Below the pieces are notes generated by a model that ran no database searches, had not been told where the DNA came from, and was given only the letters and a program-made list of their open reading frames with translations. The position numbers were made by a program, and so were the translations under genes. DNA of 64,000 nucleotides from positions 2,412,001-2,476,000 of the forward strand of contig NZ_JALQCS010000001.1 in NCBI RefSeq assembly GCF_023277115.1, read 5' to 3'. Positions 1-64,000 of this stretch are shown here, in pieces. Origin of the DNA: Acidithiobacillus acidisediminis. GTDB taxonomy: Bacteria > Pseudomonadota > Gammaproteobacteria > Acidithiobacillales > Acidithiobacillaceae. Positions within the stretch are counted from its first letter, which is position 1. Every line of letters begins with the position of its first letter.

Positions 1-2
1 TC

Positions 3-497
3 TCTCTACGCGGCGATGCTCACGAAGACTCCCTCACCGGCGTTGCTAATCGGCGGGCACTCCTGGCCGACTTGGGTCGCACCCTGGCGAATGCCGCACG
101 CAAAAACAATCGTGTCCAACTAGCCTTCATTGACCTCGATCATTTCAAGGAAATCAATGATCAGCATGGGCACCAGGTTGGCGATGCATTCCTCCGCCAA
201 GTAGCGCATCGCTTGCGCACAAGTTTACGACAGGGAGACTTCCTCGGTCGCTATGGCGGAGATGAGTTCGTTGTCTATGGCTGGGCGCCGGAAGCCACCG
301 ACGATGACCTCTCCTCGTGGCAGCAGCGCATCGAGAACTGTGTTGAGGGCATCTATAACATCGGGCCGGTGAATATTGCCTATCGTGGCGCGAGCGTGGG
401 GGTTGTTCTCTCCCAACCCGATGAAACTGCCGAAGATCTTCTCAATCGTGCAGATCACCTCATGTATTACCGCAAGATCCTTCGACGCTCAAAATGA
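3..497 (+). CDS. GGDEF-domain protein (diguanylate cyclase), 3' part
   Basis: This is the C-terminal part of a GGDEF domain, which makes cyclic di-GMP from two GTP. The frame is open from the window edge, so the start lies outside. Visible landmarks are [10 protein letters not shown] at the domain start, [12 protein letters not shown] with the metal-binding Asp, and an intact GGDEF signature in [10 protein letters not shown], so the domain should be catalytic. No RxxD inhibitory site is visible just upstream of GGDEF. Any N-terminal sensor is not in the window. The stop overlaps the mutS start by 4 bp (ATGA), which suggests translational coupling. The product name is safe; the signal it senses cannot be seen. 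Confidence 0.9.
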
Positions 498-3040
498 GTG
501 TTGTTCCAAGCCACACCCCCGTCATGCGCCAGTATCTGGCCCTCAAGGCGGAGAACCCCGATGCCCTGCTCTTCTTTCGTATGGGGGACTTCTACGAGCT
601 TTTCTATGCCGACGCCGAACGGGCTGCCGCCCTGCTGGGCATTGCCCTGACCACCCGTGGCCAGAGCGCTGGCGCACCGATCCCCATGGCGGGCGTTCCC
701 ATCCATAGTGCCGAAGGCTATTTGGCGCGTTTGGTTCGTGCCGGGCTCACGGTCGCCATCGCGGAACAGATTGGTGATCCCGCCCTGGCCAAGGGGCCGG
801 TGGAGCGATCCATCTCTCGCGTACTGACACCGGGCACTCTGGTGGATAGCTCCTTGCTCGAGCCCGAGCAAGAAGCCCTGCTTGCCGCGATCCACGCTGA
901 TGCTGGGGGTGCCTTAGGGCTGGCGATCCTGGCTGTGGCGAGCGGCGAACTACGGGTTCAGGACTTTACCGACTCCGCCAATCTCGGCGACCGCTTGCGT
1001 CAGCTTCAACCAGCGGAAATTCTGGTGCCGGAAGGAATCCAGGGATGGTCAGATCTGCCGATGGAAAGATGCCAATCCCTTCCCACAAGCGCTTTTCAAG
1101 CCAATAGTTGCGAGCGCATCCTCGGGCGCTATTTCGGCTCCCGTCTGGGAGGCTTTGGCGTCAACAGTCACCCCCTCGCTCTGCGCGCTGCGGCCGCGCT
1201 CCTCGACTATGCCGAGTCGCGACTCAAGGCGCCGCTCAGTCAGGTACAGTCCATCATTCCCGAACGTCCCAGTGAAACGCTGGGCATGGATGCCAATGCC
1301 CTGCGTGCCCTGGAGATCTTCTCTGGCCGCGATAGCGAGGGACCCAGCCTGTGGAAGCTGTTGCAACATTGCCAGACGGCCATGGGGGCACGGCTCCTGC
1401 GCCGCTGGATGTTGCGCCCGTTGCGCCAGGGAGAAGGCCTCTTCGACCGCCACCGCGCGCTAGCCAGCTTGGTGGAGGGAGCTCGTTACCGCGCTCTGCA
1501 GCAAGCCTTGCACGGCCTTGCCGATGCTGAGCGAGTCCTGACCCGCATTGCCCTGGAGCGTGCCAGTCCACGCGATCTTGCGCAATTGCGTGAATTTTTG
1601 CAGCGCCTGCCTGCAATTCAGGCGGCTGTGGAGGGACTGACAGAGCATGGCCTGCCTGCTCGACTCTCCCTGCAGCAGGTCGACTTTTCGGCTGTACACC
1701 AGCTCCTGCATCGGGCCTTACAGGACGAAGTCCCGCTGAGTCAGCGCGATGGCGGCTTTCTACGCGACAGCTACGACGAGGAGCTGGCCAGTCTTCGCCA
1801 TATCGAACAACACGTCGCCGGCGAACTGGCCGCCCTGGAAGAGTACGAGCGGGAACGCAGCGCTATTCCGCAATTGCGCGTGCAATTCAATCGCGTGCAT
1901 GGCTATTTTTTCGAGATTCCGCGCAGCCATGCAGGACCAATTCCACCCGACTATCAGCGTCGTCAAAGCACCAAACATGCCGAGCGCTTCAGTAACCCTG
2001 CCCTCAAGGAAATCGAGGATCGCGTCCTGTCGGCAGAGAGCCGGGCCCTGGCGCGGGAGCGAGAATTATTTGTCGAACTCGTCCGCGTCCTGCACCCGCA
2101 AATAGAGAAATTACAGACACTTTTACAACAGATTGCGGAGCTGGACCTGCTGGCCAATTTTGCCGAGCGCGCGCAAAGCCTACGCTGGCACGCCCCGGAG
2201 TTTTGTGACGAACCCGTCCTGGAAATCGACGCTGGCCGTCATCCTTTAGTAGAGGCCGAGTTGGGCGCCCATTTTGTTCCCAACGACCTGCATCTGAACG
2301 CAGAGCGACGCACGCTACTCATTACCGGCCCGAATATGGGCGGCAAGTCGACCTTCATGCGCCAGAACGCCCTCATTGTCTATCTGGCGCACATCGGTGC
2401 CTGGGTACCGGCGCAACGCGCTCTCTGCGGCCCCATCGACCAGATTTTCACGCGTATAGGCGCAGCCGACGATCTGGCCGGCGGCCGCTCCACCTTCATG
2501 GTCGAAATGCAGGAGACTGCGCAGATTCTGCATCAGGCCACTGCGCAAAGCCTGGTCATTCTCGATGAAATCGGTCGCGGCACAGCCACCTACGATGGCC
2601 TCGCCATTGCCTGGGCCAGCGTCGAGAAACTGTTACGCCTCGGCAGCCTCACCCTCTTTGCCACCCATTATTTTGAGCTTACCGAACTGCAGCACCCCAA
2701 GCTTGCGAATGTTCATCTCGATGCCATTGCGAACGCAGATCAAGTGACTTTTCTGCACCAGCTAGAGGCTGGGCCAGCTACCCAGAGTTACGGCCTGGCG
2801 GTTGCGCGTTTGGCCGGAGTGCCCGAGGATGTGCTGCGGCAGGCGCGCGAGCGTCTGGCGACATTGGAGAATTCCACACCCGCCCCGGCGAACGCCCACA
2901 ATCATCAACTCTCCCTGTTCAGCGAGGCAACGCATCCGGTATTGCAGCTGCTGGCCGAGATCCGTCCAGACGAATGTACACCGCGCGCCGCCCTCGATAT
3001 CCTTTATCGACTGCGCGAGTTATGGGAGAAGACTCCCTAA
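494..3040 (+). CDS. mutS: DNA mismatch repair protein MutS
   Basis: MutS recognises mismatches and small loops and starts methyl- or nick-directed repair with MutL. The 848-residue length is normal. The mismatch-reading Phe-x-Glu motif is F33-Y34-E35 in GDFYELFY. The C-terminal ATPase has Walker [11 protein letters not shown] (about residues 611-620), Walker B with D691-E692 in ILDEIGRGT, and the FATHYFEL segment after it. The extreme C-terminus, rich in helix, resembles the tetramerisation region. The start at 494 overlaps the preceding GGDEF gene by 4 bp. An insertion sequence begins 21 bp after the stop, so any native terminator has been displaced or lost. Family assignment is certain. Confidence 0.98.
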
Positions 3041-3045
3041 GCACG

Positions 3046-3060
3046 CAAGCTTGCGGGGGC
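3046..3060. repeat. Left target-site duplication of the ISNCY element (15 bp)
   Basis: The 15 bp CAAGCTTGCGGGGGC abut the left end of the insertion sequence and recur exactly at 4495-4509 just outside its right end. The bases outside the repeat differ (G before the left copy, A before the right copy, which is the last base of the element). This is the pattern of a target duplication made on insertion. Long, variable duplications are known for the IS1202 (ISNCY) group. Confidence 0.85.
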
Positions 3061-4494
3061 TGTCAACCCAAAGCAGGAATGTCCCCTTTTGAGCAAGACA
3101 GGAATGTCCCCTTGGAGGGAGTTCAGGGGGTGGATGTGTGAGCGGGCTTAGACTGAGGGTATCGTCGCCAGGGATGGTCGGGCGCGGGTTTCCAGTGGCT
3201 CCGTTGGGCCTGCTCCTTCACAGCTTGCTCAATACGTAAGTGCAGGCTTTTCTCATCGTCCAAGGGGATGGGGGGCTCACCCTCGGCGAGGATCCGGTAG
3301 GTTAGGGGCTGTCCCTGATACAGCAAGGTAATGCTGCTGTCGAAGGCTTGGCAGACGGTTACACTGGCACCGCGTAGGCGGTAGCCACTGCTGTAATTCG
3401 TGAGTTGGTATTCGCGGTTCTGGAAGCGAAAACTCAGGTTTTTGGAGAGCTTGCGGGTGTGCTGCAGGCAGAAGATCAGGGACAATTCTTCTGGGTTGTG
3501 CAGTACGGGACGATGCGCATCCTGGGGATGTTGCGGGGAGACAGCAAAGCGCCGGTTGTAATCGGCCAGGAACTCCGGCAGGAAGGCGTTGGCAGCCTCC
3601 AGATCGGAGATGCCCTGCAGGCGTAGCTCCTTGACCAGGCGATCTTGTAGAGTCTGATTGGCCCGTTCGACCCGCCCCTTTGCTTGCGGGCTGTTGGCGT
3701 GGATGGCTTGGATATCCAAGGTCTGCAGGGCGCGAGTGAACTGGGTGGGTACTCCCTCCTGATCGGGGTGATTGACGCGAAAGATGCTGTGCTTGTCGGA
3801 GTACAGGGCTACCGGGCGACCATGCGCTTTCAGGTACGCTCGCAGCGTCTCCATATACGCTTGGGTAGTCTCGGCTGGTACGAAATGCAAAGCCATCAGG
3901 CGGCTAGTAGCATCGTCTATGAAGACGATGAGGGTACAGCGGGGGCCACGCTCCTCGAACCAGTCGTGGGGCGAGCCGTCGATCTGTACCAGTTCACCGA
4001 GATAAGGGCGTCGGGGCCGTCGTTGGTGGATACGGGCCGCCTTGCGCCGCTTCGCCACCCACAGACCTTCGGCCATCATCCACTGGCGCAACGTCTCCGT
4101 AGAGAGCTGATAGCCATGTCGTTCTTCCAATTTCTCCCGAGCCAGCGTTGGCCCAAAGTCTGCGTAGTGCGTCTGCACCAACTGGATGGCGGATTCACGG
4201 ACCGAGTCCAAAATCCGGTTGTTGGGCCGCTTGCCGCGCTGCCGGGACACCAGCCCGGCGGCCCCTTCGGCCCGATACCGTGCGACAAGGCGTTTGACCT
4301 GGCGCACGCTCAGACTCAGCCGCTCGGCGACCTCCCGTTGCCGGAGCTGCTTACCCATCAGAGCCTGCAGCAACTCCAGTCGATCCATCTCTCGATAGCT
4401 CATCGTGTTGTACTCCTCGCCCATGCCGCCCCCACAACGCAAAAGGGGACATTCTAGAATTGGACAAAGGGGACATTACTGCTTGGGGCTAACA
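3061..4494. mobile_element. ISNCY (IS1202-group) insertion sequence, complete
   Basis: The element is 1434 bp with one transposase gene on the minus strand. Its ends are imperfect inverted repeats: the left starts TGTCAACCCAAAGCAGGAAT and the right, read inward, starts TGTTAGCCCCAAGCAGTAAT, both followed by GTCCCCTT. Each end carries a second, inner copy of the AATGTCCCCTT core (left cores near 3074-3088 and 3099-3113; right cores near 4443-4455 and 4467-4480), likely paired transposase binding sites. Exact 15-bp direct repeats flank it. It sits between mutS and ssrA, leaving 58 bp before the mature tmRNA. Intact ends, gene and duplication point to a fairly recent insertion. Confidence 0.9.
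3123..4403 (-). CDS. ISNCY family transposase
   Basis: The 426-residue protein has an N-terminal helix-turn-helix (LRQREVAERLSLSVRQVKRL) followed by an rve-like DDE integrase core. Catalytic Asp residues are visible in QIDGSPHDWF and LYSDKHSIF, and the Glu lies in KGRVERANQTLQ. The set and order match IS1202/ISNCY transposases. I chose the ATG at 4403 because GAGGAG lies 9 bases upstream; in-frame ATGs at 4424 and 4442 would lengthen it a little. The reading frame is unbroken and it ends 62 bp inside the left end of the element. It is probably functional. Confidence 0.92.
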   Translation of the reverse strand: MSYREMDRLELLQALMGKQLRQREVAERLSLSVRQVKRLVARYRAEGAAGLVSRQRGKRPNNRILDSVRESAIQLVQTHYADFGPTLAREKLEERHGYQLSTETLRQWMMAEGLWVAKRRKAARIHQRRPRRPYLGELVQIDGSPHDWFEERGPRCTLIVFIDDATSRLMALHFVPAETTQAYMETLRAYLKAHGRPVALYSDKHSIFRVNHPDQEGVPTQFTRALQTLDIQAIHANSPQAKGRVERANQTLQDRLVKELRLQGISDLEAANAFLPEFLADYNRRFAVSPQHPQDAHRPVLHNPEELSLIFCLQHTRKLSKNLSFRFQNREYQLTNYSSGYRLRGASVTVCQAFDSSITLLYQGQPLTYRILAEGEPPIPLDDEKSLHLRIEQAVKEQAQRSHWKPAPDHPWRRYPQSKPAHTSTP

Positions 4495-4509
4495 CAAGCT
4501 TGCGGGGGC
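4495..4509. repeat. Right target-site duplication of the ISNCY element (15 bp)
   Basis: Exact copy of the 15 bp at 3046-3060. It directly joins the native sequence leading into ssrA, so the insertion point lies about 44 bp upstream of the mature tmRNA 5' end and just upstream of the probable promoter. Confidence 0.85.
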
Positions 4510-4510
4510 T

Positions 4511-4538
4511 TTCGGAACCTTTCGAGTGGGGGTATAGT
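4511..4538 (+). promoter_or_regulatory. Probable ssrA promoter
   Basis: TATAGT at 4533-4538 is a good -10 hexamer. The best -35 at 16-bp spacing is TTCGGA (4511-4516), which is poor. The mature tmRNA begins 15 bases after the -10, leaving a short leader for RNase P to remove. The insertion sequence ends 16 bp upstream of this promoter, so the core promoter survived the insertion. Confidence 0.4.
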
Positions 4539-4552
4539 CCAAGACTGTGAAA

Positions 4553-4919
4553 GGGGGCGACCGGCTTCGACGCAGGTCGCGAAGCCTTCGGTGCATGCAG
4601 AGCTGCGGTTTGCTCTTTAAACTGGTCGCAGATTCATAATTGCCAACGACAGCAATTACGCCCTCGCTGCGTAAGCAGTGAGCCCTCTGCCCGGGTTTGT
4701 CCATGGGTTCGGTGGCCGCAAGGCCTGCGGGGGGTCGACGAAACATGGAATCGCGCCGGATCTGGTCGGTGGATCCTGCGTTAAAATAAAGCCGAATCGC
4801 TGGGAGCGCATCCTGTTTGTCGGAGTCGCTCCGGGTTAAAACCCAATAGACAAACTACGCATGTAGATCCGGTGGTCTAGGTCTTGCGGACGCGGGTTCA
4901 ATTCCCGCCGCCTCCACCA
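4553..4919 (+). ncRNA. ssrA: Transfer-messenger RNA (tmRNA)
   Basis: tmRNA rescues stalled ribosomes and tags the product for proteolysis. The 5' end GGGGGCG pairs with CGCCTCC at the 3' end, followed by ACCA (encoded CCA at 4917-4919), forming the tRNA-like acceptor. The T-arm GGGTTCAATTCCC is present at the 3' end. The tag reading frame starts at GCC 4642 and reads ANDSNYALAA, then TAA at 4672-4674, a typical proteobacterial tag ending in the ClpXP/ClpAP degron ALAA. It is one-piece, not permuted. The 3' end is followed closely by a terminator and then by a decayed island; ssrA 3' ends are common integration sites. Confidence 0.97.
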
Positions 4920-4924
4920 CATAC

Positions 4925-4955
4925 AAGGGCTCGGATCATCTCCGGGCCCTTTTTC
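4925..4955 (+). terminator. Rho-independent terminator of ssrA
   Basis: AAGGGCTCGG pairs with CCGGGCCCTT (one G-T pair) around a 7-base loop, followed by a T-run (CCCTTTTTCTT). It begins 5 bases after the tmRNA CCA end. Confidence 0.85.
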
Positions 4956-4995
4956 TTGTCTGAAATCCCCGCGGGACGCGGGGTCCCGGCCACCT

Positions 4996-5115
4996 GTGCT
5001 GTGGGCACTGGAAGCGTTAGATCGCTTCCGCAAGGGGATGGGGCAGTACCCTTTGCCAATGGTGATCCTGGCGAGGCTGGCCGTGTCGCAGCAGGATCAG
5101 GGGCGTTGCATTGGC
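4996..5115 (+). pseudogene. Fossil of a GNAT acetyltransferase (TacT-like toxin)
   Basis: About 40 codons match the core of TacT-type GNAT toxins. The frame reads a basic stretch and then YPLPMVILARLAV, followed by SQQDQGR and IGFGI, which corresponds to the acetyl-CoA-binding segment (PxPVxLLxRLAVD...QGxGLG). The usual Gly in QGxGxG is Cys here. There is no N-terminal domain before it and similarity stops near 5115, where the vapC stop region begins. The preceding base is the end of the ssrA terminator region. It is best read as a decayed toxin gene whose DUF1778 antitoxin partner is gone. Confidence 0.6.
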
Positions 5116-5126
5116 TTCGGCATTCC

Positions 5127-5534
5127 CTATCGCACGTTCAGCCAATCCATGACACGCAAACCTGGAACACGCTCAAACTCCCGCATATTGTTGGTCACGA
5201 CAATCAATCCCAGGCTTCTCGCGTGGCCGGCAATCATCTGGTCATAAGGACCGATGGGCTTACCAATCCTGGCTAATTCCGCGCGGAACTGCCCCGTATG
5301 CTTGGCGGCTTCGCTTCCGTATTCGAGCACTTCCAGCCGGGCAGCAAATCCTTCAATCACGGACAGGTTGTCTTCAGGTGCCTGGGATTTCTCGGCGCCA
5401 TAGACCAACTCCATCCAGGTGACCGTGCTGATGGCCATTTGCCCATGGTGTCGCAGGAATTGGTCACGGATCTCTGGCGGCTTGTTCTTGATAGTGAAAA
5501 TACAAATGTTCGTATCCAGAAGATATTTGATCAC
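5127..5534 (-). CDS. vapC: VapC-type PIN-domain ribonuclease toxin
   Basis: The 135-residue protein is a PIN-domain endoribonuclease, the toxin of a type II toxin-antitoxin pair. Acidic active-site residues are D7 (LLDTN), E42 (WMELVYG) and D98 (IGPYDQMIA), with the C-terminal NNMREFERVPGL typical of the VapC/FitB group. It starts with GTG at 5534, overlapping the vapB stop by 4 bp (GTGA), so toxin synthesis is coupled to antitoxin synthesis. All catalytic positions are present, so it is probably active. The 3' end abuts a GNAT fossil, which suggests that the module landed in, or replaced, an older one. Confidence 0.92.
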   Translation of the reverse strand: MIKYLLDTNICIFTIKNKPPEIRDQFLRHHGQMAISTVTWMELVYGAEKSQAPEDNLSVIEGFAARLEVLEYGSEAAKHTGQFRAELARIGKPIGPYDQMIAGHARSLGLIVVTNNMREFERVPGLRVMDWLNVR

Positions 5535-5761
5535 AAGGGTTCCCGTGTCTGGTCACCGGCTTGTTCACGGTTCTCCATAAAGTCGGCACTGACCCCTTCT
5601 CCGTCAAACCAGCTCTCCCAAGATTCACCAGCCGGAACCAGTATGCGCATGCGACCTATAGCGACTACGTCCACTCGCTTTACATCTGCCGGAAACGCAA
5701 TCGATTTGGGCAGACGTACCGCTTGGCTGCGGTTGATCTGGAAAACGGTGGCTTGTTCCAT
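5531..5761 (-). CDS. vapB: VapB-type antitoxin
   Basis: The 76-residue antitoxin neutralises VapC and represses the operon. The N-terminus (ATVFQINRSQAVRLPK) is a SpoVT/AbrB swapped-hairpin DNA-binding domain of the VapB/MvaT-like type; the acidic, polar C-terminus would wrap the toxin. I chose the ATG at 5761 because GAGGGG lies 6 bases upstream; an upstream ATG would add ten unlikely residues. It overlaps vapC by 4 bp. A near-consensus promoter lies 30 bp upstream. Confidence 0.88.
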   Translation of the reverse strand: MEQATVFQINRSQAVRLPKSIAFPADVKRVDVVAIGRMRILVPAGESWESWFDGEGVSADFMENREQAGDQTREPL

Positions 5762-5790
5762 GGTAGACCCCTCATGTTGTATATGGCACA

Positions 5791-5819
5791 AGGATATCCA
5801 TAGAGGTGCCCGTTGTCAA
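5791..5819 (-). promoter_or_regulatory. Sigma-70 type promoter of vapBC
   Basis: On the minus strand, a perfect -35 TTGACA (5819-5814) and a -10 TATCCT (5796-5791) are separated by 17 bp. Transcription would begin near 5784, leaving a leader of about 25 bases with a clear ribosome site for vapB. Confidence 0.7.
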
Positions 5820-5982
5820 TTAGGTGTGTTTCGATTTTCGCGGATGGAGACAGAAACAGTCGACCTCATAACGGACCCGTCCATCCTCTCTCTAATCTAT
5901 ACCCAACCAGTACGGGTATGGAGTTTGAGACATGGGACGACCGGTAACGGTAAAAATGAAGTTTGCGGGACCCTATGCAGGC

Positions 5983-6125
5983 TGGCTGCGTATCGAGCGC
6001 CGCCAAGCAAATCCGTTCCGTCTTATCCTTCCAGCTCAGCTTTTCCAAGACTTCGTCCACCAGCAATTGCCCCTCGCGGTCTGGATCGCCTGCGTTGACG
6101 ACACTGGACGCTAATCGTCCAGGAA
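5983..6125 (-). pseudogene. Fossil of DNA topoisomerase III (Toprim segment)
   Basis: The minus strand encodes about 45 residues matching the Toprim core of type IA topoisomerase III: VVNAGDPDREGQLLVDEVLE, with the invariant DxDxEG, followed by ICLAALD, the start of the next TopB segment. The frame has no proper N-terminus and similarity ends after about residue 96 of the frame. TopB copies of this sort are common cargo of integrative elements and plasmids, so this is probably a scrap of one. The rest of the 477-bp gap between vapB (5761) and parD (6239) holds the vapBC promoter and otherwise nothing I can read. Confidence 0.7.
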
Positions 6126-6238
6126 GCCCCTCAATACATCCTGGCACAGGGAGAAGCGTTACAGGGCATGGATGCCTACTTTCGGTGTGGTGGAATACGG
6201 TTCTTGCCGACTTTTGCCAAAGCACCCACACTTGCGCC

Positions 6239-6484
6239 ATGAGCACGATGAATATCTCCCTCCCCGACACGCTGAAGTCCTTCGTGGATGAACAAGTCAG
6301 CCAGAGCGGCTACGGCACGAGCAGCGAGTACGTGCGCGAGTTGATCCGCAAGGACCAGGATCGCCTGCAACTGCGTGGCCTGCTGCTGGCCGGTGCGGCA
6401 TCCAACCCGGCGGCACCTGCCGATGCCAGTTACTTCGGGGGCCTGCGAGATCGTGTGCGCCAGGCTGCCAACGCCAAGGCGTGA
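6239..6484 (+). CDS. parD: ParD-type ribbon-helix-helix antitoxin
   Basis: The 81-residue protein begins MSTMNISLPDTLKSFVDEQV and continues with YGTSSEYVRELIRKDQ, the standard ParD ribbon-helix-helix fold for DNA binding and dimerisation. The C-terminal half is the toxin-binding tail. I chose the ATG at 6239; a second ATG three codons later is possible. It overlaps the remnant toxin gene by 4 bp (GTGA). The antitoxin frame is intact although its toxin is truncated, so it is an orphan that may still repress or cross-neutralise. Confidence 0.88.
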   Translation: MSTMNISLPDTLKSFVDEQVSQSGYGTSSEYVRELIRKDQDRLQLRGLLLAGAASNPAAPADASYFGGLRDRVRQAANAKA

Positions 6485-6612
6485 AGCGCAGACTAGTCGT
6501 CCCGCGTGAGCAGGCCGACCGGGATCTCGATGAGGTCATTGCCTACTGTCTGACTAAAACCCAAGAGGCCATGGCAGCCTCCTGCGGATCTGGGTTGTCG
6601 CTGGCAAAGTGA
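6481..6612 (+). pseudogene. Truncated ParE toxin
   Basis: A GTG start overlaps the parD stop, and the first 30 residues (KRRLVVPREQADRDLDEVIAY) match the N-terminal helix region of ParE/RelE gyrase toxins. After about residue 33 the similarity stops and a TGA comes at 6610-6612, so only 43 codons of a normal 95-100 remain. The beta-sheet core and C-terminal catalytic or gyrase-binding face are missing. The gene should be inactive. No frameshifted continuation is visible before the tRNA-Ala gene. Confidence 0.75.
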
Positions 6613-6720
6613 CTTTGAGCAATGGCCCCTAGAGCTGAGCGCTATGCCTGTGAAACCCTTCACGGATGACTTCTCGCGGACTAGCAGAACCTGGGAACAT
6701 ATCCGGGCCTTCAAGTTTTT

Positions 6721-6796
<76 letters not shown>

Positions 6797-6810
6797 AATT
6801 TGAGTGGCAG

Positions 6811-6839
6811 ATGATATCTGCAACGCCTTGCCAATGCAA
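6811..6839 (-). promoter_or_regulatory. Promoter of tRNA-Ala
   Basis: On the minus strand, -35 TTGCAT (6839-6834) and -10 TATCAT (6816-6811) are spaced by exactly 17 bp. The mature tRNA begins 15 bases downstream of the -10. Confidence 0.6.
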
Positions 6840-6889
6840 TCACCGGTATTTTTCCTTCTCATTCGGCAAATCCCCGCTACACTAGACGC

Positions 6890-8344
6890 ATGACGAGACT
6901 TCCTCCCTCTCTCTCCCGTTTACTGACGGATTTGGGCCAGCCCATCGCCTGCCTGGACCTGGAGACGACAGGAGGGAATCCACAACGAGACGCCATCCTT
7001 GAACTCGGTATCGTCACGCTGTCTATGGAACGCGGACAGGAAGAATGGAGCCAGCTCTTGCATCCCGGCTGTGGACTCTCCCCCTACATCACGCAACTGA
7101 CGGGGATCTATCCAGACATGCTACGGGGCAAGCCACGCTTCGAGGATATCGTTACGGAGCTCGAGCAGCGGCTGCGCGGACACATCATCATCGCGCACAA
7201 CGCCCGCTTTGACCTCGCCTTTCTGCGCCAGTCCTTTCTCCGCACGCAAGTGCCCTTCAAAACCAAATCTCTGTGTAGCGTCAAACTATCACGGCGGCTG
7301 TTTCCCAGTGAGCGCCGTCACGGGTTGGACGCGATCATGGAACGCCTGGCCATTCCCTGTGCCGATCGTCATCGCGCCCTCGGCGATGCCCGGGTAGTAG
7401 TAGATTTTCTCCGTCAGATGGCGGAGCAACGTTACGACGACCTGCTGCATGCCTGTCGCATACAATGGGACCAGAACTGTCTGCCACCGAACATCGACCC
7501 CGATGTCTTGGAACAATTACCGAATCGCCCTGGTGTGTATCTTTTTTATGGGCATTCCGATCTACCGCTCTATATCGGTAAAAGCATCCATCTGCGTCGA
7601 AGAGTACTCGAACATTTTCGCAATGATTTTCGTCAAACGCGAGAGCTGCAGATGTCCCAACAGCTCGAGCGCATTGAATGGATAGAAACGAATAGCGAGC
7701 TTTCCGCGCTGCTCCTGGAATCTCGCCTCGTGAAAGAAAAGCATCCCCTCTACAATCGCCAGTTGCGCAGAAAAAAGGAGCTCTGCACTATTTTCTGGTT
7801 AGGCCCCGAACAGGAGAAACCCACAATACTGTGCGGATCAGAGCCAAGACCTGGCGTCTGTTATGGGGTATTTGCCAACCGTCATCAGGCGCGTGCTGCA
7901 CTTCGACATCTGGCCCAGGAATGGGGACTTTGTGATCACCGTCTGGGGCTGCAAAAAGGCTCTGGTGCGTGCTTCGGCCAGCAAATCAAGCGCTGCCAGG
8001 GCGTTTGTGTGGGTCAAGAATCCCTCGCCAGCCACGACCTGCGCTTGCAAGAGGCTTTGCAGAAGCTGCAAATCCAGCATTGGCCTTTTTCCGGGCCCAT
8101 CGGGTTCATCGAGGAGAAAGACGGTTCTTGCATTCACGTCTTTGAGCAGTGGCGCCACATCGGCATGCTGGACGCTAGAACAAAGGAAAAGACCGCACTG
8201 AAGGATATGCCCGCATTTGACCTGGATACCTATCGCATTCTGCTTCGCTATATCGGCAAATCCGAAACACAAATATTGGAACTGGACAACGATTGGCGCC
8301 CGTTGGAGCGCCAGAGCGCCGATTATGCTGTGCAACCCGACTAG
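6890..8344 (+). CDS. DnaQ-like 3'-5' exonuclease fused to a GIY-YIG (UvrC/Cho-type) nuclease
   Basis: The 484-residue protein joins two nucleases. Residues about 18-185 form a DEDD exonuclease like the epsilon subunit of DNA polymerase III: D23-x-E25 in CLDLETTGG, AHNARFDLAFL, and the HRALGDARV motif with the final Asp. Residues about 205-290 form a GIY-YIG domain: GVYLF (215-219), LYIGKS (227-232), the R-rich stretch RRRVLEHF and a final E in LLESRLVKEKHP. The C-terminal 190 residues resemble the middle of Cho/UvrC. Fusions of this kind are annotated in other proteobacteria and are presumed to act in DNA repair. It starts 50 bp after the tRNA-Ala promoter, transcribed away from it. Confidence 0.88.
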   Translation: MTRLPPSLSRLLTDLGQPIACLDLETTGGNPQRDAILELGIVTLSMERGQEEWSQLLHPGCGLSPYITQLTGIYPDMLRGKPRFEDIVTELEQRLRGHIIIAHNARFDLAFLRQSFLRTQVPFKTKSLCSVKLSRRLFPSERRHGLDAIMERLAIPCADRHRALGDARVVVDFLRQMAEQRYDDLLHACRIQWDQNCLPPNIDPDVLEQLPNRPGVYLFYGHSDLPLYIGKSIHLRRRVLEHFRNDFRQTRELQMSQQLERIEWIETNSELSALLLESRLVKEKHPLYNRQLRRKKELCTIFWLGPEQEKPTILCGSEPRPGVCYGVFANRHQARAALRHLAQEWGLCDHRLGLQKGSGACFGQQIKRCQGVCVGQESLASHDLRLQEALQKLQIQHWPFSGPIGFIEEKDGSCIHVFEQWRHIGMLDARTKEKTALKDMPAFDLDTYRILLRYIGKSETQILELDNDWRPLERQSADYAVQPD

Positions 8345-8386
8345 CGGATTATTGGAACTATCCCCATCTTTCTGCTATCTATAAGT

Positions 8387-10552
8387 ATGATGGGAACGCA
8401 AAAATGGCGTCCTGGTGACCGGAATTTGTATCTTTGCATGTTGAGCGTGCACGGGCGGATTCGCGCGCAGGAGCCAGAACTTGGTATTGACCCGGACACC
8501 GGTGGCCAGATTACCTATGTACTCGATCTGGTACGGACGCTGGCCGAGAGCCCACTCGTCGAGCGCGTGGATTTGATTACCAGGCAAATTGTCGATCCTG
8601 CACTTCCCAGTATTTATAGAACGGAGAGAGAAGAAATCGTGCCGAAGGCACAGATTGTTCGGCTACCTTTTGGCCCACGAAAATATCTGCGCAAAGAAAG
8701 TCTCTGGAAATATCTCGATACTCTGGTGGATCGGTGTTGGAATTATCTGCGTGCGCAAGAACGCTTACCCGACTTCCTGCACAGCCATTACGCCGACGCT
8801 GGCTATGTAGCGATGCAACTTTCTCAACTGCTGGGGATTCCCCTATTGCATACCGGGCATTCCCTCGGGCGGATAAAAAAGGAACGCTTGCTGGCTGCAG
8901 GTCGCCGTCCGCCAAGCATTGAGCGCGAGTTTCAATTAGAACAGCGGATTGCCGCGGAAGAACAGATCCTCCAGCAGGCAACCCTGGTCATCGCCAGCAC
9001 GAATCAAGAGGCAACCGAGCAATATGGGCGATACGACGCGCACCCACCTGTAATGGTCATTCCCCCAGGGGTGGACCTGACACGCTTTGGACCGCCTAGC
9101 ACGAGCACCATATCTGAGCCTGCGGCGGTACAAAAATTTTTGCGCCACCCCAAACGTCCACCCATCCTGGCCATTGCGCGCCCAGACGAGCGCAAGAACC
9201 TCCTGCAACTTCTTGACTCCTTTGCGCAGGACCCGTGGCTGCGGGCGCATGCGAACCTGGTACTGGTTCTCGGCCAACGCGACAGCCTGGGGGCTCTACC
9301 ACGCGCCGCTCAACGGGTGCTGACGCGCCTTCTCTTCGCCATCGACGATCATGATCTCTATGGCTCCGTTGCCATTCCCAAGCATCACGAAGCCGAAGAT
9401 ATACCCACCTATTACCGCTGGGCAGCGCGTCTGGGCGGGGTCTTTATCAATCCCGCCTTGACCGAACCCTTTGGCCTCACGCTGCTTGAGGCGGCGGCCT
9501 CTGGCCTGCCGATTGTGGCTACAGCAGATGGCGGGCCTACGGATATCATTGCCAATTGTCACAATGGCCGTCTGGTCGACCCCCTGGATCCATCGGATAT
9601 TCAGGGCGCACTGCGAGAGGCGCTGCAAGATCGCAGCCTCTGGCTCAAACGAGCGCGTTCGGGTCTGCGCGGCGTACAGCGTCATTATGGCTGGAAAAAT
9701 CATGTTGATACCTACCTGCATCGCCTGAGCAAGATTCGTCAACGCTATCGTAAACGGGAACGGCGATTAGCGGTTTTGCGCCAACCCGTACCCGGGAGTT
9801 CCGACTGGCTCGGTGGGCGTGAACTCTTGATCAGCGATATTGACAACACCCTCATCGGTGACGCTGACGCCTTGGCACGCCTGGGTGATTGGCTATTGGA
9901 AAACCGGCACCAGGTTGCTTTTGGTATCGCCACTGGCCGTACCCTGAAGGGCGCATTGGAGGTGCTGCGGGCTGCCAACGCACCCACACCGGAACTCTTT
10001 ATCACCGATGTCGGTAGCGAGATTTATTTTGGCAAGGACCATACACCGGATGCGGCCTGGGACAGCCATATTCGTCATCTTTGGCAGCGCGACAGCATTG
10101 TCAGCACCCTGCGCGGAATCCAAGGATTACGCCTACAGGAAAACAGCGCGCAGCGCGCCTGTAAAGTCAGTTATTACGTGAACCCAGAACATCCCGATTC
10201 CGTGCGTCACGCAGAACAGGCGTTACAGGAAAAAAATCTACGTGCCCAAATGATCTTTTCCCATGGCCGCTTTCTCGATGTCCTGCCAGTGCAAGCATCC
10301 AAGGGGCACGCATTACATTTCCTAGCTTACCGCTGGGGAAAAAGCATGCAATCGTTTTTGGTCGCCGGGGATTCAGGAAACGATGCAGAAATGCTACGTG
10401 GAGATACGCTGGCCGTCATTGTCGGTAATCACAGTCCAGAATTGGAAGAATTGCGGGATCACCCTAATTGTTACTTTGCCCATGGAGCCTATGCTGCCGG
10501 AATTCTTGAAGGCATTGCCCATTATGGGTTTCCAATAAAGGAGCAGGAATGA
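8387..10552 (+). CDS. Sucrose-phosphate synthase with C-terminal sucrose-phosphate phosphatase domain
   Basis: The enzyme makes sucrose-6-phosphate from a nucleotide-glucose and fructose-6-phosphate, and its C-terminal domain may remove the phosphate. Residues about 13-460 are a GT-B glycosyltransferase (GT4), with [14 protein letters not shown] near the N-terminus and the E-x7-E motif in [17 protein letters not shown]. From about residue 480 a HAD phosphatase follows: DIDNTL (D484, D486), ATGRT, and SKGHAL ... [11 protein letters not shown]. The HAD residues are all present. I see no clear ribosome site before the ATG pair at 8387/8390. The stop overlaps the sucrose synthase start by 4 bp. 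Confidence 0.93.
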
Positions 10553-12897
10553 TCACAGAATTACGTGAACTGGTTGAAACAAAACGCCATGAGTTTTACT
10601 CCTTCACCCGCACCCTGCTGAATTACCAGCGATTATTTCTTCTCAAAACCGACATCTTCACTGCATGGCAAGAATATTTTTCCGACCTCTCTATTGCTGT
10701 AGCCGAGGAGGCTACCATTCAGGACCCCTGGATTTTCATGGCGTTCCGCCTGGCTCCCGGGGAGTGGCAATATCTCCGTCTACATGCCGAAAGCATCTCA
10801 ATAGATGAAATCACTGTCGAAGAATATCTTCATTTCAAAGAAACTTGCATCAATCCTGGACAAAAGTTAGATGCCTCTCTCACAGTTGATTTTGGTCCCT
10901 TCAACAATGATCAGAGGCGGCCACACAACCAGGAATCCATTGGTCAGGGCCTGTTGTATATGAATCGCCAACTTGCTGGAGATTTTTTCAAGGATGCACA
11001 GAAAGGTCAGGAAAAGCTCCTGCGCTTCCTCACGGTGCATCAATTGAACGGGCACCCGCTGATGCTGACGGGCACCCCTCCCAGCTTTGATGAGTTACAA
11101 AAAACGATTCAATATTTACGGACTCTGCCAGCCACGACCCCATGGGAAGAGATCGCTGAAGAAATGCGCCGCCGAGGTTATGCACCGGGCTGGGGCAACA
11201 CTGTCCGACGCGTGCGCGAAACCATGCAGATATTGCTTAGCATACTCGAAGCGCCTGCCGCCGATCTGCTCGAACAGTTTATCGATCGAATCCCCATGAT
11301 CTCGACGGCGTTGATCGTTTCCGTGCATGGCTGGTTCGCACAGGACCGTGTCTTGGGGCGGCCCGATACCGGCGGTCAGGTCGTCTACATCCTGGATCAG
11401 GTGCGCGCGCTGGAACAGGAAATGCGTATTCGCTTGGCAGAACAGGGGCTGACGGATCTGGTCCCGCGCATCCTCCTTGCCACCCGCCTCATTCCCAATG
11501 CCGATGGGACGACTTGTGACCAGCCATTAGAAAATGTAGTAGGAACCAACAACGTACAAATCCTACGCGTCCCCTTTCGCAGTGAAAACGGACGCATCAT
11601 CAACGACTGGATCTCTCGCTTTGCAATCTGGCCCTACCTCGAACGTTATGCACTGGACCTGGAAAATCAAGTTCGCGCCGAGCTGGGCCGGACGCCGGAT
11701 TTGATCATTGGTAATTATTCCGATGGCAATCTTGTGGCAAGCATCTTGAGTGAGCGGATGAATGTTACCCAATGCAATATTGCCCACGCACTCGAGAAAT
11801 CGAAATATATCCTGTCCGATCTCTACTGGCAGGAGCACGAGCAGCAGCACCATTTTGCTTGCCAGTATACGGCCGATCTCATCGCCATGAATGCCGCTGA
11901 TATCATCATCTCCAGCACCTATCAGGAAATTGCGGGCACGCAAAACACCATGGGGCAGTATGAGAGCTATGCGGACTTCACCTTGCCTGGTCTATACCGG
12001 GTCATCAATGGCATTGATGTCTATGACCGAAAGTTCAATATCGTTTCACCGGGCGCAAATCCGTCTTACTATTTTTCTGGACAAGAAGCGGAGAAACGGC
12101 TATCCAGTCTGCATCCGGAGATTGAGGAGATGTTGTTCTCCGCACCGCCGGGACCCGACATTCGCGGGCAGCTTATCGAACCAGAGAAGCCGATCCTCTT
12201 TACCATGGCGCGTTTGGATCGCATCAAAAACATCACTGGACTCGTTGCCGCATATGGCCAATCCGATCGCTTACGTGCGCTTGCCAATCTCGTCGTGATT
12301 GCCGGTCGCCTCGATGTGGAGGGCTCCGGAGATGCCGAAGAGCGCGAGCAAATTCAGCAGATGCACGATTTGATCAGCCACCATGAGCTAGATGGTCAAA
12401 TTCGCTGGATTGGTCGTCTTCTCGATAAAAATCTTGCTGGCGAGCTCTATCGCTATGTTGCGGATCGGAAAGGGGTGTTCATACAGCCAGCCATCTTCGA
12501 GGCCTTTGGTCTGACGGTAATCGAATCCATGAGCTGTGGGCTGCCGGTCTTTGCCACCCGCTTTGGTGGTCCTTTCGAGATCATCGAGGATGGCGTCAGT
12601 GGATTTCATATTGATCCCAATAACACTATCGAAATGACCGATAGGATTGCCGATTTTCTGGAAACAACACAAAATGACCCGGCGCAATGGCAAGCGATGT
12701 CCGAGCAAGCACTTGCGCGTGTTGCCGAGCGCTATACTTGGGAATTGTATGCGCGACGCCTGATGACTCTGGCGCGGATCTATGGTTTCTGGAAATTCAG
12801 CTCCCGCTTGGAGCGGCAGGAGCTGCGGCGGTATCTACAGATGTTCTACCACCTCCAGTGGCGCCCTCTCGCGCAGCAGGTCAGGGAGTCGATGTAG
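10549..12897 (+). CDS. susA: Sucrose synthase
   Basis: Sucrose synthase reversibly converts sucrose and a nucleoside diphosphate to nucleotide-glucose and fructose. The 782-residue length and layout fit the bacterial family: an N-terminal regulatory region (about 1-250) and a GT-B core with [15 protein letters not shown] (D273-Q277) and the E651-x7-E659 motif in EAFGLTVIE. It is translationally coupled to the sucrose-phosphate synthase (ATGA overlap), so the two form one operon that can both make sucrose and feed nucleotide sugars. A sucrose synthase from Acidithiobacillus caldus has been characterised biochemically. Its 3' end overlaps the convergent MFS gene by 17 bp. Confidence 0.95.
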
Positions 12898-14278
12898 CGG
12901 CGGCGGCCACCGCCACCGCAGGAACGGCGTCATTTTGCAGATGATGCCCTGACAGCCATCCTGCCAAAACACCCAGGATCGCCATCCCCGAGAGCACGGG
13001 ATAGCCCAGCCAGGAGATCAAGGGTCCACCGAGAAAGGTACCGATGACCGTAGCAATCGCCCCGCTCGCGTTGAATAAACCCATGGCAGCGCCCTGACTG
13101 AATGGTGTCAGGCGAGCCGTCAGCGTCATCCCGGAAATACTCTGCAACGGCCAGGCTAGAATAATCAAAATGAATCCAAGCAAGCCCATGACACTTTTCG
13201 GAAAAGGCAGAACAAAGACAACAAAGAGAAAACAGAACCCCAATAGCCGCAGCAACAAAGACCAACGATACACTCGGCCGGCGCCAAAGCGTCCCGCCAG
13301 TTGCCCGCCAACGGAGTAGAGCACCAAGGCAATTGCCGCAGTAATGGCATAGGCCGACGAGGTCAACGCGGGAGAGACGGCGTAGGCCTTCTGCATCGCC
13401 ACCGGGAAATAGGAGAAGAATGCAGCCACACCAAAGGCAACAATGAACCAAGAGAAAAGAAAGCGTCCAAACCGCGTGTGCAGGACCTCGCCGGAGCGCA
13501 GAATGCCGCGCAGAGACAAATGGTGGGAAAACCGCAAGATGCCGCCACCCGGCAACATCGGGCGCCCAAACTGGGCAAGGAAGCGCCAGTCGAGGCGACG
13601 AAGGTTGGCACCTAGACGTTCTACTGCGTTGTTCTGGGAGGCCGCAGGCAAGCCACGCGCACCAAACCACAGCGCTGGCACGATCAGCGCCGCACAGGCA
13701 AACAGACCCAAACGAAAATTTGCCACAAAAATCCCGGCAAGCAGTAGACCCAGGACTTGGCCACTGCCGTTATAGGTCTGCAACCAGCCGAGACGTGGTT
13801 CCCAGTGCGCCGGAGGATCGAACTCGACAACGAACAAGCTGGCCACCGTCGCTGCGGCAGACGTACCCATACCAGCGAGGAAGGCGAGTCCCGCCCAGAT
13901 CCACACATTTGCCAGAAACGGCATGCTTACCGTCGCTGCGGCGAGGAGCACAAAGCCAGCAAAAAAGACCAGGCGATGCAGGTGAAAGCGATCGACCAAG
14001 CCCCCCCAGAGGGGCGACGTCAGCAGGCCGAGATTGAAACCACCCATGACATAGGCAACCCAGCTGAGATGGTGGGTCAGCGCGACAATCATCAGCGGCA
14101 ACAAAATTGGCAAAAGCCCGGAGGAGACAGCCCCGAGAACGCCATAGGCCAAAAACCAGGTGGAGAACCATCGTTTCGGCTCAGCCAACACCTGACGCAG
14201 GTGCTCCAGCTGATTCTTAGCCCGTAGCAAGCGCCCCAGGGACGAGCGCAGCGCCCTATCTAAATCCTTCTCCTGCAT
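12881..14278 (-). CDS. MFS transporter
   Basis: This is a 465-residue major facilitator with about 12 hydrophobic segments. An N-terminal cytoplasmic tail (about 45 residues, [16 protein letters not shown]) precedes the first membrane helix near [15 protein letters not shown]. The loop after helix 2 reads [15 protein letters not shown], a fair MFS motif A. I chose the ATG at 14278 because AGGGAGGT lies 3 bases upstream; an upstream frame would add 54 improbable residues. It converges on susA with a 17-bp overlap, so sucrose-related transport is a possibility, but nothing in the sequence shows the substrate. Confidence 0.85.
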
Positions 14279-14460
14279 AAGACCTCCCTGTCCATGGACC
14301 CAGGTACCAATAGACGATAACGACGACTTATAAGGTTTATGAATGGATCCAGCGCTCATAGTTCCCCGACGGCACGACCTTGGCTTGCGTTGCAGCCGGA
14401 ACCAATGCACCGGACGAATGGTCCATGAGGTATCATGCAACCAAAAAAGGATGCCGCACT

Positions 14461-14709
14461 ATGTTTGGATTTGGGAAAGAAGAGATGCCAGCAGTGAATT
14501 GTCCGGCCTGCCAGACTGCCATGCAGGATATGGGTTCCCATGGGATTCGCATGGGCGGGTTGACGGGAATACTGGGTGCGGGCGCGGCAGCTTTAGGGGG
14601 CCAACTCGCCGATGACGCGGAAGAGGCGTTCGAGAAAAAAATGGCGGTACGGGTATTTGTTTGCCCGCAGTGTCATGAGGTTTCCTTAAAGTACCAAGGC
14701 GGGTTGTAA
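14461..14709 (+). CDS. Small zinc-ribbon protein, unknown function
   Basis: The 82-residue protein has two Cys pairs, CPACQ near residue 14 and CPQCHE near residue 68, which could bind one zinc ion. Between them is a Gly/Ala-rich, possibly membrane-interacting helix (GGLTGILGAGAAALGGQLADD). The ATG at 14461 has AAGGA upstream. It lies 10 bp before the L,D-transpeptidase gene on the same strand and may be cotranscribed. I do not recognise a named family beyond the zinc-ribbon pattern. Confidence 0.7.
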   Translation: MFGFGKEEMPAVNCPACQTAMQDMGSHGIRMGGLTGILGAGAAALGGQLADDAEEAFEKKMAVRVFVCPQCHEVSLKYQGGL

Positions 14710-14719
14710 ACTACCGAAT

Positions 14720-15727
14720 ATGCGGACTCCGTATCGCATCGGTAAGCCCCTCGCTCTTTTTTGCCTTTTACCTGTCATCAGCTTTTGTGCTGCCGGTGCA
14801 GCACAGGCTGCGACTGGGGCTCGCACCAGCGGCAACAGCGCCCACTCCTGGCAATGGGTCTGGCAGAAGCTCGCACGCCATGGCTATGTCCATGTCGTCT
14901 ATGGCACGTATCTGGAGCGTTATGGTGGTCTGCGCAACATAGCCGCATGGGATATTTCCATCCCGAAAAAATTACAACAATTATCGAATTCCTGGGGCTA
15001 CTCGCCGCTCAATCCAGAATTTCGTAGCGGCATCATCCAATTCGAACGTGCCACCCATCTTCTGCCATTTCGGCAGATTTCTCGCGGGCGGGTAAGCACA
15101 GCCCTGGTCACTCGCCTGGAGCTCGGTAACATCCCGAATAATCCCTATCCGTTTCAGTGGGTAGAGGTGCGGAAAAGCCATCACCCAGAACGGCTGCAAC
15201 TCTGGCAGGTGCCCGCTAGCACGGGCAAGCGGGTTCATTGGCGCGGCGCGTGGAAATATCATTCCGTGGTCAATACTGGGGTGTTGCATTCCACCCCCGA
15301 TGGAACCTGGCCGGTATACCAACGCCTAGCGGACACCACCATGCATGGGACCTTTCCCATTCCGGTAAGCAAGGCAAAATATCTCAGCTTGTCGGACAAG
15401 CAGCGCGGCCATTACCACGGACATTTGGTCTACTGGCAAAAATATGTCGCTCCCAATGTGCGTTTCGTGAATTATTTCTACAATGGCCGAGCGATTCATT
15501 TTTACCCTCGCAAGGGCTATGGCTGGCCACAAAGCGCAGGCTGCGTCGAAATGCCCTACAAGAATGCCCACCACTTATTTCAATTGCTGCACTACGGCGA
15601 TCTGGTCTCGATTGTGGGCCACTATCAGCTTATGCCAGCGGCAAAGGAAAAGCTTCTCCTGGCACAGCAGCGGCTGCGCCAGCAGATGATTGCCGACATC
15701 CATCATCAAGCCATGGGTTCTGCATGA
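14720..15727 (+). CDS. L,D-transpeptidase (YkuD family), exported
   Basis: YkuD enzymes cross-link peptidoglycan or anchor proteins to it in the periplasm. The protein begins with a signal peptide (ALFCLLPVISFCAAGAAQA, cleavage after AQA). A peptidoglycan-binding-like region is suggested around residues 80-130 (LNPEFRSGIIQFERATHLLP). The catalytic domain is C-terminal, with His in IHFYPRKGYGW and the nucleophile C275 in SAGCVEMP. The length of 335 is ordinary. The ATG follows the zinc-ribbon gene by 10 bp. A very short frame overlaps its stop by 4 bp. Confidence 0.9.
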   Translation: MRTPYRIGKPLALFCLLPVISFCAAGAAQAATGARTSGNSAHSWQWVWQKLARHGYVHVVYGTYLERYGGLRNIAAWDISIPKKLQQLSNSWGYSPLNPEFRSGIIQFERATHLLPFRQISRGRVSTALVTRLELGNIPNNPYPFQWVEVRKSHHPERLQLWQVPASTGKRVHWRGAWKYHSVVNTGVLHSTPDGTWPVYQRLADTTMHGTFPIPVSKAKYLSLSDKQRGHYHGHLVYWQKYVAPNVRFVNYFYNGRAIHFYPRKGYGWPQSAGCVEMPYKNAHHLFQLLHYGDLVSIVGHYQLMPAAKEKLLLAQQRLRQQMIADIHHQAMGSA

Positions 15728-15852
15728 ATCTACCGAGCAGCAAGCTATTCTCGGCAATCCTTTGCTGTGCTTGTGCCGTGTCCGACCATGGCTTTTTGGC
15801 GTTCACGGGCGAAACGCAACGGCAGCAGGCCAGCCTCGTCGTCCCCACCTAG
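15724..15852 (+). CDS. Short uncertain ORF after the L,D-transpeptidase
   Basis: A 42-codon frame starts in an ATGA overlap with the transpeptidase stop and opens like a signal peptide (KLFSAILCCACAVS). It stops after ASLVVPT. The following 170 bp up to acs hold other open frames but no convincing start or family. It may be a decayed secreted-protein gene or chance. I cannot assign a function. Confidence 0.25.
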   Translation: MNLPSSKLFSAILCCACAVSDHGFLAFTGETQRQQASLVVPT

Positions 15853-16024
15853 CGCAGCAGCACCGTGCACTTGCATTTGCCGCCAGGGTATCAACCCGCA
15901 TTTACAAAACTTTGTTCCCGAGCCAGCCGCAAGGTCATTCTCTTGCAGCGACCCTGACCCGGTTTGCCAGCTCGGACGCTTCGTCTTACCATCAAGCGCA
16001 TAATCTGGTTAAGACGACGACGAC

Positions 16025-17956
16025 ATGACGACTTCCATCGATTCCCATCTCCAAGAAGAACGCCTTTTCCCCATACCCGAGGCCTTTGCCGCGCGGGCGA
16101 ACATCGACCACGGCGAATATGAGCGTCTACGCGCCGAATGGCAGCGAGATCCGGAACAATTCTGGGCCACCCTCGCGCGAGAGCACCTGCTCTGGGAGCA
16201 GCCCTTCGAGCAAGTTCTCGATGAACGCGAGGCGCCGTTTTATCGCTGGTTTGCCGATGGCAGTCTCAATGTCGCCGCCAATTGTCTCGATCGTCACCTG
16301 CAGGGAGCGCAGAAACATAAGGCGGCGCTGATCTGGGAAGGCGAAGATGGCAGTGTCCGCACACTCACCTACGCTCAGCTTTGGCGCGAAGTGAATATCT
16401 TTGCCAATACTCTGCGCGCCCAGGGGGTAAAGGCGGGCGAACGGGTGGTGATCTACATGCCCATGGTCATGGAAAGCGTGGTCGCCATGCTGGCCTGTGC
16501 GCGCATCGGCGCCGTGCACTCCGTCGTCTTTGGCGGTTTTTCCGCCGAAGCACTCAAAGATCGACTAGAGGATACCGGCGCCAAGATCCTGCTCACCGCC
16601 GACGGGGCCTACCGTGGCGGCAAGATCGTCCCGCTCAAGCGGCACGCGGACCAAGCGCTGCTGCGCGAACACGAACACCAGGTCGAGCGCGTAATGGTCC
16701 TGCAACATACCGGTGCCGAGATCGATATGCTGGATGGCCGCGATCTATGGTGGCACGAAGCGGTGATCGGGCAATCCGCGCACTGTCCCGCAATCCCCTT
16801 TCCCGCCGAACATCCGCTCTTCATCCTCTATACCTCTGGCAGCACCGGCAAACCCAAGGGCATCCTACATAGCAGTGCCGGCTACCTGCTGTGGGCCAAG
16901 CTCACCAGTTACTGGTCCTTCGACCTGCGCCCAGACGACGTCTACTGGTGCACCGCCGACATTGGCTGGATCACCGGCCATAGCTATGTCGTCTACGGCC
17001 CCCTCGCCAACGGGGCGACGGTCTTCCTGTATGAGGGAGCCCCCATGTACCCGCAACCGGATCGCTTCTGGACGATGATCGAGCGTCACGGGATCACAGT
17101 CCTGTATACGGCGCCAACGGCGGTACGGGCCTTCATGAAAATGGGTGACGCCTGGATTCAGAAACACGATCTCAGCAGCCTGCGCCTGCTCGGCAGCGTC
17201 GGCGAGCCCATGAACCCCGAAGCTTGGGTCTGGTATCGCGACCGCATCGGGGGCGGTCGCAGCCCCATCGTCGATACCTGGTGGCAAACCGAGACCGGCG
17301 GGCACATGATCGCCCCCTTACCCGCAGTCAGTGCCAACAAGCCCGGTTCCTGTGCCCTCCCTTTACCCGGAATTTCCGCCAAGGTCGTCGATGAGCAGGG
17401 CAAAGAAATCTCTGCCGCAGATCAAGGCGGCTATCTGGTAATCGATCAGCCCTGGCCGGGAATGCTGCGCGGCATCTGGGGCGATCCGGAACGCTATGTG
17501 CAGACCTACTGGGCAAAGTTTCAGAACCGTTACTACATCGCGGGCGACAGCGCGCGTCGCGACAGCGACGGCTATTTCTGGGTGATGGGACGGATCGACG
17601 ATGTCCTGAATGTGTCTGGGCATCGCCTGGGCACGGCCGAGATCGAATCGGCCCTAGTGGCGCATCCCGCCGTCGCGGAAGCCGCTGTGGTAGGCATCCC
17701 GCACGAAATCAAGGGGGAAGCCATCTCGGCCTTCGTCATCCTCAAGGCCGCGCATCAAGGGGATGATCACGACCCGTTAGGGGCAGCACTACGGGCGCAG
17801 GTGACGGATCTAATTGGTGCCATCGCGCGCCCTGATGATATTCACTTTGTGGAGAGCCTACCCAAGACGCGATCGGGAAAGATCATGCGGCGCCTGTTGC
17901 GCGCCCGCGCGCGTGGGGAGGAAATTACCCAGGATATCAGCACCCTGGAAGACTGA
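16025..17956 (+). CDS. acs: Acetyl-CoA synthetase (AMP-forming)
   Basis: Acs activates acetate to acetyl-CoA through acetyl-AMP. The 643-residue length is typical. Key segments are the P-loop-like [12 protein letters not shown] (about residue 270), the WWQTETGG motif (about 420), [30 protein letters not shown], and the C-terminal [11 protein letters not shown], whose Lys is the usual acetylation site controlling the enzyme. In an autotroph it would salvage acetate, which is toxic at low pH. Start ATG at 16025 has no strong ribosome site. Confidence 0.96.
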
Positions 17957-17974
17957 CGCGCCGCAGGGCGCGTC
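17955..17974. terminator. Hairpin between convergent acs and DUF4168 genes
   Basis: GACGCGCC pairs perfectly with GGCGCGTC around GCAG, directly at the acs stop. There is no good T-run on either side (TCTCC on the plus strand), so it may only be a transcript-end stabilising hairpin. Confidence 0.45.
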
Positions 17975-17983
17975 TCTCCACCA

Positions 17984-18367
17984 TCATCCCAACTGCTGCA
18001 AGGCACTCTCTGTCCGTTTGGCAAAAGCCGGGTCCGTTTCTGCCTTTTTCAATAAGGTTTCGTATTTTACCGGTGTCAAATGGTGATGCGCGAGCACTGT
18101 TGTAATCTGCTTATCGTAACCCGCAAGCTTCATTTTCTTTGAACTTTCACTCATTTTCTTATTTTCGATTACTGCGTGCGCTTTCATATCTATGGGCTGA
18201 ATTTGCTTCACCGCAGCAGCAAAATGATGCAGCTCCTGAGCGTTTACCGGAACCTGCGCTGCGGCTGGTGTTGTTTGCTGGGCTGGCATCTGCTCTGCTG
18301 TGGCAGCCATGGCTAGGCCGCTTGCCATCATCAATGCCGTTGCTACAACGATAACGCCTTTTTTCAT
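17984..18367 (-). CDS. Exported DUF4168-like protein
   Basis: The 127-residue protein has a clear signal peptide (KKGVIVVATALMMASGLAMA) and a short Ala/Pro/Gln linker. The rest is a helical domain (HHFAAAVKQIQPIDMKAH ... ITTVLAHHHLTPVKYETLLKKAETDPAF) resembling DUF4168, a periplasmic family of unknown function. I chose the ATG at 18367 because AAAGGAG precedes it by 7 bases. Family call is by pattern only. Confidence 0.75.
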   Translation of the reverse strand: MKKGVIVVATALMMASGLAMAATAEQMPAQQTTPAAAQVPVNAQELHHFAAAVKQIQPIDMKAHAVIENKKMSESSKKMKLAGYDKQITTVLAHHHLTPVKYETLLKKAETDPAFAKRTESALQQLG

Positions 18368-18531
18368 AACCACTCCTTTCACTTGCCGTCGCTAAAATCA
18401 AATTTACCGTAGCAAACGGCCCCTGCAATTGTCAAAATTAAAGTATGAATCTTTATATATTTCGGGAGTTCTCATTTTATGGCATGAGTTCATAGCTAAA
18501 AAACAGGAACATACGCTATCATCACCATTTT

Positions 18532-19737
18532 ATGAATGAGACTCCCTCTGTGACGTCCGCATTGCATTCACGCCGCACCATCTTTCTGCTTGGTAGTCTT
18601 AGCGCCTTCGGCGCACTCTCCATTGACATGTATCTGCCCAGCCTGCCGACGTTGCAGCAACACTTTCAGGTGCATCAGCTCAGTATTCAGCTTACCCTGG
18701 CCGCCTTTTTCCTCGGTTTTTCGGCTGGGCAGGCAATTCTCGGACCCATCAGCGATCGCTTCGGGCGGCGCACACCCTTACTCGTTGCCCTTACCCTCTA
18801 CGTTGGCGCATCCATCGCCTGCGCGGTGGCACCCAGTGCCTTATGGCTTGCGATTTTTCGTTTGCTGCAGGGCATTGGTGCCTGCTCTGGACCGGTCATA
18901 GGACGCGCCTTGGTGCGCGATCTGTTTCCACCGCAAGACGCGACGCACATTTTTTCCCGGATGATTCTGGTCATGGGGGTCGCGCCAATCTTTGCCCCCC
19001 TGATTGGTGGCTATCTTCTCGTCTTTTTTGGCTGGCAGGCTATTTTTGTCCTGCTCGCCTTACTCGGTGCAATGAGCCTGGGGGTAAGTGCGTTGCTGCT
19101 ACCTGCAGGTCACTCTGGCGATCCCAGCCACTCCCTTCATATTTTCGCTATTTTTTCCCGCTTCCGTGATCTGCTGCGTGATCCAAACTTCCGGCCTTAT
19201 GCCATCATTCTCGCCGCCAGCTTCTCCGGCATGTTTGCTTATATTGCCGGATCTCCGTTCATTTTCATTCAGCTACATAAGGTGCCTGCAGATGATTTTG
19301 GCTGGATTTTTGGTTTCAATGCTCTGGGTTTGATCGCGCTCTCGCAGTTCAACCGGTTCTTGCACCGACAATTTTCCGCGCGCACCATACTGCGATTGGC
19401 CTTATGGATTCAGGGCGTTGCTGCAGCACTGCTATTTCTGGCCAGTCTCCTTCCGGAAACGGGTCTCGCTGGCCTCCTAATTCCCTTGTTTCTGTACGTC
19501 GCCTGTATTGGCTTAGTATCGCCCAACAGCACCGCCCTCGCTATGCATCAGCAAGGCCAGCAAGCGGGCACCGCTTCTGCACTGTTGGGCAGTCTACAGT
19601 TTGCCAGTGCCGCAATTGCCGCCATAGGCGTCGGCCTCGTCAGTATTCCCAGCGCTGTCCCCATGTCTGTCGTCATTCTATTTTGCGCCATGGTTGCCGT
19701 GTTGACTGGGCGCATATTAGCTCGAACCGATTCCTGA
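18532..19737 (+). CDS. Bcr/CflA-family drug-resistance MFS transporter
   Basis: The 401-residue protein has about 12 membrane helices. The first helix carries GALSIDMYLPSLPTLQ, the hallmark of the Bcr/CflA subfamily (14-residue motif with D and P in helix 1), and the 2-3 loop has GPISDRFGRRTPLL, MFS motif A. Family members export bicyclomycin, chloramphenicol or sulfonamides by proton antiport. The ATG at 18532 lacks an evident ribosome site. A bidirectional terminator follows 34 bp after the stop. Confidence 0.88.
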   Translation: MNETPSVTSALHSRRTIFLLGSLSAFGALSIDMYLPSLPTLQQHFQVHQLSIQLTLAAFFLGFSAGQAILGPISDRFGRRTPLLVALTLYVGASIACAVAPSALWLAIFRLLQGIGACSGPVIGRALVRDLFPPQDATHIFSRMILVMGVAPIFAPLIGGYLLVFFGWQAIFVLLALLGAMSLGVSALLLPAGHSGDPSHSLHIFAIFSRFRDLLRDPNFRPYAIILAASFSGMFAYIAGSPFIFIQLHKVPADDFGWIFGFNALGLIALSQFNRFLHRQFSARTILRLALWIQGVAAALLFLASLLPETGLAGLLIPLFLYVACIGLVSPNSTALAMHQQGQQAGTASALLGSLQFASAAIAAIGVGLVSIPSAVPMSVVILFCAMVAVLTGRILARTDS

Positions 19738-19766
19738 CCCAGCTTCGACATTGGTAGCCAAAGAAC

Positions 19767-19795
19767 AAAAAAGGGCGCCGGAGCGCCCTTTCTGG
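19767..19795. terminator. Bidirectional terminator
   Basis: AAGGGCGC pairs with GCGCCCTT around CGGA (19771-19790). A T-rich tract follows on the plus strand and an A-run (read as TTTTTTGTTC on the minus strand) on the other, so it serves both the convergent MFS and ferritin-like genes. Confidence 0.85.
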
Positions 19796-19809
19796 TGTCA
19801 GTCGCGCAC

Positions 19810-20430
19810 TTAGTCGTTCGGCATGGCCGAAATGAATGCGGCTGGCACCGGATTCATGCCAAGCGCGTAGCGCAGCGTGGCAAAGTGCATTGCTTCATCG
19901 CCTTCGATATTTGCCGCAGCATGCGCCAACTCCGGATTACTGAACTGCTTCACCGCCCCCAGATAGGCCTTCGCCGCGCCGATCTCCAGTCCCGCCGCAA
20001 AATGCAACACATCAGACTCATTTTTCAGTTTGCCCACTGGGAAATTCCATGCCTTGGCCAAATCGCCCATGGATGCCGTGAGCGGCAACTTGGCAGCAAC
20101 AGGTTTACCACCCATTTTCTTGATGGTTTCCGCCAGCACATCGGCATGCGCCTCGTGATCTTTCTGGAACTCTAAGGCCAGCTTGAGCGCACCAGGCTTC
20201 AAGAGTTTACTATCTGCGCCCACTTGGTAGGCAGCAATGGCCTGGTGTTCAGCGTTCAAGGCGAAATTCAGGATCCCCAGATCATGACTTTCACTGTTCG
20301 AGGCCATACCCGCTGCCCGTGCAGTAGCCGGCAAAATCAGGTTGCCGGCAGCGGCAAGGCCCAAGCCAAAGAGGGCACTTTTCTTGAGAAAGTCACGACG
20401 ATTTGCGCCAGATTGCATATTTTCCTGCAT
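19810..20430 (-). CDS. Tat-exported ferritin-like protein
   Basis: The 206-residue protein starts with a twin-arginine signal (NRRDFLKKSALFGLGLAAAG). The mature part is a four-helix ferritin-like domain (Ferritin_2 type) with helix motifs FALNAEHQAIAAYQVG, FQKDHEAHADVLAETIKK, GLEIGAAKAYLGAV and IEGDEAMHFATLRYALG, whose Glu/His pairs could form a di-iron site. Tat export suggests that it folds with its metal in the cytoplasm. Members are often stress-induced in acidophiles and soil bacteria; the exact role is unknown. AGGAG lies upstream of the ATG. The sigma/anti-sigma operon ends just upstream behind a terminator. Confidence 0.85.
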   Translation of the reverse strand: MQENMQSGANRRDFLKKSALFGLGLAAAGNLILPATARAAGMASNSESHDLGILNFALNAEHQAIAAYQVGADSKLLKPGALKLALEFQKDHEAHADVLAETIKKMGGKPVAAKLPLTASMGDLAKAWNFPVGKLKNESDVLHFAAGLEIGAAKAYLGAVKQFSNPELAHAAANIEGDEAMHFATLRYALGMNPVPAAFISAMPND

Positions 20431-20450
20431 GGTAATCTCCTGCCTGTGAC

Positions 20451-20487
20451 AAAAAGAAAGCGATGAACAATGCCATCACCGCTTTCT
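20451..20487 (-). terminator. Rho-independent terminator of the sigma/anti-sigma operon
   Basis: On the minus strand, a 12-bp stem (AGAAAGCGGTGA with TCATCGCTTTCT, one G-T pair) and a 9-base loop are followed by TTTTTG. It separates the anti-sigma gene from the ferritin-like gene. Confidence 0.85.
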
Positions 20488-20517
20488 ACGCAGAGCCATA
20501 AATTTCAGATGCAGCCC

Positions 20518-21216
20518 TCAATTGGATATCAACGTTGCCTGGAGCAGGATCGGGCCAGTGGGCTGACCGGTTGGAGAGCCGCCAGCCGGCTCCAGGGTTA
20601 CCGCCAGAAGATGGGCATGACGCAGGTTCATGTGGTCCGGTACCGGTAACACAGGGGTCTGCCCCGCTTGCATCGGCAATAGCCCCATGGAAACCGGCTT
20701 CTTCCCCGGCACAATCGCCCAGAGCTGCAGAGACTTGTCTGCCGGGATCACGGTATGCCGCAGCGTTACCAAGCGCATGTGGTGCGCACTGGCATGGAAT
20801 ACCCAGGTCGCCTGCCCCTGACGGTTATTGACCACAGCAAGCATCGGCATTTGCGGCGCACTAGGCCATAACCAGGTCACGACGATGGCCACAGCAAGAG
20901 CAGCGCTCACGCCCTGCCACAACGCCAAACGTCGCCACCACGGTAAACGCGGTGCGGAGTTCGTCCGAGAAGGGACCAGGGCGGGTGCTGGCAATTGCGC
21001 CTGAATCCCGTGCCATACTCGCGCCGGAACTGGCCGGCCCTGCGCTGGGAGCAATGCGGGCAAGAGAGCGTCCTCCCAACGACCCACCATTTGGGCAAGA
21101 ACCACATCTTGTTGCAGCAAACGTGCGAAACGCAGGCGTGCCCTGCCATGCAAGTGACCAACAACATAGGCAGCGGCCAATTGTTCCGCCAATGGTGGGT
21201 ACTTACGTAGATTCAT
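20518..21216 (-). CDS. Anti-sigma factor, RskA-like
   Basis: The 232-residue protein has a cytoplasmic N-terminal part (about 1-95), one membrane helix (WQGVSAALAVAIVVTWLW) and a periplasmic C-terminal RskA domain ending in PAGGSPTGQPTGPILL, the family's GG..P.GP signature. It should hold the upstream ECF sigma factor inactive until a signal acts. The N-terminal part has no HxxxCxxC zinc motif, as in many RskA proteins. The gene overlaps the sigma gene by 14 bp, a typical sigma/anti-sigma arrangement that keeps them stoichiometric. Confidence 0.88.
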   Translation of the reverse strand: MNLRKYPPLAEQLAAAYVVGHLHGRARLRFARLLQQDVVLAQMVGRWEDALLPALLPAQGRPVPARVWHGIQAQLPAPALVPSRTNSAPRLPWWRRLALWQGVSAALAVAIVVTWLWPSAPQMPMLAVVNNRQGQATWVFHASAHHMRLVTLRHTVIPADKSLQLWAIVPGKKPVSMGLLPMQAGQTPVLPVPDHMNLRHAHLLAVTLEPAGGSPTGQPTGPILLQATLISN

Positions 21217-21754
21217 GCTGCAAACAATCCTTTAACAGTAACAATCCGCGACGAATCCAACTCTTCACCGTCCCCAGGGCGGTACCAAGCTGCAGCGCCA
21301 CCTCCTCATAGGTCGAGGCGCGATAAAAGGCTTGCACGATGGCCTGCCGCTGGTCGACGGACAGCCGCTGCAAACAGTCTGTTAGCCGCTTTCGTTCCGC
21401 CGGATAGAGCGCAGACATCTCGCCATCCTCACCCCACTCTTCCCGATCCCAGTCCGGCTCATCCCAGCCGGGTTCATCCTTGGGCAGGCGCCGCAGCAGA
21501 TCAATCGCCTGATAGCGAACGATCGCCGCCGCCCATGCCAGCGGAGATCGGCCCATTTGGTAGTCTGCGGCCTTCAACCAGATTTTGACGAAGGCATCCT
21601 GCAGACAATCTGCCGCCCTGCTCTCCTCTCGGAGAATACGCAAAGCAACCGGGTAAAGATGCGCTGAGGTCTCTTGATAAAAGCGCTGGAAGGCCTGTTG
21701 ATCGCCTCGGGCAACGGCCTGCAGCAACTCCTCGAGATCCGTCGCGGCAATCAC
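21203..21754 (-). CDS. ECF sigma factor (SigK/RpoE-like)
   Basis: The 183-residue protein shows region 2 (FQRFYQETSAHLYPVALRIL ... AADCLQDAFVKIWLKA ... SPLAWAAAIVRYQAIDLLRR) for -10 recognition and region 4 (RLSVDQRQAIVQAFYRASTYEEVALQLGTALGTVKSWIRRGL) for -35 binding. Between them is an acidic linker (DEPGWDEPDWDREEW). The start is GTG at 21754 with a poor ribosome site. Pairing with an RskA-type anti-sigma factor makes it a SigK-type extracytoplasmic factor. Likely targets are nearby exported proteins, but no promoter motif was established. Confidence 0.9.
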   Translation of the reverse strand: MIAATDLEELLQAVARGDQQAFQRFYQETSAHLYPVALRILREESRAADCLQDAFVKIWLKAADYQMGRSPLAWAAAIVRYQAIDLLRRLPKDEPGWDEPDWDREEWGEDGEMSALYPAERKRLTDCLQRLSVDQRQAIVQAFYRASTYEEVALQLGTALGTVKSWIRRGLLLLKDCLQHEST

Positions 21755-21901
21755 GCCGTAGCACCAAAAAATTCACATTTAATCACAGTTCGTTGCTCGC
21801 TTCTGATCCGCAAAGCCGTATGCTGCAGAGAGGTTGATCCTACGAGCATAGCGCAGAAGCGCGCCCATTGACCACGACAACACGGTATACCGGAGGGCAT
21901 C

Positions 21902-22522
21902 ATGACCAGAAAGCTTTCTCTATCTCTCGCCCTGGCGAGCGCAGCGCTCCTCTCCATGAGCAGCCTCGTAATGGCGGACCCCATTGATCTGCAACTCAAC
22001 ATCGGCACGCCAGCCTACTATCCGCCAGCAGTCGTCGCCACCCCACCCCTCATGGTCTGGCTCTCGAATCTCGGCGCATATGCCGCTTATGGCAGTAGCC
22101 AACCGATTTTCTATGTGGGCTCAAACTACTATTACTACTACGGCAATAGATGGTGGGCAGGTCCCGGCTTTCGTGGACCTTGGCGCCCGATTGCTGCGCC
22201 ACCACCAGGGCTACGCCGCTGGTCTCCAGGAGAATGGGGGCGGGTGCAACGCGATGCGCAGTTTCATGCTCGCGACCCGCATTGGCGACATTTCCGGCCC
22301 CAAGCACGGCCAATGCCCCCAATGCCACCGCAATATCGTCCACAGTATGGGCATCCGCCACACCCACAAGGTCCAGGACGTGGCGAATATCCCGGAGGCT
22401 GGAACGGCCCCGGCAATCGAGGGCATGATCAAGGCAATCAGGGACGCGGCGATCATGGGCATGGTCAAGGCAACCAGGGACGCGGCGATCATGGGCATGA
22501 CCAACCTTGGCAGAATCATTGA
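21902..22522 (+). CDS. Exported Pro/Gly/His-rich protein
   Basis: The 206-residue protein has a signal peptide (LSLSLALASAALLSMSSLVMA, cleavage after VMA). The mature part has an aromatic stretch (VGSNYYYYYGNRWW), a Pro/Arg/His middle (HWRHFRPQARPMPPMPP) and a C-terminal low-complexity tail with two near-identical 12-residue units (GNQGRGDHGHGQ). Similar YXXWWXG... exported proteins are annotated only as hypothetical. It is divergent from the ECF sigma gene, 147 bp away, which makes it a candidate regulon member. GGAGGG precedes the ATG. Possible role in surface or metal binding through His is speculation. Confidence 0.75.
   Translation: MTRKLSLSLALASAALLSMSSLVMADPIDLQLNIGTPAYYPPAVVATPPLMVWLSNLGAYAAYGSSQPIFYVGSNYYYYYGNRWWAGPGFRGPWRPIAAPPPGLRRWSPGEWGRVQRDAQFHARDPHWRHFRPQARPMPPMPPQYRPQYGHPPHPQGPGRGEYPGGWNGPGNRGHDQGNQGRGDHGHGQGNQGRGDHGHDQPWQNH
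22433..22504 (+). repeat. Two tandem 36-bp coding repeats
   Basis: Units 22433-22468 and 22469-22504 differ at only three positions (AAT/AAC and GGT/GAC). Each encodes 12 residues, so copy number can change without a frameshift. They lie in the His/Gly-rich tail of the exported protein. Confidence 0.85.
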
Positions 22523-22526
22523 CTTG

Positions 22527-22548
22527 GGCTGCGGTGTACTCCGCAGCC
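22527..22548. terminator. Hairpin between convergent genes
   Basis: GGCTGCGG pairs perfectly with CCGCAGCC around TGTACT, 4 bp after the exported-protein stop and 5 bp before the alaS stop. No T-run follows on either strand, so its strength as a terminator is uncertain. Confidence 0.5.
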
Positions 22549-22553
22549 GTGAG

Positions 22554-25193
22554 CTAGGAGACCATTCTCTCCTGTAACCACGCCTTGGCCTGGGCCATCG
22601 CCGCGTCGAGCCCTTCTGGCTTGCCGGCCCCGGCCTGGGCCATATCCGGGCGCCCACCCCCCTTACCGCCCAATGGCTGGGCGACGACATTCACCAACTC
22701 ACCGGCCTGTACCTTGCCATGCAGATCCTTGCTGACAGCGGCGAGGAGGGCAACCTTGTCGTCCGCAACCCCCGCCAGCACAATGATGCCGGAGCTGATT
22801 TCCGAGCGCAGACGATCCAGGACCTCACGCAAGGCCTTGGCGTCCATGCCGTCCAAGCGTTGCAACAGCACCGGAACATCATGAATCCGTTCTACTTTGG
22901 TGGCCAAGTCGGCACCCGCCGAGGCCGCCAGCTCCTGCTTGCTGCGTTCCAGATCCTTTTCCAACTGGCGCAGGCGCTCCAGAGTCTGCGCCAAGCGTTG
23001 ATCCAATTCTGCCGGTGCCGCCTTGAGCAGTGCTGCCGCGCCCCGCAAACGTTCCTCATCCTGCTGCACACTGCGCAGCGCCGCCTCCCCGGCCACGGCC
23101 TCGATGCGCCGTATGCCTGCCGCGACCGCCGATTCGCTCAGGATCTTGAAAAATCCGATCTCTCCCAAGGCATGGACGTGGGTGCCGCCGCAGAACTCTA
23201 GCGAATGCTCGCCCATCAATACCACTCGCACCTCTTCGCCATATTTTTCGCCGAAAAGGGCCATCGCCCCTAAGGCTTGGGCTTCTGCCAAGGGCAAGAC
23301 GCGGGTCTCGGCAACGACATTGGCACGAATCGCCGCGTTCACTTCCCGCTCGATGGCCTGTAGCTCTTCTTTACCCAGGGGTTCGGGGTGGCTGAAATCA
23401 AAGCGTAGCCGCTCGGCGTCTACCAGCGAGCCTTTCTGTTGCACGTGCGTCCCAAGACGACGGCGCAGCACGGCATGGAGAAGATGGGTCGCGGAGTGAT
23501 GGGCGGCGGTGCTGGCGCGCGCCTCTGCATCAACACTGGCCTGCACGATATCGCCGACGCGAATCGTACCTTGGGCAAGCCGCCCGATATGCACGTGCTG
23601 ACTGGGCACGGGCTTTTGCGTATCGTCGACGCGGAACAGCATTTCCTGACCATGAAAGAGCTTGCCACAATCACCGGCCTGTCCCCCGGATTCCCCATAA
23701 AATGGGGTCTGATCGAGGAGAATCGCGCCCTCCTCCCCCGCCTGTAACTGCTCCACAGCGCTGCCATCGCGTACAATGGCGAGTACTCGTCCGGCCCCGT
23801 CGCAGCCGCCATAGCCCAGAAATTCCGTAGCCGGTAATTGCATCGCGAGATCGTGATAGATCCTTTCCGCCTTCACCGCCCCACTGCCTGCCCAAGCGGC
23901 ACGAGAGCGCTCCCGCTGCTCCGCCAATGCTGCGTCAAAGCCCGCCATATCCATGTCCAGGCCACGCTCGCGGGCGATATCGGCGGTAAGATCGACCGGG
24001 AAGCCATAGGTGTCGGAGAGACGAAAGATCACCTCGCCCGGAATCGGCGCGTTGGCGGGCAGCCTGCCAATGGCTTCATCCAACAGATCCAGGCCACGTT
24101 GCAGCGTTTCGCGGAACCTCTCTTCCTCGCGATGGAGTTGGCGCTCCACCTCATGTTGCCCTTGGCGTAGTTCTGGATAGGCATCGCCCATGGTCGCGAC
24201 GAGCGGCGCCACGAGATGATAAAAAAATGCCTCTTCGATACCGAGCTTGCGTCCATGTCGCACCGCCCGCCGGATGATACGCCGCAAGACATAACCGCGC
24301 CCTTCATTGCTGGGCATGACTCCGTCGGTAATGAGAAAACTGCAGGCCCGGATATGATCCGCCAGCACGCGCAGGCTGGTATCTGTTTCTGGACTCTGTC
24401 CGTAAGGCGTCTGGGCAATCTCTGCCGCCGCCGCAATCAGAACCTGAAAGATGTCGGTATCATAATTGTTGTGTACGCCCTGCAGTACGGCAGCCAGGCG
24501 CTCCAGGCCCATGCCGGTATCTACCGAGGGCTTGGGCAGCGGCGTGAGCGTGCCCGCGCTGTCGCGGTCAAACTGCATGAAGACCAGATTCCAGATTTCA
24601 ATATAGCGGTCGCCATCGGCCTCCGGGCTGCCGGGAGGGCCGCCAGGGATCTCGGGACCGTGATCGTAGAAGATTTCGGAACAGGGGCCACAAGGCCCGG
24701 TATCCCCCATGCTCCAGAAATTGTCCTTGTCGCCACAGCGCGAGAAGCGCGCAGGATCGATCTGCATCTCTTCCAGCCAGATGGCTGCTGCCTCGTCATC
24801 CTTTTCGTAGACCGTCACCCACAGCTTTTCCGCTGGCAGGCCCAGGGTCTCGGTCAAAAAACGCCAGGCAAATTGAATGGCCTCGCGCTTGAAGTAATCC
24901 CCAAAGGAGAAATTGCCGAGCATCTCGAAAAAGGTATGATGCCGGGCAGTGTAGCCGACATTTTCCAGGTCGTTGTGCTTGCCGCCGGCGCGCATGCAGC
25001 GTTGGGTGGAAACCGCGCGCAGGTACGGGCGCGACTCCAGGCCGAGGAAGGTGTCCTTGAACTGCACCATGCCCGCATTGGTGAAGAGCAGCGTCGGATC
25101 ATTGCGCGGCACCAGGGGACTACTTGGCACGATTTGATGCCCCTGGCCGGCAAAGAACTCCAGAAAGGCGGAACGAATGGCTGCTGACTTCAT
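22554..25193 (-). CDS. alaS: Alanyl-tRNA synthetase
   Basis: AlaS charges tRNA-Ala and edits mischarged Ser and Gly. The 879-residue length is normal. The class II catalytic core is N-terminal ([26 protein letters not shown] opens it), the editing domain has [12 protein letters not shown] and CGGTHV zinc ligands, and the C-terminal oligomerisation domain ends with [22 protein letters not shown] precedes the ATG. It is the last gene of a minus-strand run after recA and recX, a common proteobacterial order. Confidence 0.97.
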
Positions 25194-25212
25194 GTGACTC
25201 CTTCCGTATCAA

Positions 25213-25680
25213 CTACGAGGCGTAATCCTCATCCGAGGCAAGATCCGCGCTGGCCAGGGCAGCACGAATCAACTCGGCAGGAAAGCCACGCCCCTGTAAA
25301 AACCGCGCTCGCCTTGCCCATTCCTTGGCATCCGCAGGCGCCTGATCACCAAACCGCTTGTGTAGACTCTGCCGCGCCCGCGCCAGCCAATCCACTTCTT
25401 CCAATAATTCGCGATCTTCTCCAGCCCCGCTCGCACGCCAATCTCGCGCCACCAGTATAGGCCCCTGCCCGCGTGCCGCCCGACTGCGCATGCGTGCAGC
25501 GCGATAGCGAGCATCACTCAGATAGCCATGCTCTGCCAAGCGTTCCAGGACAAGATCCACGGTCTCAGCCGCAAAGCCGTTTTGCCGCAATAAACGCGAG
25601 CGCAGTTCCAGGCGGGCATACTCACGGCGCGCCAAAAGACGCAAAGCCGCCGCCTCGATGGCTGCCTCGCCGTCACTCAT
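25213..25680 (-). CDS. recX: RecX regulatory protein
   Basis: RecX binds RecA filaments and limits recombinase activity. The 155-residue protein consists of three-helix repeats typical of the family: [39 protein letters not shown] and [19 protein letters not shown]. It overlaps the recA stop by 4 bp, so its synthesis is coupled to recA, the usual arrangement. Confidence 0.92.
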
Positions 25681-26717
25681 TCCCCAACTTCAGCCAGGCC
25701 CGGCACCTCTTCGGCGAAGGCCAGCGGATGCCCAAGGGCCGCAGCGCGCACCTTGTCTTCAATGGCCTTGGCGACCTCCGGGTGTTCCTTCAGATATTGC
25801 CGCGCATTTTCCTTACCCTGGCCAATGCGCTCCGTACCGTAACTGTACCAGGCACCGCTCTTTTCCAGAATGTCGAACTTGACGCCGAGATCCACCAGCT
25901 CCGAGAGGCGGGAAATGCCTTCGCCGTAATAGATGGCAAACTCCGCCTCGCGGAACGGCGGCGCGACCTTGTTTTTCACCACTTTGACGCGGGTATCATT
26001 GCCGAGCACCTCATCGCCTTTTTTGATCGCCCCAATGCGGCGAATGTCGAGGCGCACCGAGGCATAAAACTTGAGGGCGTTGCCGCCAGTCGTAGTCTCC
26101 GGGCTGCCATACATCACGCCAATCTTCATGCGAATCTGGTTAATGAAGATAAGCAGGGTATTGGTCCGCGAGATATTGCCCGTCAGTTTCCGCAGCGCCT
26201 GGCTCATGAGCCGCGCCTGCAGGCCGACGTGGGAATCGCCCATTTCCCCCTCGATCTCTGCCTTGGGGGTCAGCGCCGCCACCGAGTCCACCACGATGAG
26301 ATCGACCGCGCCGGAGCGCACCAGCATGTCGGCGATTTCCAGCGCCTGCTCGCCGGTGTCGGGCTGGGAGATGAGCAGGTTTTCCAGATCCACCCCCAAC
26401 TTTTGCGCATAGGTCGGATCAAGGGCGTGCTCGGCATCGATGAAGGCGGCCGTGCCTCCGGCCGCCTGGCAGCTGGCAATGGCGTGCAAGGTCAGCGTCG
26501 TCTTACCCGACGATTCCGGGCCATAGATCTCGACAATGCGCCCGCGCGGTAGGCCACCGACCCCCAATGCCAGGTCCAGTCCCAAGGAACCGGTAGAGTA
26601 GACAGCAATATCTTTGATGGCACTCTGTTCGCCCAGCCGCATGATGGCGCCCTTGCCAAACTGCCGGTCAATCTGGGATAGGGCTGCTGCCAGAGCCTTG
26701 CTGCGTTGATCATCCAT
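25677..26717 (-). CDS. recA: RecA recombinase
   Basis: RecA forms filaments on single-stranded DNA, drives strand exchange and promotes LexA cleavage. The 346-residue protein has Walker A GPESSGKT (66-73), Walker [11 protein letters not shown], and the L2 loop region with [22 protein letters not shown] lies upstream of the ATG at 26717. Only 33 bp separate it from pncC, and no SOS box or clear promoter is visible there, so recA may be read mainly from the upstream operon. Confidence 0.98.
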
Positions 26718-26750
26718 CTTGCCATCTCCTGATTGGGGTGTCTCGGCATT

Positions 26751-27617
26751 CTACCCGAGGGGCTCGTTCAGACCAATCGTCCCGAACTCTTTCCTCATCA
26801 GGTCAAGCAGACCACCCAGGGCCACAGTGCCGGCCGCTACCTGCACCGTCCAGCGGTCACCGGCAAAGCAGTGGGTCGTCACCTGGCGCTTGTCCCGCAG
26901 CGCCCAACCGATGCAAACGGTGCCAACCGGCTTGCCCGGCACCGCTCCGCCCGGCCCGGCGATGCCACTCACCGCCACGGCCAGATCTGCATGGCGTAAA
27001 GCGCCATCGAGCATCTCCTGCACCACTGCTTCCGATACCGCCCCATGGGCACGCAAGGTGACAGGCGAAACGCCTAGCATCTCCTCCTTGGCGGCATTGC
27101 TATAAACCACATAGCCCTGACGCAATACTGCGGAGGAGCCGGGAAGCGCCGCGAAACGCGCGGCAATGCCCCCCGCCGTACAGGACTCCGCCGTTGCCAG
27201 AAGCAACCCCTGCTGCTGCGCAGCCTGTAACAGGGCCCATTCCGGGGGCGCCAAGGCCAGATCGAGACCAGTCCCATCCGTCACCCACAACTCGCCCGGC
27301 AAGGGCGCCCAGGCCGGGGTCACGGCAAAGCGCGTTTGCGGCAGGCTGGGCAACGGCCAGCGCCGCTGCAGATAGGCGGCAAGACCTGGCCAATTCAGGG
27401 GGTCCAAAAACTGTCCACCCGCCGCCGTCCAGGCATCCCTATTGGTAAAATCTCCCAGGGCCAGATCCTGCGCACCCGGTGTAGGCAATGGCTCCAGCAT
27501 CTGCACCCGCGTTTCTTGGCCCGCGAGTGCCAGCCAGGCCGCTACCCGCTGCGCAATCGGCAGGGCCTGCGAGCGCCAGGGCAAATACAGCGTGATCGGG
27601 GCCAATTCATAAGACAT
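26751..27617 (-). CDS. pncC: CinA-type nicotinamide-nucleotide amidase with unusual N-terminal domain
   Basis: The C-terminal 160 residues are the PncC domain, which deamidates NMN: LLATAESCTAGGIAARF holds the catalytic Ser, followed by YSNAAKEEMLGV, VSEAVVQEML and VSGIAGPGG ... KPVGTV. The N-terminal 120 residues (ITLYLPWRSQALPIAQRVAAWLA ...) are not the MoCF domain of full CinA and I do not recognise them. I chose the ATG at 27617 because AGGGG lies 8 bases upstream; 27623 is possible. It overlaps thiL by 11 bp and lies upstream of recA, as cinA does in many bacteria. Confidence 0.85.
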   Translation of the reverse strand: MSYELAPITLYLPWRSQALPIAQRVAAWLALAGQETRVQMLEPLPTPGAQDLALGDFTNRDAWTAAGGQFLDPLNWPGLAAYLQRRWPLPSLPQTRFAVTPAWAPLPGELWVTDGTGLDLALAPPEWALLQAAQQQGLLLATAESCTAGGIAARFAALPGSSAVLRQGYVVYSNAAKEEMLGVSPVTLRAHGAVSEAVVQEMLDGALRHADLAVAVSGIAGPGGAVPGKPVGTVCIGWALRDKRQVTTHCFAGDRWTVQVAAGTVALGGLLDLMRKEFGTIGLNEPLG

Positions 27618-28611
27618 GCTCATGCCCCTGATGGTGCGGTAACGCCTGCCGTTGCCCATGCCAGAACAATTCCAACCCGGCAGAAGCAGGCAAAATCTCG
27701 CCTACTCGCCGCAACGGGGTTCGCGTTTCTTGGGCGGCCTGCATCAGGGCGCTCCCCAGCGCAGGCGCGGCGCAAAGTATCAGCTCGTAGTCATCCCCAC
27801 CGGTGAGGGCAGTACCCAGCAAGCGTTCCCAGTCTCCTGCCACCCAGCCCGCCAACTCGGTACTAAGTGGAATCTCCTGCGCATCAATGCGCGCTCCTAA
27901 CCCCCCGGCGCGTAAGAGGTGACCGAGATCGGCAAGAAACCCATCCGAAACATCCTGCGCACAACGCACCCCCAACTGCTGTGCGGCTTGGCCGAAGGCA
28001 ATGCGCGGCATAGGGCGCAAACGGCGTTTTTCCAGCCATGCCGAACCTGCCAGAGGCTCGCTCTGCTCCCCGCGCCGAGCGGCGAAGGCGCGTTCCAGGG
28101 CGAGTGCTGCATCACCCAAGGTGCCCGTCACGTAGATGTCGTCACCCACGCGCGCGCCAGCGCGGGTCATCGCTGCCCCTTCCAGGGTACCGAGAGCCGT
28201 TACCGTCACCGTCAGGAGTCCGTCCGTTCCCACGGTATCCCCACCCACCAGGGCAAGGCCCCATTCCCGCGCCAGCTCTTGCCAACCCGCCACAAAGCCA
28301 TTCAGCCAAGTCGGAGTCGCCAATCCTTGCGGCAAGGCCAGATTGAGCAAGGCCCAGCGGGGCAATGCTCCCATGGCAGCGAGATCGCTCAGGTTCGCCG
28401 CCAGGGCCTTCCAAGCCAAATCGGCAGGGCCCACCTCCGCAAAAAAATGCCGCCCCGCGACCAGGGTATCGGTGCAGGCGACCAGCGCACGCCCGGCACA
28501 ATCCAACACTGCGGCATCATCGCCAATGCCCAGGAGGATGCCATCCGGCGCCTGCCCCTGGCCCAGAGCATCACGCAACCCCGCAATCAGCGCAAATTCG
28601 CCTATGGACAT
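27607..28611 (-). CDS. thiL: Thiamine-monophosphate kinase
   Basis: ThiL phosphorylates thiamine monophosphate to thiamine pyrophosphate, the last step of the pathway. The 334-residue protein has the family motifs GIGDDAAVLD near the N-terminus, TDTLVAGRHF, GDTV, a Gly-rich YVTGTLGDAALAL and the C-terminal LTGGDDYELILC. I chose the ATG at 28611 with GGAGG 4 bases upstream; the frame opens 96 bp earlier without a good start. It heads a minus-strand run with pncC, recA, recX and alaS. Confidence 0.93.
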   Translation of the reverse strand: MSIGEFALIAGLRDALGQGQAPDGILLGIGDDAAVLDCAGRALVACTDTLVAGRHFFAEVGPADLAWKALAANLSDLAAMGALPRWALLNLALPQGLATPTWLNGFVAGWQELAREWGLALVGGDTVGTDGLLTVTVTALGTLEGAAMTRAGARVGDDIYVTGTLGDAALALERAFAARRGEQSEPLAGSAWLEKRRLRPMPRIAFGQAAQQLGVRCAQDVSDGFLADLGHLLRAGGLGARIDAQEIPLSTELAGWVAGDWERLLGTALTGGDDYELILCAAPALGSALMQAAQETRTPLRRVGEILPASAGLELFWHGQRQALPHHQGHEHVL

Positions 28612-28772
28612 CGGGCCTCCAAATGGTGATTTCCTCGAATTAGAGCGCATCCAATTGCATGATGCAAAGCCATGCAGCTCCGCAAAGCAGGCCGCAATAG
28701 GCAACAAACAAAGCCCTTGTTCACATTGACGTCCGGAACAGGCAATCGCAGAATGGCTCTATCAGTCTGAGG

Positions 28773-28964
28773 GTGTTTGCCGTGGAAAATGGCGGTTACG
28801 TACATAGCGGAGGGCAAGAACAGCTGCGTCAAGCTCGTCAGCTGGCGCAGCAGCGCATACGCGTTTTGCGCGAGCGTTTTTTGCCAATCTTGCAAAAAAC
28901 CACTCAAAGGCATGACTTTTTGAGCGATGATCCTGTCACCCAGCCGCTGCGCCAACTACCATAA
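28773..28964 (+). CDS. Small basic protein, unknown
   Basis: A 63-codon frame with a GTG start encodes a Gln/Arg-rich helix (EQLRQARQLAQQRIRVLRERFLPILQK). Codon use looks like that of the neighbours and the frame is on the coding strand of gluQ. GAGGG is close to the GTG but at a short spacing. It overlaps the longest possible gluQ frame by 38 bp but not the start I prefer for gluQ. No family recognised; it may be spurious. Confidence 0.4.
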   Translation: MFAVENGGYVHSGGQEQLRQARQLAQQRIRVLRERFLPILQKTTQRHDFLSDDPVTQPLRQLP

Positions 28965-28995
28965 GCTCTCTTTGCGCAACCAATCTCGGAAGGTT

Positions 28996-29865
28996 GTGAC
29001 AAATCGCGCAGACGCCATCACTGGCCGCTTCGCGCCGAGCCCCAGCGGCGCCCTGCATGCGGGCTCCGCCCTCGCCGCCATTGGCAGTTACCTCAGCGCC
29101 AAGTCCCAGGGAGGGCGCTGGCTCTTGCGCATCGACGATATCGACACGGGACGCTGCCGGCATGGGGCCCACGATCAAATCCTGCGCCAATTGGAGTCCT
29201 TGGGACTCGAGTGGGATGGACCCATCCGCTATCAATCGGCGCATGGCGACCAATATGCTGCCGCGTTGGCCACACTGCAACAGCGAGGGCTCGCCTATCC
29301 CTGCGCCTGTACCCGCCAGGATCTGACCCAGCGCCCTTGTCACTGTCGAGAACAGCCACCCCAGTCGGCGCGGGCCTGGCGCCTGGATATCCGCAAGCTG
29401 CCCCAGACGCCCTGGACAGATCGCTATCTAGGTATACAGGCTGTTGCAAACCCCGAGGTTCCACCAGTGCTACTGCGCGCCGATGGACCGATTGCCTATC
29501 TGCTAGCCTGCGTCGTTGACGATGCCGAGCAAGGAGTGAGCGAGGTCATTCGCGGCGCCGACCTGACGGAAATCACCCCCCTGCAACAATATCTGCAACA
29601 AGAACTGGGTCTTGCCACCCCGGAATATGGCCATCTGCCCCTACTGTGCAGCACGGACGGAAAAAAGCTGTCTAAGAGTGCGGACGCCGGGGCTTTCGAT
29701 CCCGCTGCGGCGTGGGAACAGAGCCTGCAGGTTCTGGGCTGGAAAACGCCCGCCTCCCTGCGTGGCGCCAGCAGCGTAGAATGGCGGGAATGGGCCCTCA
29801 CCCGAGCACAGGACGAACCCCTGGGCAGGGCGGGAACTACTCACATCATGGGGGTGCATAAATGA
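28996..29865 (+). CDS. gluQ: Glutamyl-Q tRNA(Asp) synthetase
   Basis: GluQ attaches glutamate to queuosine in tRNA-Asp. It is a shortened GluRS without the anticodon-binding domain: HIGH-like motif GRFAPSPSGALHAG, zinc ligands in CACTRQD...CHC, and KMSKS-like KKLSKSA. About 290 residues is the usual length. The GTG at 28996 places GRFAPSPSG at residue 10, as in relatives; an ATG at 28927 gives 23 more residues. The stop overlaps the next gene by 4 bp (ATGA). Confidence 0.9.
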   Translation: MTNRADAITGRFAPSPSGALHAGSALAAIGSYLSAKSQGGRWLLRIDDIDTGRCRHGAHDQILRQLESLGLEWDGPIRYQSAHGDQYAAALATLQQRGLAYPCACTRQDLTQRPCHCREQPPQSARAWRLDIRKLPQTPWTDRYLGIQAVANPEVPPVLLRADGPIAYLLACVVDDAEQGVSEVIRGADLTEITPLQQYLQQELGLATPEYGHLPLLCSTDGKKLSKSADAGAFDPAAAWEQSLQVLGWKTPASLRGASSVEWREWALTRAQDEPLGRAGTTHIMGVHK

Positions 29866-30392
29866 ATAGCATCCAACGGCTGCAGCGAAATGGGCGCATT
29901 CTCGTGAGCGCTTGCGTACTGGCGTTGCCTTTCCTGCTCCAGCAGGCAGATGCGCTGCCCATCTATCGCTGGGTTTCGCCCAGCGGCGTCGTCAGCTTTG
30001 GCGATCATGTCCCCAAGGGCGCCCAGAATGTGCAGAAAATCGGCGAGCAAAGCCCCCCTCCTCCCATTCCGTCCACTACGGCACCGCCCAAGGTGCAGAG
30101 CTCCCAACACCGCGAACAGCAGGCGCAACAGCAAGTCGCCAAGGACGAAGAACTGGCAGCCAAACTGAATCTACTTCGCGCCCTGGAAAGCTATCTCGGC
30201 CAACGACAGCCGCAAGTGATTCATGAGGACCGCGGCCCATCCCTCTTTCTCTATCCGCCATACCCCTACCCGCCGCGCCCGCCACTTCGGCCCCGGCCGC
30301 CCCGCCCTCTGCCAAGCAAACCCGTGCCGGACAATGGTCTGCCGCAAATTCCACCGTGGTATACCGGACCCTGGCCGCGGCAAGGACCGTGA
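29862..30392 (+). CDS. Exported DUF4124 protein with Pro-rich tail
   Basis: The 176-residue protein has a signal peptide (ILVSACVLALPFLLQQADA), then a DUF4124 module (LPIYRWVSPSGVVSFGDHVPKGAQ), a Gln-rich helical stretch and a Pro/Arg-rich C-terminus (PPYPYPPRPPLRPRPPRPLP). DUF4124 domains are periplasmic and of unknown function. It is coupled to gluQ by a 4-bp overlap. Just after its stop lies the left copy of a 37-bp direct repeat. Confidence 0.8.
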   Translation: MNSIQRLQRNGRILVSACVLALPFLLQQADALPIYRWVSPSGVVSFGDHVPKGAQNVQKIGEQSPPPPIPSTTAPPKVQSSQHREQQAQQQVAKDEELAAKLNLLRALESYLGQRQPQVIHEDRGPSLFLYPPYPYPPRPPLRPRPPRPLPSKPVPDNGLPQIPPWYTGPWPRQGP

Positions 30393-30396
30393 GGGC

Positions 30397-30433
30397 GCTC
30401 AGTAAAAGCTGTTACCTACGGTATTTTGCGCGC
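30397..30433. repeat. Left 37-bp direct repeat bounding the vapBC insert
   Basis: This segment equals 31318-31354 with one mismatch (A at 30414 against G at 31335). It copies the last codons and stop of the sel1-like gene, so the original 3' end of that gene probably met the DUF4124 gene here before the insert arrived. Confidence 0.85.
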
Positions 30434-30470
30434 GGGTGTTCCTGGCGCCGCAATCTGCACCTCGATTTTT

Positions 30471-31183
<713 letters not shown>

Positions 31184-31317
31184 TCAAAGCTCGAAGTCCG
31201 GCTCAGCGTTCCGTGATTACTCAAACATAGTCTCCACACCCTCTGAGAATCTGCCACCTGAACCGCGACGAAGCATCGACTAAAGCCCACGTACCGGGCG
31301 CAGACGGATAACAGAGT

Positions 31318-31354
31318 GCTCAGTAAAAGCTGTTGCCTACGGTATTTTGCGCGC
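31318..31354. repeat. Right 37-bp direct repeat bounding the vapBC insert
   Basis: Matches 30397-30433 at 36 of 37 positions. This copy is in use as the 3' end of the sel1-like gene (last 11 codons and stop). The 180 bp between the antitoxin operator and this repeat hold nothing I can assign. Confidence 0.85.
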
Positions 31355-31739
31355 CGGTAAAGTCTGCTCTCGCAGCGCGACGATACCAAGCAAAGGACTG
31401 CGCGGGATTTTCTGGAACGCCCAGACCAACCTGATAGGCAAAGCCCAGATCGTAGGCAGCCCGCGCGTCATTTTGCTCTGCCGCCTTGCGCGTCCACTGC
31501 AAGGCCTGGCGATCATGGTGGGTATGCACCTCGAGCTCCCCCATCACCGTTTCTGCAGCAGGGCTGCCAGCCTGCGCGGCTTGTCGCAACTGTGCCAAGT
31601 CTGCAGCATTCCCCGCCGCCGCCCCCTGCCACAGTTGCAGGGCGCTACCGTAAGTCATCCCCAGAGCACTCAGCGCAAACAACAAGCCCCCCAGCGTGCA
31701 TGCTGCCCAGGCGAGACCCCGCTGTGGGGAGACTCTCAT
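31320..31739 (-). CDS. Sel1-repeat protein
   Basis: The 139-residue protein has an N-terminal membrane anchor or signal (LAWAACTLGGLLFALSALGMTYG) and a short TPR-like region with Sel1 repeats (ARAAYDLGFAYQVGLGVPENPAQSFAWYRRAA). Such proteins mediate protein contacts in the cell envelope. It overlaps ydcH by 4 bp. Its 3' end is duplicated at 30397-30433. Confidence 0.82.
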   Translation of the reverse strand: MRVSPQRGLAWAACTLGGLLFALSALGMTYGSALQLWQGAAAGNAADLAQLRQAAQAGSPAAETVMGELEVHTHHDRQALQWTRKAAEQNDARAAYDLGFAYQVGLGVPENPAQSFAWYRRAARADFTGAQNTVGNSFY

Positions 31740-31975
31740 GCCCGCGTCGCCATCTGGTAAAGCTCATCCTTGAGCGCCAAGCGCTGTTGCTTCATTGCCT
31801 GCAGTTCCGGCGAATCCGACGCCGCGTCATTGCGCTCCACGTGCTCGATGCGCGCCGTTAGCTCCTTAAACTCGTTCAGACGCCGTTGAAAGTGCGTATT
31901 CCCCCCCCGCAACTCCGCAATGCGTTGCGCCAGCTCTGGAAACTCCGTGGCAAAATCTTGATGTTCCGATTGCAT
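31736..31975 (-). CDS. YdcH family protein (DUF465)
   Basis: The 79-residue protein is a short coiled coil of the DUF465/YdcH type: FPELAQRIAELRGGNTHFQRRLNEFKEL then IEHVERNDAASDSPELQAMKQQRLALKDELYQM. Function is unknown. It is coupled to the sel1-like gene (ATGA). An IS5-type element begins 20 bp upstream of its ATG and has cut it off from its native promoter. Confidence 0.85.
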   Translation of the reverse strand: MQSEHQDFATEFPELAQRIAELRGGNTHFQRRLNEFKELTARIEHVERNDAASDSPELQAMKQQRLALKDELYQMATRA

Positions 31976-31995
31976 CAGAATCGTGTCCTCCCTAG

Positions 31996-33255
31996 GACGG
32001 TGATGAAAAAGTCGGTGGTATACTGGGCAAAATGGTGCAGCGGGGGTTGGAAAGATGCGTGGAGCGAAGGTAGAGACCCAAGGGTTGTTCAGCTACGTTT
32101 CCCCGGAGCAACGGGTGCCCCAGGACCATCCGCTGAGAGCGATCCGAGCTATCGTGGATCGCTCCCTGGCGGAGATGGATAGCCACTTCAGCACGATGTA
32201 CTCGACCTACGGTCGCCCCTCCATTCCCCCGGAGTTTCTCCTGCGGGCGCTACTGCTGCAGGTGTTTTACAGCATCCGCTCGGAACGGCAGCTGATGGAG
32301 CAACTCAACTACAACCTGCTGTTCCGTTGGTTTGTCGGTTTGGGAATGGACGACGACGTCTGGGTGCCCACGGTCTTTACTAAGAATCGCGATCGGTTGC
32401 TGGATCATGGGACGGTACGGGAATTCTTCCGATCCGTACTGGAACAGGCCCGCGGCCAGAATCTGCTTTCCGAAGAGCATTTCTCCGTCGATGGCACCCT
32501 GCTGGAAGCTTGGGCTTCGCAGAAGTCCTTCCGGCCGAAAGATCCCGAGGACCGTGAGGGCGATGGTTCCGATTTCCGCGGCCAGTCGCGCAGTAACGAG
32601 ACTCACGCCTCGGTGACCGACCCCGATGCCCGGCTCTACAAAAAGGCGCCCGGCGAAGCTTCCCGCTTGGCCTATCTTGGGCATGTGCTCATGGATAATC
32701 GGCATGGATTGATTGCCGGAGAGCAGGTCACCACCGCCGACGGTACGGCGGAAGTCGACGCCGCCGTCCAACTCGTGGACGATCTGGGCGGGAACCAGCG
32801 CATCACCCTCGGTGCCGACAAGGGCTATGACCGCCACGGCTTCGTCCAGAATCTCCGGGATCGGAATGTGACCCCTCATGTAGCCCGCAAGCGAAAAGGC
32901 TCGGCCATCGATGCCCGGACTACTCGCCACCGGGGCTATGCCATGAGCATCCACGTCCGGCGGCGGATAGAATCCATCTTCGGCTGGATGAAGACTGTGG
33001 GAGGGATGCGGAAAACCCGATTCCGTGGTTTGGAACGGGTCGGTCTGCACTTTTCCTTGGTCACCGTCGCCTACAACCTGGTCCGCATGGTGCGGTTGGG
33101 GGTGGCCTGATGGGAGTACTGCGTCTGGAATCCCAAAATGGCCCCAAAAAGACTGCAACAGCGGGCAAAACAGGCCTGATAGGGCTGCCTATTCGGCAAT
33201 TTTTGACCAAATCCGATAGCGCCAGGGCGTTTCTACGGATTTTTTCCGCATCCTC
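31996..33255. mobile_element. IS5-family insertion sequence, complete
   Basis: The element is 1260 bp with one intact transposase gene on the plus strand. The left end GACGGTGATGAAAAAGTC and the inverted right end GAGGATGCGGAAAAAATC match in most positions. CTAG lies on both sides (31992-31995 and 33256-33259), the YTAR-type 4-bp target of IS5-group elements. It separates the ydcH-sel1 pair from upstream DNA and sits 60 bp beyond the pilY1 stop. Confidence 0.85.
32055..33110 (+). CDS. IS5-family transposase
   Basis: The 351-residue DDE transposase has an N-terminal DUF772-like domain (PLRAIRAIVDRSLAEMDSHF ... PEFLLRALLLQVFYSIRSERQL) and the catalytic acids in HFSVDGTLLEAWAS, LGADKGYD and HVRRRIESIFGWMK. 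All three are present and the frame is unbroken, so it is probably active. Confidence 0.93.
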   Translation: MRGAKVETQGLFSYVSPEQRVPQDHPLRAIRAIVDRSLAEMDSHFSTMYSTYGRPSIPPEFLLRALLLQVFYSIRSERQLMEQLNYNLLFRWFVGLGMDDDVWVPTVFTKNRDRLLDHGTVREFFRSVLEQARGQNLLSEEHFSVDGTLLEAWASQKSFRPKDPEDREGDGSDFRGQSRSNETHASVTDPDARLYKKAPGEASRLAYLGHVLMDNRHGLIAGEQVTTADGTAEVDAAVQLVDDLGGNQRITLGADKGYDRHGFVQNLRDRNVTPHVARKRKGSAIDARTTRHRGYAMSIHVRRRIESIFGWMKTVGGMRKTRFRGLERVGLHFSLVTVAYNLVRMVRLGVA

Positions 33256-33315
33256 CTAGAGTCAATCTTCGGATCAAACGTGATGCGTCAGCCTACCGCA
33301 CGTAGAAGCAATCTG

Positions 33316-36300
33316 TCACTGCGTCAAATCGAGTCGCCAAGCCACTGGACCGCCGACGGGCAGGCCCCCGCCTAGAGCCGACGCAAACCCCGAAGTTCCA
33401 CCCGTAGTATTCTGACTAGCAGCTCCCTGCAGCAGCGTCTTTCCATTGAAAATACTTACAGTGGGCGTATACGCCGATCCCCTTCCAACCACAAAACCCT
33501 GGAGGATCGCAGTACCGGATGGAGTCGTGAAAGCACCAGATGGGAAAACGCCATTGGTCAAACCATAAATGTAGTACGCTGCTGTGCTATAGCCACAGCT
33601 CCCGGCAGCCGCTGGTATCGTAACAGGAACAATAACATTACCACCGCTTATAAGGGCTTGATCACTAACTGTGGAACCTTCAGGTAGGGGAGAGATGGAA
33701 TTACTCGTCACCGACCCACTCTGAGCCGAGTAAGTCGCACCGCTCCAAGAACCGGCTCCGCCACTGTACGCGGTCCAAACTGGAGCCCAAGTACCATTGC
33801 TCTGCTTGAATAGCGTAACGCCGTTCGGACCCTGTACGCGCAGATAATTTGCTCCCTGGTAGAAAGTTCCGCCGATGAATTGCACGTTACTCTGAAGAGC
33901 TGGGCTTGCCCACGGAGCATAATTACCCACAGGAGAAAATTTTAAACTTGAGTTTATGGCGCTAGCGTTTTTTGCTGTTAATATACTCAATAAATCGCTG
34001 TTCGACATTTCATAAACGTTACCGTTGGCATCCCCCAGATACAAATTTCCGCTCGCATCAATGTATGGTGTTGCCGTATTGGGAAAAGGCAAGGACACCA
34101 GATAGCTAACTCCGGAACCCACGTTGAGCACATCCAGATAATTCCCCGAGTTTGTATTCAAGGCAAACAGCGCCCAGGTAGTACCAAAATTAGTGGCGCT
34201 CGGGTTTTGTATCTGGTAATACACCGGCGCACTGGGCTGCGGCTGCGCGTAGCCGGCATAAGTATATTGGTTTACCACGGAATTCAGTTTTGGGGCAGTA
34301 GTACCACCAAGCTGCAAATCATAAACAATGCCGCCGTTATTTGCTACGCCCACGACGTAGGTATGCCAGGCAGAACCGTTATAGGCGTCAATCGTGGAGA
34401 AATCCCCCATGTTATTGCCTTGCCAGAATGTCTGGAAATTCTGTAAAGCCGGGAGCAAAGCCCCAGGCATCCAGCCCCAAAGCAAGGTGGGAGCACCACT
34501 ATTATTGTAGCCCAAGGCATAGAGAAAGCCATCGTTGTCAGAAAAAAGTACGGCGTTTTGCCTGCCTGCGTGGTTTGCAGCAAAGGTCAGATAAGAGCTA
34601 CCCGCACTCAACAGGTTCGCGTTATCCGGCGGCACGAGCACAGCTGCTGGCGCACTGCTTGGCAAACCAATGTACCAACCGGAATCTCGTCCTCCCAAAT
34701 ATTGGCCCTTGCTGAATGATGGATCAATCGTGTAATCGACAATGTCGCTAGCGGTCAAACCGGTCGGAAGAACGCCGAAGGCCGCGGAGTCTGTAGATGC
34801 AACAGTAGAAAAGTTCTCCGGCGCCCCCCCGCTATTGCCGCTCGAACTCCAGGGAGTGGTGTAGAGCTTGGTCGACCTCAAGTTCTGCGTCATAATCTGG
34901 CTTGCCGTCCAGCTTGCAGTGCTGCTTACCGCGCCAGTGCTCGTAACTGGGTACGCATACAAGTCCCCCTGACCTGTGACTGGATTCACATTTTTCAGCA
35001 AGAACTCCAAAGATCCGACAGTCACCGTTGGCGGTGCGGCATACGAAGAAACTACACTTTTCCCAAGGATATTGGCCACAATGCTATTCAAAGCAGCTTG
35101 CACGCCCGCCTGCGTATTTGCGGAATAATAGCTCGAAGTACCACCGGCCTGTGCCATCGCATTGAGAACAGCTTGACCCTGTAAAGCAACCGCTTGCTGC
35201 GCCGGAGTCGCGTCCGTCGCGCCTGGATTCACGGCGGACCCCACCCCCAAAACATATGTTTTGACGCCATTGGCTGCCAAAGCCTTTATGCCACTAACAG
35301 CCTCAGATACCGCATTACTTTGAGTCATCCCAAAATTTGTAGCGGATGCGCTTCCAAGCGGCGGATAAATGTGGCCATTAGTCCCCATCGTTGGCTGACC
35401 ATCTGTGATGAAAATAACATACTGTTTACCGCATGTAGCTGGAGGTGCTGAAATAGTTTGGGAAATCTGAGAAGATGTACCCGTGAGATAGTTCATCGCT
35501 GTCGCGAATGCCCCAGCGACCGGTGCATAGCCCGCGCTTGCACTGACGGGATATTTCGATGAAGCATACTGGGTACTTGAATTGTTGGAGAAAACCTCTG
35601 GAGCAAGCGCGCCCTGTAATGCAGAAAGCTGCGCTGTACTCCCCACTTTTATAGGAACCACTATATTCCCATGGTCCGCAAGGACCGCGTTATTATTAAA
35701 CGCATACCCTCTTTGAGAATACCACGTATCGTAGGAAGACGTAATGTATCCAGCACTGGTCGGATTCAAATTGATTGTCGGGTAATAAGAAACAATAGGA
35801 CTTTTATTGGTGATTTGATTCTCGTAAGCGCTCAACCCCTGAGAGATGTTGCTACTGTACTTTTCAAAGACCTTGCTCAGAAAGTTGCTACCAGAAGACC
35901 CCTGCTTATATAAAACATCATTAATAACCGGATTATCTGAACTGTCGTACACGTATAAATAAGGATCAGAAATTGAGCCATTTCCTTTTCCAAAATATTT
36001 TTGAATTAATTGGCAATCGCGACTATCACTGTTATAACAAGGGTTATTTACAGTTAGACCATATCCCGACGGAGAAGTTTGAGAAGATCCAAATTTAAAA
36101 TCATTGGTATACAGATTTACTTGCCGACCCCCTAGGTCAATATTATAGGGATTTGGCTGGCTACTCATATAGTAAACATAGGTATTATATAGATATGTTC
36201 CTGTTTTTGTCTGGGAGTAAGTATACGCACCAAGATAGGTTTCTAAACCAAACTGAATATTATTAGCATATAACGGGGTTGACAAAACATTCCTGAGAGG

Positions 36301-36801
36301 GACCTCTACACCATTTAACATGGACGGAGAATTATCAACGTAGCCATTATTTCCGATAGTCGCGCAAGCGGAGACAGCGGCAGATGTCAATCCACTGGCG
36401 CCACAGGACACTGTAAATTGATTAATGGTACCTGCAGAACCCAATGCTGGAGGCGTAAATCCGCTGGTCGAATAGTAGGGTGGCGAACTAGAGTTGGCAT
36501 TTTGTGAAACCGTACCAGATCCCGTCATGATTGCGCCAGACAAATTAGCGGACCAAGCCGGCGTTCCTCCGCTGGCGCTAGCGTATCCCTGGGTAGCCTG
36601 TAGTACTCCCGCCATCCCCTGGGAGTTATCGAGGATGATCAGCACCTGGGGTTGCTCGGAAGGCGGTATATTTAGCCCGCCGGTAGCGTGTGCGACTGGC
36701 ATCAACCCTTGTAGAGGCAGGAGATTGATACTCACTGCCAGCACGGCTGCCAGCGCTTTGCGTGCTCGCGGGAGTCTGCGTCTTGCGAACCCTACTTTCA
36801 T
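33316..36801 (-). CDS. pilY1: PilY1-like type IV pilus tip adhesin
   Basis: PilY1/PilC adhesins sit at the pilus tip and control retraction and surface contact. The 1161-residue protein has a signal peptide (LAAVLAVSINLLPLQGLMPVAHA), a von Willebrand A-like region (VLIILDNSQGMAG as a variant MIDAS and YVIFITDGQPTMG), and a C-terminal beta-propeller (AVLFSDNDGFLYALGYN ... LLWGWMPGALLPAL). The variable N-terminal part is Asn/Ser/Tyr-rich. Base composition falls sharply there (21 of 60 bases are G or C at 36001-36060), unlike its neighbours. It overlaps pilX by 4 bp and is last in the minor pilin run. Confidence 0.9.
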   Translation of the reverse strand: MKVGFARRRLPRARKALAAVLAVSINLLPLQGLMPVAHATGGLNIPPSEQPQVLIILDNSQGMAGVLQATQGYASASGGTPAWSANLSGAIMTGSGTVSQNANSSSPPYYSTSGFTPPALGSAGTINQFTVSCGASGLTSAAVSACATIGNNGYVDNSPSMLNGVEVPLRNVLSTPLYANNIQFGLETYLGAYTYSQTKTGTYLYNTYVYYMSSQPNPYNIDLGGRQVNLYTNDFKFGSSQTSPSGYGLTVNNPCYNSDSRDCQLIQKYFGKGNGSISDPYLYVYDSSDNPVINDVLYKQGSSGSNFLSKVFEKYSSNISQGLSAYENQITNKSPIVSYYPTINLNPTSAGYITSSYDTWYSQRGYAFNNNAVLADHGNIVVPIKVGSTAQLSALQGALAPEVFSNNSSTQYASSKYPVSASAGYAPVAGAFATAMNYLTGTSSQISQTISAPPATCGKQYVIFITDGQPTMGTNGHIYPPLGSASATNFGMTQSNAVSEAVSGIKALAANGVKTYVLGVGSAVNPGATDATPAQQAVALQGQAVLNAMAQAGGTSSYYSANTQAGVQAALNSIVANILGKSVVSSYAAPPTVTVGSLEFLLKNVNPVTGQGDLYAYPVTSTGAVSSTASWTASQIMTQNLRSTKLYTTPWSSSGNSGGAPENFSTVASTDSAAFGVLPTGLTASDIVDYTIDPSFSKGQYLGGRDSGWYIGLPSSAPAAVLVPPDNANLLSAGSSYLTFAANHAGRQNAVLFSDNDGFLYALGYNNSGAPTLLWGWMPGALLPALQNFQTFWQGNNMGDFSTIDAYNGSAWHTYVVGVANNGGIVYDLQLGGTTAPKLNSVVNQYTYAGYAQPQPSAPVYYQIQNPSATNFGTTWALFALNTNSGNYLDVLNVGSGVSYLVSLPFPNTATPYIDASGNLYLGDANGNVYEMSNSDLLSILTAKNASAINSSLKFSPVGNYAPWASPALQSNVQFIGGTFYQGANYLRVQGPNGVTLFKQSNGTWAPVWTAYSGGAGSWSGATYSAQSGSVTSNSISPLPEGSTVSDQALISGGNVIVPVTIPAAAGSCGYSTAAYYIYGLTNGVFPSGAFTTPSGTAILQGFVVGRGSAYTPTVSIFNGKTLLQGAASQNTTGGTSGFASALGGGLPVGGPVAWRLDLTQ

Positions 36802-37436
36802 GATGCCACCACCTTTCGGATAACTGATTCAATGGTAACGCCCAAGCCACCACCATTACTTCTCATTACGTGCACAAACACCGTGTAATAACGCGACTGT
36901 ATTTCACCGCCAGTGTTGCCAGCTTGCGATTGCTCATTCCCATTTTGCTGCGTAGAAAGGCCTCCAGAAGGAAAAATCACATACTCCACCTGATAGCTAA
37001 ATGGGCCATAGGCCACCGTGCCAATAGAGTGGCAGGTATTATTCGCCACACAGCTTGTCCAGTAAGTTGGGTCTGTAGGAGCTTGAATGGGAGCCGTACT
37101 ACCGGTGACGGCAGTACTAAGGTAGCCAGAGGTAGGCATGCTCATAAAGAATCTGGGAGCTAATGCAGTAGAGCTCGCAGTTGCTATTATTTCCGGCCAA
37201 TTGGGCAACCCATTCAGCCAAGAGGATGCATCGTGCAATCCTTGATCCGAAGCTTCTTGCGCTGAATTCTGCACTGCCAAATTAGATGCAATCAACGCAT
37301 TATTTTTATTCAGATATAGATAGGCAAGCAGAGCCAAAGTTACGGCAAATATCAACACCAATACTACCACCAGAATAGCGCCCCGTTCCTGGTTTTTCGC
37401 ATCTGATTGGTGCAGAAATACATGCTGCATCGTCAC
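36798..37436 (-). CDS. pilX: PilX-like pilus assembly protein
   Basis: The 212-residue protein has a PilX_N segment: ERGAILVVVLVLIFAVTLALLAYLYLNKNNALIASN, a pseudopilin-type hydrophobic helix after a charged N-terminus that lacks the usual Gly-Phe-Thr cleavage site, as PilX proteins do. Minor pilins prime pilus assembly and carry the tip adhesin. It lies in the order pilV-pilW-pilX-pilY1 and overlaps both neighbours by 4 bp. Confidence 0.88.
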   Translation of the reverse strand: MTMQHVFLHQSDAKNQERGAILVVVLVLIFAVTLALLAYLYLNKNNALIASNLAVQNSAQEASDQGLHDASSWLNGLPNWPEIIATASSTALAPRFFMSMPTSGYLSTAVTGSTAPIQAPTDPTYWTSCVANNTCHSIGTVAYGPFSYQVEYVIFPSGGLSTQQNGNEQSQAGNTGGEIQSRYYTVFVHVMRSNGGGLGVTIESVIRKVVAS

Positions 37437-38575
37437 TCCCCCTGCCAGATGCCGTTACGCACTGGGATGATGCTCTGGAACAAATGATATTGATAATGTC
37501 GGCAGTTACCCTGTAAGCATCCAGGTCCACCGCTGGTGGGCACCGTGTAGGTGTTGCCCAGCAGGTCAAATGTTGCTGGGCTTAGACTATTGGGCAAGTA
37601 CTGGCTACTGCGGATCAACATGGCGAGCTGCACAGCCACGATCTGCTGGGTGGCAGACGGCGTATATGCCGAAGGCGACACCCAATTCTGAACTGATCCA
37701 TTGGTCCCCAAACCATACTGCAACTGCAGGTCCACGACACCTCTTGCCAGAGGCTGCGGATTGGGGGCGGTGGCCTGGATCCCCGTATATTGCGTCATAT
37801 ACAGGGTAGGTGTACTACCTGCCGGACTCTCCATGATCTGGAATGTCTGAAACAGAAAATCCTGCGAGCCTAGATCGTACAAATTCGCACCATCAAAGGC
37901 ACTGCTGCCAATAGTGCCAGCGCTGGTAGTATTGACCAAACTGAACAGTTGGTTGGGGTTGGCTTGGAAGCAGGTGGAATTTCCTTTGCCGGAGTTAAAA
38001 ACTACTGTCCCGTTTCCTTGTGCATTTCCGCCGCCAGTTACCGTACAACTGTTGTTTAGGGTTCCCTTGCCAGCCACATTGGTCATCTGCCCAATCACAC
38101 AAACCCCTATCCCGGGCAGCGCAATCAGGGCAATATCACCGGGATTTAGAGGTCCTGTATTGGCGACGGATAAATTGCTACCTTGCTGACTTTGCACCGT
38201 GGTAGCAGGGGCACCGCCAAAACTGCTTCCTCCGATGACCGTACTGATTTGCCAAGTGTCCACTCCCGACACGACTTGCGCCGATGCAGTAATGCCAGTA
38301 AGCGCATTGGCTTGGCTGGTTAAACTGCTAATACCAACCACCCCATTCGGGCACTGACCGTAAGACGGCAGCCCATAACCCGCCGACTCGATGGCCTGGC
38401 GCATGATGGCTAGGGCGTTGCGTCCGCGCTGCCACATCTCGCCATTGGCGGACTGCTGCCCCACGCTCTGGCTGGTCTGCAGGAAAAAGGTGAAAATCGC
38501 GGTCGCCAGGAGTCCTGCTACCACCAGCCCTACCAGGAGCTCCACCAAACTGAGGCCACTTTCTCGATTCTGCAT
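37433..38575 (-). CDS. pilW: PilW-like minor pilin
   Basis: The 380-residue protein begins with a class III signal (ESGLSLVELLVGLVVAGLLATAIFTFFLQ) with Glu at +5, followed by a long exported domain, the usual PilW layout. I chose the ATG at 38575, which follows the pilV stop after 1 base; the longer frame would overlap pilV. It is cut by the prepilin peptidase and joins the pilus tip complex. Confidence 0.9.
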   Translation of the reverse strand: MQNRESGLSLVELLVGLVVAGLLATAIFTFFLQTSQSVGQQSANGEMWQRGRNALAIMRQAIESAGYGLPSYGQCPNGVVGISSLTSQANALTGITASAQVVSGVDTWQISTVIGGSSFGGAPATTVQSQQGSNLSVANTGPLNPGDIALIALPGIGVCVIGQMTNVAGKGTLNNSCTVTGGGNAQGNGTVVFNSGKGNSTCFQANPNQLFSLVNTTSAGTIGSSAFDGANLYDLGSQDFLFQTFQIMESPAGSTPTLYMTQYTGIQATAPNPQPLARGVVDLQLQYGLGTNGSVQNWVSPSAYTPSATQQIVAVQLAMLIRSSQYLPNSLSPATFDLLGNTYTVPTSGGPGCLQGNCRHYQYHLFQSIIPVRNGIWQGE

Positions 38576-38576
38576 C

Positions 38577-38993
38577 TCAGTACCCCACGATACTTTGTGT
38601 GCTGTACACGTGGCCACCGGCCCAGCTCACAGTCACGGCGGCAGAACAGGGGCACTGCCCATTGCCATTCAGAGAATTGACAGACAGTGAGACCTGAGTT
38701 TGCGCCGGCATACCATAGGCGCTCATCACCTGAGAGACGGGACTCAGGAGGCTGCTGCTCACCTGAGTAGGGGTTGCCGTGGCGCCATTCAGGCTCAGCG
38801 CATTTGCACCATTGGCACGCAGAATACCCATGGCACTCTGGGCGATCTCATACCCAGAGGTCAGATCCTGATTCTGCTGCGCACTAGAGAAGGTACCGAG
38901 GTAAATACTAAGTATTCCCAAAGAGCCGATGGCAAACACCGCCAAGGCGACCATCGCCTCGATCAAGGTCAGGCCAGTTTCCGTGTTTTTCAT
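38577..38993 (-). CDS. pilV: PilV-like minor pilin
   Basis: The 138-residue pseudopilin has the signal TGLTLIEAMVALAVFAIGSLGIL with the +5 Glu, and a short globular part with two Cys (GQCPCSAA). The length and order place it as PilV. It overlaps fimT by 4 bp. Confidence 0.9.
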   Translation of the reverse strand: MKNTETGLTLIEAMVALAVFAIGSLGILSIYLGTFSSAQQNQDLTSGYEIAQSAMGILRANGANALSLNGATATPTQVSSSLLSPVSQVMSAYGMPAQTQVSLSVNSLNGNGQCPCSAAVTVSWAGGHVYSTQSIVGY

Positions 38994-39538
38994 GATTGGT
39001 TACACACGCTGCTGGTCGGTGCGCTGGTAGCACAGTTGCGAACATTGCCAGCGCCACTCAGGGCAACCAGCCAATATCCAAATCGCGCGGCATCGCCGGT
39101 GGCATTGCCAAAGGTAATGGCAGCGCTGCTCACGGTGCCATTGCTATATACCATCCCCGTTGGAGTAATGCTGAACGTCGCGCTGGTAACTACCTGACAC
39201 ACCGTATTGGGAAACTGGCTGGCAAACCGGCTCGCCGGCATCTGCGGTACCTGTTGCTGTACGTTCAGTGCCGCCGGAGTGACTGTCCAGGAACAGCCCT
39301 GCGCTCCTCCTCCTTGCACCTGTACCTGCACGGGGTAGCCGCTGCGTATGGCGTAGCCTTCGGCCCAGGTGATGTCCTGCTGCAATCGTCCTGCCGCCCC
39401 CTGAATCCGCGCGCGAATCATCCAGATATTGAACTGTGGAATGGCCACGGCGGCGATGATCGCCATTACCGCGATGATCACCATCAGCTCCACCAGGGTA
39501 AAGCCGGAGGCGCTGCGTGTCGGGACCAGGGCCTTCAC
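38990..39538 (-). CDS. fimT: FimT/GspH-like pseudopilin
   Basis: The 182-residue protein carries the prepilin signal SGFTLVELMVIIAVMAIIAAVAIPQF and a GspH-type exported domain with two C-terminal Cys (NCATS, VCNQS) that could form a disulfide. FimT pseudopilins help to initiate the pilus and can bind DNA in competent bacteria; whether this one does is not visible. Confidence 0.88.
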   Translation of the reverse strand: MKALVPTRSASGFTLVELMVIIAVMAIIAAVAIPQFNIWMIRARIQGAAGRLQQDITWAEGYAIRSGYPVQVQVQGGGAQGCSWTVTPAALNVQQQVPQMPASRFASQFPNTVCQVVTSATFSITPTGMVYSNGTVSSAAITFGNATGDAARFGYWLVALSGAGNVRNCATSAPTSSVCNQS

Positions 39539-39559
39539 CCGTGCCCCCGCTTGCTGCGC

Positions 39560-40816
39560 CTAGCCGCCATGCGTTACCACCGCGCCCATCTTGAAGATGG
39601 GCAGGTACATGGCGACGACCAGGGTGCCGACAATGATGCCCAGCACCACCATGATCATCGGTTCCATGAGGGTAGAAAGGCGATTGACGGCCTCATTGAC
39701 TTCGTTTTCAAAGAAGTCCGCGACTTTGCCGGACATCGTCTCTACCGCGCCGGTTTCTTCGCCAATGGCGAGCATCTGGGTCGCCATCAGGGGGAAGACA
39801 CCATCCTCCTTGAGCTTGGTGGAGATGCGCCCACCAGCAGCCACATCGGCGCGGGCATTGAGGATACTCTTTTCAATGATCGCATTGCCGGATACGCGGG
39901 ACAGAGTGTCGAGGGCATCCAGAATCGGCACGCCAGCGGCCTGCATGGTCGATAAGGTGCGGTTGAAACGTGCCACCGCGCCCTTCAGGAGAATGTCGCC
40001 CAGGACGGGGATCTTGAGGGCATAGCGATCGACAAAAATCTTGAATTTATCACTGCGTCGATAGGCATAGCGAAACAGAAATACCGCAGCGATGGGGGCC
40101 ACAACCACGATATACCAGTGCCCTTTCATCCAGTTGGAGATATTGATGACCACCTGCGTCAGCAGTGGCAGGGTCGCACCAAAGCTCTTGAACAGGTTGG
40201 CAAACACCGGAATGACGAAGATCATCAAGATTACCACCACCACGATCATCACGGTAATGATGGCTGCGGGGTAGAACATGGCAGACTTGACCTTCTTGTT
40301 TAGGGCCAGGGTCTTTTCCCGATAGTCCGCCAGACGCAGCAGGATGGTGTCGAGGATACCGCCCTGCTCGCCCGCCGCCACCAGCGACACAAAGAGGCGA
40401 TCGAAATACTTGGGATAATGCGCCAGGGATTGGGACAACGATTCACCTTCGTTCAGGTGGCGCAGAATTCCCTTCAGCATCTTGCGCATGCCCGGTTGGG
40501 CAGTGGCGGAGATCAGCAGCTCAAAGCACTGCACCATGGGCACGCCAGCGTTGATCATGGTGGAGAGCTGCCGCACCATAACCACCAGATTGGCTTCCTT
40601 GATGCCCTCGCCACCCAGTAGCGGCTGCGGTGCTTTCTTGACCACTATGGGGGTCAGCCCCGCACGACGCAGGCTGGCCTTGACGACATTGGCAGAGGCC
40701 GCGGTCATCTCGCCCTTCTGCCGGTTCCGCCCATCTGCGGTCTTGGCTTCCCAGACGAAGTCGACGAGCTTGACCTCTTTCGTTTGCCGTTGTTGACCTT
40801 TCAGGGCGGTCGCCAT
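39560..40816 (-). CDS. pilC: Type IV pilus inner-membrane platform protein PilC
   Basis: The 418-residue protein has two type II secretion F domains (about residues 80-200 and 285-405) and three membrane helices, including IITVMIVVVVILMIFVIPVF and MIMVVLGIIVGTLVVAMYLPIF. It links the PilB/PilT motors to the pilus. PilB, PilT and PilD are not in the window. The SD-like stretch precedes the ATG at 40816, 31 bp after the PilZ gene. Confidence 0.94.
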   Translation of the reverse strand: MATALKGQQRQTKEVKLVDFVWEAKTADGRNRQKGEMTAASANVVKASLRRAGLTPIVVKKAPQPLLGGEGIKEANLVVMVRQLSTMINAGVPMVQCFELLISATAQPGMRKMLKGILRHLNEGESLSQSLAHYPKYFDRLFVSLVAAGEQGGILDTILLRLADYREKTLALNKKVKSAMFYPAAIITVMIVVVVILMIFVIPVFANLFKSFGATLPLLTQVVINISNWMKGHWYIVVVAPIAAVFLFRYAYRRSDKFKIFVDRYALKIPVLGDILLKGAVARFNRTLSTMQAAGVPILDALDTLSRVSGNAIIEKSILNARADVAAGGRISTKLKEDGVFPLMATQMLAIGEETGAVETMSGKVADFFENEVNEAVNRLSTLMEPMIMVVLGIIVGTLVVAMYLPIFKMGAVVTHGG

Positions 40817-40847
40817 GCTCTTTCTCCTGTTACATCCTGTTCCCTAC

Positions 40848-41624
40848 TTAGTACACATCCCCTGGATTGTCCAGGTGCTGATTCCAGTGCCGCAATTGTG
40901 GATATTCCAGGCACAGGTATAGATGCTCTACCTGTTTTTTCTGCGCCTTGGTGAGCAATAGGCGCACTCCGACCAGATCGCCCAGGGTAGCCGAGCGGGC
41001 CTCCCGCCGCACCGTGGTAACTACCGTTTCGCAATGGCCGCAGTCGACCACATCGAACTCCACCAAGGCCGCCTCACCGGCATCCAAAGGGCAATTGGCG
41101 AGGAAAAAACTGGCCCCGTCCAGACTTAGATCATGCAGTGAGCCAGCAATGGAGTCGCCGTTGCGGCGGCGCAGGACGATCTGACCATCCAAATGGAGGC
41201 GCCGACGCAAGCGCGTCTTGCGCTGATAGAGCAAGGCAGGTCGACGAAAATGATAGATGCCCTGCGAGTCGATACCTTCCAGATCGCTGAAAAACGAGTA
41301 GATCCCGCCGCTGGTTTCGACAAAAACTAGTACCTTGCGGTAGTCCCGCCAGACTGCGCTACTTTGCGGCCGCAAGAGCAGGCCGCTTTGATCACAGCCA
41401 AGAAAGGTAAAACTGTGCCCGGGGTCCTGCGGGTCAGCGGCAAAAATCACCGCGCCGCCGCCGCTGGTCTGGCACAGGCTGTCAGGTAGAAAGTCGACCA
41501 TGCTGCGATCGAACTCTCCCACCAGGAGAAGGTGATAATCGGCAATGTTCATGCCCTTGCGTAGGGGCAAGAGGGAGACCAGGGGCGTGTGGTCGAGGGT
41601 TAAATCCGTTGTTTCAGGGCTCAT
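40848..41624 (-). CDS. PilZ-domain (YcgR-like) c-di-GMP receptor
   Basis: The 258-residue protein has an N-terminal YcgR-like beta domain (VFVETSGGIYSFFSDLEGI) and a C-terminal PilZ domain with both binding motifs: RxxxR in RKTRLRRR (135-142) and DxSxxG in DLSLDGA (165-171). It should bind cyclic di-GMP and pass the signal to a motility machine; its place 31 bp upstream of pilC suggests the type IV pilus. I chose the ATG at 41624, preceded by GGAGGAAG; the frame extends upstream only into a GGDEF fossil. Confidence 0.88.
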   Translation of the reverse strand: MSPETTDLTLDHTPLVSLLPLRKGMNIADYHLLLVGEFDRSMVDFLPDSLCQTSGGGAVIFAADPQDPGHSFTFLGCDQSGLLLRPQSSAVWRDYRKVLVFVETSGGIYSFFSDLEGIDSQGIYHFRRPALLYQRKTRLRRRLHLDGQIVLRRRNGDSIAGSLHDLSLDGASFFLANCPLDAGEAALVEFDVVDCGHCETVVTTVRREARSATLGDLVGVRLLLTKAQKKQVEHLYLCLEYPQLRHWNQHLDNPGDVY

Positions 41625-41684
41625 CTTCTTCCTCCGGTTTGGTGAGCAGGCCCGCCCAATGTTCGAGCCGCAAACCGAAGCGCG

Positions 41685-41744
41685 CATCTTGGCACGGTAG
41701 AGGGCCTGGTCAGCGTAGCGTAGCAGATTAGCAGGATCTTGCAC
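41685..41744 (-). pseudogene. Fossil of a GGDEF domain C-terminus
   Basis: Twenty codons upstream of, and in frame with, the PilZ gene read VQDPANLLRYADQALYRAKM, the standard last helix of a GGDEF domain (ADxALYxAK). No more of the domain is present upstream, where the groES promoter begins. The remnant is probably untranslated because the PilZ gene has its own ribosome site. Confidence 0.65.
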
Positions 41745-41750
41745 GCGCCC

Positions 41751-41778
41751 TTGACAGCCCATTCAAGATGTCTATGAT
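41751..41778 (+). promoter_or_regulatory. groESL promoter
   Basis: TTGACA (41751-41756) and TATGAT (41773-41778) are spaced by 16 bp, a near-consensus sigma-70 promoter. The CIRCE operator overlaps its last base and the start site. Confidence 0.8.
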
Positions 41779-41804
41779 TAGCACTCGTCGAAGGTGAGTG
41801 CTAA
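41778..41804. promoter_or_regulatory. CIRCE operator (HrcA binding site)
   Basis: TTAGCACTC, nine bases, then GAGTGCTAA: a perfect match to the CIRCE consensus. HrcA bound here blocks groESL transcription until heat shock. hrcA itself is not in the window. Confidence 0.95.
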
Positions 41805-41860
41805 CACATTGGCCTTCGTTGTTTCTGATTTTTGGCCCAACTTTGATGAGGAAAGCTTCT

Positions 41861-42151
41861 ATGAAACTGCGTCCGTTGCATGATCGCGTGGTCATCCGTC
41901 GCCTGGAGGAAGAGCAGAAGACCGCCGGCGGCATCATCATTCCCGATACCGCCAAGGAAAAGCCGGTACAGGGCGAAGTCGTTGCCGTGGGCAATGGCAA
42001 GATCCTGGAAGACGGCAAGGTACGGGGCCTGGATGTAAAGGCCGGTGACCGCGTTCTCTTTGCCAAGTACGCCGGTACGGAAATCAAGGTGGAAGGCGAG
42101 GAGCTGCTGGTGATGCGCGAAGACGACATCATGGCAGTGGTCGACAAGTAA
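41861..42151 (+). CDS. groES: Co-chaperonin GroES
   Basis: GroES caps the GroEL ring to enclose a folding protein. The 96-residue protein begins [18 protein letters not shown], has the mobile loop [19 protein letters not shown] and the conserved [10 protein letters not shown]. The ATG at 41861 has GAGGAAAG upstream. The leader of about 70 bases carries the CIRCE element. groEL follows after 48 bp. Confidence 0.97.
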
Positions 42152-42187
42152 GCCACCCGTCCCCTACAACTTTCTCATTCCTTTTGA

Positions 42188-43849
<1,662 letters not shown>

Positions 43850-43872
43850 GTCTCCCCGCCTTAGCGGTATAG

Positions 43873-43906
43873 GAACGGGCCGGCCCTGCGGGGCTGGCCC
43901 GTTTTT
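43873..43906 (+). terminator. Rho-independent terminator of groESL
   Basis: ACGGGCCGGCCC pairs with GGGCTGGCCCGT (one G-T pair) around TGCG, followed by TTTTT. Confidence 0.9.
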
Positions 43907-43937
43907 CGTACTGGGATCGAAGCTGCTAGACTTGGCG

Positions 43938-43960
43938 TAAGGAAGTAATGATTCCTTACT
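43938..43960. promoter_or_regulatory. Palindromic operator before the mazEF-like pair
   Basis: GTAAGGAA and TTCCTTAC form a perfect 8-bp inverted repeat with a 7-base centre, ending 10 bp before the antitoxin ATG. AbrB-type antitoxins bind such palindromes to repress their own operon. Confidence 0.65.
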
Positions 43961-43970
43961 GGAGGATACA

Positions 43971-44201
43971 ATGGTAGCGATAGCCAAGATCACCGCAAAA
44001 GGGCAAACCACCATTCCCCGCGCGGTGCGAGTCGCTTTGCAGGTAGCGCCGGGCGATCTGGTGGCGTGGGAGGTAGCGGCTGATGGCAGCGCCATCGTAC
44101 GCCGAGTGCAACCCCTGGATATTGAATACCTGCGTGCCCTGGAAGGGACGCTGTCCGAATGGGCTGGAGAGGCAGACGAAGAGGCCTACCGTGACCTTTG
44201 A
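43971..44201 (+). CDS. MazE-like antitoxin (AbrB fold)
   Basis: The 76-residue protein has an N-terminal SpoVT/AbrB domain (AIAKITAKGQTTIPRAVRVALQVAPGDLVAWEV) and an acidic C-terminus (LSEWAGEADEEAYRDL) that would block the toxin. GGAGG lies upstream of the ATG. It overlaps the toxin gene by 11 bp. Confidence 0.88.
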   Translation: MVAIAKITAKGQTTIPRAVRVALQVAPGDLVAWEVAADGSAIVRRVQPLDIEYLRALEGTLSEWAGEADEEAYRDL

Positions 44202-44529
44202 ACAATTCCGCATACTGCGCGTCCCATTCCCCTTCACGGACCAAAACGCGACGAAAAACCGGCCTGCATTGGTGCTTTCCAGCGCAGAGGTCTTCAATCG
44301 CCCCGCCGGACATTCCGTACTGGCCATGATCACCTCCGCGAAAAATTCCGCATGGCCACTGGACTGTCCCATCACCGATTTGGACAGCGCCGGTCTCTCC
44401 GCTCCCTCGGTGATCCGCTGCAAACTGTTCACCTTGGACCATCGCCTGGTGCGTGGCGCGTTGGGATTTCTGACAGACGTTGACGCGCATGCAATCAATG
44501 ACCGCCTCCGGCAGCTATTCCAGCTGTAG
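44191..44529 (+). CDS. MazF/PemK-like endoribonuclease toxin
   Basis: The 112-residue protein has the PemK/MazF fold: RVPFPFTDQNATKNRPALVLS (substrate-binding loop and core strand), then LAMITSAKNSAWPLDCPI and the C-terminal VIRCKLFTLDHRLV. MazF proteins cut mRNA at short sequences. The GTG start at 44191 lies in the antitoxin gene. All the core segments are present, so it is likely active. A frame open further upstream has no better start. Confidence 0.85.
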   Translation: MTFEQFRILRVPFPFTDQNATKNRPALVLSSAEVFNRPAGHSVLAMITSAKNSAWPLDCPITDLDSAGLSAPSVIRCKLFTLDHRLVRGALGFLTDVDAHAINDRLRQLFQL

Positions 44530-44611
44530 CGAAGGCATCCAGCAGAACTCGTTTTGCGTATTGCAGCAAAAGGCCGTAGGGTGAGCTCATGTTCTTAAGG
44601 TCTGCAGTGGT

Positions 44612-45280
44612 ATGAGTCTGAGCCTGCGCGGGGTGGGCAAGCGTCAACCGGACGCGCCGGAGCGCTGGCTCTTCGAGAACGTTTCGCTGGAACTGCAGGC
44701 GGGCGATTTCGTTGCGCTACGCGGTGAAAGTGGGTTGGGCAAGAGTACGTTATTGCATATCATTGCCGGCTTGGAACGCAAGGATGCCGGTGCGGTGCAT
44801 CTCTGCGGACAGGATGTCGATGCCCTCAATGACGACGCCCGCACGCTGCTACGGCGGCAACAAATCGGTTTCGTCTTTCAATCCTTTCATTTATTGCCAC
44901 AGCTCTCGGCACGGGAAAACATCGCCCTGCCCTGGCGTCTGAACGCCCTGCCCCGACGCGAATTGCAGGATCGGATTCAGGATCTGGCCGAGCAGCTCGG
45001 AATCGTCCAGCGCCTCCACGCCTTGCCGCGCGAATTATCCGGGGGCGAGCAACAGCGGGTGGCGGTGGCGCGGGCGTTGATCCATCGTCCAGCCCTGGTA
45101 TTGGCGGACGAGCCAACGGGCAGTCTGGACCCGGAGCGGGCCGGGGATGTGCTCGCCCTGCTGGGGCAATTGGCGACAGCGGCGGGAGCGGCAGTGCTGA
45201 TGGTGACCCATTCTGCAGAGGCCGCAAGCATCGCGCAGCGGCGCCTAGAAATGCGGCGCGACGGACTGCACGCGGCGTGA
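44612..45280 (+). CDS. LolD-like ABC transporter ATPase
   Basis: The 222-residue ATPase has Walker A in RGESGLGKSTL, Q-loop FVFQSFHLLPQLS, signature LSGGEQQR, Walker B LVLADEPTGSLD and the switch His in VTHSAE. It is of the MacB/LolD/FtsE group, which powers mechanotransmission exporters rather than importers. It is coupled to the permease by a 4-bp GTGA overlap. The third gene in the run is an exported AttH-like protein. Confidence 0.92.
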   Translation: MSLSLRGVGKRQPDAPERWLFENVSLELQAGDFVALRGESGLGKSTLLHIIAGLERKDAGAVHLCGQDVDALNDDARTLLRRQQIGFVFQSFHLLPQLSARENIALPWRLNALPRRELQDRIQDLAEQLGIVQRLHALPRELSGGEQQRVAVARALIHRPALVLADEPTGSLDPERAGDVLALLGQLATAAGAAVLMVTHSAEAASIAQRRLEMRRDGLHAA

Positions 45281-47772
45281 GTTTCTGGCGGATTCCTTGG
45301 CGGGCTGCCGTCTGGCTGCCGCTACGCGCCCATCCCGGGGCCTCGCTCCTGGCGATAATCGGGGTGGCCTTGGGCGTGGCCTTGGGTCTGGCGATTGCCC
45401 TGATCAATGTGCAGGCCGTCGATAATGTCTCATCCGGCTTACGCCGTGTGGCAGGGCAAGCGGACTTGCTGCTGACACGCCCCGGCACCAGCCTGCCGCA
45501 AGACTGGTATCCTCGCCTGGCGCTGGCGCCCGGGGTGGCGGTGGCAGCACCTGAGCTGCGGGTCTTGGCAACGACAGACTCCGGGAAGCCGTTGCCGGTC
45601 TGGGGCATCGATGCCTTTCGCAGTCTCGCCCTGGGCCAGCCACTGGTACCCCTCAATCTGCGCAACCCCTTTTCCCTCTTCAACCCGTTACATCTGGTTT
45701 TGGATGACAGCGCCCTGGCCGCGCTTCATACCCAGCCCGGCAAGCAGCTTCGCCTGCGGGTAGCGGGGGTACCGCGCAGCTTCACGATCATCGGCAGCAT
45801 CCCCGATCCAGAGCCCGGACAGCCTGTAGCCATTACCGACATTGCCACCGCACAGTGGTTGTGGGGGGAGGAGGGTCGCTTGTCGCAGATTGCACTGCGC
45901 CTGACGCCGGGCACCGACCTCGCGCAATTCCAACGCCATTGGCAGAAGCAACTTCCGCCTGGGGCCGTTCTGCGCACGCCCAAAGATGCGGGATCGGTGA
46001 CAGCGCGTGCGTCCCTGGCCTACCGGGTCAACCTGCTGGTGCTGTCCTTGGTCGCCCTGTTTACGGGCGCATTTTTGGTCTACACCACCCTCGCCTTCAC
46101 CGCGATCCGCCAGCGTCGCAGCCTAGCCATCCTGCGTGTTCTCGGCCTGCGCGAGCGGGAAATGATCCTCGCCAGCCAATTGCAGGGATTAGTCCTGGGG
46201 CTCCCCGGCGCGCTGCTCGGGGTGCCCTTGGGCATCTTCGTGGCGCAGCTTGCCTTGGCCAAAATGGGAGGGAATCTGGGGGCGGGCTATTTCTCTGGCG
46301 CTAACTCGGTTTTGCACGCCTATCCGGGGCTCTGGGCGAGCTTTGCCCTGGCCGGCCTGGGCGCTGCCCTCTTCGGCGCCTTCTGGCCAGCCTGGAGCGG
46401 TCGCCATTTGCCTATAGTACGGATTCTGGGCAACGGCAGTGAGGAGGAGATCGCGTCGGGGCATCTCGGCATCGCCCTGCTCTTGTTGATCGTGGCCGGG
46501 ATTGCCGCCCTGCTGCCGGCCTGGGGCGGCATTCCCTATGCCGCCTATAGCGCCATCGCCGTACTGCTGATTGCCACACTGTTCTTGTTACCAGGCCTGC
46601 TTGCCCTCCTCTCCCGGCTCCTACCTCTGCCGCAAACGGTCCTGCTGCGACTGGTGGCCGAACAGCTGCGCGGCAATCCAGGCCGCGCCAGCCGCAGCCT
46701 GGCTGCCATTGTGGTGGCCTTTAGCCTGGTCGTGGCGATGGCGGTGATGGTGGGCTCCTTTCGCGACTCTGTGGCCGACTGGCTGCGCGATATTCTCCGC
46801 GCCGATATCTATGTGCAGGCAGGCGCCAGCAAACAGGAATGGCTTCCGGCGGGGTCTGGAGCACAGCTTTGCCACTTACCGGGGGTTGAGCGCTGCTCCC
46901 GCCTGCGCCAGACAGAGCTTGCCCTACTACCCCAGCGACCGCCCGTCACCCTGCTAGCCCGCGGCATGGACCCTCAGCATCCCGGACGCACCCTGCAAAT
47001 CCTGCGCTCGGCACCTGCCGACCCGCAGGGTCCGCCGCCGATCTGGATTTCTGAGATTCTGGCGGGCTTGAGCCACTGGCGGGCTGGGCAGGTTGTTACT
47101 CTGCCCATCGGCCCACACGGCGAGCACGTGCGCATCGCCGGCATTTACCGCGATTATGCCTACCAGGAGGGGGCGATTTCCGTTCCCATCGACACCTATC
47201 GGCGCTGGACAGGCGATTCCAGAATCAATGGTGTTGCCCTCTGGTTGGCACCTGGGGCAAAACTCGACAGCGTACTTGCAGAGCTGCGGCAACAATATCC
47301 AACCAGCTCGCACTGGCAAATTGCTACCCCAGGAGAAATCCTGCAGCGGAGTCTGCAGATCTTTGACCAGAGCTTCGCCGCTACCTATGCCCTGGAGGCG
47401 GTCGCTATCGTCATTGGCCTACTGGGGGTAAGCAATGGCTTTGGTGCGCAGACCCTGTTGCGACGGCAGGAATTTGCCCTGCTGCGCTGCCTGGGCTTGC
47501 GGCGGCGCGACGTCTTGCGTTTGTTGTTGGGTGAGGGGATCCTCCTCTCCCTGTTTGGGATCGTGCTGGGCTCGGGCCTCGGTCTGCTGATCAGCCTCAT
47601 CCTAATTGAGCGGGTGAATCCCCTCTCCTTTCACTGGCAGATGGGTTTCCATTTGCCCTGTGTGCAGCTCACCATCATGGCAGCGGCCCTGCTTCTGGCC
47701 AGCACCTTCACCATGCTGTGGTCGGCGCGCAAGGTGATGGGCCAACAAACGGAACTGTTACATGACGAGTAA
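45277..47772 (+). CDS. FtsX-family ABC permease
   Basis: The 831-residue protein has a helix at the N-terminus (GASLLAIIGVALGVALGLAIALI), then a large periplasmic part, a cluster of helices around residues 250-420 and another set near the C-terminus, the 8-10 helix layout of large FtsX/DevC-type permeases (two FtsX domains in one chain). It begins with GTG in the GTGA overlap with the ATPase and ends inside the AttH-like gene by 11 bp. Substrate unknown; the family acts on lipoproteins or periplasmic lipid. Confidence 0.9.
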   Translation: MSFWRIPWRAAVWLPLRAHPGASLLAIIGVALGVALGLAIALINVQAVDNVSSGLRRVAGQADLLLTRPGTSLPQDWYPRLALAPGVAVAAPELRVLATTDSGKPLPVWGIDAFRSLALGQPLVPLNLRNPFSLFNPLHLVLDDSALAALHTQPGKQLRLRVAGVPRSFTIIGSIPDPEPGQPVAITDIATAQWLWGEEGRLSQIALRLTPGTDLAQFQRHWQKQLPPGAVLRTPKDAGSVTARASLAYRVNLLVLSLVALFTGAFLVYTTLAFTAIRQRRSLAILRVLGLREREMILASQLQGLVLGLPGALLGVPLGIFVAQLALAKMGGNLGAGYFSGANSVLHAYPGLWASFALAGLGAALFGAFWPAWSGRHLPIVRILGNGSEEEIASGHLGIALLLLIVAGIAALLPAWGGIPYAAYSAIAVLLIATLFLLPGLLALLSRLLPLPQTVLLRLVAEQLRGNPGRASRSLAAIVVAFSLVVAMAVMVGSFRDSVADWLRDILRADIYVQAGASKQEWLPAGSGAQLCHLPGVERCSRLRQTELALLPQRPPVTLLARGMDPQHPGRTLQILRSAPADPQGPPPIWISEILAGLSHWRAGQVVTLPIGPHGEHVRIAGIYRDYAYQEGAISVPIDTYRRWTGDSRINGVALWLAPGAKLDSVLAELRQQYPTSSHWQIATPGEILQRSLQIFDQSFAATYALEAVAIVIGLLGVSNGFGAQTLLRRQEFALLRCLGLRRRDVLRLLLGEGILLSLFGIVLGSGLGLLISLILIERVNPLSFHWQMGFHLPCVQLTIMAAALLLASTFTMLWSARKVMGQQTELLHDE

Positions 47773-48868
47773 AAGGCTCCTGCCGCTTTGCATCCTGGCC
47801 CTGCCCTGGGTGGCGCTGGCTGCGCCAGCGCCGGCGCAACTGCCGCAGCTACCTACCCCACAAGTTCGCGTCAGCCCGAGCGACCCGCTGCATTTTCCCA
47901 ATGCCTATGGCAGCCATTCGCTCTTCCCCCTGGAGTGGTGGTACATCACCGGCCATTTACACAGCAAGAGTGGCCAGCAACTTGGTTTTCAGATCACCTT
48001 TTTTCGTCTGCGTCCGCCGACGGTCTGGGATAACCCCAGTGCCTTCAATCCCCGGCAAATCTATTTTGCCCAAGCGGCCATCAGCGACCCCCGTATTGGC
48101 CATCTGTTGACTGCACAACGCATCGCCCGCGGCGGTTTGGGGCTTGCCGGAGCTGACAAAGATCGCACCGATGTCTGGATCGAGCACTGGTCTTTGCGCC
48201 AGAAGGGCAAAGAGATTCTGGCGCGGATCGATGGCCGTCAGATTGCCTATGATCTGCACTTTCATCTCACGCAACCGCCCTTGCTGGAGGGGCCAGAGGG
48301 GGTGAGTCAGAAGGGGCCCGATCCACAAAACGCCAGTTATTATTACAGCATCCCGCAACTCGCGGTGGACGGTTCGCTGCGCATTGAACATGAAACGGAA
48401 TCCGTCCAGGGCACGGCCTGGCTCGATCATGAGTGGTCCGCGGCATACCTGCCGAAGAAGGCAGTCGGCTGGGATTGGATGGGCATCAACCTGGCCCACG
48501 GTGCGGCCCTGATGCTGTTCCAGATGCGCAAAGCGGATGGCAAGGCATTATGGCTGGCGGGAACCTGGCGCCACGCAGATGGAACCGTGCAATATCTCCG
48601 TCCTGGCCAGATCCAGCTCCATCCCTTGCGCTTCTGGCAGTCACCTCAGACTGGCAACCGCTATCCTGTAGCCTGGCAGGTGCAAATTCCCGGCCTACAC
48701 TTCGATCTCGAGCCCTTGATGAATAACCAAGAATTCATTGCTACGCGCAGCACTGGCAGCGTGTACTGGGAGGGTGCCGTCCATGCGCTAGCCCAAGGGA
48801 AACAGATCGGGACAGGTTATCTGGAACTGACAGGCTATGGTGGTCGTCTGCAGATGGGATTGCAGTAG
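47762..48868 (+). CDS. Exported AttH/CrtC-like lipocalin-type protein
   Basis: The 368-residue protein has a signal peptide (LLPLCILALPWVALAAPAPA) and a two-lobed AttH (carotenoid 1,2-hydratase-like) domain: FPLEWWYITGHLHSKSGQQLGFQITFFR near the N-terminus and GTAWLDHEWSAAYL in the middle, with later YLRPGQIQLHP. In many bacteria such a gene follows the same ATPase-permease pair, so it probably works with that transporter in the envelope. An actual hydratase activity is not implied, because no carotenoid genes are near. Confidence 0.88.
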   Translation: MTSKRLLPLCILALPWVALAAPAPAQLPQLPTPQVRVSPSDPLHFPNAYGSHSLFPLEWWYITGHLHSKSGQQLGFQITFFRLRPPTVWDNPSAFNPRQIYFAQAAISDPRIGHLLTAQRIARGGLGLAGADKDRTDVWIEHWSLRQKGKEILARIDGRQIAYDLHFHLTQPPLLEGPEGVSQKGPDPQNASYYYSIPQLAVDGSLRIEHETESVQGTAWLDHEWSAAYLPKKAVGWDWMGINLAHGAALMLFQMRKADGKALWLAGTWRHADGTVQYLRPGQIQLHPLRFWQSPQTGNRYPVAWQVQIPGLHFDLEPLMNNQEFIATRSTGSVYWEGAVHALAQGKQIGTGYLELTGYGGRLQMGLQ

Positions 48869-48948
48869 AGAAAGTTGCGTTAGTGTAATAGACCCTGCGT
48901 AGTTGGGCGGGGGATGCACTTTTGCCCGCGCTGCACTACCATTTCCCT

Positions 48949-49389
48949 ATGCCAGCCAATTCTGATTCTCTCCTGGAACGTTTTTTCACCCGCTTTGCCC
49001 GGCGCAGCATCATCGTCCACGCGGGTTTTCCCGAGGGCTACTTCAGTGAACTGTTGAAACAGCCGGGGGGCGGCGGCCACTTCCGCGTCGACATTCGCAT
49101 CGCGCCGAGCAGCCCCCTCTCTCCCATGGATTGGGTCGTGCATCGCCAAGTCCTGCCACTGGATCTCCCCGTGCCCCTCTTCATCAAAGTGGACGAGGAT
49201 GGCATGTATCTGCGTCATCTCGTGCAAGGCAAAGGTCCTGGACACCCAAGCGAGCTGCTGTGGATGATGGACTGCATTCGCGAGCGTTATCACTTCTACC
49301 TGCGCCGGGAGGGTGGCAGCTTGGTGGCAAAACCGGGCATGGACGTCAGCGATAATCGTATCGACTATGACTTCTACAATGAGTCCTGA
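48949..49389 (+). CDS. Unknown protein upstream of the E1-like enzyme
   Basis: The 146-residue protein has no signal peptide or membrane segment. Visible segments are LERFFTRFARRSIIVHAGFPEGYFSELL, FRVDIRIAPSSPLSPMDWVVHRQV and ECIRERYHFYLRREGG-like ends (DCIRERYHFYLRR). I do not recognise it. The ATG at 48949 is my choice; the frame opens 27 bp earlier. It overlaps the following E1-like gene by 11 bp, so it probably belongs to the same operon. Confidence 0.7.
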   Translation: MPANSDSLLERFFTRFARRSIIVHAGFPEGYFSELLKQPGGGGHFRVDIRIAPSSPLSPMDWVVHRQVLPLDLPVPLFIKVDEDGMYLRHLVQGKGPGHPSELLWMMDCIRERYHFYLRREGGSLVAKPGMDVSDNRIDYDFYNES

Positions 49390-50143
49390 GCTGGACGATG
49401 CGGCGCTATTGCGCTATGCCCGACAGATCCTACTGCCGGAGATCGACCTTGCCGGTCAGCAGCGGCTGGCTGCGGCGCGAGTATTGATCGTTGGCATGGG
49501 AGGACTCGGTTGCCCTGCTGCCCTCTATCTCGCGGGTGCGGGAATTGGCACCCTGGGCCTATGTGACCCCGATACCGTGTCCCTCAGCAATCTACCGCGA
49601 CAGATTCTCTTTACGGAGGCCGATATCGAGACCGCGAAGGTCGAGGCCGCCGCCCAGCATCTGCGGGCAAGCAACCAGGGTGTGCAGATCCAGACCTATG
49701 CGCAGGCGGCGACTACGGAATTCCTGCGCCACCATCTGCCGGACTATGACCTGGTGCTCGATTGTAGTGACAACTTCCCTACCCGCCATGCGGTGAATCG
49801 GGCCTGCTGGCAGCGCAGCACGCCGCTGGTCAGCGCCGCCGCCATTCGCTGGAGCGGGCAACTGGCGGTTTTTGATTTTCGTTCACCCAACGCCCCCTGC
49901 TATGCCTGCCTGTATCCGGAAGGGAGCAGTGAGGAGGAAGAAGATCGCTGCGCCACGCTGGGGGTGATGGGCGCCCTGACCGGCATGCTCGGCAGCCTGC
50001 AGGCACTGGAGGCGATCCGTCTGCTCGTCGGCCAAGCGTCCCCACTGTCTGGCAAGCTGTTGCTGGTAGACGCCCTGGATCTGCACTTCCGCACCATTAC
50101 ACTACACAAGGATCCGCAATGCCCGAGCTGCGCCCAAGCCTGA
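49379..50143 (+). CDS. MoeB/ThiF-family E1-like adenylyltransferase
   Basis: The 254-residue enzyme adenylates the C-terminal Gly-Gly of a ubiquitin-like sulfur carrier (ThiS or MoaD). It opens LLRYARQILLPEIDLAGQQRLAAARV, has the ATP-binding GMGGLGCPAALYLAGAG, the DCSDNFPTRHAVN motif and zinc-binding Cys pairs CYAC and CPSC. ThiS (57.1 kb) is in the window and is a possible partner; MoaD is not. The conserved C-terminal rhodanese of MoeBR types is absent. Whether it serves thiamine, molybdopterin or both cannot be told from sequence. Confidence 0.88.
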   Translation: MSPELDDAALLRYARQILLPEIDLAGQQRLAAARVLIVGMGGLGCPAALYLAGAGIGTLGLCDPDTVSLSNLPRQILFTEADIETAKVEAAAQHLRASNQGVQIQTYAQAATTEFLRHHLPDYDLVLDCSDNFPTRHAVNRACWQRSTPLVSAAAIRWSGQLAVFDFRSPNAPCYACLYPEGSSEEEEDRCATLGVMGALTGMLGSLQALEAIRLLVGQASPLSGKLLLVDALDLHFRTITLHKDPQCPSCAQA

Positions 50144-50448
50144 CGATTTCCCGAACCTTGGCGCAGGCGCTCCTCACTGCGCTGCAATCCGGCAAAGGGG
50201 ACGGCTGGGTTGCGCAGAGCGGGAATCAATATTCCCTGTACTTGGGCAGCGACAGCGACTGGCCCACGCTACAGCGAAGCCTGCAGGCAACGCAGGAGCG
50301 GCCCTTTGCTCGTTTTGGCCGGATATCGGAACCAGTGGGCACGGCGCTCTGGCGATTTCGCATGGCGGAGGCAGAAAAGGGCGTGCTCACCCTGGCCGTC
50401 GAGGATCAGGAAGGCAAACCCTGGGATTTAGCCATCCATGGTGACTGA
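50119..50448 (+). CDS. Unknown small protein between E1-like enzyme and nuclease-family protein
   Basis: The 109-residue protein has no signal peptide. It opens LRPSLTISRTLAQALLTALQSGKGDGW and ends GVLTLAVEDQEGKPWDLAIHGD. The opening helix and closing strands resemble JAMM-type isopeptidases, which often follow MoeB-like genes, but the E...HxH...SxxD metal motif is missing. It overlaps the preceding gene by 25 bp and the next by 11 bp, a very tight layout. No firm family. Confidence 0.6.
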   Translation: MPELRPSLTISRTLAQALLTALQSGKGDGWVAQSGNQYSLYLGSDSDWPTLQRSLQATQERPFARFGRISEPVGTALWRFRMAEAEKGVLTLAVEDQEGKPWDLAIHGD

Positions 50449-51253
50449 GCAGCACAGCTTTTTGGTTGCCACCCAAAATGCCCAGGTCGGCATCGGTTCT
50501 CAGCGTCAGCATCATGTGCTGTCCCATAGCTGGCGCTATTTGCTTCCGCATCAACAGAGTCTGCGCAATCTGGAAGTAATCGCCGCCAGTGTGAGCGGCA
50601 TGGATATCGTCGGCTTAAATGAAGTGGATGCAGGTTCCTTTCGCAGCCGATATCTCAATCAGGCAGCGTTTTTGGCCGAGCGCAGTGGTCTGCCCTATTG
50701 GACCCAGCAGCGCACGCGCGACTGGGGAGACATTGCTCAGCACAGCAATAGTCTGCTCTCGCGCTGGCCCATCCAAGAGGTGGAGCGGCACGCCTTCCAG
50801 GGTACCCTCAAGGGGCGCGGCGTATTGCGTGCGCGCATAGAGGTCGGGGGGAAGCCACTGCAGGTGCTGATCACCCACCTCGCCCTAACCAAACCCGGCC
50901 GCCTCCGCCAGGTCCGTCAGCTCCTGCCCTTTCTGCGCAGCAGCACACCCACCATTCTGCTTGGTGATCTGAACTGTGGGCGGGCCTCAAGCGAAATGCG
51001 CTTGCTGCACGATGAGGGCGGCCTGCAATCCCCCGACACGCAACCAGCCACCTTTCCCAGCTGGTCGCCACAGTGGCATTTCGATCATATCTTGATTAGT
51101 GAGGAACTGCGCTTTCAATCGGTGTGGACCTGCGCCGAACAACGCGCCGACCATCTTCCCCTCATGGCGCGCCTGCAGTGGCGGGAAGACTCGGCAAATG
51201 CAACACCCCACGTACGCGAATCGGAACCCGTATCGGCACCAGGGTATCGGTAA
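50438..51253 (+). CDS. Endonuclease/exonuclease/phosphatase family protein
   Basis: The 271-residue protein has the metal-dependent EEP fold: VATQNAQVG (Asn), DIVGLNEVDAG (Glu), VLITHLAL (His), ILLGDLNCG (Asp-Asn) and WHFDHILIS with ADHLPLMA (final Asp-His). These are the catalytic positions of DNase I/APE1-like enzymes and phosphatases. No signal peptide is visible. It is last in a run of overlapping genes and its 3' end overlaps the convergent lipoprotein gene by 92 bp. Confidence 0.85.
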   Translation: MVTEQHSFLVATQNAQVGIGSQRQHHVLSHSWRYLLPHQQSLRNLEVIAASVSGMDIVGLNEVDAGSFRSRYLNQAAFLAERSGLPYWTQQRTRDWGDIAQHSNSLLSRWPIQEVERHAFQGTLKGRGVLRARIEVGGKPLQVLITHLALTKPGRLRQVRQLLPFLRSSTPTILLGDLNCGRASSEMRLLHDEGGLQSPDTQPATFPSWSPQWHFDHILISEELRFQSVWTCAEQRADHLPLMARLQWREDSANATPHVRESEPVSAPGYR

Positions 51254-51650
51254 GCAGATATCCTTGCAGCTCGTAGGGGATGCTTCCCTGCGCCGACCAC
51301 TGCGACCAGTGCGTTGCGCTGGCAAACAAATTGGCATGCACTGGGACACTGACCTCCTTGCTGGCATATGGCGGGATCTGCAGCGGCTGGCTGAGGAGCC
51401 CCTGAGCGATCTGCTGTCTATCAACCAGGAGGCGCAGCTCTCCGGCACGAAAGGCCAAGGCAGACGCGTTGGGATTGCTCACCAGCAGACGCACCAGAAA
51501 GGTTTGCGAAAATAGATTCAAATGTTGAATCTGCAAATTTTGCAGGGTCACTTGCGGGCGCTGCTGCGCTGTCGCGCAGGCCGAGAGACTCAGCATCAGA
51601 GTCAGCGACAGTAAAAGACGACGCAGATTTGGGGAAAGCCTGTGCAGCAT
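51162..51650 (-). CDS. WHy-domain (LEA14-like) lipoprotein
   Basis: The 162-residue protein has a lipoprotein signal (LLLSLTLMLSLSACATAQ, lipobox LSAC) and a WHy/LEA-2 domain: VTLQNLQIQHLNLFSQTFLVRLLVSNPNASALAFRAGELRLLVDRQQIAQG. WHy domains occur in stress-protecting proteins that keep other proteins from aggregating. The ATG at 51650 is my choice. It is divergent from the MlaE gene, 45 bp away, and overlaps the EEP gene by 92 bp at its 3' end. Confidence 0.85.
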   Translation of the reverse strand: MLHRLSPNLRRLLLSLTLMLSLSACATAQQRPQVTLQNLQIQHLNLFSQTFLVRLLVSNPNASALAFRAGELRLLVDRQQIAQGLLSQPLQIPPYASKEVSVPVHANLFASATHWSQWSAQGSIPYELQGYLLTDTLVPIRVPIRVRGVLHLPSLPATAGAP

Positions 51651-51695
51651 GCATAATGATCCGCAGCCCAATGATTTGCGAGTATAGCCCAGGAC

Positions 51696-52823
51696 ATGAG
51701 CAGCGCCAGCCCAGAAAAAGCAAGCACCGCAAGCTGGCATCTCGATAATGATACGCTGTACCTGCAAGGCGCCTGGACGCTGCTCCAGCTTTCGGGCCGA
51801 CTGACACGGGTGCAAGAGGAGCTGGCGCGGCTGGGTGCCGGCAAAGACTGGAACCTGGAGCAGGTCGACAAACTCGATAACCTCGGGGCGCTTTTGCTCT
51901 GGCGCTGCTGGGGACGGCATTTCCCCGAGCAGCTGCAACTGCGCGCGCAGCATCGCCCTTTGTTCGAACGACTGGCGCACATCCAGCCCCTGCAGCCCAA
52001 GCACCGTGTTCCTGGACTTTTCGCCGTCCTCGACCAACTTGGGCGGCATATCGTAGCTGTTTTGCAGGATTTATGGGGGCTCTTCCTGCTCTGGGGCAAT
52101 CTCCTGCAGGAGTTTTTCTATGCCCTTGCGCGCCCGGCCCATTTTCCCTGGAAAGAGATTTCTGCAACCATCGTCAGGACCGGCCCGGATTCCCTGCCGA
52201 TTCTTTCTCTCATCGGCTTTTTGATTGGTATCGTCATCACCTACCAGTCGGCACCCACCCTGGCCAGTTATGGGGCCAACATTTATGTGATCAGCATTGC
52301 TGGCATCAGCATTCTGCGCGAGTTTGGCCCAATGATTGCCGCCATCATCATTGCCGGGCGCTCGGGATCGGCTTTCACCGCACAGATCGGCGCGATGCGC
52401 GTGACCCAGGAACTCGATGCCCTGCAGACCTTTGGGGTGTCCCCAGTGCAGCGGCTGATCCTACCCAAGGTGATTGCCCTCGCGATCACCATGCCCTTGC
52501 TGGTGATCTGGACGGATCTGGTGGGGATCTTTGGCGCGCTCCTGGTCTCCAATTTCAGCCTCAATATCAGCCCCGATTTTTTTCTGCGCGAGCTGCCGGT
52601 GATGGTACCCTCCTTCAATTTCTGGCTGGGGGTCGTCAAGGGCGTGCTCTACGGTATCTTGATCGCCTGGGTGAGCGGCTACCACGGCCTGCGCGTGCAG
52701 CCCAACACCAATAGCTTGAGTCGAGAAACCACCAACTCCGTAGTCTTGTCGATTACTCTGGTCATCGTCATCGATGCCATTCTCGCTATTCTGTTTGCCG
52801 ATGTTGGCCTGGCTCCCGCATGA
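51696..52823 (+). CDS. MlaE-like lipid transport permease with N-terminal STAS domain
   Basis: The 375-residue protein has about 100 N-terminal residues resembling a STAS domain (LYLQGAWTLLQLSGRLTRV ... VDKLDNLGALLLWR) fused to the MlaE permease (VRTGPDSLPILSLIGFLIGIVITYQSAPTLASYGAN and SGSAFTAQIGAMRVTQELDAL). In the Mla pathway the permease moves phospholipid between the membranes. The E. coli STAS protein is a separate gene (MlaB); the fused form is common elsewhere. It overlaps mlaF by 4 bp. Confidence 0.9.
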   Translation: MSSASPEKASTASWHLDNDTLYLQGAWTLLQLSGRLTRVQEELARLGAGKDWNLEQVDKLDNLGALLLWRCWGRHFPEQLQLRAQHRPLFERLAHIQPLQPKHRVPGLFAVLDQLGRHIVAVLQDLWGLFLLWGNLLQEFFYALARPAHFPWKEISATIVRTGPDSLPILSLIGFLIGIVITYQSAPTLASYGANIYVISIAGISILREFGPMIAAIIIAGRSGSAFTAQIGAMRVTQELDALQTFGVSPVQRLILPKVIALAITMPLLVIWTDLVGIFGALLVSNFSLNISPDFFLRELPVMVPSFNFWLGVVKGVLYGILIAWVSGYHGLRVQPNTNSLSRETTNSVVLSITLVIVIDAILAILFADVGLAPA

Positions 52824-53593
52824 GCGACGAGATCGTTATCCGCTGTCACGAGTTGGGCACCCGCTTTGGTAGCCGCTGGATTCATCGTCACCTGGATCTG
52901 GAGGTACGGGCGGGCGAGATTCTCGCCATTGTCGGCGGCAGCGGCAGCGGCAAGACCACGCTGCTGCGCAGTATCATTGGCCTCAATCCCATTGCCGAGG
53001 GCAGGATCGAGGTCCTTGGCCAGTCCCTCCAGCAGTTGGATGGCAGGGCCGGACGCGCCCTGCGGCAGCGCTGGGGGGTCTTGTTTCAGTTGGGTGCCCT
53101 GTTCAGCGCCCTGACGGTATTCGAGAACATTGCCTTCCCGCTGCGGGAGTGGGGCGGTTTTCGTAAGGAAGACATCTGTGCCCTGGTGGCGCTGAAATTG
53201 AACATGGTCGGTCTGCAGCCCGAGGACGCCGATAAACTGCCGGCGGAGCTGTCGGGCGGCATGGTCAAGCGCGTTGCCCTGGCCCGTGCCTTGGCTCTGG
53301 ACGCGGAGATCCTGTTTTTGGATGAACCTACCTCCGGGCTCGATCCCATTGCCGCTGCCGACTTTGATCAGTTGTTACGCCAGATCCAGGCAGACATTGG
53401 CTTGACCGTGGTGATGATCAGTCATGATCTGGAGAGCATTGCCGCCACCGCCAATCGCGTTGCGGTGCTCTCCGGCGGCAAGGTACTCAGCATCGGCCCG
53501 TTGCAGGAAGTCGCGCAAGTGGACGATCCCTACGTACGCGACTTTTTCCATGGCACGCGTGGCGAGCATTTGCTGCAAGACGTGCCAAAGTAG
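52820..53593 (+). CDS. MlaF-like ABC transporter ATPase
   Basis: The 257-residue ATPase has Walker A in GGSGSGKTT, signature LSGGMVKRVALARAL, Walker B ILFLDEPTSGLDP and switch His SHDLE. LSGGM in place of LSGGQ is a hallmark of the Mla/Mce type ATPases. It is coupled to MlaE by a 4-bp overlap. No MCE-domain substrate-binding gene (mlaD) follows; the next gene is the convergent ubiX. Confidence 0.93.
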   Translation: MSDEIVIRCHELGTRFGSRWIHRHLDLEVRAGEILAIVGGSGSGKTTLLRSIIGLNPIAEGRIEVLGQSLQQLDGRAGRALRQRWGVLFQLGALFSALTVFENIAFPLREWGGFRKEDICALVALKLNMVGLQPEDADKLPAELSGGMVKRVALARALALDAEILFLDEPTSGLDPIAAADFDQLLRQIQADIGLTVVMISHDLESIAATANRVAVLSGGKVLSIGPLQEVAQVDDPYVRDFFHGTRGEHLLQDVPK

Positions 53594-53681
53594 GAATGAT
53601 TTGCCGAAACTGACCAGCATTATGCTAGCCTCTGCATCACAACTGCAATGCAGGCCAGTGTGCTTCCCCAAGCCGCTTTGG

Positions 53682-54320
53682 TCAATCCCCTGCTGGGATG
53701 GTTGCAGTAGCCCCCCAGCGCGGACCGATATGCCGTTCAATGGAGAGTTGATCAAGGATACGCGCAACCACAAAATCGACGAGGTCGTCCATGCTTTGCG
53801 GACGATGATAAAAGCCGGGGCTGGCGGGTAAGATGCAGACGCCGAGTCGTGCCAGCTTGAGCATGTTTTCCAAATGAATGGCCGAGACCGGGGTCTCTCG
53901 CGGTACAAGGATGAGCTTTTTGCCCTCCTTCAACATCACATCGGCGGCGCGTTCGATGAGATTGTTGGAGATACCCTGCGCGATTGCGGCTAGACTGCCG
54001 CCAGAACAAGGGCAGATGACCAGCGCTTCTGGCGCGTTCGAGCCGGAGGCCAACGGCGAAAACCAATCCTCCGGGGCATAGGCGGTCAGTTTCCCGCTGC
54101 TCGATCCCAGCTCGGCCCGCAGACTGGCGGCTAACTCTTCTGGACGACTAGGCAACTGCAAGCCGAGCTCCTCCCGCAACACCACCCGCGCTGCCGCCGA
54201 GACGGCCAAATGCACGTCGGCATCACTGGCGAGCAAATGCTGTAACAAACGTAGGCCATAGAGAGCGCCCGAAGCACCGGTCATGGCGAGCCCCAAGCGA
54301 CGACGTTGGACACGGCTCAT
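53682..54320 (-). CDS. ubiX: Flavin prenyltransferase UbiX
   Basis: UbiX makes the prenylated FMN cofactor of the UbiD decarboxylase for ubiquinone synthesis. The 212-residue protein has the flavin-binding N-terminus [31 protein letters not shown], and [23 protein letters not shown]. The ATG at 54320 overlaps the mpl stop by 4 bp. Confidence 0.93.
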
Positions 54321-55669
54321 TGGCGTTCCTCCAAGGCGGCGAGCAAGCGCTCATGGATACCACCAAAAGCACCGTTACTCATCACCAGGATCTGGTCCCC
54401 TGGGGTTGCGTAGTTGGCGATGTCGGCGACGAGCTGCCCAATATCCTGATGCACATGCGCCGTTGCCGAGACAACCCGTCTGGCGTCCCAGGTGATTTCC
54501 TTCGGCGCATACAAAAAAATTGCATTCGCCCCGTGCAGGCTGGGGCCGAGGGTTTCGGCATGAACCCCCAACTTCATGGTATTGGAACGGGGCTCCAGTA
54601 CTGCGAGGATGCGGCGCTCGGGCCCGACGTGGCTACGCAGGGCAGCCAAGGTCTTGGCGATCGCGGTAGGATGATGGGCAAAGTCATCATAGACAGCAAC
54701 CCCCTGTACTTCTCCGCGCAACTCCAGACGACGTCGCAGACCGCGAAATTCTCCCAGGGCGGCGCAACTGGTGGCCACCGGCACCCCGGCATGGCGGGCA
54801 GCCAGGACGGCAGCAAGGGCATTCTGCGCGTTGAACTCCCCCATGGCCTGCCAGCGCACTTCGCCTTGCCATTGCGCCCCGCTCCAGATCGAGAACTGGC
54901 TGGCATCGGCAGACTCCAGTCGAAGCTGCCAGCCCTCCGTATCGGCAAACAGCAGATCAGGCGTCCAATGGCCCCGCTGCCAAACCCGCTCCAAGGCGGC
55001 GTCATCGGCTGGACGCAGAATCAGACCATCATCGGGCACGGTGCGGAGCAAGTGATGAAACTGGGTCTCGATCGCTGCGAGATTCGGGTAAATGTCGGCG
55101 TGATCATACTCGAGATTGTTCAAGATCAGGGTGCGTGGATGGTAATGAACAAACTTGGCCCGCTTGTCGAAGAAAGCAGTGTCGTATTCATCTGCCTCAA
55201 TGACGAAAAAAGGGCTCTCCGTAAGTCGCGCCGAGCTGGCAAAATTGTTGAGTTCCGCACCCACCAGAAAACTGGGTTGTAAGCCGGCATATTCCAGAAT
55301 CCAGGCGAGCATGGCGCTGGTACTGCTCTTGCCGTGGGTGCCTGCCACCGCCAATACCCAACGCCCCTGCAGAATCTCTTGCGCGAGCCATTCGGCACCG
55401 GAGCGATAGGGCAAGCCCCGACGTAGCACGGTCTCGACCAGAGGATTTCCGCGCGACAGGGCGTTGCCAATGACGATCAGCTCCGGAGGCGGATTGGGGA
55501 GATCGCGATCGTATCCCTCCTCCACGGCAATCCCCTCGCGGGCGAGGAGATCTGACATCGGTGGATACGCTTGCGCATCCACTCCCGTTACGCTGTGCCC
55601 CGCCGCGCGCGCCAGTAGGGCCAGACTGGCCATGAAGGTACCGCAAATCCCGAGGATGTGGATACGCAT
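54317..55669 (-). CDS. mpl: UDP-N-acetylmuramate:tripeptide ligase Mpl
   Basis: Mpl recycles peptidoglycan by joining the murein tripeptide to UDP-MurNAc. The 450-residue protein has the Mur ligase layout: N-terminal UDP-binding domain ([27 protein letters not shown]), ATP-binding [12 protein letters not shown], the central domain, and the C-terminal [17 protein letters not shown] region ([12 protein letters not shown]). The length fits Mpl rather than MurC. Confidence 0.93.
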
Positions 55670-55675
55670 GCCGAG

Positions 55676-56254
55676 CTAGTGCATGGTCCCGGGCTTGGGG
55701 CCGTCGAGACGCTGGTCAAAAATCTGCCCGGCAAGTTCATACAGCGCGTTGAGTTTTTCCTGTGCTTCACGAAAGCGCTTTTGCAGCTCCGCTTCGGCGC
55801 CCAGCACGGGATGCTCTTCCAGGGAGCGATTGAAGAGCTCACGGATCATGCTCAAACGCTCCACCACCTCGAAATAGGACCACGGGTCGGGCGGCTGGGC
55901 ATTGGCGGCGCTCAGCTCCTGCTGGTAAAACCAAACCAGCGAGGCACGGGTAACGGCGCGGGCCGCATTGCTCTCGTCGACCTCGACCATCTGCCACTCG
56001 AAACTGATGGGATCCTGCCAATCGAGATAAACGCGCCAGCGCATTCCCTGCTCGTCAAAGACATGCTCCAGGCGCGTGCCCACGCCACGATCCGCGAGAC
56101 GGGCAATCAAGCGCTCCGTCTCCTCCCAGTCTTCGGCATAGGCAGGGGGGGTGCCCAAGGGGACCTGATCCATGACCAAGCGCTCGATGGACTCCAAATA
56201 GTCGCGGTCGAGGGGGGCTTGGCGCGCATACTCCAAGGCATCTTCCGGGCTCAA
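55676..56254 (-). CDS. Unknown protein between mpl and thiG
   Basis: The 192-residue protein is soluble, acidic and helical ([18 protein letters not shown] ... [41 protein letters not shown]). The C-terminus has a coiled-coil-like stretch ([27 protein letters not shown]). I recognise no family. It overlaps thiG by 4 bp and ends 7 bp before mpl, so it lies inside an operon; nothing links it to thiamine or peptidoglycan. Confidence 0.75.
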
Positions 56255-57027
56255 AAGAAGGTTCCTTCCAAGGGACTGCTGGCATTGGCATAGAGACGGC
56301 GCGGCATCCGCCCCGCCAGATAGGCCTTCCGTCCAGCCTCTACCCCCAAGCGCATCGCCTCGGCCATGAGCACCGGATCCTTTGCCCCAGCAATGGCCGT
56401 GTTCAGTAAAACCCCATCGCAGCCGAGTTCCATGGCCTCGGCCACATCCGATGCCGTCCCCACTCCGGCGTCCACCAGAATCGGCACCGTCGCCTGCTCA
56501 AGAATGATGCGGAGGTTGTAGGGATTCCGAATCCCCAGCCCGGAGCCGATGGGCGCAGCCAAGGGCATGACCGCGACACAGCCCATTTCCGCGAAGGCCT
56601 TGCAGGCCACCGGATCGTCATTGCTGTAGACCATGACCTCGAAACCCTCGGCAATCAGGGTTTCAGCGGCCTGAAAGGTTTGCCGCATGTCCGGAAACAG
56701 GGTCTGCGGATCGCCAATTACTTCCAGCTTGACCAGGGTCCAATCCCCTAACTCCCGCGCCAACCGGCAGGTGCGAACGGCGTCTTCTGCGGTGTAGCAA
56801 CCGGCGGTGTTGGGCAGGATGGTAAAACGCTCGGCCGGAAGATGATCGAGAAGATTTTCCTCTCCCGCATGCTGGCCGAGATTCACCCGACGCAGGGCAA
56901 CGGTGACAATCTCTGCGCCAGCGGCATCCAACGCCGTGCGGGTTTCCTGAAAATCCTTATATTTTCCCGTTCCCACCAAGAGACGGGAGTGAAAACTGCG
57001 ACTGCCAATCTGCAACAGGTCTGCCAT
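56251..57027 (-). CDS. thiG: Thiazole synthase ThiG
   Basis: ThiG builds the thiazole ring of thiamine from deoxyxylulose phosphate, an imine and the ThiS thiocarboxylate. The 258-residue TIM barrel has [11 protein letters not shown], the Schiff-base Lys in [10 protein letters not shown], and the phosphate-binding [20 protein letters not shown]. The thiS gene is 41 bp upstream on the same strand; thiL (27.6 kb) completes the pathway end. Confidence 0.95.
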
Positions 57028-57068
57028 GACATCTCAACCTACAGCGAAAACCAGCAGATACTATACCG

Positions 57069-57281
57069 CTATCCGCCGCCCACGGCACGAATGACCTCAA
57101 TCTGATCGCCCTCCAGCAAGACGGTGCTTTCCTGTTCACTGCGCGGCACCACGCCGCCGTTGCGCTCCACCGCCACCCGCTTGCCCGTAAGAGCGAGCAT
57201 ATCCAGCAAGGCAAGCACATTGCTTCCCGCCGGAAGCATCTGCTGCAATCCATTGACCTGAATCGTGATTTTCTGCGTCAT
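57069..57281 (-). CDS. thiS: Sulfur carrier protein ThiS
   Basis: ThiS is a ubiquitin-like protein whose C-terminal Gly-Gly is thiocarboxylated and donates sulfur to ThiG. The 70-residue frame from the ATG at 57281 (MTQKITIQVNGLQQ) ends in AVGGG, so there is a third Gly at the very end instead of the usual GG. An ATG at 57299 adds six residues and directly follows the epimerase stop. The E1 that would adenylate it may be the MoeB/ThiF-like protein at 49.4 kb. Confidence 0.9.
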   Translation of the reverse strand: MTQKITIQVNGLQQMLPAGSNVLALLDMLALTGKRVAVERNGGVVPRSEQESTVLLEGDQIEVIRAVGGG

Positions 57282-57299
57282 CGCTATCCGCCCAATCAT

Positions 57300-58247
57300 T
57301 CAAGGCATAAGAGCTCTTTGCCTGGTCACAGCCCCACCCACTGGTACTATGCCAGGCTCCTCGCTTTCAAACATCCACTCCAGTACGGAACGCAACGGAG
57401 TGCTGGGACTATGGCCAATGCATCGCCGTAGCCGGTCGGCATTCCCCAGGAGTCGCGGGACTTCGTTGGCTCGGACGAAGGCCGGGTTCATTCGTACGTC
57501 CAAATGATGCCCCGTAATCTCCGTCGCCATCTCCAGTACCTCGCGCAAGGCATAAGCCCGGCCCGAGCAGATGTTCAAGGTCTGCCCTGTGGCATCAGAT
57601 GCCTGCAACAGATCGGCGTAGCAGGCCGCGACATCTCGTACATCCGAGAAATCCCGTGCTACGTCCAGATTCCCGAGCTCCACAGTCTCTGCCTTTCGGC
57701 GAAAGTGGGCGACGATCTTGGGGATGAGAAACTGGAGATCTTGCCCGACCCCCGTATAGTTGAAGGGCCGAACGATCACCAGCGGTAAGCGACGGAAGCT
57801 ACTGCGCAGCATCTGTTCCATCGCCCATTTGCTGCAGGCGTAATGATTGACCGGATTGGGACAGACGGACTCATCAATCAGCTCAACCTCAGGCGTGCCG
57901 TAGACATTGGCCGAACTCGCCACCACCACACGTTCGAGCTTGGGCAGGTCCTGCAACGCGGACATAAGGTTCAGGGTGCCGAAGAGATTGATATCATAGA
58001 ACGCACGCGGGTCGCCATGGCCCACAAAGGCTATCGCGGCCAAATGGATCACATAATTGGGCTGCAACTTTTGCACCACCCGCCGCAGACTTTCGGCATC
58101 CGTGAGATTCGCAACCCACTGCCCCGGGTCTACACCGGCAAGGGAGCAGAGCCCAACCACGCGGTAGCCACGTTGTTCCAAGACTTGCCGAAGGTAGCGC
58201 CCGGTAAAGCCGGTACTACCAGTTACCAATACTGTGGCAGATTCCAT
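57300..58247 (-). CDS. NAD-dependent epimerase/dehydratase (SDR)
   Basis: The 315-residue protein is an extended SDR nucleotide-sugar enzyme: GSTGFTGRYLRQVLEQRG (Rossmann loop), VVVASSANVYG with catalytic Ser, and NHYACSKWAMEQ with the YxxxK pair (Y-A-C-S-K). The sequence resembles GDP-mannose 4,6-dehydratases and RmD reductases, so a GDP-deoxysugar role is likely. I chose the ATG at 58247, which places GSTGFTG near residue 8; the frame opens 42 bp earlier. It directly precedes thiS. Confidence 0.85.
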   Translation of the reverse strand: MESATVLVTGSTGFTGRYLRQVLEQRGYRVVGLCSLAGVDPGQWVANLTDAESLRRVVQKLQPNYVIHLAAIAFVGHGDPRAFYDINLFGTLNLMSALQDLPKLERVVVASSANVYGTPEVELIDESVCPNPVNHYACSKWAMEQMLRSSFRRLPLVIVRPFNYTGVGQDLQFLIPKIVAHFRRKAETVELGNLDVARDFSDVRDVAACYADLLQASDATGQTLNICSGRAYALREVLEMATEITGHHLDVRMNPAFVRANEVPRLLGNADRLRRCIGHSPSTPLRSVLEWMFESEEPGIVPVGGAVTRQRALMP

Positions 58248-58303
58248 ATCATTACGCTTGGTGGGAATATTCCAATGCAAGTTTCGCAACTAAATGATTT
58301 TAT

Positions 58304-58377
58304 TGGAGGCTAGGCCCGGAATCGAACCGAGGTACACGGCTTTGCAGGCCGCTGCATAACCACTCTGCCACCCAGCC
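58304..58377 (-). tRNA. tRNA-Cys (GCA)
   Basis: On the minus strand, GGCTGGG pairs with CCTAGCC (one G-T), followed by U73 and encoded CCA. U73 is the Cys identity base. The anticodon loop CTGCAAA gives anticodon GCA. The T-arm is CGGTTCGATTCCG. It lies 36 bp downstream of tRNA-Gly with a terminator-like hairpin between. Confidence 0.95.
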
Positions 58378-58379
58378 AG

Positions 58380-58407
58380 AAAGAAAAAGGGAAAGAAGCC
58401 TTTCCCT
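58380..58407 (-). terminator. Terminator-like hairpin between tRNA-Gly and tRNA-Cys
   Basis: On the minus strand, AGGGAAAG pairs perfectly with CTTTCCCT around GCTT, followed by TTTTCTTTCT, a good intrinsic terminator. It lies wholly in the 36-bp spacer. tRNA-Cys downstream has no visible promoter of its own, so its transcription would depend on read-through. Confidence 0.75.
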
Positions 58408-58413
58408 GGTAGT

Positions 58414-58488
58414 TGGAGCGGGAAACGAGGCTCGAACTCGCGACCCCAACCTTGGCAAGGTTGTGCTCTACCACTGAGCTATTCCCGC
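58414..58488 (-). tRNA. tRNA-Gly (GCC)
   Basis: On the minus strand, GCGGGAA pairs with TTCCCGC, followed by U73 and encoded CCA. The anticodon loop TTGCCAA gives GCC, and the T-arm is GCGAG-TTCGAGC-CTCGT. The D-stem is GCTC/GAGC. Confidence 0.95.
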
Positions 58489-58500
58489 AACGTGTCGCGC

Positions 58501-58530
58501 ATCTTACGGCGTGCTTCCCCCTTCTGTCAA
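58501..58530 (-). promoter_or_regulatory. Promoter of the tRNA-Gly/tRNA-Cys unit
   Basis: On the minus strand, TTGACA (58530-58525) and TAAGAT (58506-58501) are spaced by 18 bp. The mature tRNA-Gly starts 13 bases beyond the -10. Confidence 0.7.
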
Positions 58531-58555
58531 CCAGAGCGAGCGGCGCTGCCAGACT

Positions 58556-58915
58556 TCAGCTATGGGTGTGGAAACGCAGCAGTAGACTGATATTCCCGAC
58601 CAAAGGCACCACGCGTTCATAGTTGGCCACGATCTGCACCGGCGCGTCACCATTTTTGATGATTTGGATATCCTGAGGGTTGATTTTGATCATTGCGACA
58701 TTGAGGCGATCTTGCAGGTCATAGACAATCTCTCCGGCAGATTCCGAGGGGCTTGCATGACGTGCCTGATCCTGCAGGATATTTTGCAGCGAGAGATTGT
58801 CGTAGTAAATGGGGCCCACCTTCACCACTAAGCTCACGGCGATGGCCAACGCCACAATCCAAAAGATTGCCCCAATGAGGCCAATACCTGCCTCGCGGTT
58901 CTGTATGCCCAACAT
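58556..58915 (-). CDS. DUF4845 membrane protein
   Basis: The 119-residue protein has one N-terminal membrane helix (AGIGLIGAIFWIVALAIAVSLVVKVGPIYYDN) and a short exported domain (YDLQDRLNVAMIKINPQDIQIIKNGD), the DUF4845 pattern. The gene usually lies between lepB and rnc in gammaproteobacteria, and here it follows lepB directly, but rnc is absent. The ATG at 58915 has GAGGGAAG upstream. Its precise role is unknown. Confidence 0.85.
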   Translation of the reverse strand: MLGIQNREAGIGLIGAIFWIVALAIAVSLVVKVGPIYYDNLSLQNILQDQARHASPSESAGEIVYDLQDRLNVAMIKINPQDIQIIKNGDAPVQIVANYERVVPLVGNISLLLRFHTHS

Positions 58916-58988
58916 TGTCTTCCCTCGCGCGGAACCCGTACTTGGCAATTAGACGGAAGCCAAAGCTTTGCAATCTGGAGCGTGAGAT

Positions 58989-59783
58989 TTAGTTCTGCGG
59001 GCCATCGAGGGCACGCCCGATTTGATGCCAGCGGACAGACCAGGTTTCGGCGTCCCAGGAAAACCAAATGAACATGGCCTTACCAACGATATTGCGGCGC
59101 GGCGTACAGCCCCAAAAACGGCTATCATCACTATTATCCCGGTCGTCCCCCATCATGAAATAACAATTGGATGGCACGGTATACGGGCCAAAATCCATAT
59201 GCGCTTCTGGGGTATCGAATTCGATGATATGGAAGGTATGGCCGCCTATGGTCTGTGCATATTCCTTGGTGGGGATGACCATACCACTCTCGCCCTGCCC
59301 TTCCGGTCGATAATTGAAGGTGCCGACATATTTTTGTGGAACCAGTTTTCCGTTGATATAAAGGTCGTTCCCTTTGACTTCGATGGTATCGCCAGGCAAT
59401 CCGATGACCCGCTTGATGTAATCGATACGCGGGTTTTTGGGATAACGAAAGACCATGATATCCCCGGCCTGCACCGGGTTACCCTGGGTCAGATCGGTGT
59501 GGATCAACGGTAGACGTAGGCCCCAGGTGAATTTGTTGACCAAGAGAAAATCGCCGACGCGGATGGTAGGCAGCATGGACCCCGAGGGCACCTGGAAGGG
59601 CTCTACCACAAAGGCCCGCACCAGAAAGACTACCAACAATACGGGAAAAAAACTGCGCGCATAATCCACCACGACCGGGACCTTTTCCTCGGCAGTACGG
59701 CGGCGACGCAGCAGGAAGCGATCAACAAACCAGATCAGCCCCGTCGCCACCACCGCCAAAAACAATCCAAGGGTAAAATCCAT
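58989..59783 (-). CDS. lepB: Signal peptidase I
   Basis: LepB removes signal peptides from exported proteins at the periplasmic face. The 264-residue protein has N-terminal membrane segments, the catalytic Ser in PSGSMLPT (S69) and the general base in DYIKRVIGLPGD (K124), and the late GDDRDNSDDSRFWG box. It lies 29 bp after lepA, the classic lepA-lepB pair. Confidence 0.95.
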   Translation of the reverse strand: MDFTLGLFLAVVATGLIWFVDRFLLRRRRTAEEKVPVVVDYARSFFPVLLVVFLVRAFVVEPFQVPSGSMLPTIRVGDFLLVNKFTWGLRLPLIHTDLTQGNPVQAGDIMVFRYPKNPRIDYIKRVIGLPGDTIEVKGNDLYINGKLVPQKYVGTFNYRPEGQGESGMVIPTKEYAQTIGGHTFHIIEFDTPEAHMDFGPYTVPSNCYFMMGDDRDNSDDSRFWGCTPRRNIVGKAMFIWFSWDAETWSVRWHQIGRALDGPQN

Positions 59784-59812
59784 GCGCCTTTCCTCGTTCC
59801 GTCGTTACGCGC

Positions 59813-61621
59813 TCAGCTTCTCTTATCGCTTTGCAAAATGGCCAAAAAGGCCTCCTGGGGGATTTCTACCCGACCCACCTGCTTCATCCGCTTTTTCCCC
59901 TCTTTCTGCTTCTCGAGGAGTTTGCGCTTGCGGGTAATGTCACCACCATAACACTTGGCCAATACATCCTTGCGCATCGCCTTGACGGTTTCCCGGGCAA
60001 TGATCTTGGCGCCGATGGCTGCCTGAATGGCCACCTCAAACATCTGTCGGGGGATCAGATCCTTCAAACGCGCTGCTAGTTCCCGCCCACGACGCTCGGC
60101 GAAGTCGCGATGCACGATCCAGGAAAGAGCATCGAGCTTTTCGCCATTGATGAGAATATCCATTTTCACCAGGGGGCCGCCCTGAAAACGGGAGAATTCA
60201 TAGTCCATGGAGGCATAGCCACGACTGACGGATTTCAACCGATCAAAAAAGTCGAGGACCACCTCGTTCAGAGGCAGTTCATAGGTAACCATCACTTGAC
60301 CGCCGGTAAATTGCAGGTTGATCTGCCGCCCCCGGCGCTCCTCGCAGAGGGTGATCACCTGACCGAGATAGCCATCGGGCGTGAGGATGTTGGCCCGGAT
60401 CATCGGCTCGCGGATCTCGCGGATGCGGTTTACGGGGGGCAGATCGGCTGGGTTGGACAAGTGCAGAATTTCGCCGTCGGTGCTTTCGACTTCGTAGACC
60501 ACCGTCGGGGCGGTACTCAGCAGATCGAGCTGGTATTCTCGCTCCAATCGTTCCTGGATGATTTCCATGTGCAGCAGGCCGAGAAAGCCGCAGCGAAAGC
60601 CAAAACCCAGTGCCTGGGAGGTTTCCGGTTCAAACTGCAGAGCCGCGTCATTCAGACGCAGTTTCTGCAGAGCCTCGCGAAAACGCTCGTAATCTGCCGA
60701 ATCGATGGGATACAGGCCGGTAAACACCTGCGCCTGCACTTCGCGGAAACCAGGCAGAGGCGCATCGGCGGGCCGCGCTGCATCGGTCAGGGTGTCGCCT
60801 ACCCGCGCGCCTTCGATACTGCGGATGCCAGCAATGACGAAACCCACTGTGCCGGTCTCCAAGGCGGGGATCATCAGCGCCTTGGGGGTAAAGACGCCCG
60901 TCTTCTCGACGACGTATTCCTTCCCACCGACCATGGTGCGGATGCGTTGACCACTGCGCAGACTGCCGTTGACCACCCGCACCAAGACCACCGTACCGAC
61001 GTAGTTGTCGAACCAGGAATCAATGATCAGCGCCTGCAGGGGTGCCTCGGGATCGCCCTGCGGTGGAGGAATATCGCGCACCACCTGCTCCAGGATCGCG
61101 CGGATGCCCCGTCCTTCCTTGGCGCTGGCCAAAATGATATCGGTAGCTGGCAAGCCAACGATTTCCTCGATCTCGCGTTGCACCCGATCGGGATCGGCCG
61201 CAGGAAGATCGACCTTATTCAAGACTGGGATGATCTCCAGGTCGTGCTCCATGGCAGTGTAGCAATTGGCGACACTCTGTGCCTCCACGCCCTGGGACGC
61301 ATCCACCACCAGCAACGCCCCCTCGCAGGCCGCCAGGGAACGACTGACTTCGTAAGAAAAATCGACATGCCCCGGCGTATCAATCAAATGAAAGATGTAG
61401 TCTTGCCCGTTGTCGGCATGGTACTGCAGGCGCACACTCTGCGCCTTGATGGTAATGCCGCGCTCACGCTCGATATCCATACTGTCGAGCACCTGGCTCG
61501 CCATCTCCCGCTCACTGAGAGCGCCACAAAGACGGATGAATTGGTCGGCGAGGGTGGATTTGCCATGATCGACGTGGGCGATGATGGAGAAATTACGAAT
61601 TCTTTCTTGCGCTGTGCTCAT
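59813..61621 (-). CDS. lepA: Elongation factor 4 (LepA)
   Basis: LepA is a ribosome-associated GTPase that back-translocates or helps ribosome assembly. The 602-residue protein has G1 [10 protein letters not shown]2 RGITIKAQ, G3 DTPGHVDF, G4 NKVD and the LepA-specific C-terminal domain ending near [20 protein letters not shown] chose the ATG at 61621, which gives the usual short leader before [13 protein letters not shown]. Confidence 0.96.
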
Positions 61622-61639
61622 GCACCCAAGTCTCAATAG

Positions 61640-61666
61640 AAAAGGGGATGGCGAATTGCCATCCCC
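61640..61666 (-). terminator. Rho-independent terminator of mucD
   Basis: On the minus strand, GGGGATGGC pairs perfectly with GCCATCCCC around AATTC, followed by TTTTC. It lies between the mucD stop and the lepA start, so lepA must use its own promoter or read-through. Confidence 0.85.
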
Positions 61667-61682
61667 CGAAATGCCTCATGAA

Positions 61683-63140
61683 TCACCGAGGCAGCGAAAG
61701 AACAACGTAAAAATTCCCTTCGCGGCGATGAATGAGCACGGGGACCGGTTGCCCCGCCGGCAATGCCGCCACCATCTTCTGCAACTGGCTCACGTTCTGC
61801 ACCGGCTGCTGTGCCACCTGCAAGATCACGTCACCTGGACGAATTCCTGCCAGCGCCGCAGGCCCATTGGCCACCCCAAGCACCAAGACGCCAGAAGACA
61901 CGTCGAGCTGCTGCCGGGCGGCGGCGCTGAGCGGACCAACCTGGATCTTCATGCGCGCCACGCTACCCTTTTGCTCCGGCGCCTTCTCCTGCTGCGCTTC
62001 GCCCGTCTGGTCTTCCATCGTACTGGGAAGGCTCTCTACCGTGATGGGCAGCGTCATCGCCTTGCCATCCCGGATAATCCCGACCTTGGCCTGGAAACCC
62101 GCTGGCAAGGCCCCTACTAGCGGTGGGAGCTGCGCGGAGTTATAGATCGGCTGACCGTCGAAGGAGACAATGACATCGCCGGGCTTCAAGCCCGCCTTCG
62201 CGGCGGGTCCACCGGGCTCTACCTGAGAAACCAGCGCGCCCATTGGTTCCTTCATATGGAAGGATTGTGCCAAATCCATGCTGACGTCCTGCACCATGAC
62301 GCCCAACCAGCCGAAATGCACCTTCTGATGAATTTTCAGTTGCTTGACGGCATCCATCGCAACATTGATGGGAATCGAGAACGACAGACCCATATATCCA
62401 CCACTATTGGTATAGATCTGGTCATTGATGCCAATCACCTGCCCCTTCATATTGAATAGAGGGCCGCCGGAATTACCGGGATTGATCGGAACGTCGGTCT
62501 GAATGAAAGGAATATAGGGATCATCCGGGAGGGGGCGCGAGGTTGCGCTGACCACACCCTGCGTGACACTGTTTTCAAAACCGAAGGGCGCGCCTACGGC
62601 CAATACCCATTGCCCCACCTGCAGGCGGCCGGAGTCGCCAATTTGCACCGTCGGCAAGTTTTTGGCGTCGATTTTGAGTAGGGCCACGTCGATACGGTTG
62701 GAAAGCCCAACCAGCTTCGCCCGATACTGTTGATGATTGGTCAAACTGACAATGATTTTCTGCGCGCCACGCACCACGTGGGCGGCCGTGACGATATAGC
62801 CATCAGGGCTGACGATAAAACCAGAGCCCAGGGACTGCACCTGATATTTTTGCGCCGGAGCACCCTGCCCTCCCGGACCCATGAATGGCGCAAAGAATTG
62901 GTTAAATGGGGAGTTCGGCGGAAATGGTGACTGCGGTTGGCGGGCTTCCTTGGTCTCGGTGGTACTGATATTCACCACCGCCGGACCATAGTGCTTCACA
63001 ATGGGCGTAAAATCCGGCAAGGCAACCAGATCCGCTCCTGCCGCCAGCGCCGCCGTTGGTGCAGCCGCCATGCCCATGAGTGCCAGAGCAATAGAAATTG
63101 CGCCGAGTGAGCGCCGCAAACGCCAAGTATTCCCTTGCAC
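61683..63140 (-). CDS. mucD: Periplasmic serine protease MucD/DegP (HtrA family)
   Basis: HtrA proteases degrade misfolded envelope proteins. The 485-residue protein has a signal peptide (GAISIALALMGMAAAPTAALA), a trypsin-like domain with the triad H (TAAHVVRG), D (NRIDVALLKID) and S (INPGNSGGPLF), and two PDZ domains (FGWLGVMVQDVS... and LGVANGPAALAGIRPGDVI). I chose the GTG at 63140 because GGAGG lies 4 bases upstream; a GTG 24 bp earlier is less likely. Its place after rpoE-rseA matches the envelope stress operon (algU-mucA-mucD). Confidence 0.93.
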   Translation of the reverse strand: MQGNTWRLRRSLGAISIALALMGMAAAPTAALAAGADLVALPDFTPIVKHYGPAVVNISTTETKEARQPQSPFPPNSPFNQFFAPFMGPGGQGAPAQKYQVQSLGSGFIVSPDGYIVTAAHVVRGAQKIIVSLTNHQQYRAKLVGLSNRIDVALLKIDAKNLPTVQIGDSGRLQVGQWVLAVGAPFGFENSVTQGVVSATSRPLPDDPYIPFIQTDVPINPGNSGGPLFNMKGQVIGINDQIYTNSGGYMGLSFSIPINVAMDAVKQLKIHQKVHFGWLGVMVQDVSMDLAQSFHMKEPMGALVSQVEPGGPAAKAGLKPGDVIVSFDGQPIYNSAQLPPLVGALPAGFQAKVGIIRDGKAMTLPITVESLPSTMEDQTGEAQQEKAPEQKGSVARMKIQVGPLSAAARQQLDVSSGVLVLGVANGPAALAGIRPGDVILQVAQQPVQNVSQLQKMVAALPAGQPVPVLIHRREGNFYVVLSLPR

Positions 63141-63284
63141 AGAACCTCCAGTAGTTCGGCACACAGGCCGATTCTTATCGCAAATATTCGGAAAGTGGCA
63201 CCCGCGCCCTAGTTTTGGGAGGCGCCACTTGCTCCCGCTGCAGAGCGTAGCGAGAGGAACCGTGCTTGTCCAGAAAGCGGATTA

Positions 63285-63917
63285 TTAATGTTGATGAGTG
63301 CCAGCACCCGTATAAATTCCTTCCTGTGCGCGAAAGTCCACCGGCAGCAGACCCGGAGCAGAGAACTGCGAGAAACCCACATTTTCCTCGTGCGCCCAAC
63401 CGAGGTAGCGCTCCGGCACTGGACGCCAGATACGTTGAATGTCGCGCTGGATGGTGACATCCGCACGCATCAGCGGACCCGATGCTACAGAAAAGCGCAC
63501 TGGGCGCAGGGAGAAGCGTTCACTGGCGGCGCTGGCCGCGGTCATCGGCACTACCGCCGCTGCGTTACCCGCTGGAGATCCCCCATGCCAAGGCGTAAAA
63601 ACGAAAAGGGAGGCCGACAAAACGGTAACTGCCGCAACAGAAGACCAACCCAGCCAGTGGCTCCCACCGCGCCGCACGCCCTGGACCTGAGGCATTTCTG
63701 CGGCAATCGCCTCCTGCACCCGAGCCGCAAACCCGGGACGGGCAAGGGCTGCACCCACGCGCCCCTGTTGCAACAGGAACGATACGCGGTATTGCGTTTC
63801 CCAAGCATCCCGAAGGGCTGCTTCCTGTTCCAGACGGTTGGCCATGCGACGGGCGGACAAGGTGCCCAGTTCCCCATCCATGAACGCCATCAAGGCTGAT
63901 TTCGTTTCATCGTTCAT
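63285..63917 (-). CDS. rseA: Anti-sigma factor RseA/MucA-like
   Basis: The 210-residue protein has the RseA N-terminal sigma-binding domain (MNDETKSALMAFMDGELGTLSARRMANRLEQEAAL), one membrane helix (WSSVAAVTVLSASLFVF) and a periplasmic C-terminal domain. It holds sigma-E inactive until regulated proteolysis. The ATG at 63917 overlaps the rpoE stop by 11 bp. mucD follows 145 bp later. Confidence 0.9.
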   Translation of the reverse strand: MNDETKSALMAFMDGELGTLSARRMANRLEQEAALRDAWETQYRVSFLLQQGRVGAALARPGFAARVQEAIAAEMPQVQGVRRGGSHWLGWSSVAAVTVLSASLFVFTPWHGGSPAGNAAAVVPMTAASAASERFSLRPVRFSVASGPLMRADVTIQRDIQRIWRPVPERYLGWAHEENVGFSQFSAPGLLPVDFRAQEGIYTGAGTHQH

Positions 63918-64000
63918 GACTGCTCTGCTCCAACAACGGCGCCAAAACCTTGGCAATCGCCTCACGTGCCCGGAAGATTCGAGAACGTACCGTCCCCACC
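63907..64000 (-). CDS. rpoE: RNA polymerase sigma-E (AlgU-like), 3' end
   Basis: Only the last 30 codons are in the window, reading VGTVRSRIFRAREAIAKVLA, the end of sigma region 4 that binds the -35. The TGA lies in the rseA gene. The gene continues beyond the window edge. The order rpoE-rseA-mucD supports the name. Confidence 0.88.
   Translation of the reverse strand, partial: VGTVRSRIFRAREAIAKVLAPLLEQSSHER

Follow-up and report, generated by a model that had tools for sequence, protein, structure and literature searches.

The window, a 64,000-nt stretch of the Acidithiobacillus acidisediminis genome analysed here, carries on its minus strand a two-gene tRNA unit in which one promoter precedes tRNA-Gly(GCC) and a hairpin with a T-run fills the 36-nt spacer ahead of tRNA-Cys(GCA) (Table 1). 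The stem has 8 bp including four G-C pairs, and the T-rich run follows directly 3' of the stem on the sense strand and continues up to the first base of tRNA-Cys. The Rfam matches for both tRNAs end 3 nt before the CCA ends. This layout had been described from the letters alone in a first-pass annotation, and the promoter, its 18-nt spacing, the stem and the T-run were all recovered by direct reading of the sequence. The tRNA-Cys gene was likewise found to lack a visible promoter of its own, with the best site within the pair matching 5/12 positions in a scan for sigma-70-like promoters.

Table 1. Features of the tRNA-Gly/tRNA-Cys locus in window coordinates.
Feature	Position	Strand	Remarks
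Sigma-70-like promoter, TTGACA - 18 nt - TAAGAT	58501..58530	minus	10/12 matches; ends 12 nt before tRNA-Gly
tRNA-Gly(GCC)	58414..58488	minus	ARAGORN and Rfam; sole GCC gene found in genome
Hairpin of terminator-like site, 8 bp: AGGGAAAG-GCTT-CTTTCCCT	58388..58407	minus	
T-run TTTTCTTTCT	58378..58387	minus	abuts tRNA-Cys
tRNA-Cys(GCA)	58304..58377	minus	ARAGORN and Rfam; sole Cys tRNA gene found in genome
Downstream ORF, NAD-dependent epimerase/dehydratase family	57300..58289	minus	

The hairpin was computed at -10.4 kcal/mol and the fold of the whole spacer at -11.0 kcal/mol, a value equalled by none of 200 dinucleotide shuffles (z = -3.1). For a 261-nt stretch around the spacer 48 of 200 shuffles folded equally well, though the best fold contains the hairpin, and the surrounding 2 kb held 3 terminator-like sites relative to 1.7 expected, so that the single site in the window is weak evidence by itself. 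Of the 13 terminator-like sites that lie at most 60 nt past a tRNA gene in the window's genome, the Gly-Cys site has the second-weakest hairpin and the fourth-best score. In the window one arm of the hairpin, GGGAAA, has a match in the 3' acceptor strand of tRNA-Gly. Pairing between the two was considered as a competing fold and rejected as disfavoured (-32.7 vs -40.2 kcal/mol), and with this alternative costing 7.5 kcal/mol in the folding model it is speculative that termination could depend on whether tRNA-Gly has folded.

The first-pass annotation had named conservation in relatives as a check on the hairpin, and within the order the hairpin proved to be retained almost throughout. A search of 31 genomes gave matches in 30, some of them partial, and 27 loci including the window had both tRNAs adjacent by ARAGORN and formed the readable pairs. 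Terminator-like sites were called by a strict test requiring a stem of at least 6 pairs, 3 G-C, with a loop of 3-10 and at least 5 T in 8 bases beginning 0-2 bases past the stem. Twenty-six of the 27 order spacers passed on the sense strand and one on the antisense strand, the exception (L018) having lost the core of the 5' arm, and it is this conservation that places the hairpin and T-run beyond chance. The stem core GGGAAA/TTTCCC was constant in 26 of 27 pairs and most of it is therefore uninformative on pairing. Among these 26 the outer pair was A-T (18), G-C (7) or G-T (1), and the inner one was G-C (25) or C-G (1). These end-pair changes include compensated ones by script counts on the stem core, the MAFFT alignment of the order spacers misregistering some stems. 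Loops varied in sequence and length, and the T-rich stretch reached or nearly reached the Cys gene from the stem in most order spacers, with the stem ending 9-12 nt before tRNA-Cys at 24 of 26 sites.

Recurrence beyond the order was assessed in a class search of 369 genomes with matches in 348. The class set of 148 pairs was made up of 29 loci (L031-L059) together with 119 of the 120 stretches fetched, L162 being without a readable Gly, and it represents the best-matching places rather than a random draw and includes the window and two further order members. Terminator-like sites were present on the sense strand in 67/148 Gly-Cys spacers and on the antisense strand in 8/148. The remaining 81 spacers failed the strict test, which misses some evident sites including that of L045 (loop >10). 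For all 176 pairs, a total that counts the window and a few relatives twice, 94 passed compared with 127 of 3520 shuffles. Many of the class stems had no sequence relation to one another, examples being AACCCTGG-TAAAGA-CCAGGGTT in L037, AAGCCGCG-AATCT-CGCGGCTT in L175 and AAAGCGAC-AAAAA-GTCGCTTT in L197.

Control spacers rarely contained such sites. Cys-Leu spacers of the class loci had a terminator-like site in 2/85 cases (two genomes counted twice), and among spacers of at least 30 nt the counts were 67/125 for Gly-Cys vs 2/42 for Cys-Leu (p = 4e-9; this and the p-values below ignore kinship among genomes and overstate significance). A Tyr-Gly(TCC)-Thr control cluster, searched for in 114 class genomes and represented by its 30 best-matching loci, gave 1/30 for Tyr-Gly(TCC) and 0/29 for Gly(TCC)-Thr, or 1/15 and 0/13 for spacers of at least 30 nt, the spacers in the control clusters being shorter than those of Gly-Cys. 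Four other kinds of tandem tRNA pair in the window's genome, with spacers of 3-19 nt, had no terminator-like site. A second sample of 28 loci from a phylum search included 24 with a Gly-Cys pair, two of which overlap the class set (L337 = L160 and L348 = L249). Here 9/24 Gly-Cys and 8/21 Cys-Leu spacers had a site, and with the site about as frequent in the Cys-Leu spacers this result was counted against the partial-terminator reading. The other pairs of this sample included Thr(TGT)-Tyr (1/1) and Gly-Gly (0/8), with six further kinds or fewer having none.

The first-pass annotation had offered both a read-through terminator and an RNA-processing hairpin, and the former is the better supported by the sense T-run (67 vs 8 of 148) and by the differing stems, while a pure processing role is less so. 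Under the latter, the hairpin would be a processing or stability element, cut by RNase III or RNase E or protecting the Gly precursor, with little termination and mature tRNA levels set later. The glyW-cysT spacer of E. coli, which fails the strict terminator test, has retained a stable hairpin that lacks a T-run, which shows that a hairpin can persist there by itself. By a provisional terminator score, 16/26 order sites fell below zero (median -9), the window site scoring +10, and low scores of this kind would suit processing. However, a processing hairpin needs no T-run, and the T-run is found on the sense side and in most order spacers spans the distance from stem to Cys gene or nearly so, making a processing element an unlikely explanation. 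Termination is the reading supported by the position, direction and recurrence of the site.

Promoters were distributed in the order as they were in the window. A sigma-70-type scan identified a promoter of at least 9/12 matches upstream of Gly in 27/27 readable order pairs, always with a perfect TTGACA, and none at this threshold from the start of Gly to the start of Cys in any of the 27, where the best site reached 7/12. A -10-like box between the stem and tRNA-Cys was absent from the window and occurred in 3/27 order pairs. Since no second sigma-70-like promoter was found, read-through would be needed to supply the sole Cys tRNA gene. A promoter would hardly fit between the stem and tRNA-Cys in the window's group, and because 9-12 nt leaves so little room tRNA-Cys would depend on read-through there, barring a promoter of another type.

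Elsewhere in the class the Gly-Cys junction can apparently separate two units, the second with a new promoter. Class sites with at least 25 nt past the stem had a -10-like box before tRNA-Cys in 12/30 cases vs 3.7 expected from shuffles, compared with 5/20 (3.4 in shuffles) for sites with 15-24 nt, 3/17 (2.7 in shuffles) for sites with fewer than 15 nt and 18/81 (18.7 in shuffles) for spacers without a terminator-like site. Four long Gly-Cys spacers (L190, L211, L214 and L256) have a terminator-like site and then TGCTATCAT shortly ahead of tRNA-Cys, which is probably a new promoter. A related arrangement was observed in seven loci of one family, f161 (L341, L342, L343, L345, L346, L348 and L349), where a terminator-like site lies also, or instead, in the Cys-Leu spacer. 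This family accounts for 7/8 of the Cys-Leu sites in the second sample, with spacers of 106-159 nt, and a TGTATATAGT box past the terminator-like site and before tRNA-Leu was seen in six of the seven spacers, the seventh being partly visible. These sites read as if new units with their own promoter start there, the unit being split. Both the long class spacers and the f161 loci demonstrate a layout that would also suit a full unit boundary in the window, at which Gly transcription would stop entirely and a separate promoter, of a type missed by the scan, would drive tRNA-Cys. The closeness of the stem to tRNA-Cys in the order, leaving a -10 box little space beyond the hairpin, and the lack of an inner site of at least 9/12 in the 27 pairs argue against such a boundary, which we regard as improbable.

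The site in the window is thus probably a partial intrinsic terminator within a two-gene tRNA unit that lowers tRNA-Cys output relative to tRNA-Gly. RNA polymerase would start before tRNA-Gly and transcribe it, most transcripts would end at the hairpin and U-run to give a short Gly precursor, and a minority would pass the hairpin and extend into tRNA-Cys. Termination, its leakiness and the purpose of providing more tRNA-Gly than tRNA-Cys are what we infer from the sequence of the locus and its relatives.

Gene dosage and codon use are consistent with a need for unequal output. The window's genome gave 47 tRNA matches, with Gly(GCC) and Cys(GCA) each occurring once by anticodon, a reading that lacks only Ala(CGC), known from the ARAGORN run on the window, and counts a repeated Ile-Ala pair once. 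ARAGORN also placed a tRNA-Leu(CAA) at 4866-4949 of the window, overlapping the 3' end of a tmRNA at 4553-4919. Rfam, with one match kept per clan, gives only the tmRNA and the genome-wide tRNA search had no match at the tRNA-Leu(CAA) position, so this tRNA is probably a false call. Forty-one window ORFs chosen by length contained 977 GGC and GGT codons, both decoded by tRNA-Gly(GCC), and 162 TGC and TGT codons. At this ratio of about 6:1, equal output of the two genes would yield about six times as much tRNA-Cys as codon use calls for, and read-through of about 1 in 6 would be expected given equal stability of the two tRNAs and amounts that follow codon use. From codon use it is plausible that read-through sets a useful Gly:Cys ratio.

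Comparisons of copy number and of predicted strength across the class lent this expectation no clear support. The site was present in 6/20 genomes with multiple Gly(GCC) copies vs 61/128 other genomes, a difference in the predicted direction that was not significant (p = 0.16). Copies were counted by a one-mismatch pattern with the multi-copy list set by hand. G178, G260 and G357 were treated as single-copy, the second hit in each differing by one mismatch and not being GCC, and the second hits in many of the others are putative. E. coli has further Gly(GCC) genes elsewhere in its genome. If a leak is needed, sites abutting tRNA-Cys would be expected to be weaker than sites followed by a long gap. 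Class sites abutting tRNA-Cys were not predicted to be weaker, the score being no different (p = 0.35). Their stems were the stronger by energy (median -17.4 vs -15.0 kcal/mol, p = 0.04), and the T-run measure was 2.6 vs 3.2 (p = 0.16). The site was rarer when Leu(UAA) follows the pair (26/82 vs 41/66 otherwise, p = 0.0003), an association confounded with spacer length and kinship and with Leu visible no further than about 200 nt away in the 119 stretches fetched.

Partial terminators within operons are known and the Gly-Cys site is a recurrent place for a known kind of device. In leaky intrinsic terminators of operons a termination site likewise lies between two genes of one promoter and the downstream gene is lowered, but the window differs in that both genes encode tRNAs, no translation is involved and the same junction is used in many bacterial lineages. 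Internal termination sites are reported for 38% of operons in a survey of the archaeon Methanococcus maripaludis (PMC10450193). The E. coli glyW-cysT-leuZ genes share the Gly(GCC)-Cys(GCA) order and are treated as one transcription unit by annotation and in PMC11480407, with a terminator after leuZ named in PMC6191717. They differ in the Gly-Cys hairpin lacking a T-run and in the Leu(UAA) gene that follows. The rRNA-tRNA composite operons of E. coli are similar in that a single operon yields structural RNAs in unequal amounts, with around half or more of the internal-promoter transcripts ending before the 23S gene in vitro, yet they rely on an internal promoter, and no clear intrinsic terminator is reported there (PMC5179076). 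Tandem terminators of E. coli rRNA operons with an intervening sRNA are reported also to give a structured RNA by read-through of the first terminator (PMC8144298). That first terminator ends the operon, while in the window the site is followed by the sole Cys tRNA gene identified in the genome. No description of a terminator between tRNA-Gly and tRNA-Cys was found in the open-licence literature by title and abstract start among the matches listed.

Gene copy number and promoter strength are the usual explanations for the agreement between tRNA amounts and codon use. A terminator maintained at a tRNA-tRNA junction would add another control on these amounts that is easy to measure, and would account for unequal output from a shared promoter where nearly all tRNA genes are single-copy, as in this genome. 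The many species in which this junction occurs either with or without a T-run offer a clean test. More tentatively, and with somewhat less confidence than would favour the idea, Gammaproteobacteria may have gained or kept a leaky terminator at the Gly(GCC)-Cys(GCA) junction while its sequences changed, as a standing valve on stoichiometry by which one promoter gives many Gly and few Cys tRNAs, tuned by termination and not by gene copies and perhaps even dependent on tRNA-Gly folding.

Behind tRNA-Cys the window ORF begins after 14 nt (TTG) or 56 nt (first ATG), and as the 250 nt behind tRNA-Cys showed no terminator-like site the ORF may receive read-through transcripts and be co-transcribed. 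The closest matches of another window protein, presumably thiazole-synthase-like, were from an Acidithiobacillus sp. MAG (97%) and Candidatus Igneacidithiobacillus taiwanensis (95%), placing the genome near Igneacidithiobacillus within the Acidithiobacillaceae. Twenty-two of the 26 order loci with sequence behind the last tRNA were likewise without a terminator-like site in 250 nt, the others being L011, L012, L022 and L023, and the sequence of L007 stops at its Cys gene. In most order loci the sole intrinsic-terminator-like site found is therefore the one after the first gene. Such an arrangement, with an ORF starting so close, could also mean that the hairpin guards the downstream gene, damping a strong tRNA promoter and sparing the epimerase-like gene from over-expression with the Gly:Cys ratio as a by-product. 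The sequence past tRNA-Cys differs by eye among most relatives viewed while the hairpin is retained, so the guarded gene would probably not be constant, and we consider a guard function highly improbable.

Three relatives (L005, L015 and L024) have AACAAAAACAACAA in common directly behind tRNA-Cys. L005 and L015, which are from different genera, remain alike for about 200 nt past AACAAAAACAACAA while L024 diverges, and the stretch shared by the two contains a frame that by eye resembles the start of a phage-type integrase. Mobile elements may use the tRNA-Cys gene as an insertion site.
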